Positions 1 through 64,000 of a DNA stretch of 64,000 nucleotides are shown here, piece after piece. Source of the stretch: Actinoplanes sp. TBRC 11911 (GTDB lineage Bacteria > Actinomycetota > Actinomycetes > Mycobacteriales > Micromonosporaceae); assembly GCF_012933445.1 (NCBI RefSeq), contig NZ_JABBNC010000001.1, positions 124,001 to 188,000 on the forward strand. Reading direction: 5' to 3'. The first letter of the stretch is position 1. The number at the start of each line of letters is the position of its first letter. The notes under the pieces were generated by a model that was not told where the DNA came from, did no database searches, and saw nothing but the letters and a program-made list of their open reading frames with translations. The position numbers were made by a program, and so were the translations under genes.

Positions 1-504
1 GCGCAGAACATCCGGTACACGTCGAGTGCGCTCGATGCGCCGGCCGACGCGTACACGATCTCGGTTTCGGTGGTGACCCCGGACAGCCGTGGTTCGGTGC
101 GCCTGGCGGCCTCGGACCTCACCGTGCCGCCGCTGATCGACCCCGGCTACCTCACCGAAGAGCGCGACGTCCGGCGGATCCTGGCCGGCGTCGAGATCGC
201 CCGGACCATCGGCGCCGACTCGTCGCTGAAACGCTGGAACGACGGGGAGCTCTTCCCCGGGGCGGCGCGGGATCCCCGGAGCCTGGCCGACTACGTCCGG
301 CGCAGCCTGCAGACGTTTTATCACCCGGTGGGGACCTGCCGGATCGGGGTGGACGCCGGGGCGGTCGTCGACGTCGAGCTGCGGGTCCGCGGGGTGGCCG
401 GGCTGCGCGTCGCGGATGCCTCGGTGATGCCGTCCATCGTGTCCGCCAACACCAACGCGGCAGTGCTGGCCATCGCCGAGCGGGCGGCCGAGCTGATCGG
501 CTGA
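1..504 (+). CDS. GMC-family oxidoreductase, C-terminal fragment
   Basis: The frame is open from the first base, so the 5' end lies outside the window; 167 residues remain. They match the C-terminal substrate-binding/catalytic domain of glucose-methanol-choline FAD oxidoreductases (choline dehydrogenase-like alcohol oxidation). The motif YHPVGTCRIG carries the family's catalytic His, and VADASVMPSIVSANTNA is the usual C-terminal signature with the second active-site Asn. The FAD-binding Rossmann motif is not visible because it is upstream. The substrate cannot be told from this part. The PBP gene follows after 83 bp on the same strand, with no functional link evident. Confidence 0.9.
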   Translation, partial: AQNIRYTSSALDAPADAYTISVSVVTPDSRGSVRLAASDLTVPPLIDPGYLTEERDVRRILAGVEIARTIGADSSLKRWNDGELFPGAARDPRSLADYVRRSLQTFYHPVGTCRIGVDAGAVVDVELRVRGVAGLRVADASVMPSIVSANTNAAVLAIAERAAELIG

Positions 505-587
505 GGGCGGCTCTTTGCTTGTTTGACTCCATACGGTTTGATTGACGCGCGTCTCGCTGTCGCTGATGGATCACGGATGGTGGTGCT

Positions 588-3014
588 GTGCGGGTGGGGT
601 CCTGGATGCGCCGAAGAGATCACAACGTGTTCTTCAACGTGTTCTCGCTGCTGCTGTGCGGCCTGCTCGCCGGGGTCGTCGTGGCCGGCGCCGTGTTCCC
701 GTTCGCCGCCATGTCCGGGCTCGCGTCGAAAGCCGGCAACGACGCTTTCGCGAGCCTGCCCAGCGAGCTCAAGGAATTCAGTTCACCCCAGGTCACCCGG
801 GTGTACGGCGCGGACCGCAAGACGCAGATCGCCCAGTTCTACGACGAGTTCCGCAGTGACGTCCCGTTCCGGGAGATCTCACCGTACATGCGCGACGCCA
901 TCGTGGCCGCCGAGGACCGCGAGTTCTACAAGCACAACGGCGTCGATCTCAAAGGCGTGGCGCGCGCCCTGGTCAACAACAACGGCAGCAAGTCGAAACA
1001 GGGCGCGTCCACGATCACCATGCAGTGGGTGCGGATGTCGCTGGCGTACTCGTCGACCAGGCCGCAAGAGGTCGTCGACGCCACCAAGGACACCGCGAAA
1101 CGCAAGCTCACCGAGATGAAATACGCGCTGCAGGTGGAGAAGGAGCTGACGAAAGAGCAGATCCTGGAGCGCTATCTGAACATCGCGCCGTTCGGCAAGG
1201 GCACGTACGGAATTTTCGCGGCGAGTCAGGTCTACTTCAACAAAAAGCCGAAGGACCTCACCATCGGGCAGGCCGCGATGCTGGCGGGCATCGTCCGGGC
1301 GCCGTCCGCGTACGACCCGACCACCCCGAACGGGTACAAGGAGCTGCTGCAACGCCGGAACGCGTACGTGATCACGGGCATGTCGGAACTCGGCATGATC
1401 ACCCCGGCCCAGGCGGCGAAGGCGCAGAAAGAGCCCATTCCGCGCCAGGTCAAGCCGACCGGCAACGGCTGCGTCTCGGTGGCCGTCAACGACTGGGGCT
1501 TCTTCTGCGACTATTTCTACCGCTGGTGGATCGGCCGGGAAGAATTCGGTTCGTCGACGTTCGACCGTGGGCGGCTGCTGAAGGGCGGCGGTTACTCGAT
1601 CGTCACGACGCTCGACCTCAACGCGCAGAAAGCGGCCCGTAAGCGGGTCAACCAGCAGATCTCCGACCAGAACAAGAACGCTATCCTGCTGGCCGCCGTC
1701 GAGCCCGGCACCGGCAAGGTGCGATTACTGGCGACGAACCGCCGGTACAAGCTGGACAACATCAGCAAGCCGCAGAACAAAATCAACTCGGATCCGTCGA
1801 AGGCGCGCAAGGGCATCCGCGGCTCGTACCCGAACACGACGAACCCGCTGATGTCCGGTGGCGGGGACATCACGGGTTATCAGGCCGGCTCGGTGATGAA
1901 GATGTTCACCATGGTGGCGGCGCTGGAGCAGGGCTATCCACTGGCGTACACGATAAAAGCCGAAAATCGGTATAAGTCGAAATATATCATTGAGAGTTCA
2001 AACGACTCGGCCTGTCCCGGCACGCATTTCTGGTGCCCGAGCAACTCGGGCGGCGGCAGCGCGGGCGTCTACAACATGTGGACCGGTTTCGGTAAGTCGA
2101 TCAACACGTTCTTCGTGCCGCTGGAGGAACGGGTCGGCGCCGAGAACGCGGTGTCGGTCGCCAAGCGCTTCGGCATCCAGTTCCGCTCGCCGGAGGACGC
2201 CAAGCTGGCCGCCGACGGCAACTCGCATCAGTGGGGCGCGTTCACGCTCGGCGTCTCGGCGACCACCCCGCTCGACATGGCCAACGCGTACGCGACGCTG
2301 GCCGGCGACGGCATGTACTGCCAGCCCACCCCGATCGAGCAGATCACCACCCGCGACGGCGGCAAACTCGACATCGGCAAGCCCCATTGCGTACGCGCGA
2401 CCAGCGTCGACGTGGCGCGCACGGCACTCGATGCGACCCGCTGCCCGGTCGGCGATTCGGCCCAGCTCGGCAACTGCGGGGGCAGCACCGCGGCGATCGT
2501 GCGCGACGTGGTGGACCACCCGGTGTTCGGCAAGACCGGCACCACCGACAACGACCGCACGGCGGCGCTGATCGCGGGCACCACCTCGCTGGTGGTGGCC
2601 GGCTACGAGGTCAACCCGGACTACCAGAACCACCGCGACCACATGCGGCACGACCTGGTCAACCCGGCCGTGTACCGCACGCTGGCCGACTACATGAAGG
2701 GCAAGCCGAGCGTCCAGTTCAAGAGGCCGGAGAGCCGCAAGCTGGCGTACGGCGACCAGCGCTCGATCCCGGACGTTGAGTGCGTCCCGATCAGCCGGGC
2801 CTTGAACCGCCTGGAGAACGCCGGCTTCTCCCCCGTCGTCGGCAACGACGTCGACTCGACCTGCCCGGCCGGCACCGCCGCGGGCACCGACCCGAGCGGC
2901 CGCACCGTCAAGAACGGCGTCGTCGTCATCGAGGTGAGCAACGGCCGCGCGAACCGCCCGGGCCCCGGCACCCCACCCATCATCGACTTCCCGGGCCGCC
3001 CGCCCCGGCGCTGA
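588..3014 (+). CDS. class A penicillin-binding protein with PASTA domain
   Basis: Bifunctional peptidoglycan synthase, 808 aa, anchored by one N-terminal membrane segment (about residues 17-40). A GT51 glycosyltransferase domain follows, with the EDREFYKHNGVD motif near residue 108, QGASTITMQ, and ERYLNIAPFGKGTYG. The transpeptidase domain has SxxK (GSVMK, Ser about 435), SxN (KSIN, Ser about 504) and KTG (FGKTGTT, Lys about 649). Residues about 725-798 form one PASTA domain (begins RSIPDVECV), which in this family binds muropeptide or beta-lactam. The GTG at 588 is the longest start; ATG at 606 in the same frame is equally plausible and keeps all domains. It polymerises and crosslinks cell wall on the outer membrane face. 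The extreme C-terminus is Pro-rich, and the stop codon lies inside a 69-bp tandem duplication. Confidence 0.95.
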   Translation: MRVGSWMRRRDHNVFFNVFSLLLCGLLAGVVVAGAVFPFAAMSGLASKAGNDAFASLPSELKEFSSPQVTRVYGADRKTQIAQFYDEFRSDVPFREISPYMRDAIVAAEDREFYKHNGVDLKGVARALVNNNGSKSKQGASTITMQWVRMSLAYSSTRPQEVVDATKDTAKRKLTEMKYALQVEKELTKEQILERYLNIAPFGKGTYGIFAASQVYFNKKPKDLTIGQAAMLAGIVRAPSAYDPTTPNGYKELLQRRNAYVITGMSELGMITPAQAAKAQKEPIPRQVKPTGNGCVSVAVNDWGFFCDYFYRWWIGREEFGSSTFDRGRLLKGGGYSIVTTLDLNAQKAARKRVNQQISDQNKNAILLAAVEPGTGKVRLLATNRRYKLDNISKPQNKINSDPSKARKGIRGSYPNTTNPLMSGGGDITGYQAGSVMKMFTMVAALEQGYPLAYTIKAENRYKSKYIIESSNDSACPGTHFWCPSNSGGGSAGVYNMWTGFGKSINTFFVPLEERVGAENAVSVAKRFGIQFRSPEDAKLAADGNSHQWGAFTLGVSATTPLDMANAYATLAGDGMYCQPTPIEQITTRDGGKLDIGKPHCVRATSVDVARTALDATRCPVGDSAQLGNCGGSTAAIVRDVVDHPVFGKTGTTDNDRTAALIAGTTSLVVAGYEVNPDYQNHRDHMRHDLVNPAVYRTLADYMKGKPSVQFKRPESRKLAYGDQRSIPDVECVPISRALNRLENAGFSPVVGNDVDSTCPAGTAAGTDPSGRTVKNGVVVIEVSNGRANRPGPGTPPIIDFPGRPPRR

Positions 3015-3131
3015 CCGAAGGACGCTCCATGAGCACGCACGACGCGACGCCATCGCAGCCCGCGCCGCCCGCCCCGGCGCTGACGAAAGAACGCTCAATG
3101 ACCACGCACGACGCGACGCCATGGCAGCCCG
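3001..3131 (+). repeat. 69-bp imperfect tandem duplication over the PBP stop codon
   Basis: Bases 3001-3062 and 3070-3131 are near-identical (about 90 percent) at a period of 69 bp. Each copy contains CGCCCCGGCGCTGAC, a purine stretch and an ATG followed by ACGCACGACGCGACGCCAT. The first copy holds the PBP stop codon. The period is a multiple of three, so the small frame through both copies stays open. Confidence 0.8.
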
Positions 3132-3145
3132 GCTCAGCTGCCTGA
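3030..3145 (+). CDS. small hypothetical protein built on the tandem duplication
   Basis: A 38-residue frame, ATG at 3030 with GAAGGACG just upstream, encodes two copies of a peptide beginning M(S/T)THDATP. A second ATG at 3099 has AAAGAACG in front of it and would give a 15-residue peptide. No family is recognised. It may be the duplicated start region of the frame at 3121, broken by a shift, rather than a functional peptide. Expression from the PBP transcript is possible because it lies 15 bases after that gene. Confidence 0.25.
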
Positions 3146-3315
3146 GCACCGACCTGCCGCAGAGCCCTGCGGAGCTGGGTCGGTTCATGAGCAACCTGAC
3201 CTTCGAGCCCGCGCCGTCGGCCGAGGAAGCGGCGGCGCTGTTCGAGACGCTGCCACCGCCCGGCGCCGACATCGTCGTGGTGTCGCCCGCGGGGGCGCGC
3301 GTTCTCACTGCGTGA
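3121..3315 (+). CDS. small hypothetical protein, possibly frameshifted remnant
   Basis: A 64-residue frame with GC-rich third positions typical of real genes here, containing an acidic, Ala-rich helix-like stretch (APSAEEAAALFETLPPPGAD) and a hydrophobic end. No family is recognised. There is no good ribosome site at 3121. The better sites precede the ATGs at 3030 and 3099 in another frame, so one indel near 3110-3130 may separate a true start from this body. The alternative is translational coupling to the overlapping small frame, which ends at 3145. Confidence 0.35.
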   Translation: MAARLSCLSTDLPQSPAELGRFMSNLTFEPAPSAEEAAALFETLPPPGADIVVVSPAGARVLTA

Positions 3316-3323
3316 ATATCTCA

Positions 3324-3545
3324 ACCACATCGTGGACTTTTTCTGAACCTTGGAGACTTTTGCCCACATACGAGCCATAACTCTCCAAGGTTCACATCTG
3401 GCCGCAAATCCTACTGGGCAAAAGCCGCGCTACGTGACAAAACAATGCTCCACAATGGAGGTCGGTCCCACATTGTGGACGGCGGTCCAAGATGTGGTCG
3501 CCGGTCTCAGTATGCGGTCGCGAGTCCCACCTAATGGAAGCGCCG
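3324..3545 (+). repeat. dispersed hairpin/array repeat, copy A
   Basis: A long hairpin with perfect 12-bp arms, GAACCTTGGAGA (3345-3356) and TCTCCAAGGTTC (3382-3393), has the loop core GCCCACATACGAGCC. About 60 bp later comes a run of CCACAATGG / CCCACATTGTGG / CCAAGATGTGG / CTCAGTATGCGG / CCCACCTAATGG motifs spaced about 20-21 bp; one more (CCACATCGTGG) precedes the hairpin at 3324. Related copies lie at 9718-9885 and 31325-31540. Confidence 0.8.
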
Positions 3546-4114
3546 CGCGTGACGCGACCGCCGTTCGGCCGCGAAGCGGTCAGCCGTCGCCGCTCCCGGC
3601 AGTCGGCGCGCCCCCACGCGGCCTAGCGATCGGCCCGCGCATGCCGGTCACCGGAAATGTCGGATATGTGTGGCGTGAAGTGCACCGATGACTTAGCTGG
3701 CCGGTGCTTCCACACCGCCCGCGCAACGGGACCGGTCGCCGCCCACCGCCGAGGCCACCGCGAACCCGGCCGCAATCATCGTTTGACCGAGTACCGGAAA
3801 GGTCAGCACGATCCGTGGAAGTGCGATAGCCCGGGTCATCGCTGAATCTTCCGGCGTCCTGGTGCTCAATCGCTCCGGCTTGCGTTCTGCCCGGCCATTC
3901 CGCCCACCAAAGAGGACGATTCTCACGGTGATTCACGGGCGGCCGGGAGGGCGAGTTATACCTCGATTGATTCGCCTGGCTAATGAACTCGGCGGGCCAC
4001 CGAGTCGTCGCGTTCGGCTGGCCTGTTCTTCGGTACGGTCTGCTCCTGTACGGTGACCTGAAGTGCTCGATGCCTGGTGAGGCGGCATCGCAGCGGCGTC
4101 ACCGGGGAGGATCC
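3546..4114. other. intergenic stretch, mostly without recognisable genes
   Basis: About 570 bp between the repeat and the membrane-protein gene. Third-position GC is uneven and no frame shows family similarity. The only candidate is a short leftward frame at 3693-3839, listed separately. The last 150 bp, with several AT-richer patches, probably contain the promoter of the gene at 4115. Confidence 0.5.
3693..3839 (-). CDS. possible small hydrophobic protein
   Basis: A 48-residue frame read leftward, starting ATG at 3839 with GGAAGA seven bases upstream. It has one hydrophobic segment, roughly residues 8-30 (IVLTFPVLGQTMIAAGFAVA), then a short polar tail with one Cys. No family is recognised. 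The ribosome site and membrane-like segment are the only support, so a chance frame is quite possible. Confidence 0.25.
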   Translation of the reverse strand: MTRAIALPRIVLTFPVLGQTMIAAGFAVASAVGGDRSRCAGGVEAPAS

Positions 4115-5176
4115 ATGACCAGCGGGCAGCTGCCGTTCCTCCTGATGACGCTGGCCTTCCTGCTCACATTCGTGACGACGCGGGTGATCACCCGGCTGAT
4201 TCGGGCCGGGCGCGGTCCGTTTCGTAACAATGTTTCCGGCGGTGTGCATATTCACCACGCGGTGCCCGGCATCATCCTGACCCTGATCGGGGCTTATCTG
4301 TCGGTCGCGGTCAACGGCAGCCGCCCGTTCAGCGAGATTTCCGGCGTATTGATCGGTGTGGGGTCGTCATTGATTCTTGACGAGTTTGCACTGATTCTGC
4401 ATCTGCAGGACGTGTACTGGTCGCCGCAGGGGCAGCTGTCCGTGCAACTGGTCGCGCTCGCGCTCAGCGGGATGGGCCTGGTCCTGCTCGGCATGAACCC
4501 GTTCTCGGCCAACGCCGAGCCCGGCGCCGGGCCGATCGCCATCGCGATCTCCACCGTCATCCACATCACGGTGCTGCTGATCTGCGTCCGCAAGGGCAAG
4601 TATTCGACGGCGGTGATCGGCGTCTTCGTCCCGCTGGTGGCCTGGGTCGGCGCGATCCGCCTGGCCCGCCCGAAGTCGATCTGGGCCGACCGCCGCTACT
4701 CGGGAGCGAAGCTGGAGAAGGCCGAGCGGCGGGCCGACGGCTTCGACGCCCGCTTCGGCCGCTGGGGCCTGAGCGTCGCCGACTGGGTGGCCGGGGCCCC
4801 GTCCCTGCCCAACCCGGAGCGGCCGCCGGCCGTCACCGCCGCGGTGGCCCCCGCCCCCGCTTCCGCCGTGGCCCCCGGCTCGGCCGCCGCCGTGGCCCAA
4901 GGTTCGGCCTCCCCCGTGACCGCCGGCCCGGCCGCCGCCGCAACGCCCGACGCCGCCGCCGTGGCCCAAGGCTCGGCCTCCGCCGCGACCCCCGACGCCG
5001 TCGCCGTGGCCCAAGGCTCGGCCTCCGCCGCGACCCCCGACGCCGTCGCCGTGGCCCAAGGCTCGGCCTCCGCCGCGACCCCCGGCGCCGCCACAGCCAA
5101 AGGCTCCGCCGTCGTGCCCGAGCAGGCCGTCGCATCGGACCGGCTGGTCGACCAGCCACAGCGCCCCGCGCGATAG
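4115..5176 (+). CDS. integral membrane protein with Ala-rich repeat tail
   Basis: 353 aa from the ATG at 4115, preceded by GGGGAGG. The first about 190 residues hold four to five membrane segments (about 6-24, 52-70, 76-95, 108-126, 140-190) with a conserved-looking HIHHAVPG motif near residue 45 between segments 1 and 2. A cytosolic-looking basic region (SIWADRRYSGAKLEKAERR) follows. The final about 110 residues are low-complexity Ala/Pro/Ser, including tandem 15-residue repeats (AVAQGSASAATPDAV). It resembles uncharacterised actinobacterial membrane proteins; I cannot assign a function. The His cluster could bind metal, but that is a guess. Confidence 0.85.
   Translation: MTSGQLPFLLMTLAFLLTFVTTRVITRLIRAGRGPFRNNVSGGVHIHHAVPGIILTLIGAYLSVAVNGSRPFSEISGVLIGVGSSLILDEFALILHLQDVYWSPQGQLSVQLVALALSGMGLVLLGMNPFSANAEPGAGPIAIAISTVIHITVLLICVRKGKYSTAVIGVFVPLVAWVGAIRLARPKSIWADRRYSGAKLEKAERRADGFDARFGRWGLSVADWVAGAPSLPNPERPPAVTAAVAPAPASAVAPGSAAAVAQGSASPVTAGPAAAATPDAAAVAQGSASAATPDAVAVAQGSASAATPDAVAVAQGSASAATPGAATAKGSAVVPEQAVASDRLVDQPQRPAR
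4950..5090 (+). repeat. 45-bp in-frame tandem repeat
   Basis: Three near-identical 45-bp units (GCCGTGGCCCAAGGCTCGGC and following) encode a repeated 15-residue AVAQGSASAATPD unit in the tail of the membrane protein. A diverged unit precedes them. Such repeats expand and contract by slippage. Confidence 0.8.
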
Positions 5177-5269
5177 AGCCACCCACCCCACCCGACGCGC
5201 AACCCCTCCATCATGGAGTGATTTGCGCACGTTCTCACGCTCGGTGACGTATGCACACGTCCGGGCCAT

Positions 5270-5281
5270 GTTCACGTTAAC
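5270..5281. promoter_or_regulatory. possible LacI-type operator upstream of galM
   Basis: GTTCACGTTAAC is a near-perfect palindrome (one mismatch) with a central CG, the layout of LacI/GalR-family operators. It lies about 207 bp before the aldose epimerase start, in the 310-bp gap that must hold the promoter of the sugar operon. No LacI gene is in the window, so the link is inference. Confidence 0.3.
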
Positions 5282-5487
5282 CGTCGCAGCGGGATCGGTC
5301 GATCGGCCGATTGGTATTGATCTATTCATGTGCTTACGGTCCGCAGCGTACTCGTTATCCGGACCGCACTCGGACACCCGAGCCGGTCACGTCTGAGTCG
5401 TACGCCGAGTGTCCACAGGCGCCGACGCAGGCTCCTTCCGCCACGCCGTGGCGGCGTGGCGTCCAGCCCAAAAGGAAACGAGGCAAC

Positions 5488-6648
5488 GTGAGATCAACAA
5501 AAGCATTCGTCCGCGCCGGGGTCGTTCTCGTCCTCGGCCTCGGTCTTGGCCTCGCCGGAGCGTCGTCCTCACAGGCGGGCGGTGCCAAACCGTCCATCAC
5601 CAAGGAGGCGTTCGGCAGCGTCGGCGGCAAGGCGGTCGACCGATACACGCTGACCAACGGCAAGTTCCGCGTGCGCATCCTCACCTACGGCGGCATCCTG
5701 CAGACCGTCGAGACGCCGGACAAGCACGGCAAGCTCGCGAACATCACGCTGGGCTTCCCCACCCTCGCCGGGTACGTGGACTCGGGCAACTCGCCGTACT
5801 TCGGCGCGCTGATCGGCCGGTACGGCAACCGGATCGCGAAGGGCCAGTTCACGCTGGACGGTGTCAAGTACCAGCTCAACATCAACAACGACCCGAACAG
5901 CCTGCACGGCGGCAACGTCGGCTTCGACAAGCGCGTGTGGAGCGCCACCCCGATCACCGGCAAGGACAGCGTCGGACTGAAGCTCACCTATGTCAGCCCG
6001 AACGGCGAGGAGAACTACCCGGGCACGCTGACGACCACCGTCACGTACACGGTGACCAGCAAGGCGGGCATCCGGATCGACTACCACGCGACCACCGACA
6101 AGGCGACGATCCTCAACCTCACCAACCACGCCTACTGGAACCTCGGCGGTGAGGGCACCGGCACGATCGACGACCACAAACTGCAGCTCAAGGCCTCGAA
6201 GTACACCCCTGTCGACTCGACGCTGATCCCGACCGGCGCGATCGACCGGGTGGCCGGCACCCCGATGGACTTCACCAGGCCCACCGCGATCGGCGCGCGT
6301 AACCGGAGCAACTTCCAGCAGATCGTGTTCGGCCGCGGATACGACCACAACTGGGTTCTGGACCGGCACGGCAACGGGCTCGAGCTCGCCGCCCGGCTCT
6401 CGGACGCCGACAGCGGCCGCACGCTGGACATCTACACCACCGAGCCGGGGATCCAGTTCTACGGCGGCAACTTCCTCGACGGCACCTTGTACGGCACGAG
6501 CGGCAAGTCGTACCGCCAGGGTGACGGTCTCGCGCTCGAGACGCAGCACTTCCCGGACTCGCCCAACCACGCCAACTTCCCGTCCACCGTGCTGCGGCCC
6601 GGGCAGGTGTTCCGCTCCACGACGATCTACCAGTTCGGGGAGGGATGA
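5488..6648 (+). CDS. galM: secreted aldose 1-epimerase
   Basis: Mutarotase interconverting alpha and beta anomers of aldoses, 386 aa. The GTG at 5488 follows AAAGGAAACGAGG and begins a signal peptide (basic start, then a hydrophobic VLVLGLGLGLAGA core, cleavage near residue 28), so it acts outside the membrane. The galactose-mutarotase fold is clear: SLHGGNVGFDKRVW with His about 140, NLTNHAYWNLGG with the second catalytic His about 214, and ALETQHFPDSPNH with the catalytic Glu about 351. It is first in an operon, one base before the sugar-binding protein, so it probably presents the right anomer to the ABC transporter. The actual sugar is unknown. Confidence 0.95.
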   Translation: MRSTKAFVRAGVVLVLGLGLGLAGASSSQAGGAKPSITKEAFGSVGGKAVDRYTLTNGKFRVRILTYGGILQTVETPDKHGKLANITLGFPTLAGYVDSGNSPYFGALIGRYGNRIAKGQFTLDGVKYQLNINNDPNSLHGGNVGFDKRVWSATPITGKDSVGLKLTYVSPNGEENYPGTLTTTVTYTVTSKAGIRIDYHATTDKATILNLTNHAYWNLGGEGTGTIDDHKLQLKASKYTPVDSTLIPTGAIDRVAGTPMDFTRPTAIGARNRSNFQQIVFGRGYDHNWVLDRHGNGLELAARLSDADSGRTLDIYTTEPGIQFYGGNFLDGTLYGTSGKSYRQGDGLALETQHFPDSPNHANFPSTVLRPGQVFRSTTIYQFGEG

Positions 6649-6649
6649 C

Positions 6650-7783
6650 ATGTCCAAAGTTCACCCGAAGGTCGAGGAGGCCGTCGAAACGCTGAACATG
6701 AATGCGGTGTCCCGGCGGCGGCTGCTGTCCGGCACCGGGATGTTCAGCGCCTCGCTGGCCGCCGGAGCCCTGCTCAGCGCATGCAGCGACAACGACAAGT
6801 CGACCAGCTCCAGCGCGATCGGTAACTTCCCGGAGACGCCCAAGTGGAAGTTCTCGTTCGTCAACCACGTCACCACCAACCCCTTCTTCACCCCCACGCA
6901 GTACGGGATGGAGGACGCCGCGACATTGCTCGGGATCGAGAAGCCGCAGTGGACGGGCTCACAGAACTCGATCGTCGCCGAGATGGTGAACGCGACCAAT
7001 ACGGCAATCAGCGCCAAGGTCGACGGCCTCGCCATCGCAGTCGTCGACAAGGACGCCTTCAACGCGCCGGTCAATCAGGCCCTCGACGCAGGCATTCCGG
7101 TGGTGTCCTACAACGCCGACGGAGCACGTGGTGACCCGGGGACGAACCGATTGGCGTACATCGGCCAGGGTCTTTATGAATCTGGCTATTCACTCGGGCA
7201 GCGGGCACTGGAGCTCGTGTCCTCGGGTGAGGTGCCCGGCTTTATCGCGACGCCGGGCGCGCTCAACATTCAGCCCCGCATCGACGGCTGCGCGCAGGCC
7301 TTCAAGGACTCCGGCAAACCGATCACGTTCACGCCGGTCGCCACGAACGCCGACGTCACCAAGGGCCTCTCGATCATTGACGCGTACGCCGTGGGGCACC
7401 CCAACGTCGCCGGCATGCTGGCCGTGGACGCGGGTTCCACGTCCGCCGTCGGGCAAACCGTCAAGAAGTACAACATGCGCTCCAAGAGCCTCAAAGTGGC
7501 CGGCGGATTCGACCTGATCCCGGAGTCGCTGGCTGGCGTCAAGGAGGGCAACCTCGACTACACGATCGATCAGCAGCCGTACCTGCAGGGCTTCCTACCG
7601 GTGCTCTATCTGTACTTCTACAAGTTGTCGGGCGGGCTGCTGTTCCCGAGTGAGACGAACACCGGTCTACTCTTCGTGACCAAGGACAACGTGGATCCGT
7701 ATCAGAACACCAAGTCGCGGTACGAAGGGTCGACGACCGACAAGGTTCTCGTGCCCAAGACTGGTCCGATCGCGCATGGCTGA
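6650..7783 (+). CDS. sugar ABC transporter substrate-binding lipoprotein
   Basis: 377 aa, type-1 periplasmic-binding-protein fold (Peripla_BP_4, RbsB/FrcB-like). The start ATG at 6650 lies one base after the epimerase stop. The N-terminus has a Tat-like SRRRLLSG followed by a hydrophobic stretch and the lipobox LLSAC, so it is an exported lipoprotein. The body has family features such as DGLAIAVVDKDAFNAPVNQA and IPVVSYNADG. It captures a sugar outside the cell for the permease and ATPase encoded directly downstream (8-bp overlap with the permease). The monosaccharide is not determined by sequence alone; the adjacent mutarotase suggests a free aldose. Confidence 0.92.
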   Translation: MSKVHPKVEEAVETLNMNAVSRRRLLSGTGMFSASLAAGALLSACSDNDKSTSSSAIGNFPETPKWKFSFVNHVTTNPFFTPTQYGMEDAATLLGIEKPQWTGSQNSIVAEMVNATNTAISAKVDGLAIAVVDKDAFNAPVNQALDAGIPVVSYNADGARGDPGTNRLAYIGQGLYESGYSLGQRALELVSSGEVPGFIATPGALNIQPRIDGCAQAFKDSGKPITFTPVATNADVTKGLSIIDAYAVGHPNVAGMLAVDAGSTSAVGQTVKKYNMRSKSLKVAGGFDLIPESLAGVKEGNLDYTIDQQPYLQGFLPVLYLYFYKLSGGLLFPSETNTGLLFVTKDNVDPYQNTKSRYEGSTTDKVLVPKTGPIAHG

Positions 7784-8813
7784 CACGGCGTCGCGTACGG
7801 AAAAACCAGCGGAGGAAGCCACCTCGGGCAAGGTTTCGGCCCTCGGCCGGACCCTGCTCGACGGCTTCCTCCGCCGCCGCGAGGCGAGCGTGCTGCTGGT
7901 GGCCATCGGTTTGATGCTGTATTTCCGCGCGTCGACCGATGCCTTCCTCAGCCGCGACAACATTGTGAACATCGCCCAGGCAACGGCGCCCACCGCGATC
8001 GTCGCGGTGGGCATCGTTCTGCTGCTGGTCAGCGGCGAGATCGACCTGTCGGTGGGCATCGTGGCCGCGTTCGCCCCGTTCCTGCTGCATTTCGCGATCG
8101 ACTTCTACTCGGTGCCGGTGCTGCTGGCATTCCCGCTGGCGATCGCCCTGGCCGCGTGCATCGGGCTGATCAACGGCTTGATCGTCACGAAGTTGCACGT
8201 GCCGTCGTTCGTGGTCACGCTCGGCACCTTCTTCGCGATCCAGGGCCTGCTGCTGATCACCTCGCACGCCTACCCGGTGCCGATTCCGGAGGAGATGAAG
8301 GGCCGGTTCCAGACGTGGATCGGCGCTGGTCCGTGGGCGAGCATCACGTGGGCGCTGATCATCGTGGCGATCTTCCACGTCGTCCTCACCCGGATGCGCT
8401 GGGGCTTGCACACGATCTCGGTGGGCGGTAACCCGGTGGGCGCCACCGAGGCGGGCATCCGGGCATCGCGCATCAAGATCGGGAACTTCATGATCACGTC
8501 GGCGCTGGGCGGCCTGGTCGGGATCATGGAAGCCGCCCGGATCAACACCATCGACCCGAACATCGGCGGCGGCACCACGCTGACCTTCTACGCCATCTCG
8601 GCGGCGGTCATCGGCGGCACCGCACTCGCCGGCGGCTCCGGCACGATCATCGGGGCGTTCCTGGGCGCGCTGGTGCTGGCCGAACTGCAGAACGGCTTCA
8701 ACCTCATCGGCTACAGCGCCAACACGATCTACCTGATCCTCGGGCTGGCGATCCTGGTCTCGATGATCGCGAACCAGTATTTGTCGCGCCTGCGGAGGGC
8801 GGGAAGAACATGA
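7776..8813 (+). CDS. sugar ABC transporter permease (RbsC/FrcC family)
   Basis: 345 aa with about ten hydrophobic segments, BPD_transp_2 family. Typical signatures are VGIVLLLVSGEIDLSVG in the first third and the cytoplasmic-loop sequence GGNPVGATEAGIR that contacts the ATPase, followed by GGTALAGGSGTIIGAFLGAL. The ATG at 7776 overlaps the end of the binding-protein gene, and its stop overlaps the ATPase start by four bases (ATGA), so the three are translationally coupled. It forms the channel of the importer. Confidence 0.93.
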   Translation: MADTASRTEKPAEEATSGKVSALGRTLLDGFLRRREASVLLVAIGLMLYFRASTDAFLSRDNIVNIAQATAPTAIVAVGIVLLLVSGEIDLSVGIVAAFAPFLLHFAIDFYSVPVLLAFPLAIALAACIGLINGLIVTKLHVPSFVVTLGTFFAIQGLLLITSHAYPVPIPEEMKGRFQTWIGAGPWASITWALIIVAIFHVVLTRMRWGLHTISVGGNPVGATEAGIRASRIKIGNFMITSALGGLVGIMEAARINTIDPNIGGGTTLTFYAISAAVIGGTALAGGSGTIIGAFLGALVLAELQNGFNLIGYSANTIYLILGLAILVSMIANQYLSRLRRAGRT

Positions 8814-9583
8814 CTACGCCTGGTTTGACGACGCCTGCTTTGCGCGTCGCCGGCATCGCCAAGCGGTTCGGCGCCCTCACCGCGCTGCGCGAGATCAACC
8901 TGGAAGTGGGCAAGGGCGAGGTGCTGGGGCTGATCGGCGACAACGGCGCCGGCAAGTCCACCCTCATCAAGATCATCTGCGGCTACCACCGGCCGGACGC
9001 TGGGCAGATCTTCGTCAACGGCGACGAAGTCGTGCTCCGCAGCGTCGATCACGCGCGCTCGCTCGGCATCGACACCGTCTATCAAGACCTCGCCCTGGTC
9101 AACGAACTGTCCGTCTACCACAACATGTTTCTCAACCGCGAGCTCGTACGCTGGCCGCTCCTGAGCAACCGCACCATGCGCCGCCGCGCCGAGGAGCACT
9201 TGAAGGACATGGGGGTGGATCTTCCGGACGTGACCGTGGAGGTCGCGAAGCTCTCCGGCGGCCAGCGGCAGGCGATCGCGGTGGCCCGGTCGGTCTACTC
9301 GGACGCCAAGGTGCTGCTGCTCGACGAGCCGCTGGCCGCGATGGGCGCCAAAGAGGGCACCATGATCCTGGACCTGATCCGGGATCTGAAGGAGCGCGGC
9401 GAGGTGTCGGTGATCATCATCGCCCACAACTACGCGCAGGTGCTCGACGTGTGCGACCGGGTGAACCTGCTGCAACACGGCGAGATCACGTTCGACAAGC
9501 GCTCCCGCGACACGTCCTTGGAGGAGCTGACCGAGCTGGTGGTGGCGGAGTATCGGGGTGGCCGCCGCCGGCGCCACAAGTAA
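8810..9583 (+). CDS. sugar ABC transporter ATP-binding protein
   Basis: 257 aa with a single ABC domain, unlike the double-domain RbsA type and like FrcA. Walker A is GDNGAGKST (about residues 43-51), signature LSGGQRQAIAVAR, Walker B VLLLDEPLAAMG, and the switch His is in IIIAHN. Starts at ATG 8810 overlapping the permease stop. It powers import of the sugar bound by the upstream lipoprotein. It is the last gene of the galM operon; a dispersed repeat follows within 140 bp. Confidence 0.94.
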   Translation: MTTPGLTTPALRVAGIAKRFGALTALREINLEVGKGEVLGLIGDNGAGKSTLIKIICGYHRPDAGQIFVNGDEVVLRSVDHARSLGIDTVYQDLALVNELSVYHNMFLNRELVRWPLLSNRTMRRRAEEHLKDMGVDLPDVTVEVAKLSGGQRQAIAVARSVYSDAKVLLLDEPLAAMGAKEGTMILDLIRDLKERGEVSVIIIAHNYAQVLDVCDRVNLLQHGEITFDKRSRDTSLEELTELVVAEYRGGRRRRHK

Positions 9584-9717
9584 CGGCGGCGCGACAGCCA
9601 GGGGCAGCGACTCCGCCAGCGGACGCGGCCGAGCAGGTTTGTCCCGTTTCGAACACCCTCCGGCGCAGGCGATGACCCTCAGCCACCCGGCCATCCGCCG
9701 TTCGGGGCGTCTGGTGT

Positions 9718-9885
9718 AGACCTTGGAGAGTTGTGGTCGATATGTGGGCGCAACTCTCCAAGGTCTCGATTCTTAGGCTTGGTCACGGCCGCCAAAGGCC
9801 GTGAAGTGGTACAAATGCTTTGTCCAGTGTGGAGGCTCGTCCACGATGCGGGTTGCCCCTCTCACAGTGCGGGATGCTTAGCCGG
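9718..9885 (-). repeat. dispersed hairpin/array repeat, copy B
   Basis: Perfect 16-bp inverted arms AGACCTTGGAGAGTTG (9718-9733) and CAACTCTCCAAGGTCT (9751-9766) close a 17-base loop that reads CGCCCACATATCGACCA on the minus strand, so the hairpin is inverted relative to copies A and C. Downstream are GTCCAGTGTGG, GTCCACGATGCGG and CTCACAGTGCGG, again about 21 bp apart. It fills the gap between the sugar operon and the LuxR gene; nothing else is seen in 9584-9994. Confidence 0.8.
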
Positions 9886-9994
9886 ATCGGCGGGCGAAAA
9901 GCGGCGAAAGTCCAGAGTGCGTCGGCGGATTCGTTCTCGACTGGGCGGGTTCATCGAAGAAGGTGATCACTCGGCTCGCGTAGAGTAGCTGAGC

Positions 9995-12313
9995 GTGACC
10001 ACCGTGGTCGGTGTGGACGGTGCCGGTCGTACGCACCGGCTACGCCAGCTCGCCACGGCCGCGAACGGGCCGGCGATCTGGTTTGCCGGAGCCCTCCCGC
10101 CGGCACCCCACGAAGATCAACTGACCATCGTGGACGACGCGCACCGCCTGGACGCGGCGACGCTGCGGCAGCTGACCGCGGCCGCCCACGGCGGGGTGCC
10201 GATGGCGATCTCCCGGCGGCCCACGATCGACCGGGCCGAGCTGGCCGATCTCGACGCGGCCGTCGCGACGGGCGGGGTGGAGTTTCTGGCCCCGCTCGAC
10301 CACGACGGGGTCGCCGTGCTGGTGGCCACGGTGACCGGCCGGCCGGTGTCCCCGGAGATCGCCGCGGAGGTGCTGGCGGCGTCGGCGGGCATGCCCGCGG
10401 TGGCGGCCGCCCTCGCGACCGCACCGCCCGGTGTCACCCCGCCCGCCCTGCTGGCCCGGGTGCAGCGGCGCTTCGCGGTGCTCGACCAGGGCGTGGTCAC
10501 CACCGCCCGGGTGCTGGCGTTGCGGCTCGACCTGGGCGACCATGTGCTCGCGGGGGCCGCGGGGCTCGAAATTGACGCGCTGGCCGCCGCGCTGCGGACG
10601 CTGCACGACGAAGGACTGCTGGTCGACGACCGGATGATCCCGGCGGTCGCCGACGCGGTGCTGCACGAGTTACCGGCCGCTTCGCGGCGACGCGTCCACG
10701 ACGCGGTGGCCGGTGCTCTAATGGCGACCGGTGCCGATCCGGTTGTCGCGGCCGGCCAGCTCCGGGCCGCCCGGGCCGCGACGCCGGCGGCCGGGGCGGT
10801 CTACCGGGCGGCCGGCGAGCGGCTGCGCTTCGCCGACCCGACGGCCGCCGCCGGCTGGTTCGACGACGCGTCGGACGCGGGTGCCGACCCAGCATCGTTG
10901 ATCGCGGGCCGGGCCGAGGCGAGCGCGCTTCTCGGCCTGCCGGTCGACGCGGACTCCCCCGGCGACGCCCGAATGACACTGGTGGCCGGGGCAGTCGCGG
11001 CGCATCAGGGCCGTGCGGCGCGGGCGGCCGAACTGCTGCTGGGCGCCGCCGCGCCGGGACCGATGCTCGCGGTCCCCTCCCTGGTAGGCGTCGGCCAGGC
11101 CGACCGGGCGAGCGAGGTTGTCCGAGCCGGGCAAGGGACACATCCGGCGGCGCTGGTCCGGTTCGCTGAGGGGGCGCTGGCGTCCGCGCAGCCGGCGGTT
11201 GCCCTGCCGCTGCTGATCGAGGCGGCCGAGGTGGTCGAGCGCGCGAACCCCGCACTCGTTCTGCCGGACACCCCGCACGCGGTCGCCGCCGTCGTCGCGG
11301 TCGCCGCCGGGGACGTCGCCTCGGCGGAGCACCTACTCACCCGCGCGCTGGCGACCCGGATCGGCGGGCCGGTCGCCGAGGAACGGCATCGGCTGCTGCT
11401 GGCGTGGGCACGGATGCGGGCCGGGCGCTATGACACCGCGCTGCACGAGCTGCGGACTCCGATCACCGCGGAGGCGCCCGGACGCGAGCGGCTGCTGCGG
11501 GCGGCGCTGGCGGCCGGTATCGCCCGCCGCCGCGGCGACATCGCCGGGTTGCGGGAGGCCTGGTCCGGCGTGGAGCCGCTGCTCGCTCGCCGGACCGTCG
11601 ATCTCTGGCAGGTTGAGGCGATCGAGGAGCTGGCGGTGGCCGCCGCCCGGCTGCGCCGGTCCGCCCGGGTCGAGCCGGTGCTCGATCTGTTGGACGGGAT
11701 CATCGCGGGGCTGGGCCGGCCGGTCACCTGGTCGGTGTCGCTGCACTGGATCCGCCTGCACATGGCGATCGGCACCGAGGACACCGACGCCGCGGGCGAG
11801 GTAGCCGGGAGGCTGGCCGAGATCGTCAAGCCGCAGGCCGGGACTGTGGGGCCGGCCGAGGCGGCCGGATCGCCCGCCGAGGTGACGGAGCGGCCGGCCG
11901 CGCAGTGGGCCGCCGCCGCGCAGTGGGCCGCCGTGCTCGACGGACGCGTCGAGCCGGAGGCGGTGCTCAGCGCCACCGAGGACCTGCACGCCGCCGAGCT
12001 GCCCTGGGAGGCCTCGCGGCTCGCCGGGCAGGCGGCGATCCGGACCGGCGATCCCACCGCCGCCCGCCGGCTGCTGGAGCGGGCCCGGGAGCTGTCCGAC
12101 CCGGACGAGACGGCGGCCGCCGGTGGGCTGTCCGAACGCGAGGTGACGGTGGCCCGGCTCGTGCTGGGTGGCAGCACCCACCGGGAGATCGGCGCGCAGC
12201 TCTACATCGCGCCCAAGACGGTCGAGCACCACGTCGCCCGGATCCGCGGCAAGCTGGGCGCGAGCACGCGCGCCGAGCTGCTGGCGATGCTCCGCGAAAT
12301 GTTCGGCGACTGA
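9995..12313 (+). CDS. large LuxR-family transcriptional regulator (LAL-like)
   Basis: 772 aa from GTG 9995. The C-terminus (about 708-765) is a LuxR/NarL helix-turn-helix with LSEREVTVARLVLGG and IAPKTVEHHVARIRGKLGA. The N-terminus starts with a degenerate P-loop, GVDGAGRT (Arg in place of the invariant Lys), and a DDAHRLD segment at the Walker B position, so ATP hydrolysis may be weak or lost. The middle is Ala-rich helical repeat, TPR-like, without annotated motifs. It stands 140 bp upstream of the iniB-like gene on the same strand and is the obvious candidate activator of that cluster. A substrate or inducer cannot be read from sequence. Confidence 0.85.
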   Translation: MTTVVGVDGAGRTHRLRQLATAANGPAIWFAGALPPAPHEDQLTIVDDAHRLDAATLRQLTAAAHGGVPMAISRRPTIDRAELADLDAAVATGGVEFLAPLDHDGVAVLVATVTGRPVSPEIAAEVLAASAGMPAVAAALATAPPGVTPPALLARVQRRFAVLDQGVVTTARVLALRLDLGDHVLAGAAGLEIDALAAALRTLHDEGLLVDDRMIPAVADAVLHELPAASRRRVHDAVAGALMATGADPVVAAGQLRAARAATPAAGAVYRAAGERLRFADPTAAAGWFDDASDAGADPASLIAGRAEASALLGLPVDADSPGDARMTLVAGAVAAHQGRAARAAELLLGAAAPGPMLAVPSLVGVGQADRASEVVRAGQGTHPAALVRFAEGALASAQPAVALPLLIEAAEVVERANPALVLPDTPHAVAAVVAVAAGDVASAEHLLTRALATRIGGPVAEERHRLLLAWARMRAGRYDTALHELRTPITAEAPGRERLLRAALAAGIARRRGDIAGLREAWSGVEPLLARRTVDLWQVEAIEELAVAAARLRRSARVEPVLDLLDGIIAGLGRPVTWSVSLHWIRLHMAIGTEDTDAAGEVAGRLAEIVKPQAGTVGPAEAAGSPAEVTERPAAQWAAAAQWAAVLDGRVEPEAVLSATEDLHAAELPWEASRLAGQAAIRTGDPTAARRLLERARELSDPDETAAAGGLSEREVTVARLVLGGSTHREIGAQLYIAPKTVEHHVARIRGKLGASTRAELLAMLREMFGD

Positions 12314-12329
12314 TATGCGACACGAGGCT

Positions 12330-12339
12330 GGGGATCCCC
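12330..12339. promoter_or_regulatory. palindrome in the iniB-like promoter region
   Basis: GGGGATCCCC, a perfect 10-bp palindrome, lies in the 140-bp gap before the iniB-like start, followed about 14 bp later by GTATACC, which could be a -10 element. It might be the binding site of the LuxR protein encoded upstream. Support is position and symmetry only. Confidence 0.25.
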
Positions 12340-12453
12340 TATCGCAGCCCGTATACCACGGGGGACACCCCGATGCCCGCACCGGGCGGTGGGTCGCACG
12401 CTGGTGCTACGTCCGGGTGAGGAACGGGACGCATGCCTAGCGAGGAGTAGATC

Positions 12454-13824
12454 ATGACCACCGACGCAACCCAGCTTCTGAAAGATTTCGTACTCAACCT
12501 GCTCACCGACCGCGAGTTCGCCAGCCGGTACGCGGAAGACCCCAACGGGACGCTGACCGCGCAGGGCGTCACCGACGTCGACCTGTCCGCGGTGGACGTG
12601 CCGGCCGTCGTCAGCGAGGCCGCCGATGAGCCCGGCGTCTCGGACGAGGCGCGCGGCGCGTTGGAGAGCTACACCAGCGGCAGCGGCGGCGGCTCGTCGA
12701 GCGGCTCGGCCAGCGGTGGCAGCGGCACGGCACCTCCCCCGCCCGCCGCGTCGTCCTCGGCCGGTACGCAGTCGGTCGACCACGTCGTCCAGCACCTCAA
12801 CTACGTCACGTACGCCACGTACGAGGGCGACGACTACATCACCCAGAACCTGGACGTCAGCTTCACCAGCGTCACCGACAACAGCCTGGACGTCGACGTG
12901 GACACCGTCTTCGGTGACGTGGACGTGGACGCGACGAACATCAGCGCCTCGGGCGACGGCGCGGTGGCGGGCGGCGGCGACGTGACCGCGGCGACCGGCG
13001 ACGGCGCGCTGGCCGGTGAGGACATCAACGTGGCGACCGGCGAGGGCTCGGTGGCGGGCGACAACGCCACGGCCGCGACCGGCGACGGCTCGGTGACCAG
13101 CACCGGTGACGGTGACGTGAACGCCGCGACCGGCGACTTCTCCAGCGTCGTCGACGGCGACGTGACCACGCTCAGCGGCGACGGCTCGCTGCTCGTGGAC
13201 GGCGACAACTTCGGTCAGGCCAACACCGGGCAGGGTGCCGTGCAGGTCGGCGACGACCTCTCCGGCGCGGTCAACACCGGCGTCAACACCGGCATCGTGG
13301 CCGACGAGCTGGACGACGCGGTGGTCGGCGACGGCAACCAGACCGCGCAGGTCGACGGCGACGTCGACGAGTCGGTCTTCAACTTCGGGGGCGGCGACGT
13401 GGCGAACCTGCCGGACGCCGAGATCACCGACAGCGCGGTCAGCTTCGGTGGCGGGGACGCCGCGAACGCCTCGAACAACGTCGCCGGCGACGGCTCGGCG
13501 ATCTCCGCGGGCGGCAACGCGACCGGCAGCTTCTCCGACGACGACACGACGATCAACGACAACGACACGACCACCACCACGACCATCAGCGACAACGACA
13601 CGACCACCACCGTCAACGACAACGACACCTCCATCAGCGACGACGACACCACGATCAGCGACGACGACACCACGGTGACCACGGTGTCCGACGACGACAC
13701 CACCACCTCGATCAGCGACGACGACACCTCCATCACCGACATCGACACCACGACGGTCTCGGACGACGACACCACCGTCACCGACGTCGAGAGCGGCGAC
13801 GACTCCAGCGTCATCGCCGGCTGA
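12454..13824 (+). CDS. IniB N-terminal-domain protein with acidic repeat tail
   Basis: 456 aa, ATG 12454 after CGAGGAG. Residues 1-55 match the IniB N-terminal domain (LLKDFVLNLLTDREFASRYAED type) known from the mycobacterial iniBAC operon. A Gly/Ser/Pro linker follows (about 70-108), then Asp/Gly-rich degenerate repeats (xGDGxxAGxxxxxATG, about 165-240) suggestive of a beta-solenoid. The tail (about 359-447) is SDDDTT(I/V) repeats. From about residue 70 to the end I see no Lys or Arg, so the chain is extremely acidic and may bind cations. No signal peptide is visible. It is followed by two dynamin-like GTPases, as in iniBAC; the molecular role of IniB itself is unknown. Confidence 0.88.
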   Translation: MTTDATQLLKDFVLNLLTDREFASRYAEDPNGTLTAQGVTDVDLSAVDVPAVVSEAADEPGVSDEARGALESYTSGSGGGSSSGSASGGSGTAPPPPAASSSAGTQSVDHVVQHLNYVTYATYEGDDYITQNLDVSFTSVTDNSLDVDVDTVFGDVDVDATNISASGDGAVAGGGDVTAATGDGALAGEDINVATGEGSVAGDNATAATGDGSVTSTGDGDVNAATGDFSSVVDGDVTTLSGDGSLLVDGDNFGQANTGQGAVQVGDDLSGAVNTGVNTGIVADELDDAVVGDGNQTAQVDGDVDESVFNFGGGDVANLPDAEITDSAVSFGGGDAANASNNVAGDGSAISAGGNATGSFSDDDTTINDNDTTTTTTISDNDTTTTVNDNDTSISDDDTTISDDDTTVTTVSDDDTTTSISDDDTSITDIDTTTVSDDDTTVTDVESGDDSSVIAG

Positions 13825-13840
13825 AGCCGAAAGCGGCATG

Positions 13841-13866
13841 GCAGCGGGCCGGACCAGGCCCGCTGC
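13841..13866 (+). terminator. intercistronic hairpin between iniB-like and first dynamin gene
   Basis: Perfect 10-bp arms GCAGCGGGCC (13841-13850) and GGCCCGCTGC (13857-13866) around a six-base loop, 17 bases after the iniB-like stop and 28 bases before the next start. No U-tract follows. It could attenuate transcription or protect the upstream message so that IniB-like protein exceeds the GTPases. Confidence 0.55.
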
Positions 13867-13894
13867 GTGGCGGCACCGATCGGAGGGGAGAGCC

Positions 13895-15679
13895 GTGACC
13901 GACGTCGTCCCGGCCGCGAAGGCGGTCGCCGTGGTGGAGCTGGGCCTGCGCGCTTGTACGGCGTACGACCGGCCGGACGCCGCCGCCCGCCTGACCGCCG
14001 CCCGCACCGCCCTGGCCGACCCGGTCCTGCACGTGGTCGTGGCCGGCGAGTTCAAGCAGGGCAAGAGCTCGCTGGTCAACGCCCTGGTCGGCGCCACGGT
14101 CTGCCCGGTCGACGACGACGTCGCCACCGCCATCCCGACCTACGTACGCCACGGCGAGCAACCGGAGGCGGCCCTGCTCGGCGAGCCCGAGTCAACCCCT
14201 CAAAAGATCCAGATTGCTGATGTACGCCGGTACGTCGTCGAAGGCAGCGAAAGCCGGCCGGAGATCACCGGTGTGGAGGTCCGCATCCCGCGCAAGATCC
14301 TCGCCGGTGGACTGGTCCTGGTGGACACTCCCGGGGTCGGCGGACTGTCCTCGCCGCACGCCGCCGCGAGCCTGGCCGCGGTGTCCATGGCCGACGCGGT
14401 GATCTTCGTGACCGGCGCCGCGCAGGAGCTCACCCGCAGCGAGGTCGACTTCCTGCAGCGGGCGCGGTCGCTGTGCCCGGTGGTGGTCTGCGTCCTCACC
14501 AAGACCGACTTCTACCCGTCCTGGCGGCAGATCCGCGACCTCAACGAGCAGCACCTCACCACGCACTGCCCGGTCCCGCTGATGCCGGTCTCGTCGACGC
14601 TGCGCTCGCGCGCGGTCAAGGCCGGCGACACCGGCCTGAACACCGAGTCCGGCTTCACCCACCTGGTCAAGTTCCTCAACGACCAGGTCGGCGGCTCGGC
14701 GGCCGACCGTCTGGCCGCCGACGCCGCCGCCGAGGTGCTCGCGCTCTGCGACCAGCTCGACGCCCATTTCGAGGCGGAACGCACGGCGCTCGCCGACCCG
14801 GAGGCGGCCGAGCGGGTGGTCCGTGATCTCACCGACGTGAAGGCCCGCGTGGACGCGCTCAAGAGCGCCGCGGCCAAGTGGAACCTGACGCTCGCCGACG
14901 GCATCGCGGACCTGACCGCCGACATCGACCACGACCTGCGCGCCCGGATCCGCACGATCATCGCCGAGGCGGACACCACCATCGAGGACTCCGACCCGGC
15001 CGACACCTGGCCGGAGATGGAACCGTGGCTGCAGGCGCGGGTGGCCGAGGAGCTGCTGGACAACTACGACCTGCTACGGCGGCGGTCGGGTGAGCTGAGC
15101 GAACGCGTGGGCCGGCATTTCCTGGAGGCGTCGAGCGCGCTGACCGCCCGGCTCGCGGTGCACGACCCGACGCCGCTCGCCGCCGTCGACGACTTCCAGC
15201 ACAAGATCGACCTGAAACGGATGCGGCTGGCCAAGCAGGCGATGGTGGCGTTGAAGAACGCGTACGGGGGCGCGCTCATGTTCATCATCCTGGGCAGCCT
15301 GGTCGGCGTCTCGCTGGGACCGATCGGCATCGGCATCGGCCTCGTGATGGGCCATCGCGGCCTCCGCGAGGAGAAGAAGCGCCAGGTGCAGAAGCGGCGC
15401 GCGGAGGCGCGCAACGCGATCCGGCGCTACTGCGACGAGGTCACCTTCGCGGCGAGCAAGGACTCGCGGGACACGCTGCGCCGGGTGCAGCGGCAGCTCC
15501 GCGACCACTACAGCGGGCTGGCCGAGGAGCTGAACCGGACCAACGCGCAGGCCCTCGCCAGCGCCTCGGAGGCGGCGAAACGCACCCAACAGGACCGCCA
15601 GCAGCGGTTGAAGGACGTCGACGCGGAGCTGACCCGGGTGCGCCAGCTGCGGCAGCGCGCCCTGGAGGTGATCGGATGA
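13895..15679 (+). CDS. dynamin-like GTPase (IniA-like)
   Basis: 594 aa from GTG 13895, which follows GGAGGGGAG. G1 is GEFKQGKSS (about 51-59), G3 DTPGVGG (about 144-150), G4 TKTD (about 202-205), all intact. Helical stalk-like segments follow. A hydrophobic hairpin (about 460-483, MFIILGSLVGVSLGPIGIGI) matches the membrane-inserting element of bacterial dynamin-like proteins, and the C-terminus is coiled-coil and basic. Bacterial dynamins of the IniA type remodel or cut membranes; that function here is by family. The stop overlaps the next GTPase start by four bases (ATGA), as expected for partners expressed together. Confidence 0.9.
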   Translation: MTDVVPAAKAVAVVELGLRACTAYDRPDAAARLTAARTALADPVLHVVVAGEFKQGKSSLVNALVGATVCPVDDDVATAIPTYVRHGEQPEAALLGEPESTPQKIQIADVRRYVVEGSESRPEITGVEVRIPRKILAGGLVLVDTPGVGGLSSPHAAASLAAVSMADAVIFVTGAAQELTRSEVDFLQRARSLCPVVVCVLTKTDFYPSWRQIRDLNEQHLTTHCPVPLMPVSSTLRSRAVKAGDTGLNTESGFTHLVKFLNDQVGGSAADRLAADAAAEVLALCDQLDAHFEAERTALADPEAAERVVRDLTDVKARVDALKSAAAKWNLTLADGIADLTADIDHDLRARIRTIIAEADTTIEDSDPADTWPEMEPWLQARVAEELLDNYDLLRRRSGELSERVGRHFLEASSALTARLAVHDPTPLAAVDDFQHKIDLKRMRLAKQAMVALKNAYGGALMFIILGSLVGVSLGPIGIGIGLVMGHRGLREEKKRQVQKRRAEARNAIRRYCDEVTFAASKDSRDTLRRVQRQLRDHYSGLAEELNRTNAQALASASEAAKRTQQDRQQRLKDVDAELTRVRQLRQRALEVIG

Positions 15680-17145
15680 GCCTGATCGACCGCACCCGGA
15701 CCGTCCTCGACCGGGGCAACGCCGTGTACCGGGGTACCGCGTTCGCGGCCCGGCTCACCGCGATCCGCGAACGCCTGGACGCGCCGCTGCGCGTGGCCGT
15801 CGCCGGCCGGGTCAAGGCCGGCAAGTCCACCCTGCTCAACGCGCTCGTCGGGGAACGGCTGGCACCGACCGACGCGGGCGAGTGCACCCGCATCGTGACC
15901 TGGTACCAGGACGGCCACACGTATCAGGTGGAGGCCACCCCGAAGGAGGGCCGGCCGCGGCCGCTGCGGTTCACCCGCGAGGACGGGGTCATCGACATCG
16001 ACCTGGGCGGGCTCAGCGCGGACGAGGTCACCCAGCTCGTGGTCACCTGGCCGGCCCGCTCGCTGCGCACGGTCACGCTGATCGACACCCCCGGCATCGG
16101 GTCGCTGTCCGAACAGGCCGTACAGCGTACATGGGGGCTTCTCGTCCCGGACGACGAGGAGACACCGGCCGACGCCGTCGTCTACCTGCTGCGCCACCTG
16201 CACGTCGGCGACGTCGAGTTCCTGCGGGCGTTCCACGACACCGAGGTGTCCCGGCCCAGCCCGGTGAACGCGATCGGGGTGCTGTCGCGCGCCGACGAGA
16301 TCGGGGCGGGCCGGCTCGACTCGATGGCCTCGGCCCGCCGGATCGCGGCCCGGCTCGGCACCGACGCGAACGTGCGGCGGCTGGTCCAGTCGGTGGTTCC
16401 GGTGGCCGGTCTGCTCGCCGAGACCGCGGTGACGCTGACCGAGGTCGAGGTCGCGCAGCTGCGCCGGGTCGCCGACCTGCCGGTGCGGCAGGCCGAGGAC
16501 CTGCTGCTGTCCGCGGACCGCTTCGCGCACGCGATGCCCGAGCTCGGCCTGACCGCGCTGGAACGCGAGGCGCTGCTGAACCGCTTCGGCCTGTTCGGGG
16601 TGCGGCTGACCAGCACGCTGCTGCGCCGCGAGGTGGCCACCACCGCCACCGACCTGTCCCGCGAACTCGGCTACCGCAGCGGGCTCAACGACCTGCGCGA
16701 GATCATCGGGTCGCTGTTCCTGGAACGCCGGGACGTGCTCAAGAGCCGCTCGGCGTTGCTGGCGCTCGCCGAGACCGCCCGTACGTGCGTACGGCCGGGA
16801 AGTGAAGGAATCTCGGCCGCCGTGGAAGAGATCATGGCGTCGGCGCACCCGTTCAACGAGTTGCGGGTGCTGTCCAGCGTGCGGGCCGGCTGGATCACCG
16901 GCAAGGCGGACACCGTGGCCGAGCTGGAACGGGTGATCGGCGGGTCGGGCAGCGCGCCCAGCGAACGGCTGCGGCTGGCGCCGGACGCGAGTGACGCCGA
17001 GCTGACCGCGGCCGCCGGTGCGGCGCTTGCCCGGTGGCAGCGGCGGGCGGAGAGCCCGATGACCCCGTACGAGATGGCGGTGGCGGCCCGCGTGGCCGTG
17101 CGTTCCTGCGAGGGCATGCTGGCCGGGCTGGAGCGGTCGCGATGA
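15676..17145 (+). CDS. second dynamin-like GTPase (IniC-like)
   Basis: 489 aa, ATG 15676 overlapping the upstream GTPase stop. G1 is GRVKAGKST (about 45-53) and G3 DTPGIGS (about 137). The G4 position reads LSRADE instead of NKxD, so guanine specificity may be changed. There is no convincing membrane hairpin, unlike the upstream protein, which suggests a soluble partner that forms heteromers with it. The arrangement (repeat protein, then two unequal dynamins) parallels mycobacterial iniB-iniA-iniC. The gene ends 5 bp from the opposing acidic-protein gene. Confidence 0.88.
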   Translation: MSLIDRTRTVLDRGNAVYRGTAFAARLTAIRERLDAPLRVAVAGRVKAGKSTLLNALVGERLAPTDAGECTRIVTWYQDGHTYQVEATPKEGRPRPLRFTREDGVIDIDLGGLSADEVTQLVVTWPARSLRTVTLIDTPGIGSLSEQAVQRTWGLLVPDDEETPADAVVYLLRHLHVGDVEFLRAFHDTEVSRPSPVNAIGVLSRADEIGAGRLDSMASARRIAARLGTDANVRRLVQSVVPVAGLLAETAVTLTEVEVAQLRRVADLPVRQAEDLLLSADRFAHAMPELGLTALEREALLNRFGLFGVRLTSTLLRREVATTATDLSRELGYRSGLNDLREIIGSLFLERRDVLKSRSALLALAETARTCVRPGSEGISAAVEEIMASAHPFNELRVLSSVRAGWITGKADTVAELERVIGGSGSAPSERLRLAPDASDAELTAAAGAALARWQRRAESPMTPYEMAVAARVAVRSCEGMLAGLERSR

Positions 17146-17150
17146 CCCGG

Positions 17151-17738
17151 TCAGCCGATGTCGTCGATGTCCGGCTCGTCGTCATCGTCGTCGAAATCGT
17201 CCGCGGCCAGCGTGGCCTCCGCGCCGATGTCGTCGGTCGTGGCGTCATCCAGATCGCTCGGGTCGAGGCCGTCCCCGTCGTCGTCGGTCACGGCGGTCTC
17301 GGTGACGGGCAGCGAGCCGGCATCCGGATAGGCGTCGTGCGCCGCGTCGGTGCCGCCGCCGGCGTCCGCACCCGCCCCGAAATCGACGTCGAGGTCGAAC
17401 CCCGGACCGGCGTCGAGAGCGGCGTGCCCGTCGGGCGCGATGTCGTCCAGGTCGCCGGCGTCGTCCCCGGCCGGCGCCGTCACCAGCAGGTCGAGCCAGC
17501 CCTCGTCGGCGGTCGTCTCGTCCGCCCCGACCGCGCTGTGCGCCGTCACGAAGGGCGCCAGATGCTCGGCGACCTCCACCGGCGCGGTGTCGGCGAAGTT
17601 GACCACCGCCTCGGCCACGAGGTCGTCCGGCAGGCCGGCGTGGCCGTGCCCGTCGAGCAGCTCGCGCGGGTCACCGCCGGCGCTTCCGGCGCCGGTCAGG
17701 TCGGCGAACACCTCGCGAAGGGGACGAGCGGATTCCAT
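17151..17738 (-). CDS. acidic hypothetical protein of the ini-like cluster
   Basis: 195 aa read leftward from ATG 17738 with AAGGTGGGG upstream. Residues 1-70 look folded (helical, PLREVFADLTG and LVAEAVVNFADTAPVEVAEHL). The rest is Asp/Ala/Gly-rich, ending in DDDDDEPDIDDIG, without a membrane segment or signal peptide. No family is recognised. It converges with the IniC-like gene (5-bp gap) and diverges from the Hsp70 gene (77-bp gap), so it shares a bidirectional promoter region with the latter. Its acidity echoes the IniB-like protein, and it may be a small partner of the Hsp70, which is inference. Confidence 0.7.
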   Translation of the reverse strand: MESARPLREVFADLTGAGSAGGDPRELLDGHGHAGLPDDLVAEAVVNFADTAPVEVAEHLAPFVTAHSAVGADETTADEGWLDLLVTAPAGDDAGDLDDIAPDGHAALDAGPGFDLDVDFGAGADAGGGTDAAHDAYPDAGSLPVTETAVTDDDGDGLDPSDLDDATTDDIGAEATLAADDFDDDDDEPDIDDIG

Positions 17739-17815
17739 GTCCCCACCTTAGAAGCGCCCGCGCCCGCCCGGCTGGGGGAAAACCCCCTTTCCACACCTAT
17801 CGATGGAGCGACCCG

Positions 17816-19543
17816 ATGTACACACTCGGCATAGACATGGGTACGACGTTCACCGCCGCGGCCACCTGGCGCGACGGGCACGCCGAGATCGTCCCGCTAG
17901 GCAGCCGGAGCGCCGCGATCCCGTCGGTGGTGCTGCTGCGCGAGGACGAGACGTTCCTGACCGGGGAGGCGGCCAACCGGCGTGGACTGACCGAGCCGCA
18001 CCGGGTCGCCCGCGAGTTCAAGCGCCGGGTCGGCGACACCACACCGATCCTGGTCGGTGGCGTTCCGCAGTCGGCCGAGGCGCTGATGTCCCGGTTGCTG
18101 CGCGCGGTGGCCGACCAGGTGATCGACCGGGAGGGCGGACCACCGCCGGTCACGTGCGTGTCGCATCCGGCGAACTGGGGGGCGTACAAAATAGATCTGT
18201 TGCGCCAGGCGGTGCGGATGGCCGACCTCGAGGGCTCGGTGATCTACACGACCGAGCCGGAGGCGGCGGCGGTGAGTTACGCGCAGCAGCAGCGCATCGA
18301 GCCGGGCGCCGTCGTCGCCGTGTACGACCTGGGCGGCGGCACGTTCGACGCGGCGGTGCTGCGCAAGACCGCGACCGGCTTCGACATCCTGGGCCGGCCG
18401 GAGGGGATCGAACGCCTTGGTGGCATCGACTTCGACGCGGCAGTGTTCCACCACGTCCGCAGCGCGCTGGCCGGCCAGCTGAAGGAGCTCGACGAGGACG
18501 ACCCCGGGGCGATCGCCGCGGTGGCCCGGCTGCGCGAGGAATGCGTGCAGGCCAAGGAGGCGCTGTCGGCGGACACCGACACGACGATCCCGGTGCTGCT
18601 GCCCAACCTGGTGACCGAGGTGCGGCTCACCCGCTCCGAGCTGGAGGCGATGGTGCGGCCGGCCTTGTACGGGTCGGTGGAGGCGTTGAAGCGGGCGATC
18701 CGGTCGGCCGGGACCGCGCCGGACGAGCTGCATTCGGTGCTGCTGGTCGGCGGGTCGTCGCGGATGCCGATCGTCGCGCAGATGGTGACGTCGGAGTTCG
18801 GGCGGCCGGTGGCGGTGGACGCGCATCCGAAGCACGCGGTCGCCCTGGGTGGTGCGTGGCTGGCGAGTGGGGCGTCGAGCACCGGGACGGTTTCGGGCCG
18901 GGCGGTGGCACCGGCTCCCCCGGCGGCCTCTCGGCCGGAACCGGCCTCCCCGAAGGCTCGGCCGGCGCCGCCGATCAAGGCCGGTGTGGCCGCGGTGCCG
19001 ACCAGCCCGGCGGCACCCCGGCCGGTCAGCCCGGCCCCGGCCCGGCCGACCAGCCCGGCGCCAGCCGGTCCGTCCTCGTCGTGGGCCACCAGCGTGCTGT
19101 CCGCCGGGGCCGCCTCGCCGCCACAGGCCGGCCGGGCCTCGCCGCCGGCACCACCCACGCGAGGCCGCCGCGGCAAGCGACGGCTGCTCATCGGCGCCGG
19201 CCTCGGGCTCGCGCTGCTGCTGGCCGCCGGCGGCGTGGCGTACGCGCAGTACGGCCGCGACGACGGCAAGAAGAACATCCCCGCCGCCGCCATCCAGCCC
19301 AGCGTTAAACCCAGCCCGACGCTGCCCGCCGACGAACAGTGCACCGACGAGATCAAGAGCAACCGCCGCTGGGTGTGCCTCACCTCGGCGGTGCTGGCCG
19401 ACGGCAAACTCACCATCAACTACAACGTGGATTACGACGGCTCGACCCCGGACGTCGACGCCGGCTACCACCTGCACATCTACGGCGGCGACGGGAAGTA
19501 TCCGCCGGATCACCTGATGGGCTCGCACGCCCCGAAGAGTTAG
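17816..19543 (+). CDS. membrane-anchored Hsp70-family ATPase, cut by an in-frame amber codon
   Basis: 575 aa as read, ATG 17816 after GGAGCG. Residues 1-345 are an Hsp70/actin-type nucleotide-binding domain with LGIDMGTTFTAAATW, YDLGGGTFDA (about 170) and LLVGGSSRMPIV (about 309). There is no substrate-binding domain. Instead a Pro/Ala/Ser linker (about 360-450) leads to one membrane helix (about 458-480) and an exported domain starting near residue 490 with two Cys. The TAG at 19541 ends the frame, yet the same frame continues with 61 coding-quality codons to a TAG at 19727. The chain is therefore probably truncated by a point mutation, or read through. Similar Hsp70-linker-membrane proteins accompany dynamin clusters in actinobacteria; their role is undefined. 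Confidence 0.88.
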   Translation: MYTLGIDMGTTFTAAATWRDGHAEIVPLGSRSAAIPSVVLLREDETFLTGEAANRRGLTEPHRVAREFKRRVGDTTPILVGGVPQSAEALMSRLLRAVADQVIDREGGPPPVTCVSHPANWGAYKIDLLRQAVRMADLEGSVIYTTEPEAAAVSYAQQQRIEPGAVVAVYDLGGGTFDAAVLRKTATGFDILGRPEGIERLGGIDFDAAVFHHVRSALAGQLKELDEDDPGAIAAVARLREECVQAKEALSADTDTTIPVLLPNLVTEVRLTRSELEAMVRPALYGSVEALKRAIRSAGTAPDELHSVLLVGGSSRMPIVAQMVTSEFGRPVAVDAHPKHAVALGGAWLASGASSTGTVSGRAVAPAPPAASRPEPASPKARPAPPIKAGVAAVPTSPAAPRPVSPAPARPTSPAPAGPSSSWATSVLSAGAASPPQAGRASPPAPPTRGRRGKRRLLIGAGLGLALLLAAGGVAYAQYGRDDGKKNIPAAAIQPSVKPSPTLPADEQCTDEIKSNRRWVCLTSAVLADGKLTINYNVDYDGSTPDVDAGYHLHIYGGDGKYPPDHLMGSHAPKS

Positions 19544-19729
19544 CAGGGCGAATGGTACGTCGAGGACCGCCGTCCCTCCATTCTGGACACCGACGACCGG
19601 CGTTTCGTCCGGGCCATCGGCGACGCCCCGAAGGTGTGCGCCCGGATCGCGGTCGCCGGGCACGGCCTGGTCCCGGACGCGAACAAGACTTACAAGACCG
19701 GCAACTGCGTGCCCATCACCAGAAAGTAG
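19544..19729 (+). pseudogene. severed 3' coding segment of the Hsp70 gene
   Basis: Directly after the amber codon at 19541-19543, the same frame stays open for 61 codons with strong third-position GC. It reads QGEWYVEDRRPSI, then VRAIGDAPKVCARIAV, and ends CVPITRK. It has no start codon or ribosome site of its own and continues the extracellular domain, including two more Cys that would pair with those before the stop. Confidence 0.75.
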
Positions 19730-19739
19730 GTGGCGGGGC

Positions 19740-20045
19740 TCAGGACACCAGGACGATCACGAACGGCACCAGCGCGAGCACCGCCGCCGCGGGCCAGACC
19801 GCGTTCGCCGCGCCGGGCGGGAGGCGCCGCCGGAACGGCACGTTGACCAGGGCGAACAACCCGCCGAGCACGCCCAGGGTGACGACCACGATGCCGGTGG
19901 CCGAGGCGGCCCGGCCGTCGCCGACCTCGAACATGTCCGGGCGGCCGAACACCAGCTTGGAGCCGAGGCCGAGGGGCAGGATCGCGCAGACGCCGATCAG
20001 CACGTTCGCGACCGCCCACATCAGGGTGCCCATCCATCTCGCCAC
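19740..20045 (-). CDS. small membrane protein
   Basis: 101 aa read leftward from ATG 20045, with three hydrophobic segments (about 8-28, 48-70, 83-101) and short charged loops, so an inner-membrane protein with the C-terminus within or next to the last helix. No family motif is recognised. It lies 24 bp downstream of trpF on the same strand and is probably co-transcribed with it; a link to tryptophan synthesis is not implied. Its 3' end is 10 bp from the true 3' end of the Hsp70 gene. Confidence 0.7.
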   Translation of the reverse strand: MARWMGTLMWAVANVLIGVCAILPLGLGSKLVFGRPDMFEVGDGRAASATGIVVVTLGVLGGLFALVNVPFRRRLPPGAANAVWPAAAVLALVPFVIVLVS

Positions 20046-20069
20046 CCGCAGACGGTATCCCAGCGGCGG

Positions 20070-20696
20070 TTATCCCAGCTCGGCGGTCCGTGCCGCGGCG
20101 AGGAAGGCGCGGATCAGCCCGGGGTCCTTCACGCCCCGGCTGGCCTCGACGCCGCTGGAGACGTCCAGGCCCCACGGGTGCAGCGCGGCCACCGCGGCGC
20201 CGACGTTGCCCGGGTTCAGGCCGCCCGCCAGCAGCCACCGGCCGTCGATCGCCCCGGCCAGATCGGTCCACTCCCACGCCGTACCGGAGCCGGGTTTGGG
20301 GGAATCGACCAGCAGGAGATCCTCGCCGTGCGAGCCGGTGCGCAGGTCACCGGCCGGGGAGGTCGCCCGGATCAGCGGCAGGCCCAGGTCACCGAGCGCG
20401 TCGAAATGCGACGCCGGCTCGTCGCCGTGGAGCTGGATGGCCCGGACGCCGGACTCCGCGACGGCCGAGCGCACCTGCTCGACCGGTTCGCCGCGGAAGA
20501 CCCCGACCGTCAGGACACCCGGCGGCACGTCGTCGACCAGGCGGCGGACCTCGGCCGGAGCGATCTGGCGGGGGCTCGGCGTCAGGATGAACCCCACCGC
20601 GTCCGCGCCGGAGCCGACCGCGGTGGCGACGTCCGGACGGGTGCGCAGGCCACAGACCTTCACGAACAGGTGCGGCTGGTCGAAATCGGTCACCAC
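20070..20696 (-). CDS. trpF: phosphoribosylanthranilate isomerase
   Basis: 208 aa TIM-barrel enzyme of tryptophan synthesis (Amadori rearrangement of phosphoribosylanthranilate). Signatures are all present: VKVCGLRT with the catalytic Cys, GFILTPSPRQI, IQLHGDE, the catalytic Asp in LLLVDSP, LAGGLNPGNV and GLDVSSGVE followed by GVKD. Two consecutive GTG codons (20696, 20693) are possible starts. It stands alone without other trp genes, which is common in actinobacteria, where a separate bifunctional enzyme may also exist; this copy could serve a natural-product pathway instead. The promoter must lie in 20697-20942. Confidence 0.93.
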   Translation of the reverse strand: MVTDFDQPHLFVKVCGLRTRPDVATAVGSGADAVGFILTPSPRQIAPAEVRRLVDDVPPGVLTVGVFRGEPVEQVRSAVAESGVRAIQLHGDEPASHFDALGDLGLPLIRATSPAGDLRTGSHGEDLLLVDSPKPGSGTAWEWTDLAGAIDGRWLLAGGLNPGNVGAAVAALHPWGLDVSSGVEASRGVKDPGLIRAFLAAARTAELG

Positions 20697-20854
20697 CCTA
20701 TCTTTCCCGGTACGGCGTACGAGGCGCGGTGATTTTTACGACGTGTGAGCCACGATCCGCGCTGGGTGTCCATCGCGCCGCGTCCGGCGGCTCGCCGCGC
20801 GCACCCCGCGACGGCTTAGCTCGACGCGTCGGGAAATCGACCCGGAGAACCAGC

Positions 20855-20889
20855 GCCGGCGATGCTGCGCAGGGGGCAGCATCGCCGGC
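20855..20889. promoter_or_regulatory. perfect 14-bp inverted repeat in the trpF/AraC divergent region
   Basis: GCCGGCGATGCTGC (20855-20868) and GCAGCATCGCCGGC (20876-20889) flank a 7-base loop, 53 bp before the AraC-type gene. Position between divergent genes suggests an operator, or a 5'-leader hairpin of the AraC gene. There is no U-tract. Confidence 0.5.
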
Positions 20890-20942
20890 ACTGTGAGCCG
20901 AAACAGTGGTCGCCCGGCGGCCGTGCACGGCACCATGGCGCG

Positions 20943-21920
20943 GTGAACGGCCCCTTCGTCATCGGGGCGAGCCCCCAGGCCCGCCTCACCTCGATCGAGG
21001 ACGTGCTGGACCGCTCGGTGCCGGCCTTCTACCCGCACACCCTCGATCAGCTGGTCGCCGCGCAACGGTTCTCGACCGACTGCCGGTTTCTGCGGGCCGG
21101 GCCGATCACGGTCGTCGACGCGACGGTCCGCGCCGACATCCGGATGGACTTCGCCGAGGGGCGCAACGGGTACCACGCCAACGTCGCGCTGTCCGGCGGC
21201 CTCCGGTCCCGGCACCGCGGCGTCGACCTCTTGACCACCGCCGAGACCGCCACGTTCTACCGGCCGAGCGGCGAGACGTCGGTCACGCACTGGACGGCCG
21301 GCACGCGGATCCTCGCGGTGAAAATGGATCTCGGCGCCGTCGAGCGGATCCTGCGAGACACGGTTCGCGGCCCGGTCGCCGACCGGTGGACCCCATCCGT
21401 CGACGTGCGCGGCGGTCCCGGCCGTAGCTGGGTGCGAATGCTGCGGCACCTGACGACGGAACTCGCCGACCCGGACAGCGTGCTGCATCAGCCGATGGCC
21501 GCGATGCCGTTCGTCGAGGCGGTCCTCAGCGGATTCCTCATGGTTGCCAGCCCCGCCTTCCGGCAAACTCTCGACCGGCCCGCGGAACCGGCTCGCCCGG
21601 CCGCCGTGCGCGACGCCACCGACATCATCGACGCCGAGGCGCACCGGCCGCTGACCACGGCCGAGCTCGCCCGCCGCTGCCACGTCAGCGTCCGCACGCT
21701 TCAGGAGGGCTTCCAGCGCCACCTCGGCATCGCGCCGATGGCCTACCTGCGTTCGGTACGCCTCGACCGGGCACACGCCGAACTACGCGCCGCCGATCCC
21801 GCCCGCGACACGGTGGGCGCGATCGCCCGCCGGTGGGGCTTCACCAACCTCACCCGCTTCGCGAACCAGCACCGCAAGGCGTACGGGCAATATCCGCACG
21901 AGACCTTGAGGATCGCTTAG
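20943..21920 (+). CDS. AraC-family transcriptional regulator
   Basis: 325 aa from GTG 20943. The N-terminal part (about 20-200) is an AraC_binding_2-type ligand domain (VDATVRADIRMDF, WTAGTRILAVKMDLG). The C-terminus (about 220-325) is a two-helix-turn-helix AraC DNA-binding domain, with LARRCHVSVRTLQEGFQRHLG and IARRWGFTNLTRFANQHRKAYG. It faces away from trpF and ends 11 bp before the convergent SDR gene, which it may control, though the SDR has its own divergent AraC neighbour. The ligand is unknown. Confidence 0.88.
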   Translation: MNGPFVIGASPQARLTSIEDVLDRSVPAFYPHTLDQLVAAQRFSTDCRFLRAGPITVVDATVRADIRMDFAEGRNGYHANVALSGGLRSRHRGVDLLTTAETATFYRPSGETSVTHWTAGTRILAVKMDLGAVERILRDTVRGPVADRWTPSVDVRGGPGRSWVRMLRHLTTELADPDSVLHQPMAAMPFVEAVLSGFLMVASPAFRQTLDRPAEPARPAAVRDATDIIDAEAHRPLTTAELARRCHVSVRTLQEGFQRHLGIAPMAYLRSVRLDRAHAELRAADPARDTVGAIARRWGFTNLTRFANQHRKAYGQYPHETLRIA

Positions 21921-21931
21921 CGCAGCGGACC

Positions 21932-22747
21932 TCAAGTCGCTGATCCGTCGGAAAGCGCCCGCAGCCGCCCGTCGAGCGCCTTGCGGATCTCGTCCGCGGC
22001 ACCGGGTCCGAGCGCGACCCGCAGCGGCGGCCGGGCGGCGTCCGCGGTCCCGATGATCGCCTCGGCCAGCTCCCGGGTGCCGAGCATCAGGTGCGGCGGC
22101 AGGTCCGTCAACTGCCGGACCACATCCCCCACCTCCGGGTACGCCGCCCCGGGCGCCACGATGTCGCCCTCGGCCATGAATCGCGTCCGGACCGCGCCGG
22201 GCTCCATGATCGAGAAGGTGATCCCGTACGGGGCGAGTTCCAGCGCCAGCGCCTCGGTGACCGCGCCGACCGCGTGCTTCGTGGCGGCCAGCAGCCCGGT
22301 TCCCGGATACGACATATGCCCAAATATCGATGACATCTGAACCACGTGTCCGGAACGCTGCGCGCGCAGGACGGGCAGCACCGCACGCAGCACGTTCAGG
22401 ACGCCGAAGAAGTTCGTGTCGAAATTCTCGTGGGCCTTCTTGTCGCTGATCTCCTCGATCGGCCCGAGCAGCGCGTACCCGGCCGCGTTGACCACCACGT
22501 CGATCCCGCCGAACGCCCCCGTGGTGCGTTCGACGGCCTCGGACAGTGCGGCCTCGTCGCGGACGTCGGCCGGCAACGCCAGAGCCTGTCCGCGGAAGCC
22601 TATCGAGAGCTGGCGCAGCGCCATGGTGCTCCGGCTCATCGCCGCGACGCGGTCGCCGCGTTCCAGGGCGGCCACGGCCACGGCCTGACCGACTCCGGAC
22701 GACGCGCCGGTGACCAGCCACGTCCGGGTGTGTGTCGTTTCCTCCAT
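21932..22747 (-). CDS. short-chain dehydrogenase/reductase lacking the catalytic Tyr
   Basis: 271 aa from ATG 22747 (AGGAAGGAAA upstream). The Rossmann motif TGASSGVGQ (about 13-21), NAAGY and the catalytic-Ser strand QMSSIFG are present. The expected YxxxK is LLAATK: the residue four before the catalytic Lys is Leu, not Tyr, and the only Tyr nearby (SYPGTG) is six residues earlier. Oxidoreductase activity is therefore doubtful unless that Tyr substitutes. A longer upstream extension in the same frame lacks support. It diverges from an AraC-type regulator (96 bp), the usual setting for a regulated SDR. Confidence 0.88.
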   Translation of the reverse strand: MEETTHTRTWLVTGASSGVGQAVAVAALERGDRVAAMSRSTMALRQLSIGFRGQALALPADVRDEAALSEAVERTTGAFGGIDVVVNAAGYALLGPIEEISDKKAHENFDTNFFGVLNVLRAVLPVLRAQRSGHVVQMSSIFGHMSYPGTGLLAATKHAVGAVTEALALELAPYGITFSIMEPGAVRTRFMAEGDIVAPGAAYPEVGDVVRQLTDLPPHLMLGTRELAEAIIGTADAARPPLRVALGPGAADEIRKALDGRLRALSDGSAT

Positions 22748-22843
22748 CGAGCGATTTCCTTCCTGCTGATCTGTGTCCGGCCCCACTGCGCATCGGCGGT
22801 GATGACGGGCAGCATGGGGGCCGGGCTGACGAGGGGGAATGCG

Positions 22844-23767
22844 ATGGCCATCTGGGACATCGCCGATCAACCGGCGCGGGACCAGTTCGGGTACTGGCAC
22901 GACGTCATCTGCGAGGTGTTCATCCCGATGACGCCGCAGCGGCTGGCACCGGGTGACGGGTTCGGCGGCCGGGTGGAGGCGCGTCCGGCGGGCGCGGTGA
23001 CCCGGACGGATGTCCGGTCCGAGCCGCAGCGCACCATCCACGGGCCACGCGAGGTGGACCGTTCCGACGGGGATTTCTACTTCGTCAATCTGGTGCTGGA
23101 CGGTCGTTGCCACATGAGCCAGAACGGCCGCGAGTCGACGGCGTCGGCCGGTCAGCTCGCCGTGGTGGACACGACCGAGCCGTACTACCTGGATTTCGAC
23201 CAGCGGTGGCGGATGATGACGTTCCGCCTGCCGCACACGTCGCTAAGTTCCCGGCTCGCCCATCCGCGGCAGGGCACCGTGACGCCGATCGACGCGTCCG
23301 CCGGGCTCGGCGGGATCGCCGCGGCCATGATGCACGCGTGGTGGGAGATCGATCAGCCGCAGCCCACGTCGGTGGCAGGCGAGCTGGAGCAGGCCTTCGC
23401 CTCGGTGGTCTCGGCCGCGATGGGCAGCCACGATCAGAGCGCTTCGGTACGCGACGCCGTGCGATCGCAGGTCCTGAGTTACGTCGCCGCGCACCTCGGC
23501 GACCCCGCGCTCTCGGTCGTCACGGTGTGCCGGCGCTTCGCCATCTCGCCCCGGTCGCTGCACAACCTCTTCGACGGCCGGCCGAACACGTTCGCCGGCA
23601 CGATCCGCGAGATGCGCCTGCAGCGGTGTGCCCGGCTGCTGACCGATCCGGCCAACCGGCTGACGATCACCGAGATAGCGCTCCGCCACGGATTCACCGA
23701 CTCGACGACGTTCAGCCGGGCGTTCCGCCGCCGCTTCGGCATGGCGCCGCGCGACATGCGCGCCTAG
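22844..23767 (+). CDS. AraC-family transcriptional regulator
   Basis: 307 aa from ATG 22844, preceded by GAGGGGG. The N-terminal ligand-sensing region resembles the AraC_binding_2 (AraC_N/feaR-like) type, with VVDTTEPYYLDFDQRW. The C-terminal AraC helix-turn-helix pair is clear (VCRRFAISPRSLHNLF; ITEIALRHGFTDSTTFSRAF). It is divergent from the SDR and likely regulates it. Ligand unknown. Confidence 0.9.
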   Translation: MAIWDIADQPARDQFGYWHDVICEVFIPMTPQRLAPGDGFGGRVEARPAGAVTRTDVRSEPQRTIHGPREVDRSDGDFYFVNLVLDGRCHMSQNGRESTASAGQLAVVDTTEPYYLDFDQRWRMMTFRLPHTSLSSRLAHPRQGTVTPIDASAGLGGIAAAMMHAWWEIDQPQPTSVAGELEQAFASVVSAAMGSHDQSASVRDAVRSQVLSYVAAHLGDPALSVVTVCRRFAISPRSLHNLFDGRPNTFAGTIREMRLQRCARLLTDPANRLTITEIALRHGFTDSTTFSRAFRRRFGMAPRDMRA

Positions 23768-23856
23768 ACACATGTTTGTTGGCATGAGCGAATACTCACG
23801 CCCGGCGGGTCCGTGCGTCTTGACCGTGGCTGCAGGCTTTCCCGGCAATCCGTGCA

Positions 23857-24906
23857 TCAAGCAAGGATCATGGACGCTTCCCGCCACATCCGGGTGATCA
23901 CCTCGGCGGCGGGATCCGTGGTCGCCAGCGCCGCGCTCTGGCCGGCGAAGTAGTTCTCGGCCTCGATGCCGGGCGCGTTCCCGGCGCGCCACCGGCCGAC
24001 CAGGCCGAGCTGGTCCGGGAAACGGGCCGGCCGGGGCGCCTCGGGCCGCTGCCACTCCCGCAGGAAGGCGGTGGACACGGCGCGTGCGGTGCGTCCCGTG
24101 TACGCCCGGGTCACCGTCACCGCCTCGGGCCCGGCACCGGCCAGCGCCGCCGACCAGTTCGCCGAGATGCCCGCTTCCGGCGTCCGCAGCAGCGCGGTGC
24201 CGACCTGAACGGCGCTGGCCCCCAACGCGAGCGCGGCGGCCACGCCCCGCCCGTCGCCGATGCCCCCGGCCGCCACGACCGGAACGCGCAGGTGGTCCGC
24301 GATGTGCGGCACGAGCGCGAACAGTGTGCTGTCCAGGCCGGCGGTCACGTCCTGATCGAAGCAGCCGCGATGGCCGCCGGCCTCGGTTCCCTGCGCCACG
24401 ACCGCGTCGGCGCCCGCCTCCTGGGCGGCGAGCGCCTCCGGCAACGTGGTGGCGCAGGCGAACCAGGCGATGCCCGCGTCGTGCAGCCGGCGCACGTAGC
24501 CGGCGTCGAAGATCCCCATGATCGAGGAGACGACGGTGGGGCGGGCCGCCAGCATCGCCTCGAGCTGCGCGCGGTAGTCCGGTCGCGGCCGGTCCGGTGG
24601 CGTGCCCGGCACACCGAAGCGGGCCAGGAACGCCTCGGCGAGCGCGCGTCGTTCGTCGTCGGGGGACCCGGGCTCCTCGGGCACCCAGATGTTGAGCTGA
24701 ACCGGCCCCGCCGACCCGAACTCCGTCATCCACTGGGCGATGCGCTCCGGCGGGTCGCGAAGGACCCCGCGTCCGCCCATGGCACCGGCGGAAGCGGCGG
24801 CCCGGGCCAGCGCCGGCGGCGACGATCCGGCCATCGGCGCCTGCAGGATCGGAACGCTCAGGCCGTACGTCGCGCAGAACTCGCCGACACGGTCACGAAC
24901 AGTCAT
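23857..24906 (-). CDS. nitronate monooxygenase family protein
   Basis: 349 aa FMN TIM-barrel, 2-nitropropane-dioxygenase/NMO family: oxidises alkyl nitronates, or a related flavin reaction. Visible features are PILQAPMAG at the N-terminus, VVAQGTEAGGHRG carrying the catalytic His (about 178), VVAAGGIGDGRGVAAALALGA and a QVGTALL phosphate-binding turn. ATG 24906 overlaps the stop of the upstream histidine kinase by four bases, so it is translationally coupled to the two-component genes, an odd partner. No signal peptide; cytosolic. Confidence 0.9.
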   Translation of the reverse strand: MTVRDRVGEFCATYGLSVPILQAPMAGSSPPALARAAASAGAMGGRGVLRDPPERIAQWMTEFGSAGPVQLNIWVPEEPGSPDDERRALAEAFLARFGVPGTPPDRPRPDYRAQLEAMLAARPTVVSSIMGIFDAGYVRRLHDAGIAWFACATTLPEALAAQEAGADAVVAQGTEAGGHRGCFDQDVTAGLDSTLFALVPHIADHLRVPVVAAGGIGDGRGVAAALALGASAVQVGTALLRTPEAGISANWSAALAGAGPEAVTVTRAYTGRTARAVSTAFLREWQRPEAPRPARFPDQLGLVGRWRAGNAPGIEAENYFAGQSAALATTDPAAEVITRMWREASMILA

Positions 24907-26009
24907 GATGGCACCCCCCGGACACCAGCATCCGGTATGTGGGCGGCAACCTGCCAGCCGCCGTCCGCGCCCGGGTGGGCGACGAACGTCCCGCCCAGGG
25001 CCAGAACGCGCTCACGCAGCCCGATCAGGCCGCGGCCCGTGCCGGGCAACGGCGGGTTCGGCGGGGCGGGTGGCGGGTCGTTGTCGACGCGTACGGTCAA
25101 GGACCGATCGTGCGACGCGGCCTGGACGCGCACGCGGACCTCGGCGCCCGGGGCATGGCGCAGCGCGTTCGTCAGGCTCTCCTGGACCACCCGGACCGCG
25201 GCGTGCGCCACCTCGCGGGCGAGCCCGTCGCGGGAGCCCTCCAGCCGGCAGGTGACCCGCAGGCCGCTGCGCGCGGCCTGCGCCACGATGTCGTCGATGA
25301 TCGCCAGGTCGGGGCTGGCCACCTCGGTGCCGGCCAGCAGGTCGATCAGCCGGTGCAGGTCGGCCTGACCCTGCCGGGCCGACGACGCGATCGCCACCAG
25401 CGACTCGGTCGCGGCCGGACCGGCCAGGCGTTGCCCGGCGGCGGCCTGGACCACCATCACGCTGAGCGCGTGGCCGACGATGTCGTGCAGCTCGGAGGCG
25501 ATGCGAGCGCGTTCGTTGCGGACCGCCACCTCGGCGAAGAGTTTCCGCTCCCGGTCCAGCTCGCGGCCGCGTTCGGCCAGCTCCTCGGCGGTCTGCCGGC
25601 GCAGCCGCAACGCCGTCCCGGCCAGGAAACCGGGCAACGTCAGCACGATCAGGCCGGGGCTGTCCTCCCCGGTGCGGGCGTACAACACAGCGAGGTAGCC
25701 GACGTACGCGGCGGCGGCGAGCCACGCCGCCCGGCCGCCGAAGCGGTCCGCGAGCAGGGCCGCGTAGCCCAGCAGCGCGAGCAGGACGAAGTCGCTCGGG
25801 TCCGGCCCGAGAAACAGCGGGACGAGAAGCAGCGCGGGCCCGATGAGCAGCGCCGCGAGCGGGAACCGGCGCCATCCCGCGACGGCCGCGGCCCCGGCGG
25901 CGGTGCACAGCATGCCCACCCACTCGCCCGGTCCGTCCGGCCGCGCCGGAATCACCGCCGCGGCCACGGCGGCCACGACGACGAGGAGCTCGGGGATCAG
26001 GCGTCGCAC
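24903..26009 (-). CDS. sensor histidine kinase (NarL-type partner)
   Basis: 368 aa. The first about 140 residues form four to five membrane helices. A short coiled coil (about 140-165) leads to a HisKA_3 domain with ARIASELHDIVGH (phospho-acceptor His 175), and a HATPase domain with N-box ESLTNALRHAPG and G-box GTGRGLIGLRERV. It should phosphorylate a NarL/LuxR-type regulator; the divergent regulator gene at 27774 is the natural partner but is frameshifted. The gene lies one base downstream of the pseudo-kinase gene and overlaps the nitronate monooxygenase. Confidence 0.92.
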   Translation of the reverse strand: MRRLIPELLVVVAAVAAAVIPARPDGPGEWVGMLCTAAGAAAVAGWRRFPLAALLIGPALLLVPLFLGPDPSDFVLLALLGYAALLADRFGGRAAWLAAAAYVGYLAVLYARTGEDSPGLIVLTLPGFLAGTALRLRRQTAEELAERGRELDRERKLFAEVAVRNERARIASELHDIVGHALSVMVVQAAAGQRLAGPAATESLVAIASSARQGQADLHRLIDLLAGTEVASPDLAIIDDIVAQAARSGLRVTCRLEGSRDGLAREVAHAAVRVVQESLTNALRHAPGAEVRVRVQAASHDRSLTVRVDNDPPPAPPNPPLPGTGRGLIGLRERVLALGGTFVAHPGADGGWQVAAHIPDAGVRGVPS

Positions 26010-26010
26010 G

Positions 26011-27141
26011 TCAGACCCCGGTCAGCACCGGAAGGTGAGCCACCACCCGGGCCCGGCCGCGCGCCGTCCGCACGGTCAGGGATCCGGCGTGCAGCCGCGC
26101 GCGTTCGCGGGCCCGGCCGATCGCCTCGCGCAGGTCGACCCGGCGGCCCGCCGGTCCCGCCACGCGGATCTCCAGCTCGGCGTCGCCGAAGGTCACCGTC
26201 ACGTCCACCGCCGCCGTCTCGTCGCGGGCGAACGCGGTGATCAGGTGCTCGACGATCCGGTACGCGGACAGTTCCACACTCGCCGGAAGCATCCGCGGCT
26301 CGCCGGACACCCGCAGCGCCGACGCGGACCGCAGATGCCGGGTGAGCAGCGCGTCCAGATGCGCGACCGACGGCACCGGCGCCAGCGACACCTCGCCGCC
26401 GCGCAGCAGCCCGACGATCTCGCGCATGTCCGCGAGCGTGCGGCGGCTGTCCTCCTCCAGCGTGGTCAGCGCCGCCCTGGTCGCCGCCGGATCGGTGATC
26501 GCCGCGCTGTCCTCGGCCGCGCGCGCCAACTGCCCGAGCCGCTGGTCGAGGAGCTGCTCCAGCCGAGCGGACAACCGCAGCCGGTCGTCGGTCACGTCCA
26601 GCGCCGCCCGTTCGTCGCGCAGGCGCCGCAGGTCCTCGTTGCGCTGCCGGAGATCCCGCGTCATCGCCGAGTGATGCGCCAGCACCCGCGCGATCCCGAA
26701 CAGCACGCCGCACAACACCAGCGCCACCGGCAGCAGCTCGACGCCGGCCGCCGTGTCGCGGACCAGCACCAGCGCGGTCAGCACACCAGAGGCGAAAACC
26801 GCGATTGCCCGTACGCGTGTGCGCTCCGCCAGCCCGCTCAGAAAGGCGAGGGTGAACGACAGTGGCAGCCCCGAACCGCAGCGGACCACGGCGCCGAAGG
26901 CCACCACGTGCACGGCCATCGCCGTACCGGAAAGCAGAATGACGCCGACCGGCAGGCGCCGCCACCACAGCACCGGCAGCGCGGTCGCGACGAAGACCGG
27001 GACCATCAGCCACGAGTGCGAGTCGATCCGGGTGGTGGGGTCGTCACTGAGGACGTTCATGATTCCCAGTAGCGACCCCAGGCCGCAGAGCACCGCGGTC
27101 AGGACGGCGTCGACGGGACGGATCCCGCGCAGGAGCCCCAT
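26011..27141 (-). CDS. degenerate histidine kinase (His replaced by Glu)
   Basis: 376 aa from ATG 27141 (GGGAGGTCGCC upstream). N-terminal membrane region of about 150 residues with RIDSHSWLMVPVFVATALP, closely similar to the neighbouring 170-residue protein. The dimerisation helix reads DDRLRLSARLEQLLDQ: alignment to the normal ELHDIVGH box puts Glu 195 at the phospho-acceptor His. The ATPase part has lost the N-box Asn (YRIVEHLITAFARD) and a clear G-box. It is probably a pseudo-kinase that dimerises with or tunes the active kinase encoded next to it. The frame is intact and not obviously decaying. Confidence 0.8.
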   Translation of the reverse strand: MGLLRGIRPVDAVLTAVLCGLGSLLGIMNVLSDDPTTRIDSHSWLMVPVFVATALPVLWWRRLPVGVILLSGTAMAVHVVAFGAVVRCGSGLPLSFTLAFLSGLAERTRVRAIAVFASGVLTALVLVRDTAAGVELLPVALVLCGVLFGIARVLAHHSAMTRDLRQRNEDLRRLRDERAALDVTDDRLRLSARLEQLLDQRLGQLARAAEDSAAITDPAATRAALTTLEEDSRRTLADMREIVGLLRGGEVSLAPVPSVAHLDALLTRHLRSASALRVSGEPRMLPASVELSAYRIVEHLITAFARDETAAVDVTVTFGDAELEIRVAGPAGRRVDLREAIGRARERARLHAGSLTVRTARGRARVVAHLPVLTGV

Positions 27142-27154
27142 GGCGACCTCCCGG

Positions 27155-27667
27155 TTAGGCGTACGACTTGGCCGGTTCGATGACGTCCGCGCGGGTGCCG
27201 GACCGTTTGCGCAGGCCGGCACCGATCCCCCAGGCCACGGCCGCCATCAGTGCCGTGACGCCGATGATGCCTAATCCTGCGGCCGAATCCCGGACCAGGA
27301 CAATCGCCTGGACGGCCACGGCGGCCGCCAGCCCCAGCACGGACATCCAGCCCTTGGTGAGTTTTCCGGAGGCGTACGCGAGGGCGAAGGAAAGCGGCAG
27401 GCCGGCGCCGCAGCGGACGGTCCAGCCGAACGCGAGCACGTGAATCCCCAGAGCCGCCAAGGTCACCGCGTAGACCACGAGCATGTTGCGCCGCCGCCAG
27501 AGAATGGGCAGCGTGGCCGCGGCGAACACGGGGACCATGAGCCACGACCGGGAATCCATCCGCAGGCCCGGATCCGGATCGCTGATGATGTCGGCGACCA
27601 TCAGAACGACGCCGAGAGCGGTCAGTGATGCGGCGAGAACGACATCGCCTTTGCGAACTGTATTCAT
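27155..27667 (-). CDS. membrane protein paralogous to the kinase sensor domain
   Basis: 170 aa from ATG 27667 with five or so membrane helices. DSRSWLMVPVFAAATLP and VRCGAGLPLSFALAYASG repeat the corresponding parts of the pseudo-kinase N-terminus encoded 14 bp downstream, but the protein ends without any kinase domain. It looks like a sensor domain duplicated and kept alone. It leads the leftward operon (membrane protein, pseudo-kinase, kinase, monooxygenase), divergent from the response regulator. Confidence 0.8.
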   Translation of the reverse strand: MNTVRKGDVVLAASLTALGVVLMVADIISDPDPGLRMDSRSWLMVPVFAAATLPILWRRRNMLVVYAVTLAALGIHVLAFGWTVRCGAGLPLSFALAYASGKLTKGWMSVLGLAAAVAVQAIVLVRDSAAGLGIIGVTALMAAVAWGIGAGLRKRSGTRADVIEPAKSYA

Positions 27668-27773
27668 GCTGTTGAGGCTAGGAATGGGGGCGGGGCCGGG
27701 TCGTCCTCATCGCGGGGCATCTTCCCCGAACGGCGTACTCCGCGAGGATTACCGCGGTAGTCACAATGAGCGG

Positions 27774-28431
27774 GTGGCCGAACCCATCCGTGTGCTCGTG
27801 GTCGACGACCAGCAGCTCCTGCGCGCCGGTTTCCGCGTGATCCTCAACGCCGAGCCGGACATCGACGTGGTCGGCGAGGCGGGTGACGGGCAGGTGGCGC
27901 TCGATCTCGTCCGGTCGCGGCGGCCGGACGTGGTGCTGATGGACATCCGGATGCCGGGGATGGACGGGCTGAGCGCGACCGAGCGGATGACGGCGCTGCC
28001 GGATCCGCCCCGGGTTGTCGTGCTGACCACGTTCGACCAGAACGAATACGTGGTCCGCGCGCTGCGGGCCGGCGCCTACGGATTCCTGCTCAAGGACGCG
28101 CCGACGTCCCGGCTGATCACGGCGGTGCGGGCGGCGGCAGCCGGGGACGCGTTGATCGAGCCGTCGATCAACGCGGCGGCTGATCGAACGATTCGCGGTC
28201 GAGCCGTTGGAGAATCCCGACGCCGTACGCCTGCTGACCGATCGCGAGCGGGAGGTGCTCCGGCTCATCGCCCGCGGCCTGTCCAACGCCGAGATCGCCG
28301 CCTCGCTCGTGGTGGCGGAGAACACCGCGAAGACCCACGTCGCTCGCATTCTCACGAAACTCGGGGTGCGTGATCGCGTCCAGGCGGTGGTCCTGGCGTA
28401 CGAATCGGGGTTCGTGACCCGCGGACGCTGA
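27774..28431 (+). pseudogene. NarL-type response regulator, frameshifted
   Basis: The receiver domain is intact from GTG 27774: VVDDQQLLRAGF, phospho-acceptor Asp 57 in VLMDIRMPGMDG, LTTF, and LLKDAP. Near 28170 an extra A in ATCAACGCGG shifts the frame. Removing one base gives [17 protein letters not shown] and then the full LuxR helix-turn-helix ([33 protein letters not shown]) in the frame ending at 28431. As it stands the receiver runs into unrelated sequence and stops at 28373, so no DNA-binding protein is made unless the frame is corrected. It may be a recent mutation or an assembly error. It diverges from the kinase operon. Confidence 0.85.
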
Positions 28432-28465
28432 ACGCGGGTTGTCCGGGGCTGACATCATCCAGCCG

Positions 28466-29086
28466 GTGAAGCTGGTCCTGCTCGCCGTTCCGCTGGTGCT
28501 CGCCGGGTGCGGTGGCCCGTTCCCCGAGCGGCCACCGGTCATCGTGAGGCCAACCAGCGCGGCTTCGGTACCGCCGGCGACCGCCGCGCCCACCTGCCCG
28601 CCGGCGGGTGTGCGGCTCGAGATGGGCGCCGGGGACGCGGCGTCCGGGCTGCGCGTTCTCGGCATCGAACTGGTCAACTGCGGGCACGCTGAGTATCGCC
28701 TCGACGGATATCCGGTGGTGCGTCCGCTCGACGAGCATCGGGCGGTCGCCGACGTGCAGGTGCTGGACGGCATCGCGCAGGTCACCCACGCCATTCCCCC
28801 GTTGGAGCGGGCGCCGTCGCCGGTGGTGCTGGCGCCCGGTCAACGGGCCGAGGCGTTCGTGGTCTGGCGCAACACGTACACGGACACCACCCACCCGCCG
28901 GTGACCGTCCCGTTGCTGGCGGTCGCGCCCCGGGCCGGGGCACCGTCCGAGGTGCTCACCCCCACCGGTGGGGCGCTCGATCTGGGCAGCACCGGCCGGT
29001 TCGGGGTGAGCCCGTGGCAGCCCTCCTCAACGCCGGCTTCGCCCTCCACTTTGCCCTCCGCACCTTCCGCCGGCCCGGACGTCTGA
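28466..29086 (+). CDS. lipoprotein with DUF4232-like domain
   Basis: 206 aa from GTG 28466. A short signal peptide ends in the lipobox LAGC (Cys about 15). A Pro/Ala/Thr linker follows, then an about 125-residue domain resembling DUF4232 of actinobacterial exported proteins (LRVLGIELVNCGHAEYRLDGYP; VVLAPGQRAEAFVVWRNTY). Two Cys (CPPAG and NCG) probably form a disulfide. The tail is Ser/Pro-rich. Anchored outside the membrane; function unknown. Only weak purines precede the start. Confidence 0.75.
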   Translation: MKLVLLAVPLVLAGCGGPFPERPPVIVRPTSAASVPPATAAPTCPPAGVRLEMGAGDAASGLRVLGIELVNCGHAEYRLDGYPVVRPLDEHRAVADVQVLDGIAQVTHAIPPLERAPSPVVLAPGQRAEAFVVWRNTYTDTTHPPVTVPLLAVAPRAGAPSEVLTPTGGALDLGSTGRFGVSPWQPSSTPASPSTLPSAPSAGPDV

Positions 29087-29183
29087 GTGGTGTCGCGGAA
29101 CACTGTGGCCGGGTCGCGGTGAACGAGTTGGATCTTCGCGCGTTATCCGACGCGAATGCTTTCGAACGCGGAAGGGAACCACC

Positions 29184-29972
29184 TTGCTGAAACGTCGAAT
29201 GCTGGCCGTGGCGGTCGCCGTCGCGGCCGCCGCGGCCGTGTTGATCCCCGGCGCGGCGTCGGCCTCGCCGCCGCACATCGGGTCCTATGTCGCCCTCGGC
29301 GACTCGTACGCGGCCGGTGGTGGCGCGCCGCCGTACACCGATCCGACCTGCCTGCGGAGCAACAATTCCTACCCGGCGTTGCTCGCCGCCGCCAAGCACG
29401 TCAAGAGCTTCCAGTTCAACGCCTGCAGCGTCGCGGCGACACAGGACGTGCTGACCAGCCAATTGACCGGGCTGAATCGCAACACCGATCTGGTCACCAT
29501 CACGATCGGCGGTAACGACCTGAACTTCACGCCGGGTATCGGGGCCTGCATGCAGGGTACCGACGCGGACTGCCAGGCCATCGTCGCCACCGCCGAGAAG
29601 GTCACCAAGACGGAGCTGCCGGGCCGGCTCGCGACCGTCTACCGCACGGTCCGCGCCCGCGCGCCGCACGCCTCCGTGGTCGTGGCCGGCTACGCCCGGT
29701 TCTTCGAGACCACGGCCGAGTGCCCGGCCGTGCCGCCGGCCAGCCTGGTCAAGCGGCGCGCGATCAACGGGGCCGTCGACACGCTGGACCGGACGATCGC
29801 CCTCGCGGCCGTTCGGGCCGGGTTCCGCTTCGCCGACGTCCGGCCGGAGTTCGCGGGGCACGGCCTGTGCGGGCCGAACCCGTGGCTGACCGGCCTGACC
29901 GACCCCACCCCGTTCCACCCGACCGCGACCGGCTACCGCGCCGGCTACCTCCCGGCCGTCCTGTTCCGCTGA
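29184..29972 (+). CDS. secreted SGNH-family esterase/lipase
   Basis: 262 aa from TTG 29184, chosen because GGAAGGGA lies at ideal distance; ATG 29199 would have none. A signal peptide (KRRMLAVAVAVAAAAAVL, cleavage after ASA near residue 29) directs export. Catalytic blocks: GDSYAAGGG (block I Ser), GGND (block III), and DPTPFHPT (block V Asp/His), matching GDSL/SGNH hydrolases of the Streptomyces lipase type. Six Cys in the mature part suggest three disulfides, as in that family. Substrate is probably a lipid or acetyl ester. A strong terminator follows nine bases after the stop. Confidence 0.93.
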   Translation: MLKRRMLAVAVAVAAAAAVLIPGAASASPPHIGSYVALGDSYAAGGGAPPYTDPTCLRSNNSYPALLAAAKHVKSFQFNACSVAATQDVLTSQLTGLNRNTDLVTITIGGNDLNFTPGIGACMQGTDADCQAIVATAEKVTKTELPGRLATVYRTVRARAPHASVVVAGYARFFETTAECPAVPPASLVKRRAINGAVDTLDRTIALAAVRAGFRFADVRPEFAGHGLCGPNPWLTGLTDPTPFHPTATGYRAGYLPAVLFR

Positions 29973-29980
29973 CGACCCGG

Positions 29981-30017
29981 CCGCGGCCCGCTCCCCCGAT
30001 GCGGGAGCGGGCCGCGG
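29981..30017 (+). terminator. strong hairpin terminator of the SGNH hydrolase gene
   Basis: Perfect 15-bp arms CCGCGGCCCGCTCCC (29981-29995) and GGGAGCGGGCCGCGG (30003-30017) with a 7-base loop, nine bases after the stop. It lacks a U-tract, like many actinobacterial I-shaped terminators, and runs straight into the 31-bp repeat array. Confidence 0.75.
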
Positions 30018-30240
30018 TCGTCCGCCGTTTTCGGGCGGCAGGCCGCAGTCGTCCGCCGTTTTCGGGCGGCGAGCCGCGGTCGTCCGCCGTTTTCGGGCGG
30101 CGAGCCGCGGTCGTCCGCCGTTTTCGGGCGGCGAGCCGCAGTCGTCCGCCGTTTTCGGGCGGCGGGCCGCAGTCGTCCGCCGTTTTCGGGCGGCGGGCCG
30201 CAGTCGTCCCCGTCTGCGGGCGGCGAGCCGCAGTCGTTCC
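30014..30240. repeat. 31-bp tandem hairpin repeat, about seven units
   Basis: Units of the form GCAGTCGTCCGCCGTTTTCG plus GGCGGCGAGCC repeat every 31 bp from 30014, the last unit diverged. Each contains CCGCC / GGCGG arms around GTTTTCG, so every unit can form a small hairpin. The array lies between the hydrolase terminator and the tRNA-Cys gene. There are no unique spacers, so it is not a CRISPR. Confidence 0.85.
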
Positions 30241-30255
30241 CACAGTGGATGGCGT

Positions 30256-30329
30256 TGGAGGCCGCAGCCGGAATCGAACCGGCGTACGCCGCTTTGCAGG
30301 CGGCTCCCTGACCACTCGGGCATGCGGCC
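30256..30329 (-). tRNA. tRNA-Cys (GCA)
   Basis: Read leftward it folds as a standard tRNA: acceptor GGCCGCA with TGCGGCC, anticodon loop CTGCAAA (anticodon GCA), T-arm GCCGGTTCGATTCCGGC. Discriminator U and an encoded CCA (30256-30258) are present. Confidence 0.93.
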
Positions 30330-30357
30330 ATGTGGTAAAACGCCGGTCTGCCGCCAT

Positions 30358-30915
30358 TCAGCGCGCGCGGCGGTAGTGCATGGCCACCGCGCCGTTGCGG
30401 AGCGGCTCTGCCGAGACCAGCTCGAGCCGGCGCGTCGCGGGCAGCCCACCCTGGTACAGCGTGGGGCCGTGGCCGGCGATCCGGGGATGGACGAGCAGCC
30501 GATACTCGTCGATCAGCTCCAGCCGGTCCAGCTCGGTCGCGAGCTTGCCGCTTCCGAGCAGGACCTCGGCCGGGGTCGCGTCCTTGAGCTTCTGCACGCC
30601 GTCGCGCAAATCGCCGCCGACGTGGTGGCTGTTGACCCACGGGAAATCCGTGCGCGTCGACGACACCACATACTTGGGCTTGGCCTCCAGCTTGACCGCC
30701 CACTCACGCATCGCCGCCGGCGCCTCCACGTCGCCGCGAGCGATGGCCGGCCAGGAGCTCTCCATCATCTCGTAGGTGACGCGCCCCCACAGCATCGCCC
30801 CGGCGTCGTCCATGAGCCGGGTGAAGTGGGCGTGCGTCTCGTCATCGGCGACCCCCTCCCGATGATCGACGCAACCGTCCAGGGTGACGTTGAGGCTGAA
30901 CGTAAGAAATCCCAT
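30358..30915 (-). CDS. dihydrofolate reductase/RibD C-terminal family protein
   Basis: 185 aa from ATG 30915; an in-frame GTG at 30936 would add seven residues. The fold is the RibD_C/DHFR-like NADPH-binding domain: FLTFSLNVTLDG at the N-terminus, MLWGRVTYEMMESSWP, KYVVSSTRTDFPW, VLLGSGKLATEL and GHGPTLYQGG. Such stand-alone proteins are common in actinobacteria and are called dihydrofolate-reductase-like, but substrates are usually unknown. Cytosolic. It follows the tRNA-Cys gene by 28 bp and has no clear partner. Confidence 0.88.
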   Translation of the reverse strand: MGFLTFSLNVTLDGCVDHREGVADDETHAHFTRLMDDAGAMLWGRVTYEMMESSWPAIARGDVEAPAAMREWAVKLEAKPKYVVSSTRTDFPWVNSHHVGGDLRDGVQKLKDATPAEVLLGSGKLATELDRLELIDEYRLLVHPRIAGHGPTLYQGGLPATRRLELVSAEPLRNGAVAMHYRRAR

Positions 30916-31025
30916 GCCCCGCGACTCTAACGCCACGAGAGCTCTTTCGCGTCAGGCTCCGAATCCCCGTCGCCGCCGCTCCCGAGCCAGGCGGCGGATC
31001 TCGATCCCGCGCGTGCCAAGCCCCC

Positions 31026-31213
31026 GCAACCGGCGCCGCACCCCCCAACCGGCACTGCGCGACCGGCAACCGGCGCCGCACCCCCAACCGGCACTGCGCG
31101 ACCGGCAACTGGCACCGCGCCAACCGCCACTGGCGACCCGCAGCACTACGCGCCCCGCAGCAGGGTCCGCGACTCGCAGCAGGGTCCGCGACTCGCAGCA
31201 GGGTCCGCGACTC
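31026..31213. repeat. 39/40-bp tandem pair and 19-bp tandem triplet
   Basis: GCAACCGGCGCCGCACC-type units start at 31026 and 31066 (period 40, one C lost in the second) with a diverged third unit from 31105. Then GCAGCAGGGTCCGCGACTC occurs three times without change at 31157-31175, 31176-31194 and 31195-31213. Confidence 0.85.
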
Positions 31214-31324
31214 GCAGCCCGCCACCGACCCACTGCCGCAACCGGCGCCACCACCGGCATCGGCCGCCGAGGTGGCCAACGAGCGGAACGTGTCTCCAGG
31301 TCGACGCGCCTCGTCCGTCCATCC

Positions 31325-31540
31325 CACTATGCGGCGACCCCGACCACATTCTGGGATTTCTGTAGACCTTGGAGACTTACGCCCACATGCGAGCCCGAAC
31401 TCTCCAAGGTCTACAAAACGTCGGCAAAAGCGGCCGAACAAAGTGCGTGAATGCGGAGAAAATATCCTCCACAGTGGATATGCGTCTCATATACTGGACG
31501 CGCTGCCACGATGTGGTCGCCAGTCCCATACAGCGGAACT
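31325..31540 (+). repeat. dispersed hairpin/array repeat, copy C
   Basis: Most complete copy. CCACTATGCGG and CCACATTCTGG (about 21 bp apart) precede a hairpin with perfect 14-bp arms GTAGACCTTGGAGA (31362-31375) and TCTCCAAGGTCTAC (31401-31414), loop core GCCCACATGCGAGCC. About 55 bp later follow CCACAGTGG, CTCATATACTGG, CCACGATGTGG and CCCATACAGCGG. The segment CGATGTGGTCGCCAGTCCC closely matches copy A. Confidence 0.82.
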
Positions 31541-32064
31541 ATTCAGCTGTTTCTCGCGCCGCTGACCCTCCGATGCGTTGGCCTTCCGTGGCGGACCTGT
31601 GAGGGCCGCCGCTGTGGGGAGCTGGGACGGTCCGGCCGTGGCGGGTGCCCACACCCACTGTGGGTCCGCCGCGGTGTGGGGAACCACAGCGTCCCCGCCG
31701 TCGCGACTCCCCACACGCGGGTCAGAGTGGCCACGGTGTGGGCAACCACAGCGTCCCCGCCGTCGCGACTCCCCACACGTGGGTAAGAGTAGCCGCGGTG
31801 TGGGGAACCACAGCCTCCCCACCGTCGCAACTCCCCACACGCGGGTGAGAGTGGCCACGGCGTGGGCAACCACAGCCTCCCCGCCATCGCAACTCCCCAC
31901 ACGCGGGTGAGAGTGGCCGCGGTGCGGGCAACCACAGCCTCCCCGGCGTCGCTACTGCCCACACCCGGGTGGGGGGCGCCCGCTGTGGGGAGCTGGAACC
32001 TGCCCGGGCCTGGCGGCGCCGCCTCGCACGGGGACTCCCGGCCGACGGAACCAGCTGAACAGTT
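31537..32064. mobile_element. possible non-autonomous element enclosing the minisatellite
   Basis: AACTATTCAGCTG (31537-31549) and CAGCTGAACAGTT (32052-32064) are inverted repeats with one mismatch (15/17 if extended inward). Immediately outside, CATACAGCGG occurs on both sides (31527-31536 and 32067-32076), as a target-site duplication would. No transposase is inside. The direct repeat could instead be two units of the neighbouring CCACANNNTGG array. Confidence 0.4.
31672..31981. repeat. 62-bp minisatellite, five units of imperfect palindromes
   Basis: Units begin CGGTGTGGG(G/C)AACCACAGC at 31672, 31734, 31796, 31858 and 31920. Each holds GTGTGGGGA and TCCCCACAC as inverted arms about 26 bp apart. 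Units 1 and 3 read GGGGAACC, units 2, 4 and 5 GGGCAACC, hinting at a 124-bp higher-order period. Similar GCTGTGGGGAGCTGG sequences flank it at 31610 and 31982. Confidence 0.88.
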
Positions 32065-32259
32065 ACATACAGCGGACACGGATCCCACATGATGGCCTCG
32101 TTGAGCGGCGGCGGGCGCCATGCTGACACAACCCGGTCGGCGGCGCGGCATGGCCCGTCCCGGGTCGCTCGACGACTGGGCCGGGCGGGCGAGAACCTTG
32201 CACTCCGCGGCATGGCCCGTCCCGGGTCACCGCTCCGCGATCGCGGCCGCCGGGCGAGG

Positions 32260-32331
32260 TGCCCGCACCAGGGGTCGAACCTGGGACCTTCCCCGTGTGA
32301 AAGGGACGCTCTTCCGCTGAGCCATGCGGGC
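32260..32331 (-). tRNA. tRNA-Val (CAC)
   Basis: Acceptor GCCCGCA with TGCGGGC, D-stem GCTC/GAGC, anticodon stem TCCCT/GGGGA with loop TTCACAC (anticodon CAC), T-arm CCAGGTTCGACCCCTGG, discriminator A. CCA is not encoded. Last gene of the leftward array. Confidence 0.9.
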
Positions 32332-32335
32332 TTCG

Positions 32336-32408
32336 TACGCCGCCGGGGAATCGAACCCCGAACCCACTGATTAAGAGTCAGTTGCTCTACCAATTGAGCT
32401 AACGGCGC
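32336..32408 (-). tRNA. tRNA-Lys (CTT)
   Basis: Acceptor GCGCCGT pairs with GCGGCGT, with G-U pairs at both ends; anticodon stem ACTGA/TCAGT with loop CTCTTAA (anticodon CTT); T-arm CGGGGTTCGATTCCCCG. CCA is not encoded. Four bases from tRNA-Val. Confidence 0.9.
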
Positions 32409-32422
32409 ATGTGTGTGTTCCG

Positions 32423-32497
32423 TCGGGCCGGCCGGATTTGAACCGGCGTCCTCTCGCTCCCGAAGCGAGCGCGCTGACCAAGCTGCGCCACGGCCCG
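32423..32497 (-). tRNA. tRNA-Pro (CGG)
   Basis: Acceptor CGGGCCG with CGGCCCG, D-stem GCGC/GCGC, anticodon stem CTCGC/GCGAG with loop TTCGGGA (anticodon CGG), T-arm GCCGGTTCAAATCCGGC, discriminator A. CCA is not encoded. Confidence 0.9.
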
Positions 32498-32502
32498 TGA
32501 CG

Positions 32503-32576
32503 TGTCGCCGGGTGGGTTCGAACCACCGGCCTCCGCCTTATCAGGGCGGCGCTCCGACCTGCTGAGCTACGGCGAC
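32503..32576 (-). tRNA. tRNA-Ile (GAT)
   Basis: Acceptor GTCGCCG with CGGCGAC (perfect), D-stem GCTC/GAGC, anticodon stem CCGCC/GGCGG with loop CTGATAA (anticodon GAT), T-arm GGTGGTTCGAACCCACC, discriminator A. CCA is not encoded. The acceptor differs from the usual actinobacterial tRNA-Ile that I recall (GGGCCTG type), so it may be an extra copy. Confidence 0.85.
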
Positions 32577-32581
32577 GTCGC

Positions 32582-32633
32582 TGCGGGCGGAGGATTCGAA
32601 CCTCCAACTGCTGCCGGATTGCACCAGCCCGCA
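32582..32633 (-). pseudogene. tRNA relic lacking the anticodon arm
   Basis: 52 nt with a perfect acceptor (TGCGGGC and GCCCGCA), a D-arm-like GGTGCAATCCGGCAGCA, and a perfect T-arm GGAGGTTCGAATCCTCC, but the anticodon stem-loop and variable loop are absent. It sits five bases from tRNA-Ile as first member of the array. Confidence 0.7.
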
Positions 32634-32638
32634 AAGGA

Positions 32639-32670
32639 CCGGCCGGCGAGATGACGGTCTCGCCGGCCGG
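32639..32670. terminator. perfect 13-bp hairpin upstream of the tRNA array
   Basis: CCGGCCGGCGAGA (32639-32651) and TCTCGCCGGCCGG (32658-32670) around TGACGG. There is no U-tract. It lies between the tRNA relic and a second tRNA-like remnant and could separate them transcriptionally. Confidence 0.6.
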
Positions 32671-32714
32671 CTTCGGCGCGGTGTTCAGATGGACCAGCGC
32701 CGGCGGGTAACGTG

Positions 32715-32790
32715 CGAGCGGTTGGCCGGCATCGAACCGGCGACCGAAAACGTGGCATGGTGGCGGGCCGTTTCGCCATTCACTGTGGAC
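32715..32790 (-). pseudogene. degenerate tRNA-like remnant
   Basis: Read leftward, a good T-arm GCCGGTTCGATGCCGGC precedes CAACCGC, and a D-arm-like GGCGAAACGGCCCGCC lies upstream, but no matching 5' acceptor strand or anticodon stem can be drawn. Boundaries are approximate. Confidence 0.35.
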
Positions 32791-32804
32791 TTGTCAAAGA
32801 GCGC

Positions 32805-32848
32805 GAAATGAGAAACGCCGCCGTTCCCGGACTGGGGGGCGGCGGCGT
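32805..32848 (-). terminator. Rho-independent terminator of the small gene at 32867
   Basis: Read leftward, ACGCCGCCG and CGGCGGCGT pair (32840-32848 with 32815-32823), followed by TTCTCATTTC (32814-32805). It begins about 19 bases after the stop of the 27-residue gene. Confidence 0.75.
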
Positions 32849-32866
32849 GTGCTTCGCTAGCGCTGC

Positions 32867-32950
32867 CTAGCTACACGCCACCTCTCGGCAGGCACGATGA
32901 ATGGCCGCCGCACCGCACTGCTGCGGCTCGATCGCGGGCTGGCGCTTCAT
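32867..32950 (-). CDS. 27-residue Cys-containing peptide gene
   Basis: ATG 32950 is preceded by GGAGAGACGG, a strong ribosome site, and the stop is followed by a Rho-independent terminator, so this is a compact gene, not a chance frame. The peptide begins MKRQPAIEPQQCGAAAIHRA and ends with a CREVACS tail, with three Cys, no membrane segment and no signal peptide. No family is recognised; a precursor peptide, a leader, or a small regulator are all possible. The upstream 200 bp to the kinase gene hold its promoter. No modifying enzyme is adjacent. Confidence 0.6.
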   Translation of the reverse strand: MKRQPAIEPQQCGAAAIHRACREVACS

Positions 32951-33158
32951 CCGTCTCTCCTGACCGGTCGTGTTCGTTGTGCTGCCTACGGTAGGGAAAC
33001 CCGCCGGGCCGGGCAACGCAATTAACGGCCGTGACGCGCGCCATATCCCGCGACCGGCAGTGCGCCACCTCACACCCGGCACCTGACCTGGGTAAATGCG
33101 ATTATTGACACATGCCTACTGTGCGCCCGGCAAGTCCTTTCGCCGGTACGGTGCCGTC

Positions 33159-34928
33159 GTGTCCGATACAGAACAGGGCCTCCTAGCTGGGCGTTACCGG
33201 CTGGTAAGCCTCCTCGGCGAGGGCGGGATGGGCCGCGTCTGGGAGGCTCGCGACGAGCTTCTCGGTCGCGACGTCGCCATCAAAGAGATCTCGCCGGACG
33301 GGCTGAGCGCCGCCGAGCTGGGCGACCTCCGGGAGCGCGCGATCCGCGAGGCACGCGCCATCGCGAAGGTCAGCCACCGCAACGTCGTGCGCATCTTCGA
33401 CGTGTTCGACCACGAGGGCGCGCCCTGGATCGTCATGGAGCTGATCCGGTCGCGGTCGCTGCTCGACGTGGTCAACGAAGAGGGCCCGATGCAGCCGGAG
33501 CGGGCCGCCCACATCGGCCTCGAGGTTCTGGGCGCGCTGCAGGCCGCACACCGGGCGGGCATCCTGCACCGCGACGTGAAGCCGGCCAACGTGCTGCTCG
33601 CGCACGACGGCCGGGTGGTGCTGACCGACTTCGGGCTGGCCTCGGTGGCCGGCGATTCCGGGATGACCCGCACCGGCGTGGTGCTGGGCTCGCCGTCGTA
33701 CCTGGCGCCGGAGCGCGCTCTCGACGAACCCGCCCGCCCCGGGTCGGACCTCTGGTCGCTGGGCGCCACGCTGTTCGCCGCGGTGGAGGGCCGCCCGCCG
33801 TACGTGAAATCGTCCCCGATGGCCACGCTCGCCTCGCTGATGGTGGATCCGGCGCCGGTGCCGCAGCGGGCCGGGGTGCTGCGGCCCGCTTTGGAGGCGT
33901 TGCTGCAGAAGGATCCGTCGGATCGCGTCTACGCCGACGAGGCCGAGCAGTTGCTGCGCGCCGCGGCCAATTCGGTGCCGGCGGCGGCCCAGCCGAGGCA
34001 GCAGCAGCCGAGGATCGTCGAAACCCCGAAGACCAGCGAAAAACCCAAGGCACCGGCCCCGTACGCCCAGACGCCGCCGAACTCTGCGCAGAATGCGGCG
34101 CCACCCACCCGGCCGACACAAGCCGGAGGCCCGCACGCACCAGCCGGAGGACCGCCCACCCCAGCGCCCCGGCCCGCTCAAACGCCTCCCGCGCAGGGCG
34201 GAACGCCGCCCCCCACGCCGGGCAAACCGCGACGCGGCCTTATCGTCTCCGTCGTCATCGCCATCGTGCTGGCGGTGGCGATCGCCGTCGTGCTGTTCAT
34301 CCGGGGCTCGCAAGACCCGGACGCGGCCGCGGCCACCGAAGCGACGACACTGACCGACACCAACACCACGCCCGGCCTGGAGTGGTCCGCACCCGCACCA
34401 CCCGCGGCAGCATCCGCCGGCGCCAAGCCGTCCGTCTCGGCGAAGCCCACCAAGACCCCGTCGCGCTCGACCACGCCGAGCACCCCCACGCGGTCGTTAG
34501 CCACGAAGGCACCCGTTCCGCCCAAGGCCACCAAGACAACACCGCCGGTGGTGCACGTGACGTTCGAGGGCGAGTCGTACACCATCAACAACGGCACCGA
34601 GAACTCGTTCCCGTCGACGGCGAGCGGCGGCCAGACGGTGGGCCACACCGGAACCGGCGATTGGGTCGGTTACGCCAACCGTTCCCTGGCCGGCGTCCAC
34701 AACGTCGGTTTCCGCTGCACGGCCGGAAAGGGCGGCACCAGCGTCCAGATCCGCGCCAACTCGGCGACCGGCCCGCTTCTCGGCACCGCGTTCATCCCGG
34801 AGACCCCGGATTTCGACACTTTCGAAAACGTGGCCACCAAATTGAGCGCGACCAGCTCCGGCCCGCTCTACATCGTCTTCCTGGGCCCGCAGGCGGCCGA
34901 CATCGACACGGTCACGCTGTCCTCGTGA
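33159..34928 (+). CDS. membrane Ser/Thr protein kinase with CBM6-like ectodomain
   Basis: 589 aa from GTG 33159. Kinase domain about 15-275 with GEGGMGRVWEA, the Lys in VAIKEI, HRDVKPANVLL and DFGLAS. A long Pro/Ala/Gln linker (about 278-358) leads to one membrane helix (about 361-382), a Ser/Thr/Pro stalk, and an exported domain (about 466-589). The latter starts VHVTFEGESY and includes WVGYANRSLAGVHNVGFRC, then IPETPDFDTFENVATKL, and resembles CBM6/CBM35 carbohydrate-binding modules. It is therefore likely a sensor kinase reading a glycan or cell-wall sugar; the ligand is inference. Monocistronic, opposite the VOC gene. Confidence 0.9.
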   Translation: MSDTEQGLLAGRYRLVSLLGEGGMGRVWEARDELLGRDVAIKEISPDGLSAAELGDLRERAIREARAIAKVSHRNVVRIFDVFDHEGAPWIVMELIRSRSLLDVVNEEGPMQPERAAHIGLEVLGALQAAHRAGILHRDVKPANVLLAHDGRVVLTDFGLASVAGDSGMTRTGVVLGSPSYLAPERALDEPARPGSDLWSLGATLFAAVEGRPPYVKSSPMATLASLMVDPAPVPQRAGVLRPALEALLQKDPSDRVYADEAEQLLRAAANSVPAAAQPRQQQPRIVETPKTSEKPKAPAPYAQTPPNSAQNAAPPTRPTQAGGPHAPAGGPPTPAPRPAQTPPAQGGTPPPTPGKPRRGLIVSVVIAIVLAVAIAVVLFIRGSQDPDAAAATEATTLTDTNTTPGLEWSAPAPPAAASAGAKPSVSAKPTKTPSRSTTPSTPTRSLATKAPVPPKATKTTPPVVHVTFEGESYTINNGTENSFPSTASGGQTVGHTGTGDWVGYANRSLAGVHNVGFRCTAGKGGTSVQIRANSATGPLLGTAFIPETPDFDTFENVATKLSATSSGPLYIVFLGPQAADIDTVTLSS

Positions 34929-34941
34929 AAGCGCGGCGCGC

Positions 34942-35622
34942 CTAACGCGCGGGCCGCACGGCGAATTCGTTTCCGCCGGGGTCCGCCAGCTCGATCCCGG
35001 CGCCGTCGCGCTCACTCCCGAGGCGCGTGGCCCCGAGCGCGACCAACCGCGCCACCTCCGCGTCGAGGTCACCGGCGGTGAACTCGAAGCGCTGCCGGTT
35101 CCGCCCCTCTTTCGGAGCCACCGGAGGGCCGCCCCAGGCCACCTTCGTACCGCCGTACGGGGACTGGATCGCGGTTTCCTCGTTCTCGTCCCAGACCAGT
35201 GGCCAGCCCAGCGCCCGGCTCCAGAAGAGGCCCACGTCCCGGGTGCCCTCGCAGGCCAGCTCGCCGAGGAAGCCGCACCCGGCGAGGAACTTGTTGCCCG
35301 GCTCGATGACGCAGAATTCGTTGCCCTCGGGGTCGGCCAGCACGATGTGCCCCTCCTCGGGACGCTGCCCGACGTCGAGGTGAGCGCCGCCGAGCTCCAG
35401 CGCCTTGGCCACCGTGCCCTGCTGGTCGAAGAGGCTGGCGCTGGTCAGGTGAAGGTGGACGCGGTTACGCACCGTCTTCGCCGTATCGCTGGACACGAAC
35501 CGCAGGCTGACCTCGCCGGGCAGAAACACGCCCTCGGCGACCTCCCGCCCGAGCAGGCCGGCCCAGAACCGGGCCACGCGAACCGCATCGTGCGCGTCGA
35601 AGGTCACCGTGAGCGATGGCAT
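34942..35622 (-). CDS. VOC (glyoxalase/bleomycin-resistance) family protein, two modules
   Basis: 226 aa from ATG 35622. Two betaalphabetabetabeta modules: residues 1-108 (TFDAHDAVRVARFWAGLLG, ending VLADPEGNEFCVIEP) and 109-226 (CEGTRDVGLFWSRALGWPL, ending IELADPGGNEFAV). The metal ligands His and Glu are recognisable in the first (HLHL, EFCV). This form is common in actinobacteria, with unknown substrates. Cytosolic. An in-frame upstream extension lacks support. It converges with the kinase gene (13-bp gap). Confidence 0.88.
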   Translation of the reverse strand: MPSLTVTFDAHDAVRVARFWAGLLGREVAEGVFLPGEVSLRFVSSDTAKTVRNRVHLHLTSASLFDQQGTVAKALELGGAHLDVGQRPEEGHIVLADPEGNEFCVIEPGNKFLAGCGFLGELACEGTRDVGLFWSRALGWPLVWDENEETAIQSPYGGTKVAWGGPPVAPKEGRNRQRFEFTAGDLDAEVARLVALGATRLGSERDGAGIELADPGGNEFAVRPAR

Positions 35623-35663
35623 CACCGCACAATAGACACGCCCGGGCCCGCCAACAAGCAAAA

Positions 35664-35696
35664 GCGCCCGGCCCGACGAAGCATCGGGCCGGGCGC
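35664..35696 (-). terminator. Rho-independent terminator of the LPXTG gene
   Basis: Perfect 13-bp arms GCGCCCGGCCCGA (35664-35676) and TCGGGCCGGGCGC (35684-35696). Read leftward the hairpin is followed by TTTTGCTTGTTGG. It starts 11 bases after the LPXTG-gene stop. Confidence 0.85.
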
Positions 35697-35706
35697 GTCG
35701 AGCTGG

Positions 35707-36441
35707 CTACGCCACGAAACGGGAACGGCGCCGGCGTCCGATCACGAACGCCGCACCGCCGGCGAGCAGAATCGCCACGCCGACGGCTGCCGCGGTCGCG
35801 GTCGCGGAGCCGGTCACCGGCAGTCCACCGCCCTCGCCGCCGTCCTCGCCGCCACCCGCGCCGGCGGACGGAGCGGGGGTCGCCGAAGCGGTCGTCGTGG
35901 CGCTGGGCGTGCCGGTCGGCGCCGATGTCGGCGCGGACGTCGATGCCGACGGGGACGGCGACGCGCAGTCAAGCGCACGTGCGTCGTACACGCCTTCGTT
36001 CAGGTACGCCAGAAAAACATCGACGGTCCCGGTGTCGAGCGCCTTCTGCGTGGCCGCTTTCACGTTCGGACCCGCGCCCGTCAACGTCTGCAACACCGTG
36101 ATCCGCAGAGCGATCTTCCAGGCGCTCTCCACGTCCGCCTTGAGGAACTTGCGCAGATCATCCGCGCTGCCGTCCAGTTTCACCTGAATCGCTTGCGCCA
36201 AGGTGGGCAACGATTCGGTGTTGGCCACGGACAGGATCTGGTTGGCCAGGATTCGCACCTCGGTGTCGGTGGCGGTGTCCAGATCGATTTTGACAAGGTC
36301 GCGAATATCCTTGTACACCTTGCGTTCGACCGTTTGGCACTGTGCGTTCAGCCCGGTCGTTTCGGTTTGCGCCATCGCCGGCGCCGCCGGAATCAGAAAG
36401 GCCAGTGCCACTACGGCGCCGGCCAGGATCTTCCCTCGCAT
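35707..36441 (-). CDS. LPXTG cell-wall-anchored protein with ALF-repeat-like domain
   Basis: 244 aa from ATG 36441 (GGAGGAAA upstream). Signal peptide (about 1-24, cut after AMA). The mature part (about 30-155) is helical and includes AATQKALDTGTVDVFLAYLNEG, typical of ALF repeats in actinobacterial exported proteins. A Ser/Thr/Pro/Gly spacer (about 158-210) leads to LPVTG, a membrane helix and RRRRSR, the sortase sorting signal. Sortase would attach it to peptidoglycan. It may be an adhesion or surface-display protein; no enzymatic motif is seen. A terminator follows. Confidence 0.9.
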   Translation of the reverse strand: MRGKILAGAVVALAFLIPAAPAMAQTETTGLNAQCQTVERKVYKDIRDLVKIDLDTATDTEVRILANQILSVANTESLPTLAQAIQVKLDGSADDLRKFLKADVESAWKIALRITVLQTLTGAGPNVKAATQKALDTGTVDVFLAYLNEGVYDARALDCASPSPSASTSAPTSAPTGTPSATTTASATPAPSAGAGGGEDGGEGGGLPVTGSATATAAAVGVAILLAGGAAFVIGRRRRSRFVA

Positions 36442-36502
36442 GTGGGTTTCCTCCCCCGCTAAAGATCAAGCGCGGGGATACTACCCTCCCTAGAATGGCC
36501 GC

Positions 36503-37270
36503 GTGGGACGCGCCGACCTTCACATGCACACGAACCTCGGAGACGGCTGGGTAAGCCCGGCCCGGGTCGTCCGGGAAGCCGGAAACCGGGGGCTGGACGT
36601 CATCGCGGTGACCGACCACGACCACCTCGAGGGGGCCAAGCGGGTCGAAGAGTTACTCGACGCGCAGTGTCCAGGCGTACGGCTCATCAAGGGTGTTGAG
36701 GTTTCCACCCGCAGCGGGCACCTGCTCGGGCTCTTCGTCACGAAAGCGCCGCGGCCGATGCGGTCGGTCGAGGAGAGCATCGACGCCATCAAGGAGCAGG
36801 GCGGCCTCGTCGTGGTGCCGCATCCGCTGGGGCGGCTGGTGCCGAGCCTGAGCCGCCGCCGGATCGACCAGCTGCGCGACAACGGATATGAGATCGACGG
36901 GATCGAAATCTACAATCCCAGCCCGGCCAACGCCTCGCAGCGCAAGACGGTGCTCGAGGCCAACGCCGGCTGGGGGCTGGCCGCGATCGGCTCCAGCGAC
37001 GCGCATTTCTGGCAGCACATCGGCGCCGGCTACACGCTTTTCCCGGGCGCGACGGAGGACGAGCTGCGCGCGGCGATCGAGGGCCGGACAACGCAGGCGG
37101 GCGGGCAGGACGAACCCACCCCGCGGCTCAACCCGGGCGCCTACGTCGCGCAGTGCGCCTGGAGCTGGTTCGTGGACCCGCCCCGCCGGATGATGCGGCG
37201 GCGTCGCGAGGCGAGTCAGGCGGCGGCGACCAGCGACGAAGGCCAGAACCGCCGGAACATGAACCACTGA
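36503..37270 (+). CDS. PHP-domain metal-dependent phosphoesterase
   Basis: 255 aa from GTG 36503. The four PHP metal-binding motifs are visible: DLHMHT, VTDHDH, VVVPHPLG and GSSDAHF. Stand-alone PHP proteins of this size (YciV/TrpH-like) act as 5'-3' RNA/DNA oligonucleotide exonucleases or 3',5'-nucleotide phosphatases. The last about 50 residues are basic and not part of the fold. Its 3' end overlaps the convergent acyltransferase by 55 bp. Cytosolic. Confidence 0.9.
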   Translation: MGRADLHMHTNLGDGWVSPARVVREAGNRGLDVIAVTDHDHLEGAKRVEELLDAQCPGVRLIKGVEVSTRSGHLLGLFVTKAPRPMRSVEESIDAIKEQGGLVVVPHPLGRLVPSLSRRRIDQLRDNGYEIDGIEIYNPSPANASQRKTVLEANAGWGLAAIGSSDAHFWQHIGAGYTLFPGATEDELRAAIEGRTTQAGGQDEPTPRLNPGAYVAQCAWSWFVDPPRRMMRRRREASQAAATSDEGQNRRNMNH

Positions 37271-38112
37271 GTCGGGGTCTGCCGCACGATTTCCTCCTGA
37301 CAGTCCACCATGTACTGCGTCAGGCGCCGCACCTCCTGTCGTCGGTCCACATCGGAGCGGGGAAACATCGGCGGGAACACCCGGATGCGATACCCACCGC
37401 TGGGCGCGTGCCAGAAATATCCCGGCACCACCGCGGCCCCCGACTTGACCGCCATCGTCGCGGCGCCGGCCGGCACATAGGCGGTGTGCCCGAAGAACGT
37501 CACCTCCACGCCGTGCCGCGCGCTCACCGGCCGGTCGATGACGATCGCCACCACCCGGCCGTCGGCGAGCTCCTGCACGGCCCGGCGCGGGGCGCTCAGC
37601 GCCGGGATGATGTCCACCCCGTTGTCGCGCCGGTGCCCCTGCAGCAGGTTGTCCAGACGCGGATCCTTGAACGTGTCGGCGACGGCGGACAGGCGTACGT
37701 GCTGGGCGGCGATCGCCCCGGCCAGATCCCAGCTACCGAAATGACCGGTGGTGACGATCGCGCCCTTGCCCGGCCCCAGCGCGGACGCCAAGCCCTCGCG
37801 CCACGTCATCCCCTCGGTGAGATCCTCCGTATGCGCGTCAATGTCCACAATGTTCAGATAGGGAAGACAAATCAATTGCGCGGCCGTACGCCCGTAGTTG
37901 CTCCACGACCGCAACGCCGCGCGGCGTACGGCAATATGATTGTCCGGAAGTCCGAGGACCTTGGCCATGTTCTCCTGGGTGGCGAGTCGTTTGGACCGCC
38001 ACCCGAGATAGCTGGCCGACGTCACCGTGGAGGCCACGGCGTGCCGTACCCGAGGCGGTGTCCGGCCCGCCACGGCAATACCCGAGTGGGCCAGCCAATA
38101 CATTGACGACAC
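37216..38112 (-). CDS. lysophospholipid/PIM-type acyltransferase
   Basis: 298 aa, LpxL/HtrB-like lysophospholipid acyltransferase family. The catalytic HX4D box is HFGSWD (about residue 121), followed by RAVQELADGRVVAIVIDRP and FFGHTAYVPAGAATMAVKSGA, typical of actinobacterial phosphatidylinositol mannoside acyltransferase (PatA) and relatives. It would acylate a glycolipid at the inner membrane face. Start GTG 38112 or ATG 38103. PIM substrate is by family and genus-level knowledge; the pimA/pgsA genes normally near patA are absent, so another lipid is possible. Confidence 0.85.
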   Translation of the reverse strand: MSSMYWLAHSGIAVAGRTPPRVRHAVASTVTSASYLGWRSKRLATQENMAKVLGLPDNHIAVRRAALRSWSNYGRTAAQLICLPYLNIVDIDAHTEDLTEGMTWREGLASALGPGKGAIVTTGHFGSWDLAGAIAAQHVRLSAVADTFKDPRLDNLLQGHRRDNGVDIIPALSAPRRAVQELADGRVVAIVIDRPVSARHGVEVTFFGHTAYVPAGAATMAVKSGAAVVPGYFWHAPSGGYRIRVFPPMFPRSDVDRRQEVRRLTQYMVDCQEEIVRQTPTQWFMFRRFWPSSLVAAA

Positions 38113-38193
38113 GGGCTGAACCTAGCCCCGGAAAGCGCGCGACCAGCAGGCATGCCACCTGAAATCTCGGTGGCGTGACCCTTAACAGCGGGC

Positions 38194-39537
38194 TCAATCC
38201 GGCAATGGTGTGGCCGACGAGAAGACATTTGCCGGGTCGAATTGCTGCTTCACTTCGCGAAGCCGTGCCGCGTTGTCCCCATAGGCGTGCGCCACCTGGT
38301 CGTGATCCTCCGCGACCAGCAGGTTCGGATAGCCGCCGGGCAGCGCGTAGGCGGCCAGTGCCCCGGAGGTCTTGTCCGCCCAGGCGCGATGCGGCGCGCC
38401 GTCCTCGCCGGGCTCCCATGCCGGGATGATCTGGAACATGTAGTGGTTGCTCCGTAGGCCGAACGCGGTCGACGTCAGCGGCACCCGCGCGGCGGCCCCG
38501 TGGAAGTACTGCCAGGTGATGACCGAGAACGGGGACGGCCGCGTGTCCCCGGCCGCGACCAGCGCGGATATCGCGCCCGGCGGCAGCGAGGCCAGCCAGC
38601 GGGTGCGGGCCGTGTTGTGCCGGCCGTTGACCACCTGCGCGTCGGCCATCTTGGTCAGCTCCGCGTACGGCACCGGGCCGATCTGGTTGACCACCGGATG
38701 GCCCAGCTCCTGGATCTTCGCGATCTCGGCGGCCTCGGCCGCGGCCTCGCCGAACCACGTGGGTGAGACCACCAGGACGGTGCCGCCCTGCGGGCTGGGC
38801 ACGATACCGCCGGTCACCCCCAGGTCGTCCGGGGCGGCGGCGAGCACCTCGTCGAGGCCCTGCAGGACCTGCGCGGCCTCGTTCCACGGGAAGATGATCG
38901 GCCCGGACACCACGGTCCGCACCGGGTGCAACCGGACCCGCATCGAGGTTACGACCCCGAAGTTGCCACCGCCGCCGCGTACCGCCCAGAACAGGTCCGC
39001 GTTCTGCGTCTCGTCGGCGGTCACCAGCCGTCCGTCGGCCAGCACCACCTCGGCGCCGAGCATGTTGTCCAGGGCCAGCCCGTACCGGGTGCTCATCACC
39101 CCGTACCCGCCGCCGAGCGTCAGCCCGGTCAGCCCGACCTGAGCGACGATGCCGGTCACCGCGGCGAGCCCGTGCTCGGCCGCGGCCACGGTGAGGTCAC
39201 CGGCCTGCGCACCGCCCTGCACGGTCGCGACCTCGGCGGCGGCGTCCACCTCGACGCCGCGCATCCGGGTCAGGTCGATGACCAGACCGTTGTGACGCAG
39301 GGAACGCCCGGCCCAGTCGTGCCCGCCGCCGCGCACCGACAGCGGCACGTCATGCTTGTTTGCGGCGCGCACGGCCGCCTGCACATCCGACGCGGTCTCA
39401 CACAACGCGAAGAGCGCCGGTTGTACGTTGACCGCGCCGTTCCAGATGTTCCCGGCCTCGGCGAACCCGTCGTCGTCGCGGGTGAGAACCTTGCCGCTCA
39501 TCTCGGCGCGCAGCTCACCGGCCATCGTCAGATCCAT
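38194..39537 (-). CDS. BBE-family FAD-linked oxidase
   Basis: 447 aa from ATG 39537 (AGGGGAT upstream). FAD-binding PCMH domain with VRGGGHDWAG, whose His 73 is the covalent-FAD attachment residue, then GLTLGGGYG, RGGGGNFGVVTS and a C-terminal berberine-bridge segment (YGDNAARLREVKQQFDPANVF). No Cys-bridge motif for bicovalent attachment is evident. Such enzymes oxidise sugars, alkaloids or polyketides. No signal peptide. Divergent from the AMP-ligase gene (238-bp gap); the pair could be a small biosynthetic unit, but no further core genes are near. Confidence 0.92.
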   Translation of the reverse strand: MDLTMAGELRAEMSGKVLTRDDDGFAEAGNIWNGAVNVQPALFALCETASDVQAAVRAANKHDVPLSVRGGGHDWAGRSLRHNGLVIDLTRMRGVEVDAAAEVATVQGGAQAGDLTVAAAEHGLAAVTGIVAQVGLTGLTLGGGYGVMSTRYGLALDNMLGAEVVLADGRLVTADETQNADLFWAVRGGGGNFGVVTSMRVRLHPVRTVVSGPIIFPWNEAAQVLQGLDEVLAAAPDDLGVTGGIVPSPQGGTVLVVSPTWFGEAAAEAAEIAKIQELGHPVVNQIGPVPYAELTKMADAQVVNGRHNTARTRWLASLPPGAISALVAAGDTRPSPFSVITWQYFHGAAARVPLTSTAFGLRSNHYMFQIIPAWEPGEDGAPHRAWADKTSGALAAYALPGGYPNLLVAEDHDQVAHAYGDNAARLREVKQQFDPANVFSSATPLPD

Positions 39538-39775
39538 GACTTATCCCCTCGATTCGATGATGTCGAGAAAAGGCCGACGGCGGTGACCCGCCGCGGCCCC
39601 GGGTAATAAGCCGTCCAGGATCCGCATACCTCCCTACAACGTCGGCCGGGCAGGGCGGTTCGCGCTTGTGTCCGGCAAGACACCGCCAGACGCGGGCGCA
39701 AGAAGTCGCAACGCCCGAGCATTCAGTCTCCGCCCGCCGGGATGCAGGTTTAGCCCGGCACAAAAGGGGGGTCTC

Positions 39776-41392
39776 ATGCAGACATCGTTCACCATCGACA
39801 GCGTTCGCGCGCCGGACGCCGCCATCGTGCGGCATCGGCGGGAGGGGGCGTGGCGTACCGGAAGCTTTCTGGACGACCTCTGGACGTGGCGCGACCGGAC
39901 ACCGGACGCCCCGGCGATCGTGGCCTACCGATCCGGCGGCGAGCGAGTGCGGCTGTCCTACGCCGAATACGCCGACCGGGTGGACCGCTTCGCCGCCGGT
40001 CTCGCCGGCCTCGGCGCCGGCCCCGGCACCGTGGTCGCGCTCCAGCTGCCCAACTGGTGGGAGGCGAACGCGTTGCTGCTGGCCGCGTTCCGGGTCGGAG
40101 CCGTGGTGGCACCGCTCGTCCCCACGCTCAGCGCGCGCGAGACGGAACGGATCCTGCACCGGGTGGGCGCCGCCATCTGCGTGATCCCGGACGAGTGGGA
40201 CGGCACCGACTACGCCGCACGCCTGGCCGAGATGGCGCCCCGGCTACCGCGGCTGCGGCACCGGGTGGTGCTGGGCGAGCCGCGACGTCCGGGCGAGGTC
40301 GGCTTCACCGATCACTTCGTGCGGCCGAACCGGCGCCCGAAGCCGAGCGAGGCCGGTGCCGACCCGGATCGCGCGGCGGTGGTGCTGTTCACCTCCGGCA
40401 CGACCGGTGCACCCAAGGGGGCGGTGCATTCGTTGAACACGGTGTACGCGCTCGCCGCCGAGTACGTACGGGTCTGGCGTTTCGGCCCGGCCGACAGTTT
40501 CTACACCCCGCACTGGTCGTTGCACCTGGCCGGCATGGTGACCGGTGGCATCTACGCACTGCTCGCCGGCGGCACCGCGGTGCTGACCGACGCCTGGGCA
40601 CCCGGGACGGCCGCCACCGTGCTTGCCACCGAGGCGGTCACCTACCTCGGCGCGGCCCCGGTCTTCCTGACCGCGTTGATGGCCGAACTGCGGTTGCGCG
40701 GCCGCACGCTGCCCAGCCTGCGCACGGTGTGCACGTTCGGCACCACCGTGCCGCCCCAGCTCGTCACCGAGGTGGCCGAAACCTTGGGGGTGACGCTCGG
40801 CACGGCGTGGGGCATGACCGAGGCCGGCTACCTCTTCACCCGCCCGGACGATCCGGCCGGCTGGGCGGCGCGCAGCATCGGCCGCCCGAACACCGGCACC
40901 GAGATTCAGCTCCGGACGATGGAGGACCAGCTGGGACACCTGGTGATCCGGGGTGCCGGCGTCTGCCTGGCCACGCTGGACCGGGACCGCGACACCATCG
41001 ACCTCGTCGGCGGCGACTGGTACGAGACGGGTGACCTGGCGGTGCCGGACGGCCGGGGTGGCGTACGGCTGATGGGTCGTCTCGCGGACCGGATCGGCGA
41101 CGGTTTCATGGTGCCGGCCACCGATGTGGAGGCGGCGTTGCGCGGGCACCCCGCCGTGTCCGACGTGGCGCTGGTCGGCGTGCCCGGACCGGGCGGCGTG
41201 GAGCAGGTGTGCGCGGTGATCGTGCCGGACGGGAAGCCACCCGAGCTGGACGAGCTCCGCGCCTACCTGACCGGGCTCGGCATGACCGAGTGGTATCAGC
41301 CCACCCGGTCGGTCATCCGGATGCACCTGCCCTACAACGCCTCCGGCAAAGTGAACAAGGCGGTGCTGCGCGCCGACGTCACGACCGGCTAG
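39776..41392 (+). CDS. AMP-forming acyl-CoA synthetase/ligase
   Basis: 538 aa from ATG 39776 (AAAGGGGGG upstream). ANL superfamily: P-loop LFTSGTTGAPKGAVHS, GTAWGMTEAGY, WYETGDLAVPD and the C-terminal hinge followed by ASGKVNKAVLR with the catalytic Lys. It adenylates a carboxylate and likely transfers it to CoA (cyclohexanecarboxylate-CoA-ligase-like in general form). The substrate is unknown. Its 3' end overlaps the convergent phosphonatase-like gene by 14 bp. Divergent from the BBE oxidase. Confidence 0.9.
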   Translation: MQTSFTIDSVRAPDAAIVRHRREGAWRTGSFLDDLWTWRDRTPDAPAIVAYRSGGERVRLSYAEYADRVDRFAAGLAGLGAGPGTVVALQLPNWWEANALLLAAFRVGAVVAPLVPTLSARETERILHRVGAAICVIPDEWDGTDYAARLAEMAPRLPRLRHRVVLGEPRRPGEVGFTDHFVRPNRRPKPSEAGADPDRAAVVLFTSGTTGAPKGAVHSLNTVYALAAEYVRVWRFGPADSFYTPHWSLHLAGMVTGGIYALLAGGTAVLTDAWAPGTAATVLATEAVTYLGAAPVFLTALMAELRLRGRTLPSLRTVCTFGTTVPPQLVTEVAETLGVTLGTAWGMTEAGYLFTRPDDPAGWAARSIGRPNTGTEIQLRTMEDQLGHLVIRGAGVCLATLDRDRDTIDLVGGDWYETGDLAVPDGRGGVRLMGRLADRIGDGFMVPATDVEAALRGHPAVSDVALVGVPGPGGVEQVCAVIVPDGKPPELDELRAYLTGLGMTEWYQPTRSVIRMHLPYNASGKVNKAVLRADVTTG

Positions 41393-42053
41393 CGAGCAGG
41401 CCGGGGATGCCGGCCACGCCGTCGAGCAGATGGGTCGGCCCGGCCGCGCCGAGCGTGGTGTCCGGGACGTGGCCGGTGCGGACCGCCACCACGACGGCCG
41501 CGCCGGCGTTCCGGCCGGACTCGACGTCGCGGACGGTGTCGCCGGCGACCAGCACCCGCCGCACGTCGCGGACGCCGGTCGCCTCCATCGCGTGGAAAAC
41601 CATGAACGGCGCCGGCCGCCCGGCCATCACGTCGTCGATGCAGACGACGGCATCGACCACTGTGGAGTCCCAGCCGAGCGAGCCCAGCAGCGACGCGGTC
41701 GTCTCCCGGTCGAACCCGGTGGTGAGCGCCACCTTCACGCCCGACGAACGCAGCCGCTCGATGGCCTGCGGCACACCGTCGAACGCGACCGGCGGCTCGG
41801 CCCGGTACGCGGCGGCGAGCCGGGCGCGGAAGTCGGCGAACGCGGCGTCCACCACCGGGTCGCTCGCGTCGGCGCCGGCGGCGGTCAGCAGCGCCTGGAT
41901 GGCCTCGCGCTTGCTCGCGCCCATCCACTGCTCGATCTGCTGCGGGGACGGGTCTCCGCCGGCCGCCCGGACCGTTTCGGCGAGCACGCGGTACACGGTG
42001 CCGCCCTCGTTCACGGTGGTGCCGGCGACGTCGAAAACGGCGAGCTCGATCAT
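41379..42053 (-). CDS. phosphonatase-like HAD hydrolase
   Basis: 224 aa from ATG 42053. HAD motifs: DVAGTTVNEGG (I), LTTGFDRET (II), and GDTVRDVESGRNAG (IV). The DxAGTTV form, cap residues and size match the PhnX-like subgroup (TIGR03351), which sits beside the FAD oxidoreductase (TIGR03364) in many genomes. Whether it is a true phosphonoacetaldehyde hydrolase is open: that enzyme uses a cap-domain Lys, and I cannot place it with certainty here. It overlaps the GntR stop and belongs to the phosphonate island. Confidence 0.85.
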   Translation of the reverse strand: MIELAVFDVAGTTVNEGGTVYRVLAETVRAAGGDPSPQQIEQWMGASKREAIQALLTAAGADASDPVVDAAFADFRARLAAAYRAEPPVAFDGVPQAIERLRSSGVKVALTTGFDRETTASLLGSLGWDSTVVDAVVCIDDVMAGRPAPFMVFHAMEATGVRDVRRVLVAGDTVRDVESGRNAGAAVVVAVRTGHVPDTTLGAAGPTHLLDGVAGIPGLLASRS

Positions 42054-42826
42054 CAGATGGACCTCTCGGGTCGGGGCCGGACGGTGGCGTGCCACGTCCG
42101 GCCGAACAGCGGGCGCCCCTCGGGCGCGTTGTCGATGGTGAAGGTGACCCGATCGGGCCGGTAGCGGTCGTCGGAGAACTCGAACGCGTCGCCCGCCTTG
42201 GTGTAGGCGATGCGCACCTCACGCAACAACGGGTCGCCGATCGCGACGCCGAGCAGGTCCCGGTCGTGCGCGTCGGCCGGCACCGCGTCGATGCTGTGCC
42301 GGGCCACGCCGACCTGCAGGCCCTGGCCGATCAGGTGCTCGTAGATGGACCCGTCGTCCGGGTCGTGGTCGAACAACAGGGAGCCCCACGAGCGTACGAA
42401 AGTCGTTCGTTCCACCATGACCGGCTCACCGCCCAGCAGGCGCTGGCGCAGCAGCTGCACCACCGGCTCGCCGGGCTCGATGTCGAGGTGCGCGGCGAGT
42501 TCCGCGGTCGCCTTCCGGCGGGCGATCTCCACCGTGTGCTGGCCCGGCGGCAGGCCCAGCATCGCGGCCCAGCGGGAGAACGAGACGAACGAGTCGAACG
42601 GCGGCGCGAGCTCCCGCCGCTGCACGGTCGGGCGCTTGCCGCGGCCGCCGGAGATGAGGCCCTCGGCGCGCAGTGTCGCGAGCGCCTGGCGGACCGGTCC
42701 GCGGGAGCCGCGCCACCGCGTGCATAACTCCGCCTCGGACGGGACCGCCGCGCCCACGGCCAGCGCCCCGGACAGGATCCGGGCCCGCAGATCGGCGGCG
42801 ACACGCTCATGCAGGGGGGCTTCCAT
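42053..42826 (-). CDS. GntR/HutC-family regulator of the phosphonate island
   Basis: 257 aa from ATG 42826. N-terminal winged helix (residues 5-70: LRARILSGALAVGAAVPSEA, GPVRQALATLRAEGLI) and C-terminal UTRA ligand domain (about 90-245). HutC-subfamily proteins such as PhnF/PhnR repress phosphonate genes. It diverges from the FAD oxidoreductase-PhnSTUV operon across 114 bp containing a perfect palindrome at 42934-42949 and a weaker TTGTCA site beside its own start, so it probably represses both directions. Confidence 0.9.
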   Translation of the reverse strand: MEAPLHERVAADLRARILSGALAVGAAVPSEAELCTRWRGSRGPVRQALATLRAEGLISGGRGKRPTVQRRELAPPFDSFVSFSRWAAMLGLPPGQHTVEIARRKATAELAAHLDIEPGEPVVQLLRQRLLGGEPVMVERTTFVRSWGSLLFDHDPDDGSIYEHLIGQGLQVGVARHSIDAVPADAHDRDLLGVAIGDPLLREVRIAYTKAGDAFEFSDDRYRPDRVTFTIDNAPEGRPLFGRTWHATVRPRPERSI

Positions 42827-42831
42827 GAAAG

Positions 42832-42846
42832 TTGACAATACATGTC
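42832..42846. promoter_or_regulatory. second, imperfect GntR operator near the regulator start
   Basis: TTGACAATACATGTC contains TTGTCA on the minus strand, the core half-site of the perfect palindrome, and an imperfect TGACA/TGTC symmetry, six bases before the GntR start codon. Autoregulation would fit. Confidence 0.4.
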
Positions 42847-42933
42847 GGGCACGCCCCGAATCGTGCTGCTGGCGAACGCAAGGTGAACCCTTGGCGGCGT
42901 GCCTTGACCCCTGGATTTCGGCGAGCGAACCAT

Positions 42934-42949
42934 ACTTGTCATGACAAGT
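42934..42949. promoter_or_regulatory. perfect 16-bp palindrome over the FAD-gene start, likely GntR operator
   Basis: ACTTGTCATGACAAGT is fully symmetric and its centre is the ATG of the FAD oxidoreductase at 42941. CATACT (42931-42936) at -10 spacing and no ribosome site upstream suggest a leaderless transcript starting at the ATG, with the operator covering promoter and start. Confidence 0.65.
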
Positions 42950-44044
42950 CCGCGGCGGAACGAAGACGTGCTCATCGTCGGTGCCGGCATCGTGGGGCTC
43001 GGCCACGCGATGCACGCGCTGGCCCGGGGTGCGAGCGTCACCGTGGTCGAACGTAACCCGCGCGCGCTGGGCGCCTCGGTGCGTAACTTCGGCCACGGCT
43101 GCGTGACCGCTCAGGACGGCGACGCCCTGCGGTACGCGATGGCGGCCCGCCGGCACTGGCTGCGCGCGGCCGGGCAGGCCGGGTTCTGGATCCGCGACGC
43201 GGGAACCGTTGTGGTGGCACGCAACGACGACGAGTACGCGGTACTCGAGGACTTCCACGCCGCGCGCGGCGACGACGTCGTGCTGCTGGACGCCGCCGCC
43301 GTCAGCGCGAAAGTCCCGGTGGCCGAAGGCGTCGTCGGCGGTGCCTGGCTGCCGCTCGATCTGCGCGTCGATCCCCGCGAGGCGGTCGCGTCCATCGCGG
43401 CGTGGCTGGCCGGGCAGGGCGTCCGGTTTCTCTGGTCCACTTCGGTGCACGGCATCGAGGGCGACGTCGTGCGCACCAGCCGCGGCGACGTGACCGCCGA
43501 CAAGATCGTCGTAGCCGTGGGGCACGACATAGACCGCCTTTATCCCGAAATTTCGGACAGATTCTCCGTACGCCGGTGCATGCTGCACATGCTCGAGCTC
43601 GACGGCCCGGAAAGGACCGTCGACCCGGCGGTGCTGACCGGCTGGTCCCTGCTGCGCTACGACGGCTTCGCGGTCAGCCCCGCACTCAAGCAAGTAAAAG
43701 ACCGCCTCGACCCGGCCGGACTCGAAGCCGGCCTCAACCTGATGTTCACCCAGCGCCCGTCCGGAGAAATCGTCTTCGGCGACACCCACGACTACGGCGA
43801 GTTCGTCTCGCCGTTCCGCGCCGAAACGCGTGACGAACTCCTGCTGGGGCAGGCACGCGAGCTCTTCGGCATCCCGGCGCCGCGCGTCCGTGCCCGATGG
43901 CGCGGCGTCTACGCCTCCGCCCCCGAGAACTTCCTCATCGACTCCCCCGCCCCGAACATCCGCGTCGTGTCGGTCACCTCCGGCATCGGCATGACCACCG
44001 GGTTCGGCCTCGCCGAGCAGGTCATCGACGGCCTGTTCGTCTGA
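42941..44044 (+). CDS. FAD-dependent oxidoreductase, phosphonate-associated (TIGR03364-like)
   Basis: 367 aa. DAO-type flavoprotein: VLIVGAGIVGLGHAMHALARG (dinucleotide motif), VVERNPRALGASVRNFGHG, and a C-terminal GIGMTTGFGLAEQVIDG. It matches the TIGR03364 group (HpnW-like) found beside phosphonatase-like HAD and HD-oxygenase genes; relatives oxidise N-substituted or free 2-aminoethylphosphonates to release the amine. Exact substrate is inference. First gene of the rightward operon, with its start inside the 16-bp palindrome and no ribosome site, so probably leaderless. The transporter genes follow after 24 bp. Confidence 0.88.
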   Translation: MTSPRRNEDVLIVGAGIVGLGHAMHALARGASVTVVERNPRALGASVRNFGHGCVTAQDGDALRYAMAARRHWLRAAGQAGFWIRDAGTVVVARNDDEYAVLEDFHAARGDDVVLLDAAAVSAKVPVAEGVVGGAWLPLDLRVDPREAVASIAAWLAGQGVRFLWSTSVHGIEGDVVRTSRGDVTADKIVVAVGHDIDRLYPEISDRFSVRRCMLHMLELDGPERTVDPAVLTGWSLLRYDGFAVSPALKQVKDRLDPAGLEAGLNLMFTQRPSGEIVFGDTHDYGEFVSPFRAETRDELLLGQARELFGIPAPRVRARWRGVYASAPENFLIDSPAPNIRVVSVTSGIGMTTGFGLAEQVIDGLFV

Positions 44045-44068
44045 CACATCGTGGAAAGGTTTTCCGTC

Positions 44069-45124
44069 ATGACGATCCGACGCCTCGCCGGCGCCCTCGT
44101 CGCCGCCGTCACCGTCGCCGGCACGCTCGCCGCGTGCGGCGGCACCGATTCCGGCTCAACTTCCGCCTCCGCGGCCGGCGCTACCGGCGGGTCGGTCACC
44201 GTCTACAGCGCCGACGGCCTGGCCGACTGGTACAAACCGCAGTTCGCCGCGTTCACGCAGAGCACCGGCATCAAGGTGAACTACGTCGAGGCCGGCTCCG
44301 GCGAGGTGGTGAGCCGCATCGAGAAGGAGCGCTCCAACCCGCAGGCCGACGTACTGGTCACACTGCCGCCGTTCATCCAGCAGGCGGACAAGGACGGCAT
44401 GCTGGGCGACCTCGGCGTGGACACCACCACGATCCCGGCCGCGGACAAGGCGGCCAACAACCACTGGACCGCCGTGGTGAACAACTATTCGTGCTTCATC
44501 GTCAACAACAAGGTCACCCCGCCGAAGACCTGGGCCGACCTGCTCTCCGCGGTCTACAAGGGCAAGCTGCAGTACTCGACCCCGGGACAGGCCGGCGACG
44601 GCACCGCGGTGCTCGTTCTGCTGCAGCACGAGATGGGCAAGGACGCCGCCCTGGCGTACCTGAAGAAGTTGCAGGCCAACAACGTGGGCCCGTCCTCGTC
44701 GACCGGAAAGCTGCAGCCGCAGGTCTCCTCCGGGTCGCTCACCGTGGCGAACGGCGACCTGCAGATGAACCTGACCTCGATCTCGACCGACAAGTCGGCG
44801 TTCAAGGTGTTCTTCCCGGCCGACGGCACCAAACAACCGGAAACCCTTGCCCTCCCGTACGACATGGGTCTGACCAGCAACGCCCCGCACGCGGACAACG
44901 GCAAGAAGCTGATGAACTTCCTGCTGTCCCCGGACGCGCAGAAGGCCGCCTCGTCGGTGGCGTTCGGCATCCCGGTCCGCTCCGACGTCACGCCGACCGA
45001 CGCCAATTACAACTCGGTGCAGGCCGCCGTCAAGGGCGTGCAGATCTACCACCCCGACTGGGACGCGGTGCTCGCGGACCTCGACAAGGACGTGGCCGCC
45101 TACACCAGCGCGACCGCGAGCTGA
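44069..45124 (+). CDS. phnS: 2-aminoethylphosphonate ABC transporter binding lipoprotein
   Basis: 351 aa from ATG 44069 (GGAAAGG upstream). Signal peptide with lipobox LAAC (Cys about 22). The mature part matches Salmonella PhnS as I recall it: VTVYSADGLADWY, SNPQADVLVTLPPFIQ, LQYSTPGQAGDGTAV, ANNVGPSSSTGKLQP and VANGDLQMNL. It captures 2-aminoethylphosphonate or a close analogue outside the membrane. PhnT follows after one base; the operon is under the GntR operator. Confidence 0.92.
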   Translation: MTIRRLAGALVAAVTVAGTLAACGGTDSGSTSASAAGATGGSVTVYSADGLADWYKPQFAAFTQSTGIKVNYVEAGSGEVVSRIEKERSNPQADVLVTLPPFIQQADKDGMLGDLGVDTTTIPAADKAANNHWTAVVNNYSCFIVNNKVTPPKTWADLLSAVYKGKLQYSTPGQAGDGTAVLVLLQHEMGKDAALAYLKKLQANNVGPSSSTGKLQPQVSSGSLTVANGDLQMNLTSISTDKSAFKVFFPADGTKQPETLALPYDMGLTSNAPHADNGKKLMNFLLSPDAQKAASSVAFGIPVRSDVTPTDANYNSVQAAVKGVQIYHPDWDAVLADLDKDVAAYTSATAS

Positions 45125-45125
45125 G

Positions 45126-46160
45126 ATGTCCGAGGCCATCCGCTTCGACAACGTCCGCGTCGACTACGGACGCACGCGGGCCCTCGCCGACTTCAGCCTT
45201 AGCGTCGGCGCGGGCGAGACGGTGGCGCTGCTCGGACCGTCCGGATCCGGCAAGTCGACGGCGCTCAAGGCCCTCGCGGGCTTCGAGCGGCCGTCGGCGG
45301 GCCGGGTCCACCTGGCCGGGCGGGACGTCACCGACCTACCGCCCTACGAACGCGGGCTGGGCGTGGTCGTCCAGCAGTACGCCCTCTTCCCGCACATGCG
45401 CGTGGCGGACAACGTGGCTTTCGGCCTGAAAGCGCGCCGCACCGCCAAAGCCATCGTCAAGGACCGGGTCGCCGAGGTCCTCACGATGGTCGGGATGGCC
45501 GAGTTCGCCCACCGCTACCCGGCCGAGCTGTCCGGCGGCCAGCAGCAGCGCGTCGCCATCGCGCGGGCGCTGGCCCCCGCGCCCGAGGTGCTGCTGCTCG
45601 ACGAGCCGTTGTCGGCGCTCGACGCGAAGCTGCGCCAGGACATGATCGGCGAGCTGCAGCGGCTGCGCGCGGACCTGCCCGGGATCGCCATGCTGTACGT
45701 CACCCACGATCAGGTCGAGGCGCTGAGCCTGGCGGACCGCATCGTGGTGATGCGCGACGGCCGGATCGTCGACAGCGGTCCGGCGGCCGGCCTTTACCGC
45801 ACGCCGCCGTCGCCGTTCACCGCCTCGTTCCTCGGCGACGCCAACCTGGTGCCGACCGTCGTGGTGGAGACCGACGTCGTCCAGGCCGGCGATTTGACCG
45901 TACGCCTCGACACCGGCCCGTTCACGGCCGGTGACCCGACGCTGCTCTGTCTGCGGCCGCACGAGATCGAGGTCGGTCCCGGCTGGACCGGCCGGCTCAG
46001 CGCGGTGCAGTGGCGCGGCGCCAGTTACCGGCTCGCGGTGGAGGTCGACGGCGTCGGTCCGATCCGCCTCGACGTCTCCTCGACCCGCGCGTTGCCCGAG
46101 GTCGGCCAGCAGATCTCCATCGCCCCGGCCAGCGGCGCCGGGGTTCTGGTCCCGTCATGA
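45126..46160 (+). CDS. phnT: 2-aminoethylphosphonate ABC transporter ATPase
   Basis: 344 aa. Walker A GPSGSGKST (about residue 38), Q-loop VVVQQYALFPHM, signature LSGGQQQRVAIARAL, Walker B VLLLDEPLSALDAK, switch His in VTHDQ, and a C-terminal TOBE-like regulatory domain (about 280-344). This is the CUT1/PotA-like layout of PhnT. ATG 45126; the stop overlaps the PhnU start (ATGA). Confidence 0.92.
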   Translation: MSEAIRFDNVRVDYGRTRALADFSLSVGAGETVALLGPSGSGKSTALKALAGFERPSAGRVHLAGRDVTDLPPYERGLGVVVQQYALFPHMRVADNVAFGLKARRTAKAIVKDRVAEVLTMVGMAEFAHRYPAELSGGQQQRVAIARALAPAPEVLLLDEPLSALDAKLRQDMIGELQRLRADLPGIAMLYVTHDQVEALSLADRIVVMRDGRIVDSGPAAGLYRTPPSPFTASFLGDANLVPTVVVETDVVQAGDLTVRLDTGPFTAGDPTLLCLRPHEIEVGPGWTGRLSAVQWRGASYRLAVEVDGVGPIRLDVSSTRALPEVGQQISIAPASGAGVLVPS

Positions 46161-47056
46161 CCGCCGCCGTCGAGGCGGTCCTTCCCGCCGACGCCGCCCG
46201 GCCGCGCACCAGGCGAGCGCGGCTGGGCGGCGTCAGCCTCATCGGCCCGCTCGCCGTCCTGGGCCTGCTGTTCATCTATCCCTTGGTGACCGTCGTCGAG
46301 CAGTCCTTCGAGGACCGGCTCGGCCGGCCCGCCGGCGCGGTCGCCTGGCACACCGTCCTGGCCTCCGCCGAGTTCCGCACCGGCCTGCTCACCACCGTCG
46401 AGATCGCGGCCGGCGCGACCGTCGGCTGTGTCGTGATCGGCACCTTCATCGCGATCGTGCTGGCCTTCGTCCCGTTCCCCGGCTCCGCCGCGGTCGCCCG
46501 GCTGACCACGGTGATCCTGGCCTTCCCGTCGTTCTTCATCGCGCTGTCGTTCGCCGTCCTCTACGGGCGGGTGGGCGTGCTCAGCTCGATCGTGCAAAGC
46601 GTCACCGGGCATTCCGAGGCGCTGGGCGGTTTCATCCACACCCGCTGGGCCGTGCTGCTCGCCGAGATCACCTTCTACACCCCGTTCGTCATCCGCCCGG
46701 TGCTCGCGGCCGCCCAGCAGATGCAGACCGAGCAGCTGCGCGTCGCGGCGAGCCTCGGCGCCCGGCCCTGGACGGTGGTGCGGCGCGTGCTGCTGCCCGA
46801 GTTGCTGCCGTCGATCGTGGCCGGCGCCGGCCTGTGCCTGATGCTGACGCTCAACGAGTTCGGCATCATCCTGTTCATCGGCGCCAAGGGCGTGCTGACG
46901 CTGCCGGTGCTCATCTACACCAAGGGCATCGTCGCCTTCGACTACCCGTCCGCGGCGGTGCTGGCGTGCGTGCAGGTCGCCCTGTCGATGCTGCTCTACC
47001 TGCTGGGCCGGCTGCTCGTCGCGCGGATCGGAGGCCGTCGTGCTGGTCTGGACTAA
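46157..47056 (+). CDS. phnU: 2-aminoethylphosphonate ABC transporter permease 1
   Basis: 299 aa from ATG 46157, overlapping phnT. Six predicted membrane helices (first about 28-48) and the ATPase-coupling EAA loop AASLGARPWTVVRRVLLPELLP. BPD_transp_1 fold. Pairs with the next gene's product as the channel. The 3' end overlaps phnV by 17 bp. Confidence 0.9.
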   Translation: MTAAVEAVLPADAARPRTRRARLGGVSLIGPLAVLGLLFIYPLVTVVEQSFEDRLGRPAGAVAWHTVLASAEFRTGLLTTVEIAAGATVGCVVIGTFIAIVLAFVPFPGSAAVARLTTVILAFPSFFIALSFAVLYGRVGVLSSIVQSVTGHSEALGGFIHTRWAVLLAEITFYTPFVIRPVLAAAQQMQTEQLRVAASLGARPWTVVRRVLLPELLPSIVAGAGLCLMLTLNEFGIILFIGAKGVLTLPVLIYTKGIVAFDYPSAAVLACVQVALSMLLYLLGRLLVARIGGRRAGLD

Positions 47057-47834
47057 CCGCGGGCGGCGTACGGTCGTCGCGGTTTTCGCCGTGGTGGTGC
47101 TGGTGCTTCTGGTCGCGCCGCTGCTGGTCGTGCTCGTCGCGGCGTTCTCCGGCACCTGGAACGGGGTGCTGCCGGGCTCGCTGACCGCCGCACACCTGCG
47201 CGACGCGCTGGCGGCCGACAACCTCGCGAGCCTGTCCACCAGCATCCAGACCGCGGTGCTGGCCGGGCTGGTCGCGGTGGTCACCGGCACGTGGGCGGCG
47301 ATCGCGGCCGACCGGCTGCCCGGCCGGCTGCGCACGGTCGCCGACGCGCTCTTCCACCTGCCGGTGGCGGTGCCCAGCGTGGTGCTGGGCTTCGGCATGC
47401 TGGTCGCGTTCAGCCATCGCCCGTTCCTGCTGAACGGCACCCGGTGGATCGTCATCGCCGCGCAGACCATGCTGGTGTTCGCGTTCGCCTACAGTGCCGT
47501 GTCGGCGGCCATGCGGCGGCTCGACCGGCAGCTGCTCGACGTGGCCGGGAGCCTCGGCGCGCGGCCGTCGCGGGTGCTGATCCGGGTGACGCTGCCGCTG
47601 CTGCTTCCGTCGATCACCGCGGCCGCCGCGCTGTCGGTGGCGCTGTGCATGGGCGAGCTGGGCGCCACCGTCATGGTGTATCCGCCGAGCTGGCGCACGC
47701 TGCCGGTGACCGTGTTCGGGCTCTCCGACCGCGGCGACGTGTTCGGCGCCAGCGCGGACACGCTGCTGTTGCTGGTGGCGACCGGGGTGCTGCTCCTGCT
47801 GATCGGGCGGATCCGTCAGCGGGTGCGCACGTAG
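47040..47834 (+). CDS. phnV: 2-aminoethylphosphonate ABC transporter permease 2
   Basis: 264 aa from GTG 47040. Six membrane helices and the EAA loop AGSLGARPSRVLIRVTLPLLLP. BPD_transp_1 fold, shorter than PhnU as usual. It overlaps PhnU and converges on the HD-oxygenase gene, whose last 19 bp overlap its 3' end. With PhnS/T/U it completes the importer. Confidence 0.9.
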   Translation: MLVWTNRGRRTVVAVFAVVVLVLLVAPLLVVLVAAFSGTWNGVLPGSLTAAHLRDALAADNLASLSTSIQTAVLAGLVAVVTGTWAAIAADRLPGRLRTVADALFHLPVAVPSVVLGFGMLVAFSHRPFLLNGTRWIVIAAQTMLVFAFAYSAVSAAMRRLDRQLLDVAGSLGARPSRVLIRVTLPLLLPSITAAAALSVALCMGELGATVMVYPPSWRTLPVTVFGLSDRGDVFGASADTLLLLVATGVLLLLIGRIRQRVRT

Positions 47835-48349
47835 TCGCGGACGCGCGGTGCCCAGGTCGCCAGGCCCGGCACCGCGCGCCCGACCTCCTTGGCGGCCTCG
47901 TCGGCGCGGCGCAACGCGACCGCGTCGGCGCTGCCCGGCCGGGCCTCGAACGCTTCGATCTCCGCGCGGGTCATGGCCGCGCCCTGCCGGCCGAGGCTGA
48001 GTTCGCTGGCCGGCGACAGCTCGTACGCCTCGGTGGCCGCGAGGTAGCGCTTGGCCTGCACGTGCAACCCCACCAGATCGGCCACCCGGTCGCCGAACAG
48101 CGGCCGGACCGCGTCGGCGCCCGCGCGGGCGTGGTCGGGGCCGTCGCCGGTCGCGTGCCCGATGTCGTGGACCAGCCCGGCCAGGTGCAGGCCGAGGTCC
48201 GCGGGATGCCGGGCGCGCAGCACGTCGGCGCATTGCAGCCCGTGCGCGAGCAGGTCGACCGGGTCGCCCTCGGGTGGCGGCGCGTCGAACACCCCGTCGA
48301 GCGCGGCGAACCAGTCCAGAAAGGCGTCGGCGTCCGCGAAGATCACCAT
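47816..48349 (-). CDS. PhnZ/PhnHD-type HD-domain oxygenase
   Basis: 177 aa from ATG 48349. HD-domain protein with GLVHDIGH, HGLQCADVLRARHP, HARAGAD and HVQAKRYL, the pattern of phosphonate-operon HD oxygenases (TIGR03276; PhnZ). These di-iron enzymes cleave the C-P bond of 1-hydroxy-2-aminoethylphosphonate with O2, giving glycine and phosphate. The usual partner hydroxylase PhnY is not in the window; it may lie elsewhere or the substrate may differ. The start overlaps the end of the secreted-protein gene by seven bases. Not an HDIG phosphodiesterase by context. Confidence 0.88.
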   Translation of the reverse strand: MVIFADADAFLDWFAALDGVFDAPPPEGDPVDLLAHGLQCADVLRARHPADLGLHLAGLVHDIGHATGDGPDHARAGADAVRPLFGDRVADLVGLHVQAKRYLAATEAYELSPASELSLGRQGAAMTRAEIEAFEARPGSADAVALRRADEAAKEVGRAVPGLATWAPRVRDYVRTR

Positions 48350-48810
48350 GTGGCCAGCGTACGGCTGTCCCCGTCCGAGGTCACCGTGAGCTTCCACCCG
48401 GTGGTGGACGACACCAGCCGCACCTTGCCGATGGTCTCGTGCTGGTCGTCCGGGCACGGCTGGCCCGGCGCCGGCGGCACCGAGGTGCCGGAGATCCCGG
48501 AACGCGCCCCGCTGATCCGGAAACCCTGATATCCGGCAGTGTCGATCAGGTCGAAGCGTCCGAAGTCCCGGTGGTGCACCACCGGGACCACGCGTTCGCC
48601 GCAGGTGGCCCGATACGTGTCGTCGGTCCAGAAGTCGTGCTCGAAGACCAGCCCGGACGCCTTCGACGCCAGCTCCCGGCCGGTCCAGCCGAAGGCCTCG
48701 CGCACGTCGGCCGCGCCGACGAACCCGGTCTTGGTCTCCGGGTCGTAACGCACCGACGCGGGCGCCGGGGTCGCGGCGGTGAGAAGGGCGAGGGCGAGCG
48801 GGAAAAGCAT
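48343..48810 (-). CDS. secreted hypothetical protein upstream of the HD oxygenase
   Basis: 155 aa from ATG 48810 (CAGGAGCC upstream). Signal peptide (LFPLALALLTAATPAPA, cut near residue 19). The mature domain has ADVREAFGWTGRELASKA, then FWTDDTYRATCGE and PGQPCPDDQHETIG, with two Cys likely bonded. It resembles uncharacterised actinobacterial exported proteins. It overlaps the HD-oxygenase start, so the two are translationally coupled although one is exported and the other cytosolic. No phosphonate role is known. Confidence 0.7.
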   Translation of the reverse strand: MLFPLALALLTAATPAPASVRYDPETKTGFVGAADVREAFGWTGRELASKASGLVFEHDFWTDDTYRATCGERVVPVVHHRDFGRFDLIDTAGYQGFRISGARSGISGTSVPPAPGQPCPDDQHETIGKVRLVSSTTGWKLTVTSDGDSRTLATW

Positions 48811-48856
48811 GTCTGGCTCCTGAATGACCGGCGGATTCCTAACACCCAACGCCGGA

Positions 48857-51800
48857 TCAGCGATTCCGGACACGCTCGGCGTCCGGCTCGGCCCCCAATC
48901 TCGTGTACGCCTCGAGCGCCGCGGCCCGGAGCTGCCCCGAGCGCCGCGGGCTGACCGTGGCGAGCCGCTCCCGGGCGCGGGCGGCGGCCAGCGGCATGGA
49001 CAGCCGGTCGAAGCCCGCCACGGCCCGGGTGAAGAGCGCCTGTGCCGTCGCCCGGTCACCGGCCGCCGCCCGGACGACGCCCTCGGCCCGGTCGCACGTG
49101 GGCGTGACGGTCGCGAGGAACCCGGCCGTGGCGCGCACCGACGGGAGGAGCCGGGCCAGGGCCTCGTGCTCGCCGAGCGCTTCGAGAGCCTCGACCAGAA
49201 CCAGCGTCTCGTACGGGATCTCCTCCGGTCCGGGACGGCGCCCGCGGCGTACGAGCAATTCGGCAAGGTTGCGCCCGGCCCGCGCGTCACCCAGCTCGAT
49301 GGCCAATTGCCCGCGCAGCGCCTCGGTGTTGCCGGGATGCTCCAGATCGACGGGCACGCCGGCGGCCACCGACCGCGCGCCCGGCCGGTCACCTCGACGA
49401 GCCATCCCGAGGGCGCCGATCAGCGGCCCACCCTTGATGTACGGGCAGCTCATCTCCCGTTCCGGACCGTCCCGCAAGGTCAGGTGCTCGTCGAGGTACG
49501 GCTCCATCTCGGACCATCGGCCGAGCTGGAGAAGGTTGGCCATGACGAGATAGGTGGCGTGCAGCCGGTCGTGCGGCGACAACGGCCGGGCCGTCTCGTA
49601 CGACCGCAGGGCATGGTTCAGCGACAGCCGATAGTCGCCGCGGACGTCGGCCAGCACCAGACCGGCGATCGTGTGCCCGAGCGCCCGATCCCGGTCGCGG
49701 CCGTCGCGCTCGACGAGCTTGACCTCGTCCAGGATGACCTCGACCGCCTCCGGGTAGCGGCCGTCGAGGAAATGCACCGCCGCGCGCCCGAGCAGCGCCA
49801 GCCCGCGCAGCGACGGCGAGGCGAGCCGATCGGCCAGGGTGAACGCCGCCGCCGCGGCCGCACGGCGCTGCTCCACCGCGACCGGGTCGGCCAGACCCGT
49901 CCACGCCCAGCGGCCGCCGCACAGTGCCCGCAGGGACAGCAGCTGAGCCTTCGTCGGCGGGTCGCTCACCGCGGCCAGGCCCTCGTCGATGACCCGGTCG
50001 GCCATCGCGGGCTCGGCCGGCGCCCGGAACCCGCCCCACCGGGCCACCGCCATCCGCGCGGTCTTGAGGCACAGCTCGGCGCGGCGGTCGTCGAAGCCCG
50101 GCGAGGTGCGCAGGATCGTGATGGCCTCCCGCCACGCGCGCGCCGCCTCGTCCCCGGCGTACGCGGTTTCGTGGTCGTCGCCGATCGCCTCCATGGCCTC
50201 GGCGCGCTCGCCCGCGCCCGAGGCGTACCGGAGCGCTCGTTTGTGCAGGTCGAGCGCCTTGGCGATGGCGTACCGGCGGCGGGCGCCGGTCCCGGCGGCG
50301 ACGAGCGAGCGGAACGCCTTGCCGCGCACCCAGTCGCCCTTGCGATCCTCGCCGGGGATCGCGTGCCAGGTGTCGGCCGCCGCCGCGTAGTGGAACGCGA
50401 CCAGCTCGATGACCTCGCCGACCCGCTCGCGGGACAGTTCCTCGAGCCAGGCCGCGACGTCCGCGTGGCCGTGGGCGCGGCGCGCGGCGGGCAGACTCGC
50501 GTACGCCACATCGCGCAGCAACGCGTGTTTGAAGGCGAACTCGTTGTCTCGCGCGACGATCAGCCCGCGCGCCTCCAGCGCGCCCAGCTCGTCGTCGAGG
50601 TCCTCGCCGAGCGGCTCGGTCCGGAACACCCGGCCCATCACCGACGCCGCCTGCAGCAACCGTTTCTCCGGCGCCGGCAGGGCGTCGACCCGGGCCGCCA
50701 GCAAGGCGTGCAACGTGTCCGGCAGCGTGACCGCGCCGCCCTCCGCCAGGTGCGCCGCGAGCTCGTCGAGGAAGTACGGGTTGCCCTCGGCCCGGGCCAG
50801 GATCTCGTCGCGGCGGCGGGGATCGACCGCCTTCGCGGTGAGCAGTTCCCGGCTGGCCTCGTCGGTCAGCGCGCCCAGCGACACCGTCGACACGTCCGCG
50901 GCGCCGAACCCGCCGAACTCGGGACGCGCGGTGGCCAGCACCACCACCGGTCCGGTCGAGCGCGCCACCAGCCGGATCAGCATGTCCACCAACGGTTTCC
51001 CGGCCCAGTGCAGGTCCTCGACCACCATGATGACCGGGCCGTCCTGAGCGAACGCGCTGGCGAACCGCGGCCACGCCCGGCCCAGCTCCTCGGCGACCGC
51101 GCGCGGGTCGGCGGCGTCCAGCGGGTTGTCCGGCAGCCGCACGGCCGCGGTGGTGGCCAGCGCGAAGATGGTCGCATCCACATCGGACCGACCACGGAAC
51201 AGCTGTGCCAGGCGGGTCCGCAACCGTTGCTGCGTCTGCGGTCCGGAGTCGCCGAGCGGGATGCCGCACGCCTCGCGCAGAATCTCGCCGAGCGCCCAAT
51301 AGGTGATGCCGTCGCCGGCCGCGAGGCATCGCCCGCGCAACACCCGGGTGTCCGGCCGCGCCAGCAACACCTCACGGACCAGCCGGGTCTTCCCGATCCC
51401 GGCGGCACCGGTGATGGTGAGCAGTCGCGGGCGCCGGCTGGCCTCGGCCTCCTCGATGAGGCCGAGCACCGCGCGGATCTCGCCGGTGCGGCCCACCATC
51501 GGCGCCTCGTGCTCGCGCCGCCGCTCGTCCGGCGCCCAGGACGCGGACAGCAGCCGGCCGCCGCGGAACCGGAAATGGCCGTGCCGCGCGGCGAGCCGGG
51601 TCCGTTCGGCGGCGAGCAACGTGTGCGGGCCGGCCGCCTCGCGCAGCCGGGCCGCGCCGTCGAGCACCGCGCCGCCGATGTCCGGCAGCAGGGCGGGCGC
51701 GATGATCTCGCCGGTGTCCACGCCGAGCCGGATCGCCACCGGCAGCCGTTGCAGGATCTCGAAACCGGCCCACAGCGCGCGGTCGGCGTGCTCCTCGCGG

Positions 51801-52714
51801 GCCGCCGGATAGCCGAACACGGCCACCACGCCGCCGCCGACCCGCTTCTGCACCGCGCCGCCCCAGCGTTGCAGGACCTCGCAGAGCAGGTCGGTCCACA
51901 CGCCGATCGCGCGCCGGTTGCGCTCCGGATCGGCGTCGACCACCCCGCGGAAGTCCGCGTCGAGGACCGTGACGAGCTTGCGTTCCTCCTTGTGGTCCGG
52001 TTGCGGCGCGACCGTGCTCGGCGCCGTCAGCTCGCGGTAGACGCGCTGCACCTCGTCGCCCGGTTCGACCTCGAGCTCCTTGCGCAGCAGCTCGGCCAGG
52101 CGGTCGTACCAGCGCAGCGCGACGTGCCGGTCCTCCAAGGACATCAGCCGCGCGTACGCCTGTTCGTGCAGCCGATCGAGGCCGATCAACCGTTCCAGCG
52201 ACGCGATCGCGCCCCGGTTGTCGCCGCGCGACTCCCTCGCGGCGGCCTGATCGAGCAGCAGCGGCACCACGGCATCACGCAGTTGGGCGCGGCGCGTCCC
52301 GGCCCAGTCGTCGAAACGGTTCTCCGGCAGCAGATCCCCGGCGTACAGCGCGAGCGCGCCCTCCACGTCCCCGCGCCGCGCGGCCGCCTCGAACGCGTCG
52401 ACATCGACCCACAACTCGGCCGCGCGCAGGCTGAGCATGTCATCCTGCAAGATCAAATGCTCGTTTCCCACCGTACGCCTCGCGAAGTGCAGCGCCTTGT
52501 TGAGCCGCGCGGCGCCCGGGGCGTCCGGCCACAGGAGGTCCGCGACCTGCTCGCGATGCAGCCGGTGACCGGGCCGCAGCGCGAGCAGCTTGACCAGCGC
52601 CGTGGCACCGCTGCGCCGCCACTCCCCGGCCGGCACGCTGTGCCCGGCGGCCTCGACCCGGAAGCCGCCGAGAAGCCAAATGCGCAGGTCGCCCGGCATC
52701 CTGAGATTGTCCAC
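48857..52714 (-). CDS. SARP/cyclase-like/AAA/TPR giant regulator
   Basis: 1285 aa. Order: AfsR/SARP winged helix (about 5-95, RIWLLGGFRVEAAG, EQVADLLWPDAPGAARLNKAL), bacterial transcriptional activator domain (about 100-230), a nucleotide-cyclase homology domain (about 245-395) that looks inactive (QKRVGGGVVAVFG, where GDA/GDG is expected), an AAA_16/NB-ARC-like ATPase (about 405-560, GAAGIGKTRL, VIMVVEDLHWAG), and TPR-like repeats to the end. SARP regulators activate natural-product genes; the target is not evident here. Start GTG 52714 or ATG 52699. Divergent from the methyltransferase. The antisense strand is open but non-coding. Confidence 0.88.
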   Translation of the reverse strand: MDNLRMPGDLRIWLLGGFRVEAAGHSVPAGEWRRSGATALVKLLALRPGHRLHREQVADLLWPDAPGAARLNKALHFARRTVGNEHLILQDDMLSLRAAELWVDVDAFEAAARRGDVEGALALYAGDLLPENRFDDWAGTRRAQLRDAVVPLLLDQAAARESRGDNRGAIASLERLIGLDRLHEQAYARLMSLEDRHVALRWYDRLAELLRKELEVEPGDEVQRVYRELTAPSTVAPQPDHKEERKLVTVLDADFRGVVDADPERNRRAIGVWTDLLCEVLQRWGGAVQKRVGGGVVAVFGYPAAREEHADRALWAGFEILQRLPVAIRLGVDTGEIIAPALLPDIGGAVLDGAARLREAAGPHTLLAAERTRLAARHGHFRFRGGRLLSASWAPDERRREHEAPMVGRTGEIRAVLGLIEEAEASRRPRLLTITGAAGIGKTRLVREVLLARPDTRVLRGRCLAAGDGITYWALGEILREACGIPLGDSGPQTQQRLRTRLAQLFRGRSDVDATIFALATTAAVRLPDNPLDAADPRAVAEELGRAWPRFASAFAQDGPVIMVVEDLHWAGKPLVDMLIRLVARSTGPVVVLATARPEFGGFGAADVSTVSLGALTDEASRELLTAKAVDPRRRDEILARAEGNPYFLDELAAHLAEGGAVTLPDTLHALLAARVDALPAPEKRLLQAASVMGRVFRTEPLGEDLDDELGALEARGLIVARDNEFAFKHALLRDVAYASLPAARRAHGHADVAAWLEELSRERVGEVIELVAFHYAAAADTWHAIPGEDRKGDWVRGKAFRSLVAAGTGARRRYAIAKALDLHKRALRYASGAGERAEAMEAIGDDHETAYAGDEAARAWREAITILRTSPGFDDRRAELCLKTARMAVARWGGFRAPAEPAMADRVIDEGLAAVSDPPTKAQLLSLRALCGGRWAWTGLADPVAVEQRRAAAAAAFTLADRLASPSLRGLALLGRAAVHFLDGRYPEAVEVILDEVKLVERDGRDRDRALGHTIAGLVLADVRGDYRLSLNHALRSYETARPLSPHDRLHATYLVMANLLQLGRWSEMEPYLDEHLTLRDGPEREMSCPYIKGGPLIGALGMARRGDRPGARSVAAGVPVDLEHPGNTEALRGQLAIELGDARAGRNLAELLVRRGRRPGPEEIPYETLVLVEALEALGEHEALARLLPSVRATAGFLATVTPTCDRAEGVVRAAAGDRATAQALFTRAVAGFDRLSMPLAAARARERLATVSPRRSGQLRAAALEAYTRLGAEPDAERVRNR

Positions 52715-52829
52715 CCGGCGCTGCCCCGGGCGGGGACGTCAAACGGACACTTGCGGGAAATCGAGGTGGTTAGCGTGCCCCCTATTCGACCGGCGCCGCC
52801 CGGCGCCGGGAAGTTTGGGGGGACATAGC

Positions 52830-53894
52830 ATGACAACCACGACAGCGGTCGACGAGCAGCGCTTGATGGAGTTCGTCTTCAAGGCGGTCGGCGACTTCGG
52901 CTCGATGCTGACCGGGTCGATGGCGGTGATCGGCGACCGGCTGGGCCTGTACCGGGCCATGGCCGGCGCGGGCCCGCTGACCCCGGCCGAACTGGCCGGG
53001 AAGACCGGCACCGTCGAGCGGTACGTCCGCGAGTGGCTGAGCGCCCAGGCCGCCGCCGGATACGTCACGGTCGACAGCGACGGCCGCTTCGAGTTACCCG
53101 CCGAGAACGCGATCGCGCTCACCGACGAGACCAGCCCGGCCTGCGTCATCGGCGGCTTCGGCCTGATGCTGGCCGCGCTGCGCTCCACCGACAAGCTGGT
53201 CACCGCGTTCCGCACCGGCGAGGGCGTCGGGTGGCACGAGCACCACGCGGACCTCTACGAGGGCACCGAGCGCTTCTTCCGGCCCGGCTACCTGGCGAAC
53301 CTGGTCGACGCCTGGATCCCGGCGATGGACGGGGTGGAGGCGGCGCTGAAGCACGGGGCCCGGGTCGCCGACATCGGCTGCGGGCACGGTGCGTCCACGA
53401 TCCTGATGGCCACGGCGTACCCGAACTCGACCTTCGTCGGCACCGACTACCACCGGGGCTCGATCGACGCCGCGGTCAGCCGGGCGGGCGAGGCGGCGGT
53501 CGGCAACCGGACCCGCTTCGAGGTCGGCCGCGCGACCGAACTGGACGGCACGTACGACCTGATCTGTCTCTTCGATTGCCTGCACGACATGGGTGACCCG
53601 GTCGGCGCGCTCGCCCACCTGCGCGAGCATCTCGACCCGGCGGGCTCGATCCTGATCGTCGAGCCGTTCGCCGGCGACCACATCACCGACAACCTCAACC
53701 CGGTCGGCGTGGTCTATTACGGCGCCTCAACCCTTTTGTGTACGCCCAACTCACTGTCCCAGGAGGTCGGTCTGGCGCTCGGTGCGCAGGCCGGCGAGTC
53801 CCGGTTGCGCGAGGTGGCCACGAGCGCGGGTCTCACCGACTTCCGCCGCGTCGCGGAGACGCCGTTCAACCTGGTCTTCCAGGCCCGTCGCTGA
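52830..53894 (+). CDS. class I SAM-dependent methyltransferase
   Basis: 354 aa from ATG 52830, with GGGGGGAC upstream. N-terminal winged-helix/dimerisation region (about 20-95; TGTVERYVREWLSAQAAAGYV) as in O-methyltransferases, then a Rossmann SAM domain (about 165-270): RVADIGCGHGASTILMA, TFVGTDYH, and DLICLFDCLHDMGDP. C-terminal cap with FNLVFQAR. Substrate unknown. It diverges from the SARP regulator by 115 bp and overlaps the convergent TetR gene by 29 bp. Confidence 0.9.
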   Translation: MTTTTAVDEQRLMEFVFKAVGDFGSMLTGSMAVIGDRLGLYRAMAGAGPLTPAELAGKTGTVERYVREWLSAQAAAGYVTVDSDGRFELPAENAIALTDETSPACVIGGFGLMLAALRSTDKLVTAFRTGEGVGWHEHHADLYEGTERFFRPGYLANLVDAWIPAMDGVEAALKHGARVADIGCGHGASTILMATAYPNSTFVGTDYHRGSIDAAVSRAGEAAVGNRTRFEVGRATELDGTYDLICLFDCLHDMGDPVGALAHLREHLDPAGSILIVEPFAGDHITDNLNPVGVVYYGASTLLCTPNSLSQEVGLALGAQAGESRLREVATSAGLTDFRRVAETPFNLVFQARR

Positions 53895-54471
53895 CCGCTG
53901 CGAGCAGGAAGTCGACCAGTCGCCGGGCATGCCTCGCGGTGTCGCCGCGCTTGCCCGGCGGGGTGTTCAGCGCGTGCATCATCGCCCCGCCCATGAGCGT
54001 CTCGAGCAGCAGCGTGACACTCGCCGCGGCGGGCAGCTCATCACGGGCGATGCCGCGGCGCACGATCGAGCGGGCGGCCCCGATCTGCGCGGTGCGCATC
54101 GCCTGGTACTGCTCGGCGACACCCGGGATCGTGCTCGCCTCGAAGGACAGCCGCATCGCCGCGCGGCTCGACGGCCCCAGGTACAGCTCGATGATCTGCT
54201 TCGCCAGCTCGACCAGATCGCCGTGCAGCGTGCCGGTGTCGACGTCGCTGACGCGCACGAGCCCGGTGGTCAGCGCGTGCGTCAGCAGCGCCTCCTTGCT
54301 GCTCCATCGCAGGTAGAGCGAGGCCTTGCCGACTCCGGCTCGGCGCGCGACGGTCTCCATCGCGAACCCGGCCCACCCGGCGTCACCGAACACGTCCAGG
54401 GCGGCCCGCGCGATCCGGCGATCCACCTCCGGATCTCGCGGCCGGCCCTGGGCCGCTGGCGCGGCACCCAT
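53866..54471 (-). CDS. TetR-family transcriptional regulator
   Basis: 201 aa from ATG 54471. N-terminal TetR helix-turn-helix (about 15-60; IARAALDVFGDAGWAGFAME, VGKASLYLRWSSKEALL), then an all-helical ligand domain (TetR_C subgroup with LSFEASTIPG). Divergent from the universal stress protein gene, with the likely operator TGAACGGAATACGTTCA between them, so it probably represses that gene and itself. Ligand unknown. Confidence 0.9.
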   Translation of the reverse strand: MGAAPAAQGRPRDPEVDRRIARAALDVFGDAGWAGFAMETVARRAGVGKASLYLRWSSKEALLTHALTTGLVRVSDVDTGTLHGDLVELAKQIIELYLGPSSRAAMRLSFEASTIPGVAEQYQAMRTAQIGAARSIVRRGIARDELPAAASVTLLLETLMGGAMMHALNTPPGKRGDTARHARRLVDFLLAAVSDGPGRPG

Positions 54472-54525
54472 CGCGGCTCCCCGTTGTATTGCTGAACGCT
54501 CTGCGTCAGGATACTCTCGGATAAG

Positions 54526-54542
54526 TGAACGGAATACGTTCA
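54526..54542. promoter_or_regulatory. TetR operator candidate
   Basis: TGAACGGAATACGTTCA has perfect 6-bp arms with a 5-bp spacer, 29 bp before the stress-protein start and 55 bp from the TetR start. A related half-site CTGAACG lies at 54492. Confidence 0.6.
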
Positions 54543-54570
54543 GTATGTGTCTCGCCCCGCGGGAGATGAC

Positions 54571-55011
54571 GTGACCGAGGACGGACCCGGCGCCATCCTC
54601 GTCGGCATCGACGGGTCGACCTCGTCGCTGCGCGCGGCCGCCTACGCCGTCGGGCTGGCCCGGCGGCAGCGATGCGAGCTGGTCGCCGTCTACGTGCGGG
54701 AGTCGGTGCCGTTCCTGCTCCCGATGGCCGACACCAGCGGCACCGCGACGGCCACCGTGGTCGACGCGCACGACGCCGTGGAGCAGCAGTTACGCGACGC
54801 GCTCGAGCAGAATGTGCCCGGGCTGGGCGTCGCGATGAGACTCGTGGTGCGCCTCGGCGAGCCGTACGCCGAGCTGATCAGTGTGGCCGAGGAGGTCCGG
54901 GCCGACGCGGTGATCGTGGGCCGCTCCACCAAGTTCGTGCACCGGGTGGCCGGCTCGCTCCCGGTAAAGCTGATCCGCTGCCGCCGCTGGCCCGTCACCG
55001 TCGTCCCGTAG
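54571..55011 (+). CDS. universal stress protein (UspA family)
   Basis: 146 aa from GTG 54571, with GGGAG at good spacing. UspA fold: LVGIDGSTSSLRAAAYAVGLA at the N-terminus, and VIVGRSTKFVHRVAGSLPVKLIRCRRWPVTVVP with the G-2x-G-9x-G(S/T)-type ATP-binding C-terminal motif in modified form. Cytosolic, stress-linked nucleotide-binding protein; precise role unknown. Likely controlled by the divergent TetR. Confidence 0.88.
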   Translation: MTEDGPGAILVGIDGSTSSLRAAAYAVGLARRQRCELVAVYVRESVPFLLPMADTSGTATATVVDAHDAVEQQLRDALEQNVPGLGVAMRLVVRLGEPYAELISVAEEVRADAVIVGRSTKFVHRVAGSLPVKLIRCRRWPVTVVP

Positions 55012-55028
55012 CCCGCCCGGCCCCGCCG

Positions 55029-55367
55029 TCAGTCGGTGATCGCCGTCTGCTGGTGGTACCGCAGGAGCCACTCGCCGGACCCGTCGCGCACCCACACCGA
55101 GCTGTGCATGATCGTGTCGTCGCGATAGGTCAGCAACACCACGCCCGGTGCGAGGCTCGCGGACTCCACCTCCGTCATCGGCTGCTGCACGTAGCCGACC
55201 TGCCCGGCCAGGGCCTCGATCACCCCCTCGGCGTCCCACGCGCGGCCGGTGCGGTCCACCTCGATGAAAGCGGGGTCAAGCAGCGCGCGCACCGCCGCAC
55301 GGTCGCGGCGGACCTGCGGGCGCTGAAGCGCGGCCTCGTTCTCGACGATGCGTTCGAAGTCGTCCAT
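55029..55367 (-). CDS. NTF2-like (DUF4440) protein
   Basis: 112 aa from ATG 55367 (GAAGGGAA upstream). NTF2-like cone fold of the DUF4440/SnoaL type: residues 15-60 (DRAAVRALLDPAFIEVDRTG), then VESASLAPGVVLLTYRDDTI, HSSVWVRDGSGEWLLRYHQQT. Small stand-alone members have varied or unknown roles. Convergent with the stress protein gene (17-bp gap) and divergent from the LysR gene. Confidence 0.82.
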   Translation of the reverse strand: MDDFERIVENEAALQRPQVRRDRAAVRALLDPAFIEVDRTGRAWDAEGVIEALAGQVGYVQQPMTEVESASLAPGVVLLTYRDDTIMHSSVWVRDGSGEWLLRYHQQTAITD

Positions 55368-55480
55368 CACGTTCCCTTCGTTCTCGTGAAGCCTGACGTT
55401 CAAAACGACGGATTGTTGCCACACCGGTCAGTTATCCGCGTCACCAAACGTTGCCGCCGCGATCGCGCTCATGCACAGTT

Positions 55481-55510
55481 CTAACGGTTGAAACTAAATC
55501 TAAACGTTAG
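55481..55510. promoter_or_regulatory. LysR-type operator candidate
   Basis: CTAACGGTT (55481-55489) and AAACGTTAG (55502-55510) form an inverted repeat with one mismatch, in the divergent gap between the LysR and NTF2-like genes and just before the LysR start at 55527. This is the usual position for autoregulation. Confidence 0.55.
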
Positions 55511-55526
55511 GACGAACGAAGGACGG

Positions 55527-56408
55527 ATGGCTACCTTACGGGCGCTCGAGTGCTTGGTATCCCTTGTGGACAAGGGTTCGTTCACCGAGGCGGCAGCCGC
55601 GCTGCACATGACTCAGCCGGCGTTGTCGCACCAGATCATGGCCCTCGAACGGGAACTAGGCACCCGGCTCGTGGAGCGTCTGCCGCGCGGCGTGCGCCCG
55701 ACGGCGGCCGGCCGCGCGGCCGCCCAGGAAGCCCGCGCCGCCCTCCAGCACGCCGCCCGTGCCATCACCGCGGGCCGCCGCGCCGCGCGGGGCGAGGCCG
55801 GCGTCCTGCGGGTAGCCACCCTGGAAACCCTCACGCCATGGCTGCTCGCGCCGACGATCCAGGCGTGGCACCGCCGGCACCCCGAGGTCGATTTCGAGCT
55901 GAGCGAGTTCACCAGCACCGCGCGCATGGACAGCGTCATGACCTCGCAGTACGCCGATCTGATCGTCGGCCCGAAGCCGGCACGCACCGCGCACCACGTC
56001 GAGCCGCTGGGCCGCGAGGAGATGGTGGTGGTCGCCGGCGGCGCGCACGCCTTCGCCGCCCGCCCGGCCGTCAGCGTCGCGGCCCTGACCGACCAGCCGT
56101 TCATCCGCCACGATCCGGACGTCGACGACCTGGCCTCGCGGCACAAGCTGACCCTCACCCCGGTCCTGCACACCCGCAACCAGTGCACCGCCGCCGCCCT
56201 GGCCATGGCCGGACTCGGCGTCACGATCGTGCCCGTCTCGGCCCTGTGCGGCCGCGACGACGGAACGGTGCGCCCGCTGCAGCCGCAGCTCTACCGCGAC
56301 ATCGTCGCAACCCTGGCCGCCCCGACCGACCAGCTGACCCGCAGATTCGTAGCCGACCTCCAGCGACGCGGCCTGCCAGGCGACGGCCGGGCTCGAGCAG
56401 CCGGATAA
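55527..56408 (+). CDS. LysR-family transcriptional regulator
   Basis: 293 aa from ATG 55527 (GAAGGACGG upstream). N-terminal winged helix (LVDKGSFTEAAAALHMTQPA; LSHQIMALERELGTRLVERL) and a periplasmic-binding-like effector domain (about 85-285; GVLRVATLETLTPWLLAP). The helix-turn-helix is complete. It likely regulates the divergent NTF2-like gene and/or the glycosyltransferase 180 bp downstream. Ligand unknown. Confidence 0.92.
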   Translation: MATLRALECLVSLVDKGSFTEAAAALHMTQPALSHQIMALERELGTRLVERLPRGVRPTAAGRAAAQEARAALQHAARAITAGRRAARGEAGVLRVATLETLTPWLLAPTIQAWHRRHPEVDFELSEFTSTARMDSVMTSQYADLIVGPKPARTAHHVEPLGREEMVVVAGGAHAFAARPAVSVAALTDQPFIRHDPDVDDLASRHKLTLTPVLHTRNQCTAAALAMAGLGVTIVPVSALCGRDDGTVRPLQPQLYRDIVATLAAPTDQLTRRFVADLQRRGLPGDGRARAAG

Positions 56409-56590
56409 GGCCCGCCGGACAAAGCCGCACGACCAGGTCCGGCGGCCCGATACTCGGCAGGTTCACCCACCAGAACGCCTCCTCGCAGCGGGTCCTGACC
56501 AAGGCCCCACCGAGCCGGGACGGGTGGCCTCGATCACGCCGACGTCCCGGAAGGTATCCGGAAAGCATCACGCCGACCTACCTTGTGATC

Positions 56591-57694
56591 GTGCGGCTTC
56601 TCGTCTCGACCACCGCCGGAGTCGGTCACCTGCGGCCCCTCCTGCCGTTCGCGTCCGCCGCCCGCGACGCCGGCCACGAGGTCCTCTTCGCCGCCCCGCG
56701 CTCCCTGGCCGCGAAGGTCGAATCGTACGGATATCGGGTGATGCCGTTCGACGACGCCTCGGCCGCCGCCCCGATGGGGATGAGCGCGGCGGACGATCGC
56801 CCGCTGTTCGCCCGCATCATCGGCGACCCCGCGCCGCGTGCCGCGCTGCCCGGCCTGCTGGCTACGTTCGAGCAGTTCCGGCCCGATCTGGTGCTGCGCG
56901 ACGACGCCGAGATGGGTTCGATGGTCGCGGCCGAGGCGCACGGCGTCCCGGACATCGCGGTGTTCTCCAGCGTGCACCGCGCCCAAGTCCGTCTGCTGAG
57001 CGCGGCGCTGCCCCTGCTCGGCCCGGCCCGCGTCGTGGCCGGCCTGCCGGAACAGGGCGGTGAGTCGCTGGCGGACATGCGGGTCGTGTCGTTGTTCCCG
57101 GAGTCGTTCGACCCGGCCGACGGCCCGCCGCCGCCGCACCGGTTCCGCACCGGCGGCACGGTCCGGAAGGTCGCGCGTACCCGGCCGCTGATCTACCTCT
57201 CGTTCGGCACGATCGCGTCGGCCTCGGCCATGGGTGGCGCGCTCCTGCGCGAGACCGTCGGCGCGCTCGCCGCGCTGCCGGTCGATCTCGTGGTCAGCAT
57301 CGGCCGCGGCGGGAATCCCGCCCAATGGCAGGGCGCGAACGTCGACGCCCGCCCGTGGGTCGACGAGGACGAGGTCCTGCCCCAGTCCGCCGCCGTCGTC
57401 TGTCACGGCGGCGGTGGCACCACCCTCGCCGCGCTGCGGTCCGGCGTGCCGCTCGTCGTGCTGCCGCAGTTCGGGGATCAGCCCGCGGTCGCCGAGGCGG
57501 TCCAGGCCAGCGGCGCCGGGCTCGGCCTTTCCCGCCGGCCCGGTCCGGCCGCGACCCGCGAGGCCGTCGAACAGGTGCTGGGCAAACCCTCCTTCGGTAC
57601 GCGCGTACGGGCCATCGCCGACGACATCGCGGCCCTGCCCGACGTCGCCGAGGCCGTGCACCTGTTCGCGGAGACCGCCCGACTGCCGAGGTAG
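56591..57694 (+). CDS. GT1-family glycosyltransferase (MGT-like)
   Basis: 367 aa from GTG 56591; GTG 56585 is an alternative. N-terminal domain begins RLLVSTTAGVGHLRPLLPFA. The C-terminal donor-binding domain has LIYLSFGTIASA and the signature VVCHGGGGTTLAALRSGVPLV followed by LPQFGDQP. GT-B enzymes of this form glycosylate macrolides, polyketides or sterols from NDP-sugars. No partner biosynthetic genes are adjacent, so the acceptor is unknown. The preceding 180 bp contain no gene; long open frames through them are incidental. Confidence 0.88.
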   Translation: MRLLVSTTAGVGHLRPLLPFASAARDAGHEVLFAAPRSLAAKVESYGYRVMPFDDASAAAPMGMSAADDRPLFARIIGDPAPRAALPGLLATFEQFRPDLVLRDDAEMGSMVAAEAHGVPDIAVFSSVHRAQVRLLSAALPLLGPARVVAGLPEQGGESLADMRVVSLFPESFDPADGPPPPHRFRTGGTVRKVARTRPLIYLSFGTIASASAMGGALLRETVGALAALPVDLVVSIGRGGNPAQWQGANVDARPWVDEDEVLPQSAAVVCHGGGGTTLAALRSGVPLVVLPQFGDQPAVAEAVQASGAGLGLSRRPGPAATREAVEQVLGKPSFGTRVRAIADDIAALPDVAEAVHLFAETARLPR

Positions 57695-57806
57695 ATCTGT
57701 CGATGAAACTTCAGATGACAGACAGTTCCCGGTCGTCCTGACGCTGGACACCGACAACTAGCATCGATGGCGCCCGACCTCTTGCCTACGCAGCCCGGAG
57801 TGGATA

Positions 57807-58850
57807 GTGCGCGGAGCAATCGGCCCCTACGAGTTGAAGACGCTGATCGGCCGGGGCGGCATGGGCGAGGTCTGGGAAAGCATCGACTCCCGCAACAACC
57901 GGCGGGTCGCGCTGAAGATCCTCACCGACGAGGCGCTGCGCAACGAGGAACTGCGGGCCCGCTTCCTGCTCGAGATGGAGGTGGCGTCCGAGATCGAGAA
58001 CCCGTACGTGGTTCCCGTCTACGACTTCGGGATCGGCCCACCGCCGTACATCGCCATGCCGTTGATCCGGGGTGGCAACCTGGCCACCGAGATCAAGGCG
58101 GGACGGATGACCGCCGGCCGTGCCGTGCTGATCGTGGAGCAGGTCGCGTCGGCGCTGGCCGCGGCGCACCGCAAGGGTCTGCGGCACCGCGACGTCAAGC
58201 CGTCCAACATCCTGCTCGACGTGGGCGTGCGCGAGGGCGTCGACCACGCGTACCTGATCGACTGGGGCATCGCGCACCGCGTCGACACGAGCGACCCGGC
58301 CATCACCCGCAACGGTCAGATGGTCGGCACCCCGCCGTACATCGCGCCGGAACGCCTGATGGGCACCCAGGCCGACCATCGGGCGGACATCTACTCGCTG
58401 GCCGTCGTGCTGTACGAGTCGCTGTCCGGGGTGCTGCCGTTCGGCGCCGAGGGCAAGCCGTTCCCGCTGGTCGCCCATCTGTTCGATCCGCCCCGGCCGC
58501 TGCCGCCGGAGGTGCCCGCGCCGCTGCGCGAGGTGGTGATGAAGGGGCTGGCCAAGGATCCGGACGACCGTTATCCGGAGGCGAGCGCGTTCGGCCGGGC
58601 CGCGCACGAGGCGCTCGGCGCTCCGGTTACCGCGCCGGTACGGCGTCGTCCGGCCGTTCTGCCGGTCGCCGCCGGCACGGCCGGGCTGGGCGCCGGTTTC
58701 GCGCTTTCCTCGGCCGGGCTGCTGGACGGTCTGCCGGTGTGGCTGTGGCCGCTGCTCGGGCCGGCCTTCGCGGCGCTGGCGTGGCTCACCCAATCGCGGA
58801 GCAGGACCCCGGACACCACCAGGACCATGACCCTCAGAAGGACGCGATGA
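57807..58850 (+). CDS. membrane Ser/Thr protein kinase of a three-gene module
   Basis: 347 aa from GTG 57807. Kinase domain about 5-265: GRGGMGEVWES, VALKIL, HRDVKPSNILL, and DWGIAH in place of DFG, a conservative but unusual change. GTPPYIAPERL marks the activation segment end. Two hydrophobic segments (about 285-305 and 310-330) tether it to the membrane with no large exported domain. The stop overlaps the next gene by ATGA, so sensing is probably done by the two following exported proteins. Substrates unknown. Confidence 0.88.
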   Translation: MRGAIGPYELKTLIGRGGMGEVWESIDSRNNRRVALKILTDEALRNEELRARFLLEMEVASEIENPYVVPVYDFGIGPPPYIAMPLIRGGNLATEIKAGRMTAGRAVLIVEQVASALAAAHRKGLRHRDVKPSNILLDVGVREGVDHAYLIDWGIAHRVDTSDPAITRNGQMVGTPPYIAPERLMGTQADHRADIYSLAVVLYESLSGVLPFGAEGKPFPLVAHLFDPPRPLPPEVPAPLREVVMKGLAKDPDDRYPEASAFGRAAHEALGAPVTAPVRRRPAVLPVAAGTAGLGAGFALSSAGLLDGLPVWLWPLLGPAFAALAWLTQSRSRTPDTTRTMTLRRTR

Positions 58851-59950
58851 CGCGGGTTCGGATTCTCCTCGGCGCGGCGAGCGTCGCGCTGCTGCTGATC
58901 GTCGGATTCGCCGTGGTCCGCAACGTGCTGCACACCGGCGAGCCGCGCGCCGCCGACTGTGCCGCGAAGGTGGTGGCGGCACGCGGCATCGTCGGCTCGG
59001 AGAAGGAGGCGTTCCTGCGCGACGCCCGGGTGCGGCAGATCTTCCGATGCGCGGGCCTCGACCTGCGGATCGACCCGAGCGGATCCCGCGAGATGGTCGC
59101 GGCCATGCGCAACGGGACGCAGCGTTACGACTTCGCGTTCCCGTCGAGCACCCCGACGGCCCGCAAGATCATGGAGTTGTCGCACGTCACCGAGGCCGTC
59201 CGGCCCTTCTCCTCGGTGATGGCGGTGGCCACCTTCACGGACACGGCAGCGGTGCTGCGAGCCAACGGCGTCATCAAGAAGGTCGGCGGGTCGGACGTCA
59301 TCCTCGTACAAAAGCTGATTGATCTTGCTCGGTCCGGCACGCGCTGGCGGCAGCTCGCCGGAAACCAGGACTCGCCGAACGGCAACGTGGTCCTGATGCG
59401 CACCACCGACCCGGCCGACTCGAACTCCGCGATCATGTTCCTGTCCATCGTGTCCGCGGTGCTCAACGGCGACCAGCCGATCGCCGGAACGGACGCGCTC
59501 GGCAAGGTCATGCCGGACCTGTGCCGGCTGATGTCGTATCAGGGCCAGAAGCCCAACACCAGCGAGGTGCTGTTCGGCGAGTACGTCACCGACGGCCCCA
59601 GCCGTACGCCGATGGCCCTGGTCTACGAGTCGCAATACCTCGACCAGGCGTCCCCGGAGCAGGTGCCCGACGACGGCAAGCACGTGATGCTCTTCCCCAG
59701 CCCCACCGTGTACGCCTGGCACACCCTGCTTCCGTTCACCGATGCCGGCCGTACCGTGGGCCGTCTGCTGCGGGACGACGCCGAGCTCAAGGACATCGCC
59801 GCGCGGTACGGGTTCCGTCCCGAGGGCCGGGCGCTACCGGACCGGCCCCATCCGCCGGTGGTCGTGGAACCACCCGACTACCCGGTGCTCGAAACCATGC
59901 TCGACCAGCTCGGCGGCTTCAACCAGGAGACCGGGAAATGCGCGAGATGA
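58847..59950 (+). CDS. membrane-anchored solute-binding-like protein
   Basis: 367 aa from ATG 58847. One N-terminal hydrophobic helix (about 5-25) anchors an exported domain that looks like a type-2 periplasmic binding fold: YDFAFPSSTPTARKIMEL, RTTDPADSNSAIMFLSIVSA, and a C-terminal helical part. Cys pairs (DCAAKV, IFRCAG) may be disulfides. It overlaps the kinase before it and the VWA lipoprotein after it by four bases each. No ABC permease is near, so a sensory role with the kinase is more likely than transport. Confidence 0.8.
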   Translation: MTRVRILLGAASVALLLIVGFAVVRNVLHTGEPRAADCAAKVVAARGIVGSEKEAFLRDARVRQIFRCAGLDLRIDPSGSREMVAAMRNGTQRYDFAFPSSTPTARKIMELSHVTEAVRPFSSVMAVATFTDTAAVLRANGVIKKVGGSDVILVQKLIDLARSGTRWRQLAGNQDSPNGNVVLMRTTDPADSNSAIMFLSIVSAVLNGDQPIAGTDALGKVMPDLCRLMSYQGQKPNTSEVLFGEYVTDGPSRTPMALVYESQYLDQASPEQVPDDGKHVMLFPSPTVYAWHTLLPFTDAGRTVGRLLRDDAELKDIAARYGFRPEGRALPDRPHPPVVVEPPDYPVLETMLDQLGGFNQETGKCAR

Positions 59951-61539
59951 CGCGCCGGGTTTGCGCCGCGGTCGTGGCGCTGGCCCTGCTGGCCGGATGC
60001 ACCCCGTCGCATGACGACCCGCCCGCCCCGGCCGTCACCGCCGGGCCGCCGGTCACGTTGCGGGTGCTGGCCGGCAGCGAGCTGGCCGACATGCAGCCGA
60101 TTCTCGACCAGGCCGCGAAGGCCACCGGCGTCACCGTCAAGATGACGTTCACGGGCAGCCTCGAAGGCGCCGAGACCGTGGCGTCCGGCAAGGCCGACGG
60201 GGCGTACGACGCGCTCTGGTTCTCCTCGAACCGCTACCTGGAGACGCTGGCCGACGGCAAGCGACGGCTGGGGACGGCGACCCGGATCATGAGTTCGCCG
60301 GTGCTGCTCGGCCTGCGCGAGTCCACCGCCCGCAAGCTCGGCTGGACCGGGCGCGCGGTGAGCTGGCCGGACATCGTGGCGGCCGCCTCCGCCGGGAAGT
60401 TCACGTTCGCGATGACCAATCCGGCGGACTCCAACACCGGCTTCTCGGCCCTCGTCGCCGGCGCGTCCGCCCTGGACAGCAGCGGGCGCGCCCTGGACGC
60501 GGCGGCCATCGACCGGGTCGCGGCGCCGCTCACCGGCTTCTTCCGCGCCCAGCAGCTCACCGCGGGCTCGTCGGGCTGGCTCACCGACGCGTTCGTCAAG
60601 CGGACGCCCCCCTTGGACGGGCTGTTCAACTACGAGAGCTCACTGGTCGAGCTGAATCGCGCGAACAAGCTGTCCGAGCCCCTCACGCTGATCTACCCGG
60701 CCGACGGCGTGGTCAGCGCGGACTACCCGCTGACGCTGCTCGCCCGGGCGCCGGCCGAGGCCCGGGACGCGCACCAGCGGCTCACCGACTATCTGCGGAC
60801 CGAGGCGGTGCAGCGGCAGATCGCGGATTCGACGGCCCGGCGCCCGGCGGTGGCGAGCGTGCCGCGCCCGGCCGGCCTGCCGGAATCCCCGGTCGAGCTG
60901 CCCTTCCCGGAGACCCGCGCCGCGATCGACGCTCTGCTGACCGCCTACCTCGACCGGCTGCGGCGGCCGTCGCGCACGGTGTACGTGCTCGATCTGTCCG
61001 GTTCCATGAAGGGTGCGCGGATCGCCGCGCTGAAGGGTGCGTTGTCCGGGCTCACCGGCGTGAACACGTCGCTGACCGGCTCGTACTGCCGGTTCCGCAG
61101 CCGCGAGGACGTGGTGCTGCTGCCGTTCAGCGACACCCCCGGCAGGCCGCTGGTGTATCCGATCGACGCGGCGGACCCGCAGCCGTCGCGCGACCGTCTG
61201 CGCGGCGCGATCGGGACGTTGCAGGTGCACGGCAACACGGCCGTCTACGACTCGCTGATCGCCGCGTACCAGGGGCTGACGCCGGCGATGGCCAAGGACC
61301 GTTTCGTGAGCATCGTGCTGATGACCGACGGCGAGAGCAATCGGGGGCGCGATCTGGCCGCGTTCACGAAGTTTCTGGCCGCGCGCGGTGCCGCCGCGAT
61401 CCCGGTGTTCCCGGTCCTGTTCGGCGAGGCCAGCCAGGCGCAGATGCGCGCGATCGCCACGGCCACCGGCGGCGAGCTGTGGGACGCGCGCGGCGGGGAT
61501 CTCACCCGTGCGTTCTGCCAGATCCGCGGCTATCAGTAG
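59947..61539 (+). CDS. solute-binding/VWA fusion lipoprotein
   Basis: 530 aa from ATG 59947 (ATG 59938 also possible). Signal peptide with lipobox LLAGC (Cys 18). Residues about 38-330 are an extracellular solute-binding fold (TLRVLAGSELADMQPILDQA; TNPADSNTGFSALVAGASAL). Residues about 340-525 are a von Willebrand factor A domain with the MIDAS motif DLSGS (Asp 349) and a later TDGE metal site. VWA domains bind protein partners through a metal. The TNPADSN segment parallels TTDPADSN in the preceding protein, so the two are related. Third gene of the kinase module. Confidence 0.88.
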   Translation: MTRRVCAAVVALALLAGCTPSHDDPPAPAVTAGPPVTLRVLAGSELADMQPILDQAAKATGVTVKMTFTGSLEGAETVASGKADGAYDALWFSSNRYLETLADGKRRLGTATRIMSSPVLLGLRESTARKLGWTGRAVSWPDIVAAASAGKFTFAMTNPADSNTGFSALVAGASALDSSGRALDAAAIDRVAAPLTGFFRAQQLTAGSSGWLTDAFVKRTPPLDGLFNYESSLVELNRANKLSEPLTLIYPADGVVSADYPLTLLARAPAEARDAHQRLTDYLRTEAVQRQIADSTARRPAVASVPRPAGLPESPVELPFPETRAAIDALLTAYLDRLRRPSRTVYVLDLSGSMKGARIAALKGALSGLTGVNTSLTGSYCRFRSREDVVLLPFSDTPGRPLVYPIDAADPQPSRDRLRGAIGTLQVHGNTAVYDSLIAAYQGLTPAMAKDRFVSIVLMTDGESNRGRDLAAFTKFLAARGAAAIPVFPVLFGEASQAQMRAIATATGGELWDARGGDLTRAFCQIRGYQ

Positions 61540-61587
61540 GCCGTGGTTCCTCCTCTGGGGAGGATGACCGCACCTGCCGGACGGTGG

Positions 61588-61680
61588 ATGCTTCGGCCCA
61601 TGGGTTGGTTGATGTGGGGCCTTATCCTGCCGATTCTGCTGGTCGTGGCGGGGGTGATCACGCTGCGGCGACGTCGCTGA
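61588..61680 (+). CDS. possible 30-residue membrane peptide
   Basis: ATG 61588 (or 61600) opens a short frame with MGWLMWGLILPILLVVAGVI and a basic LRRRR end, the form of a single-pass membrane peptide. It lies 48 bp after the VWA gene; GGGGAGGATG upstream is distant. Its end overlaps the convergent oxidase by 23 bp. It may be the fourth gene of the module. Confidence 0.35.
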   Translation: MLRPMGWLMWGLILPILLVVAGVITLRRRR

Positions 61681-63049
61681 TGTTCTGGTTGATCCGGAAC
61701 AGGTTCTTCGGGTCGTACCGGTGCTTGATCTGGGTCAGCCGCTCGTACGCCTCCGGGTCGTAGCCGGTCGCCACCACCTCGGGCGCCACGTCGAACACCT
61801 CCATGAAGTTGACCGAGCGGCGGCCGGTGTCCCAGGACGCCAGCGCGCCCATCATCTCCGCCAGGCGCGGGTGGATCGACTCTGCCATGCCGGGTTCACC
61901 GTCCGTGCCGGCGAAGAACTGGAACGGCGCGGCCCGGTTGCCGACCGCGTCGGGGGTCGCGGGCGCCTCCGCCATCGCGCCACCGAGCTGCCGGATCTCG
62001 ATCAGCGAGATCGAGGTGCCGGAGCCGGGTCCGGCCGCGTCCACGAGCCGGTCGGCGGCCTCCGCCGGGAAGTCCGAGAGCAGCGTCGCGATCCCGTATC
62101 CCGGCACCGGGCGCACCGGCTCGGCGTGGATCGAGCCGATCGCCGTGTACGGCATCTCCGCCACGGTGTCGACCACCGGCGGCGCCGCGGCCCGCAGATC
62201 GGCGACGAGCGCCTCGCCGTCCTCGGCCGACCCCAGGTATGCGATCCGCACGTGCACGGACAACCGGCCCCGCAACGGCTCGGGCAGTTCTGGCACCGGC
62301 GGCAGCCGCAGGAACGCGACCGAGGTGGTGAACTCCCGGGGCGTGTTCGCGAGCAGCCGGCGGAACGCGGCGAGCACCTCGGTCGCGTCCTCACCGGCGT
62401 AGTACAGGCCGCCGCCGTACAGCCGGGTGACCGGGAAGAGGTCGATGGTCAGGGCGGTGACCACACCGAAGTTGCCCTTGCCGCCGCGCAGCGCCCAGAA
62501 CAGGTCGGGAAACGCGGTCGCGTCCACGTGACGCTTCTCGCCGTCCGGCGTGACGATCTCGACGGACCGGACGTGGTCGGCCGCGAACCCGTACGTGCGG
62601 CCCAGCACCGGGCTGAGCCCGCCGCCGAGTGTCAGGCCCACCACGCCCACCGTCACGTTGGAGCCGACGATCGGGGCCAGCCCGGCCGCGGCGGCCTTCT
62701 CGACGAGGGACTGCACCACCGCGCCGCCGCCCACGGTCGCGGTCCGGGCCGCCGCGTCGATGACGATCCCGTCGAGGCGGCGCAGGTTGATCAGGAGCGC
62801 GCCGTCGGACGGGATCAGCGCGCCGTGGCCGGTGGCGAGGACCGCGATCGGCAGGTTGCGGGCCTCGGCGAAGCGTACGGCGGCCTGCACGTCCGCCACG
62901 CCGGTGGCGCCGACGACGACGGCCGGGTGCTGGGGCACGGCCTGGTTCCAGGCCGCGGTCTCCTCCTCGTACCCTTCGTCGCCGGGCGTCAGGACCGGGC
63001 CGGCGACCTCGGCGGTCAGGGCGTCGAGGTCGGCAGAGTCGATGATCAT
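61658..63049 (-). CDS. BBE-family FAD-linked oxidase (second copy type)
   Basis: 463 aa from ATG 63049 (GGAAGAA upstream). FAD PCMH domain with VLATGHGAL, whose His 75 aligns with the covalent-FAD His, then GLTLGGGLS, RGGKGNFGVVTAL and the BBE tail RLTQIKHRYDPKNLFRINQN. About the same size as the oxidase at 38194 but clearly diverged. No signal peptide. The upstream LuxR regulator on the same strand (82-bp gap or more) may control it. Substrate unknown. Confidence 0.92.
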   Translation of the reverse strand: MIIDSADLDALTAEVAGPVLTPGDEGYEEETAAWNQAVPQHPAVVVGATGVADVQAAVRFAEARNLPIAVLATGHGALIPSDGALLINLRRLDGIVIDAAARTATVGGGAVVQSLVEKAAAAGLAPIVGSNVTVGVVGLTLGGGLSPVLGRTYGFAADHVRSVEIVTPDGEKRHVDATAFPDLFWALRGGKGNFGVVTALTIDLFPVTRLYGGGLYYAGEDATEVLAAFRRLLANTPREFTTSVAFLRLPPVPELPEPLRGRLSVHVRIAYLGSAEDGEALVADLRAAAPPVVDTVAEMPYTAIGSIHAEPVRPVPGYGIATLLSDFPAEAADRLVDAAGPGSGTSISLIEIRQLGGAMAEAPATPDAVGNRAAPFQFFAGTDGEPGMAESIHPRLAEMMGALASWDTGRRSVNFMEVFDVAPEVVATGYDPEAYERLTQIKHRYDPKNLFRINQNISDVAAA

Positions 63050-63176
63050 TTGAGTCTTCTTCCGAAGGTGGCGGGTCGCGCTTCGGAAACGCAATCGATC
63101 ACCCGGAATTCGGTCAGGGGCGTGTCTGCTCGGTCACCCCCACGCGGCCGGCTTCCGCTGCGTCTGATCCCGGCCA

Positions 63177-64000
63177 TCAGCGCAGCGCGGCCCCCAGCTC
63201 GCGCCGCGAACCGATGCCCAGCTTGGTGAAAACCTTGCGCAGATGCCATTCCACCGTACGCGGACTGAGGAACAGCACCGCGCCGATCTCCACATTGGTG
63301 CGTCCCGCCACGGCCAGGCGCGCGATCTGACTCTCCTGCGCGGTCAGTTCGTCGGGCACGTGCGCGACCCGTTTGCGGACCGTCTCGCCGGTCGCGGTCA
63401 GCTCCCGCCCGGCCCGTTCCGCGAACGCCTCGGCCCCCATCGTGAGCAACGCCTGATGGGCGCCGCGAAGCTGCTCGCGCGCCTCGGTCCGCCGGTTCTC
63501 CCGGCGCAGCCACTCGCCGAACATCAGCCGGGCGCGGGCCACCTGCAATCCGAGGCGCCCGGCCGGGATCCGCTCGATCGCCTCCCGGAAGTGTTCCTCG
63601 GCACGACCGGGCGGACCGGCCAGCGCGTCGGCCAAGGCTTGAGTACCGAGCGCCCATTCGGTGCCGGACGCGGCGGTCTGCTCGGCGAGGCGTTCCCGTG
63701 CTTCGGCGGCGCCCCCGACTTCCCCGGTACGCGTCGCCGCCTCGATCTGTTCGGTCAGCACCCAGTGGTAGAAGCCGAGATCCGGGTACTCGGCGGCGCG
63801 GGTCGCGGCCTCCAGCGCGGCCGGGTACCGTCCCGTTCCGTTGTACAGCACGGCGCGTACGTGATCGGCCATGTTGAGCGTGCGGCCCTCGCCACGCGCC
63901 GAAGCGCCGCGGGTGACCTTGTCGATCAGTTCGAGCGCCGGTCCCGCATCACCACGGAAGGCGAGCAGGTTCATCGGCCCGGACGGGTCCGGCGGAATCC
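63177..64000 (-). CDS. LuxR-family regulator, C-terminal part
   Basis: The frame runs off the window's right edge, so the N-terminus is missing; about 274 codons are present. The visible part is helical TPR-like repeat (EAREQLRGAHQALLTMGAEA) and a C-terminal LuxR helix-turn-helix (LTAQESQIARLAVAGRTNVE; LSPRTVEWHLRKVFTKLG). Presumably a large LAL-type regulator with an upstream ATPase domain, which cannot be confirmed here. It lies upstream of the BBE oxidase on the same strand. Confidence 0.9.
   Translation of the reverse strand, partial: IPPDPSGPMNLLAFRGDAGPALELIDKVTRGASARGEGRTLNMADHVRAVLYNGTGRYPAALEAATRAAEYPDLGFYHWVLTEQIEAATRTGEVGGAAEARERLAEQTAASGTEWALGTQALADALAGPPGRAEEHFREAIERIPAGRLGLQVARARLMFGEWLRRENRRTEAREQLRGAHQALLTMGAEAFAERAGRELTATGETVRKRVAHVPDELTAQESQIARLAVAGRTNVEIGAVLFLSPRTVEWHLRKVFTKLGIGSRRELGAALR

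Follow-up and report, generated by a model that had tools for sequence, protein, structure and literature searches.

Three overlapping genes in Actinoplanes sp. TBRC 11911 appear, on balance, to form a transmembrane sensing and phosphorylation unit in which an extracytoplasmic receptor pair is joined to a Ser/Thr kinase that may have replaced the TelA and XpaC proteins once. The genes lie in the window, by which we mean the whole 64-kb stretch of DNA that was analysed, and encode a membrane kinase, a membrane-anchored solute-binding protein (SBP), and a lipoprotein carrying an SBP domain and a VWA domain (SBP-VWA). The features are as follows.

57807..58850, + strand: membrane Ser/Thr protein kinase gene, 347 aa, GTG start, no extracytoplasmic domain (read from sequence; Pfam)
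58185..58193, + strand: HRD catalytic loop of the kinase, H127-D129 in RHRDVKPSN, conserved in 15/15 aligned kinases
58260..58268, + strand: DWG replacing DFG, D152-G154, in 15/15 aligned kinases
58653..58787, + strand: transmembrane hairpin at the C terminus of the kinase (residues about 283-327) and then a short tail with PDTTR (hydropathy; tail alignment)
58847..58850, + strand: 4-nt ATGA overlap of kinase and SBP genes (sequence)
58847..59950, + strand: membrane-anchored SBP gene, 367 aa, no Pfam family
58856..58933, + strand: N-terminal membrane anchor of SBP, residues 4-29, no lipobox Cys (sequence; helix 4-29 in the structure model)
59405..59425, + strand: TDPADSN segment of SBP, residues 187-193, common to SBP and SBP-VWA (alignment; hhalign)
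59947..59950, + strand: 4-nt ATGA overlap of SBP and SBP-VWA genes (sequence)
59947..61539, + strand: SBP-VWA lipoprotein gene, 530 aa, SBP domain plus VWA domain (Pfam; AF2 model)
59998..60000, + strand: lipobox cysteine C18 in LLAGC (sequence)
60049..60966, + strand: SBP domain of SBP-VWA, residues about 35-340
60415..60435, + strand: TNPADSN segment of SBP-VWA, residues 157-163, counterpart of TDPADSN (hhalign)
60967..61536, + strand: VWA domain bearing a complete MIDAS, residues about 341-530
60991..61005, + strand: MIDAS motif DLSGS, D349/S351/S353, invariant in 12/12 rows
61237..61239 and 61327..61329, + strand: T431 and D461, which complete the MIDAS, invariant in 12/12 rows
61600..61680, + strand: short hydrophobic ORF MGWLMWGLILPILLVVAGVITLRRRR, probably outside the unit, with no counterpart in 7 relatives

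The initial annotation had described three genes with four-base overlaps, and the coordinates, frames, and both ATGA overlaps were verified in the sequence. It had also proposed the short membrane peptide at 61600-61680 as a possible fourth gene; this was not upheld, as inspection by eye of the 260 nt 3' of SBP-VWA in seven relatives gave no counterpart. The triplet is flanked by a glycosyltransferase-like gene and, on the opposite strand, an FAD-linked oxidase gene, neither of which encodes a transporter.

The kinase matched Pkinase (PF00069) in Pfam with an E value of 1.1e-38. At E values up to 1, only kinase and phosphotransferase families were matched, all inside the kinase domain, and neither a rubredoxin nor a TPR domain was found. 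The Hanks-type motifs were complete (glycine loop, VAxK lysine, helix-C Glu, HRD, metal-binding DxG, and APE). Hydropathy analysis gave only two segments, both C-terminal (about residues 283-302 and 309-327) and joined by a very short loop, which leaves no space for a sensor domain. Pfam and hydropathy thus agree on a membrane Ser/Thr kinase without a sensor domain of its own, as first described. For comparison, 15 rows including the window were aligned, chosen by the pattern RD[IVL]KP; the glycine loop was cut in four of them, where the gene call begins inside the loop. The DWG noted in place of DFG was found to be true of the whole kinase group (15 of 15, one row, L144, having additionally been selected for DWG). 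It retains the Asp and Gly of the metal-binding DxG, and the sequence gives no sign that it is an inactivating change. The DxT[RK] tail was present in 10 of the 15 kinases and entirely missing from three. An anti-phage role was set aside: PADLOC gave only matches inside the kinase domain, to kinase models such as PD-T4-6 and mad6, and nothing was matched with the SBP, SBP-VWA, FHA, and TelA proteins as input.

No significant Pfam match was obtained for SBP, and a search of its profile against the sequences of solved structures returned noise only. Its N-terminal helix (residues 4-29), the missing lipobox, and an SBP-type model nevertheless bear out a membrane-anchored solute-binding-like protein. 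SBP-VWA matched SBP_bac_11 (E 3.8e-12) and, at 21.7 bits, below the cut-off of 23.8, VWA (E 2.7e-4); its AF2 model had a pLDDT of 86.2 and a pTM of 0.81. LLAGC, SBP_bac_11, and DxSxS...T...D were all found, in agreement with a lipoprotein that fuses an SBP fold to a MIDAS-bearing VWA domain. The SBP domains of the two exported proteins are homologous (hhalign 98.7%, E 1.8e-16, 262 columns), and the (T)xPADSNxxxxxL segment that had first been noticed in both (TDPADSNSAIMFL / TNPADSNTGFSAL) lies within this long homology. Both domains model as sulfate/molybdate/iron-type binding proteins, and the two-lobe fold of type II periplasmic binding proteins was recognized, although such a modelled fold alone does not prove ligand binding.

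A gene-neighbourhood survey supported the triplet of kinase, SBP, and SBP-VWA as a conserved unit in the kinase group. Among 300 sampled genomes of the family, the kinase adjoined SBP in all 12 loci with SBP at 50% identity or higher, and no same-strand kinase was found in 14 fetched family loci with SBP at 36-42% identity, a subset of the loci in that range. Across 14 loci, the identities of kinase and SBP were correlated (Mantel r 0.80; 0 of 5,000 permutations). In each of three other genomes, the best match of the window kinase was an SBP-linked kinase (54-63% identity), with the next by score at 35-46%. Comparison of the window with 13 other kinase loci gave at most three protein matches (>45% identity, 70% length); since this does not exceed the number of core genes, the flanks of the kinase loci seem to be unshared. 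The VWA partner appears to have been dispensable at least once, since kinase and SBP are retained in the genome G245 (L105) without a close SBP-VWA (best 25%). Two further loci, L059 and L060, have SBP with no detectable SBP-VWA and no known partner. The kinase could instead be a chance neighbour, one of many Ser/Thr kinases; such kinases are abundant (38 matches in the window's genome) and most pairs lack one. This explanation was rejected and is barely credible, being contradicted by the conservation data: closely related kinases occur in 19 distinct genomes in several different contexts, no kinase of this type was found at E 1e-30 in 60 random 17-kb stretches, and the 4-nt overlap, the correlated divergence, and a single group in the tree described below all speak against it.

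Only a minority of the receptor pairs have the kinase as their partner. In 80 named SBP-VWA loci, the stress protein TelA was found in 61, XpaC without TelA in seven, a kinase in eight, and none of these in four. The idea that kinase and binding proteins co-occur in other genomes therefore holds for the kinase group and fails for the family as a whole, where TelA and/or XpaC dominate (68 of 80). In none of the 80 loci did the same-strand region between 8 kb upstream and 5 kb downstream of SBP-VWA contain both the kinase and TelA/XpaC. Genome-wide, TelA (PF05816) was absent from all eight kinase-bearing genomes tested, the window's included, and the positive controls worked; XpaC was searched for in the surroundings of the loci. 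In some lineages, an Hsp70-binding-protein fusion and PPK2 also adjoin the pair; the Hsp70-fusion query gave one match in 60 random stretches.

Kinase-type SBP-VWA proteins formed one group in the SBP-VWA tree (17 of 121 rows, SH-aLRT 99), with a single change of partner. Label shuffles gave a mean of 16.2 changes and none of 500 was as low as 1, a comparison in which near-copies favour clustering. The 121 rows exclude long-branch or distant rows (L062, L108, L109, L131, L137, and L138) and genomes already represented (L283, L286, and L289); an earlier tree excluded near-duplicates (L046, L049-L054, L056, L058, and L107) and SBP-VWA scores below 150 bits. The SBP-VWA relatives kept were the best 80 of 444.

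The commonness of TelA and XpaC as partners of the pair also favours a different explanation, in which SBP and SBP-VWA help to build or protect an envelope-stress complex, the kind of role commonly ascribed to TelA and XpaC, and the kinase regulates this complex by phosphorylation of cytoplasmic parts, so that information passes from inside to outside. In the literature, the Firmicute relatives xpaC-yaaN belong to the SigW regulon, lmo1966-lmo1967 rise modestly with bacteriocin, and a jumbo-phage review makes TelA part of sub-membrane structures; at L140, the SBP-VWA gene lies near PspA. However, the binding-protein fold and conserved segments are retained in both SBP domains, and a kinase without TelA or XpaC is left without a known complex to regulate. 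We therefore regard this explanation as rather unlikely. A broader version of the sensing proposal, in which the receptor pair serves, across Actinomycetota, as an exchangeable front end to outputs in the cytoplasm that are unrelated to one another and TelA is a ligand-receptor output interchangeable with the kinase, is possible but doubtful. TelA was found in 43 of 200 genomes of the order, of which only 11 also matched the window's SBP, and this lowers its weight. The outputs in that broader version would be TelA plus XpaC in most lineages seen and, in a single group, the kinase, which some members combine with an FHA protein. Of 200 genomes sampled in the order, 71 had a full or partial match to SBP-VWA.

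The absence of a linked transporter, on which the initial annotation had built its argument, was supported at 84 of the 85 loci selected, none of which carried an ABC ATPase motif in the directon, the survey being a motif pattern for ATPases on our own gene calls. Such a motif lay within six genes but outside the directon in 12 of the 84. Homologues usually lying beside ABC permeases had been named as the observation that would count against the claim; as far as the ATPase motif reaches, this was not seen, and no linked permease-ATPase set of an ABC importer was found within the same coverage. An orphan transporter SBP was accordingly dropped as the leading idea. In that idea, one or both SBPs would serve an ABC importer whose genes lie in another part of the genome, with the kinase just co-regulated, as the SBP fold might suggest. 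Phosphate-related genes (Pst permeases, PhoD, phytase-like, CHAD, and PPK2) also lend it something: they were found in 16 of 153 fetched loci versus one of 60 random stretches, the loci being related, partly duplicate, in some cases without the pair, and inclusive of the whole window, and the 16 positives representing about five lineages. The query set was drawn from the matches themselves, and L291, a ZnuA-only locus, was excluded. Among kinase-type loci, only L180 had a phosphate-related gene, and phosphate as the ligand is suggestive only. Given the ATPase result, and a VWA fusion and tight kinase linkage that would be unexpected for an importer SBP, import is improbable. Because the unit is conserved and has no linked ABC transporter, ligand sensing coupled to the kinase is the best reading. 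The initial proposal of ligand capture coupled to kinase signalling rather than import is thus supported in part, for the kinase group; most pairs have TelA and/or XpaC instead.

SBP-kinase coupling has a precedent, which the initial annotation had missed, as it had the TelA partner. In PMC6069109, GlnH-GlnX-PknG of Mycobacterium and Corynebacterium is given as a case of SBP-to-Ser/Thr-kinase coupling, such coupling is suggested to be widespread, and SBP-linked kinase genes are named. What the window shares with it is an operon that joins an SBP to a Ser/Thr kinase and has no transporter of its own. PknG, however, has rubredoxin and TPR domains and acts via transmembrane GlnX, and the GlnH ligands are aspartate and glutamate (PMC6069109). 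In the window, the hairpin is in the kinase itself, there are two sulfate-type SBPs, one of them fused to VWA, and the operon holds no GlnX, as no gene lies between the three and the flanks are those given above. Ligand sensing by GlnH-GlnX-PknG is proposed, in PMC6069109 and PMC9769921, to end in the FHA protein GarA/OdhI.

An FHA protein was also present in six of the eight kinase loci. Its FHA match is of modest strength: at L058 it passed the cut-off (E 1.6e-4), and at L146 it fell just short (E 0.001). It was absent from Actinoplanes-type loci and was found neither in the window's genome nor in three of five same-genus relatives; in the other two, FHA relatives (41-42%) are encoded at other places in the genome, and the one in G247 is about 1 kb from a different kinase. 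The FHA protein was thus rejected as a universal substrate.

Other known systems are similar in part. In NCBIfam, the kinase domain was matched best by NF052427 (E 9e-69, residues 5-276), which recalls kinase-SBP fusions such as StpK7 (MSMEG_1200), with an NF052427-related kinase domain coupled to an SBP. By our own reading of its sequence, StpK7 carries both domains on a single chain, its SBP being amino-acid-binding and GlnH-like, whereas the window has separate chains; a fusion of this type was rejected, the match reaching 232.5 bits where the cut-off is 900 and covering only the kinase part. The TelA/XpaC loci (Bacillus xpaC-yaaN and actinobacterial SBP-TelA-SBPVWA-XpaC) contain the commonest companions of the pair and differ from the kinase-bearing genomes in having TelA. 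PDB 6lkg, whose record title reads two-component system protein, we take to be HptA-HptRS of Staphylococcus sugar-phosphate sensing. The HptA-HptRS output is a histidine kinase, and, unlike the window, the system has no VWA and no SBP pair. No description of the kinase, SBP, and SBP-VWA arrangement was found in the literature on SBP-VWA, TelA/XpaC, and kinase-SBP fusions, a body in which few subscription papers were covered. SBP-coupled kinases are known in principle, and what is new is a receptor pair with a kinase in place of TelA/XpaC.

In the sensing unit that we favour, two homologous Venus-flytrap-like proteins would stand outside the membrane, the anchored SBP and the lipoprotein SBP with its metal-dependent VWA (MIDAS) adhesion domain. 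The pair would bind a small, probably anionic ligand, and the signal may be ligand-dependent closure or a MIDAS-dependent pairing of SBP with SBP-VWA. It would then pass from the single membrane helix of SBP to the transmembrane hairpin of the sensorless kinase, which would phosphorylate itself and, in relatives with that gene, the FHA-domain protein. The pair may first have been coupled to TelA/XpaC, with the kinase taking over once, a direction that we infer, the tree itself being unrooted.

These results suggest that the kinase-linked pair of some Actinoplanes and related bacteria is an outside sensor with a swapped inside output. The stimuli that activate bacterial Ser/Thr kinases are called an outstanding question in the abstract of PMC6069109, and according to PMC12791056 it is not known how TelA-type proteins work. 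Since the pair is seen with a kinase or with TelA and never with both, the kinase version would allow the ligand to be sought via phosphate transfer, and that ligand could then be tried on the TelA version. If true, the sensor reading would assign a function to SBP-VWA lipoproteins.

We examined three genes on the forward strand of the window, encoding a kinase, a membrane-anchored solute-binding protein (SBP), and a second SBP fused to a VWA domain (SBP-VWA).

57807-58850, +, Ser/Thr kinase (sequence; Pfam PF00069, E 1.1e-38)
58847-59950, +, SBP, 367 aa (sequence)
59947-61539, +, SBP-VWA lipoprotein, 530 aa (Pfam SBP_bac_11 and a weak VWA match)

The 367-aa SBP matched no Pfam family significantly. 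Both junctions, kinase/SBP and SBP/SBP-VWA, are 4-nt ATGA overlaps read from the sequence. The 9.66-Mb assembly holds the SBP-VWA gene in one copy, and contig 22 also carries a distant relative (26%). A further apparent Ser/Thr kinase gene, beginning MGRVWEARD, lies at 33228-34928 of the window and corresponds to the 37% match at G000:C1:157186-158019.

Conservation of the unit was then measured. Within the genus, the SBP was matched in 10 of 67 genomes. Six genus SBPs, the window's counted, reached at least 61%; the kinase adjoined all six, and SBP-VWA came next in four. In genome G230, the contig breaks off after the SBP, and a different contig carries SBP-VWA matches at its edge; genome G245 has no SBP-VWA, its best match anywhere being only 25%. 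Across the family Micromonosporaceae, where 57 of 300 sampled genomes had an SBP match, the kinase was adjacent to all 12 SBPs at 50% or above, and a same-strand kinase was found in none of 14 fetched loci with SBPs at 36-42%. Counting each named or unnamed locus once, the kinase unit was present in 19 distinct genomes. The best match of the window kinase was the SBP-linked kinase in three of three other genomes (54-63%, versus 35-46% for the next by score), and kinase and SBP identities were correlated across 14 loci (r 0.80; 0/5000 permutations). Each of 13 other kinase loci shared at most three matching proteins with the window, not above the core gene number. Among 60 random 17-kb stretches, none contained a kinase of this type at E 1e-30, TelA, or the FHA protein.

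The SBP/SBP-VWA pair is more widespread than the kinase unit. Gene order was counted for 80 named relatives, the best of 444, on the same strand within 8 kb on the upstream side and 5 kb on the downstream side.

Gene orders among 80 named relatives (best of 444)
SBP-TelA-SBPVWA-XpaC: 59
SBP-SBPVWA-XpaC: 7
kinase-FHA-SBP-SBPVWA: 6
SBP-SBPVWA: 3
TelA-SBPVWA-XpaC: 2 (near contig start)
kinase-SBP-SBPVWA: 2
SBPVWA alone: 1

TelA was assigned by PF05816 (locus L048, E 3.3e-82). Because the XpaC of L048 had no PF10112 match, other XpaC proteins were named by similarity and position; a distant relative in L062 matched PF10112 just below the cut-off (E 8.7e-6). The FHA protein matched PF00498 in L058 (E 1.6e-4) and, just below the cut-off, in L146 (E 0.001). 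Of the 19 kinase loci, the 8 from Pseudonocardiaceae and Virgisporangium carried its gene, and the 11 of Actinoplanes and Catenuloplanes types lacked it. The kinase never co-occurred with TelA or XpaC at the 80 named loci (best of 444), and TelA was absent from all eight kinase-bearing genomes searched. Another family of the class also contained TelA-type loci, as did a single genome from beyond the class. TelA is not confined to the pair: of the 43 genomes carrying it, among 200 of the order, 11 also matched the SBP. Less probably than acting as a receptor, the pair could form part of a structure that protects the envelope, a role that TelA and XpaC may also have; related Firmicute genes fall in the SigW regulon (PMC3498285) and respond modestly to a bacteriocin (PMC12791056).

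Several loci depart from these orders or add to them. L059 and L060 have SBP without SBP-VWA or a known partner. A divergent branch (L034-L045 and L136) shows SBP-(SBPVWA)-C2, C2 being a conserved protein of ~240 aa that matched no Pfam family significantly; SBP and C2 are present but SBP-VWA is missing in L037 and L040. Elsewhere in the phylum, L140:3478-10204 carries in a row a possible SBP-like gene, SBP-VWA, an unassigned gene, an MviN-like gene, and PspA (PF04012); the SBP-like gene, which has no Pfam match, and the MviN-like gene were judged by eye. Directly upstream of SBP-TelA-SBPVWA-XpaC in L048 (9243-11645, -) and L055 (5193-7844, +), an Hsp70 ATPase domain is fused to a branched-chain-amino-acid-type binding protein (PF00012 and PF13458 in L048), with a probable membrane segment between them read by eye; this is a further case of a binding domain joined to an ATPase of the cytoplasm.

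In a tree of 121 SBP-VWA proteins, a single branch with SH-aLRT 99 set apart all 17 kinase-type rows. Partner type required one change; shuffling gave a mean of 16.2, with 0/500 shuffles as low, near-copies favoring such clustering. In an earlier 110-row tree, the 13 kinase rows grouped together (99), and their neighbor was an XpaC-type Pseudonocardia row (97), amid TelA/XpaC-type branches. These sequence trees suggest a single partner replacement in the history of the pair; because the root was not inferred, we can only infer its direction. In the 110-row tree, L188, labelled Rhodococcus rhodnii, clustered with Kibdelosporangium aridum, the end branches measuring 0.017 and 0.034; its assembly may be mislabelled or contaminated.

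By motif search, an ABC ATPase was found in the same directon in 0 of 84 loci, and within six genes outside the directon in 12. From their sequence starts only, four genes some 10 kb upstream of the unit and separate from it (window 44069-47834) look like a full ABC importer with a binding protein, an ATPase, and two membrane proteins.

The fold suggests that the ligand may be an anion. SBP folds switch ligand readily. Within the family, sister loci have Pst permease, PhoD, phytase-like, or PPK2 genes nearby, and a phosphate-related gene was present in 16 of 153 fetched loci versus 1 of 60 random stretches. Because the queries were drawn from the matches themselves and the 153 loci are mutually related, this difference is a lead towards phosphate rather than a test of it. 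In the Dactylosporangium-type loci L293, L300 (PF03976, E 2.2e-104), L301, and L218, SBP-VWA is followed after 57-58 bp by a gene for a PPK2 polyphosphate kinase. In L295-L297, the pair is followed by a phytase-like gene, with Pst permeases nearby in L295 and L296 and PhoD phosphatases in L296 and L297.

The anatomy of the unit is compatible with an extracellular receptor and an intracellular kinase. The SBP, anchored by a single helix, would form part of the receptor; SBP-VWA would be a lipid-anchored second SBP with an adhesive VWA domain, the two pairing in a MIDAS-dependent manner. The kinase, bearing only a membrane hairpin, would be coupled to the SBP through membrane helices. Our literature search found no description of SBP-VWA proteins or of the kinase/SBP/SBP-VWA arrangement. 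GlnH-GlnX-PknG is described as a transporter-less SBP controlling a Ser/Thr kinase (PMC6069109, PMC9769921; related literature, PMC7824862, PMC8195603). Unlike that system, the present unit lacks GlnX in its operon, the domains of PknG, and an amino-acid-type SBP; its additional features are a VWA-bearing second SBP and the exchange with TelA/XpaC. The authors who described GlnH-GlnX-PknG name SBP-linked kinase genes and kinase-SBP fusions and propose that kinase activation by SBPs may be widespread (PMC6069109).
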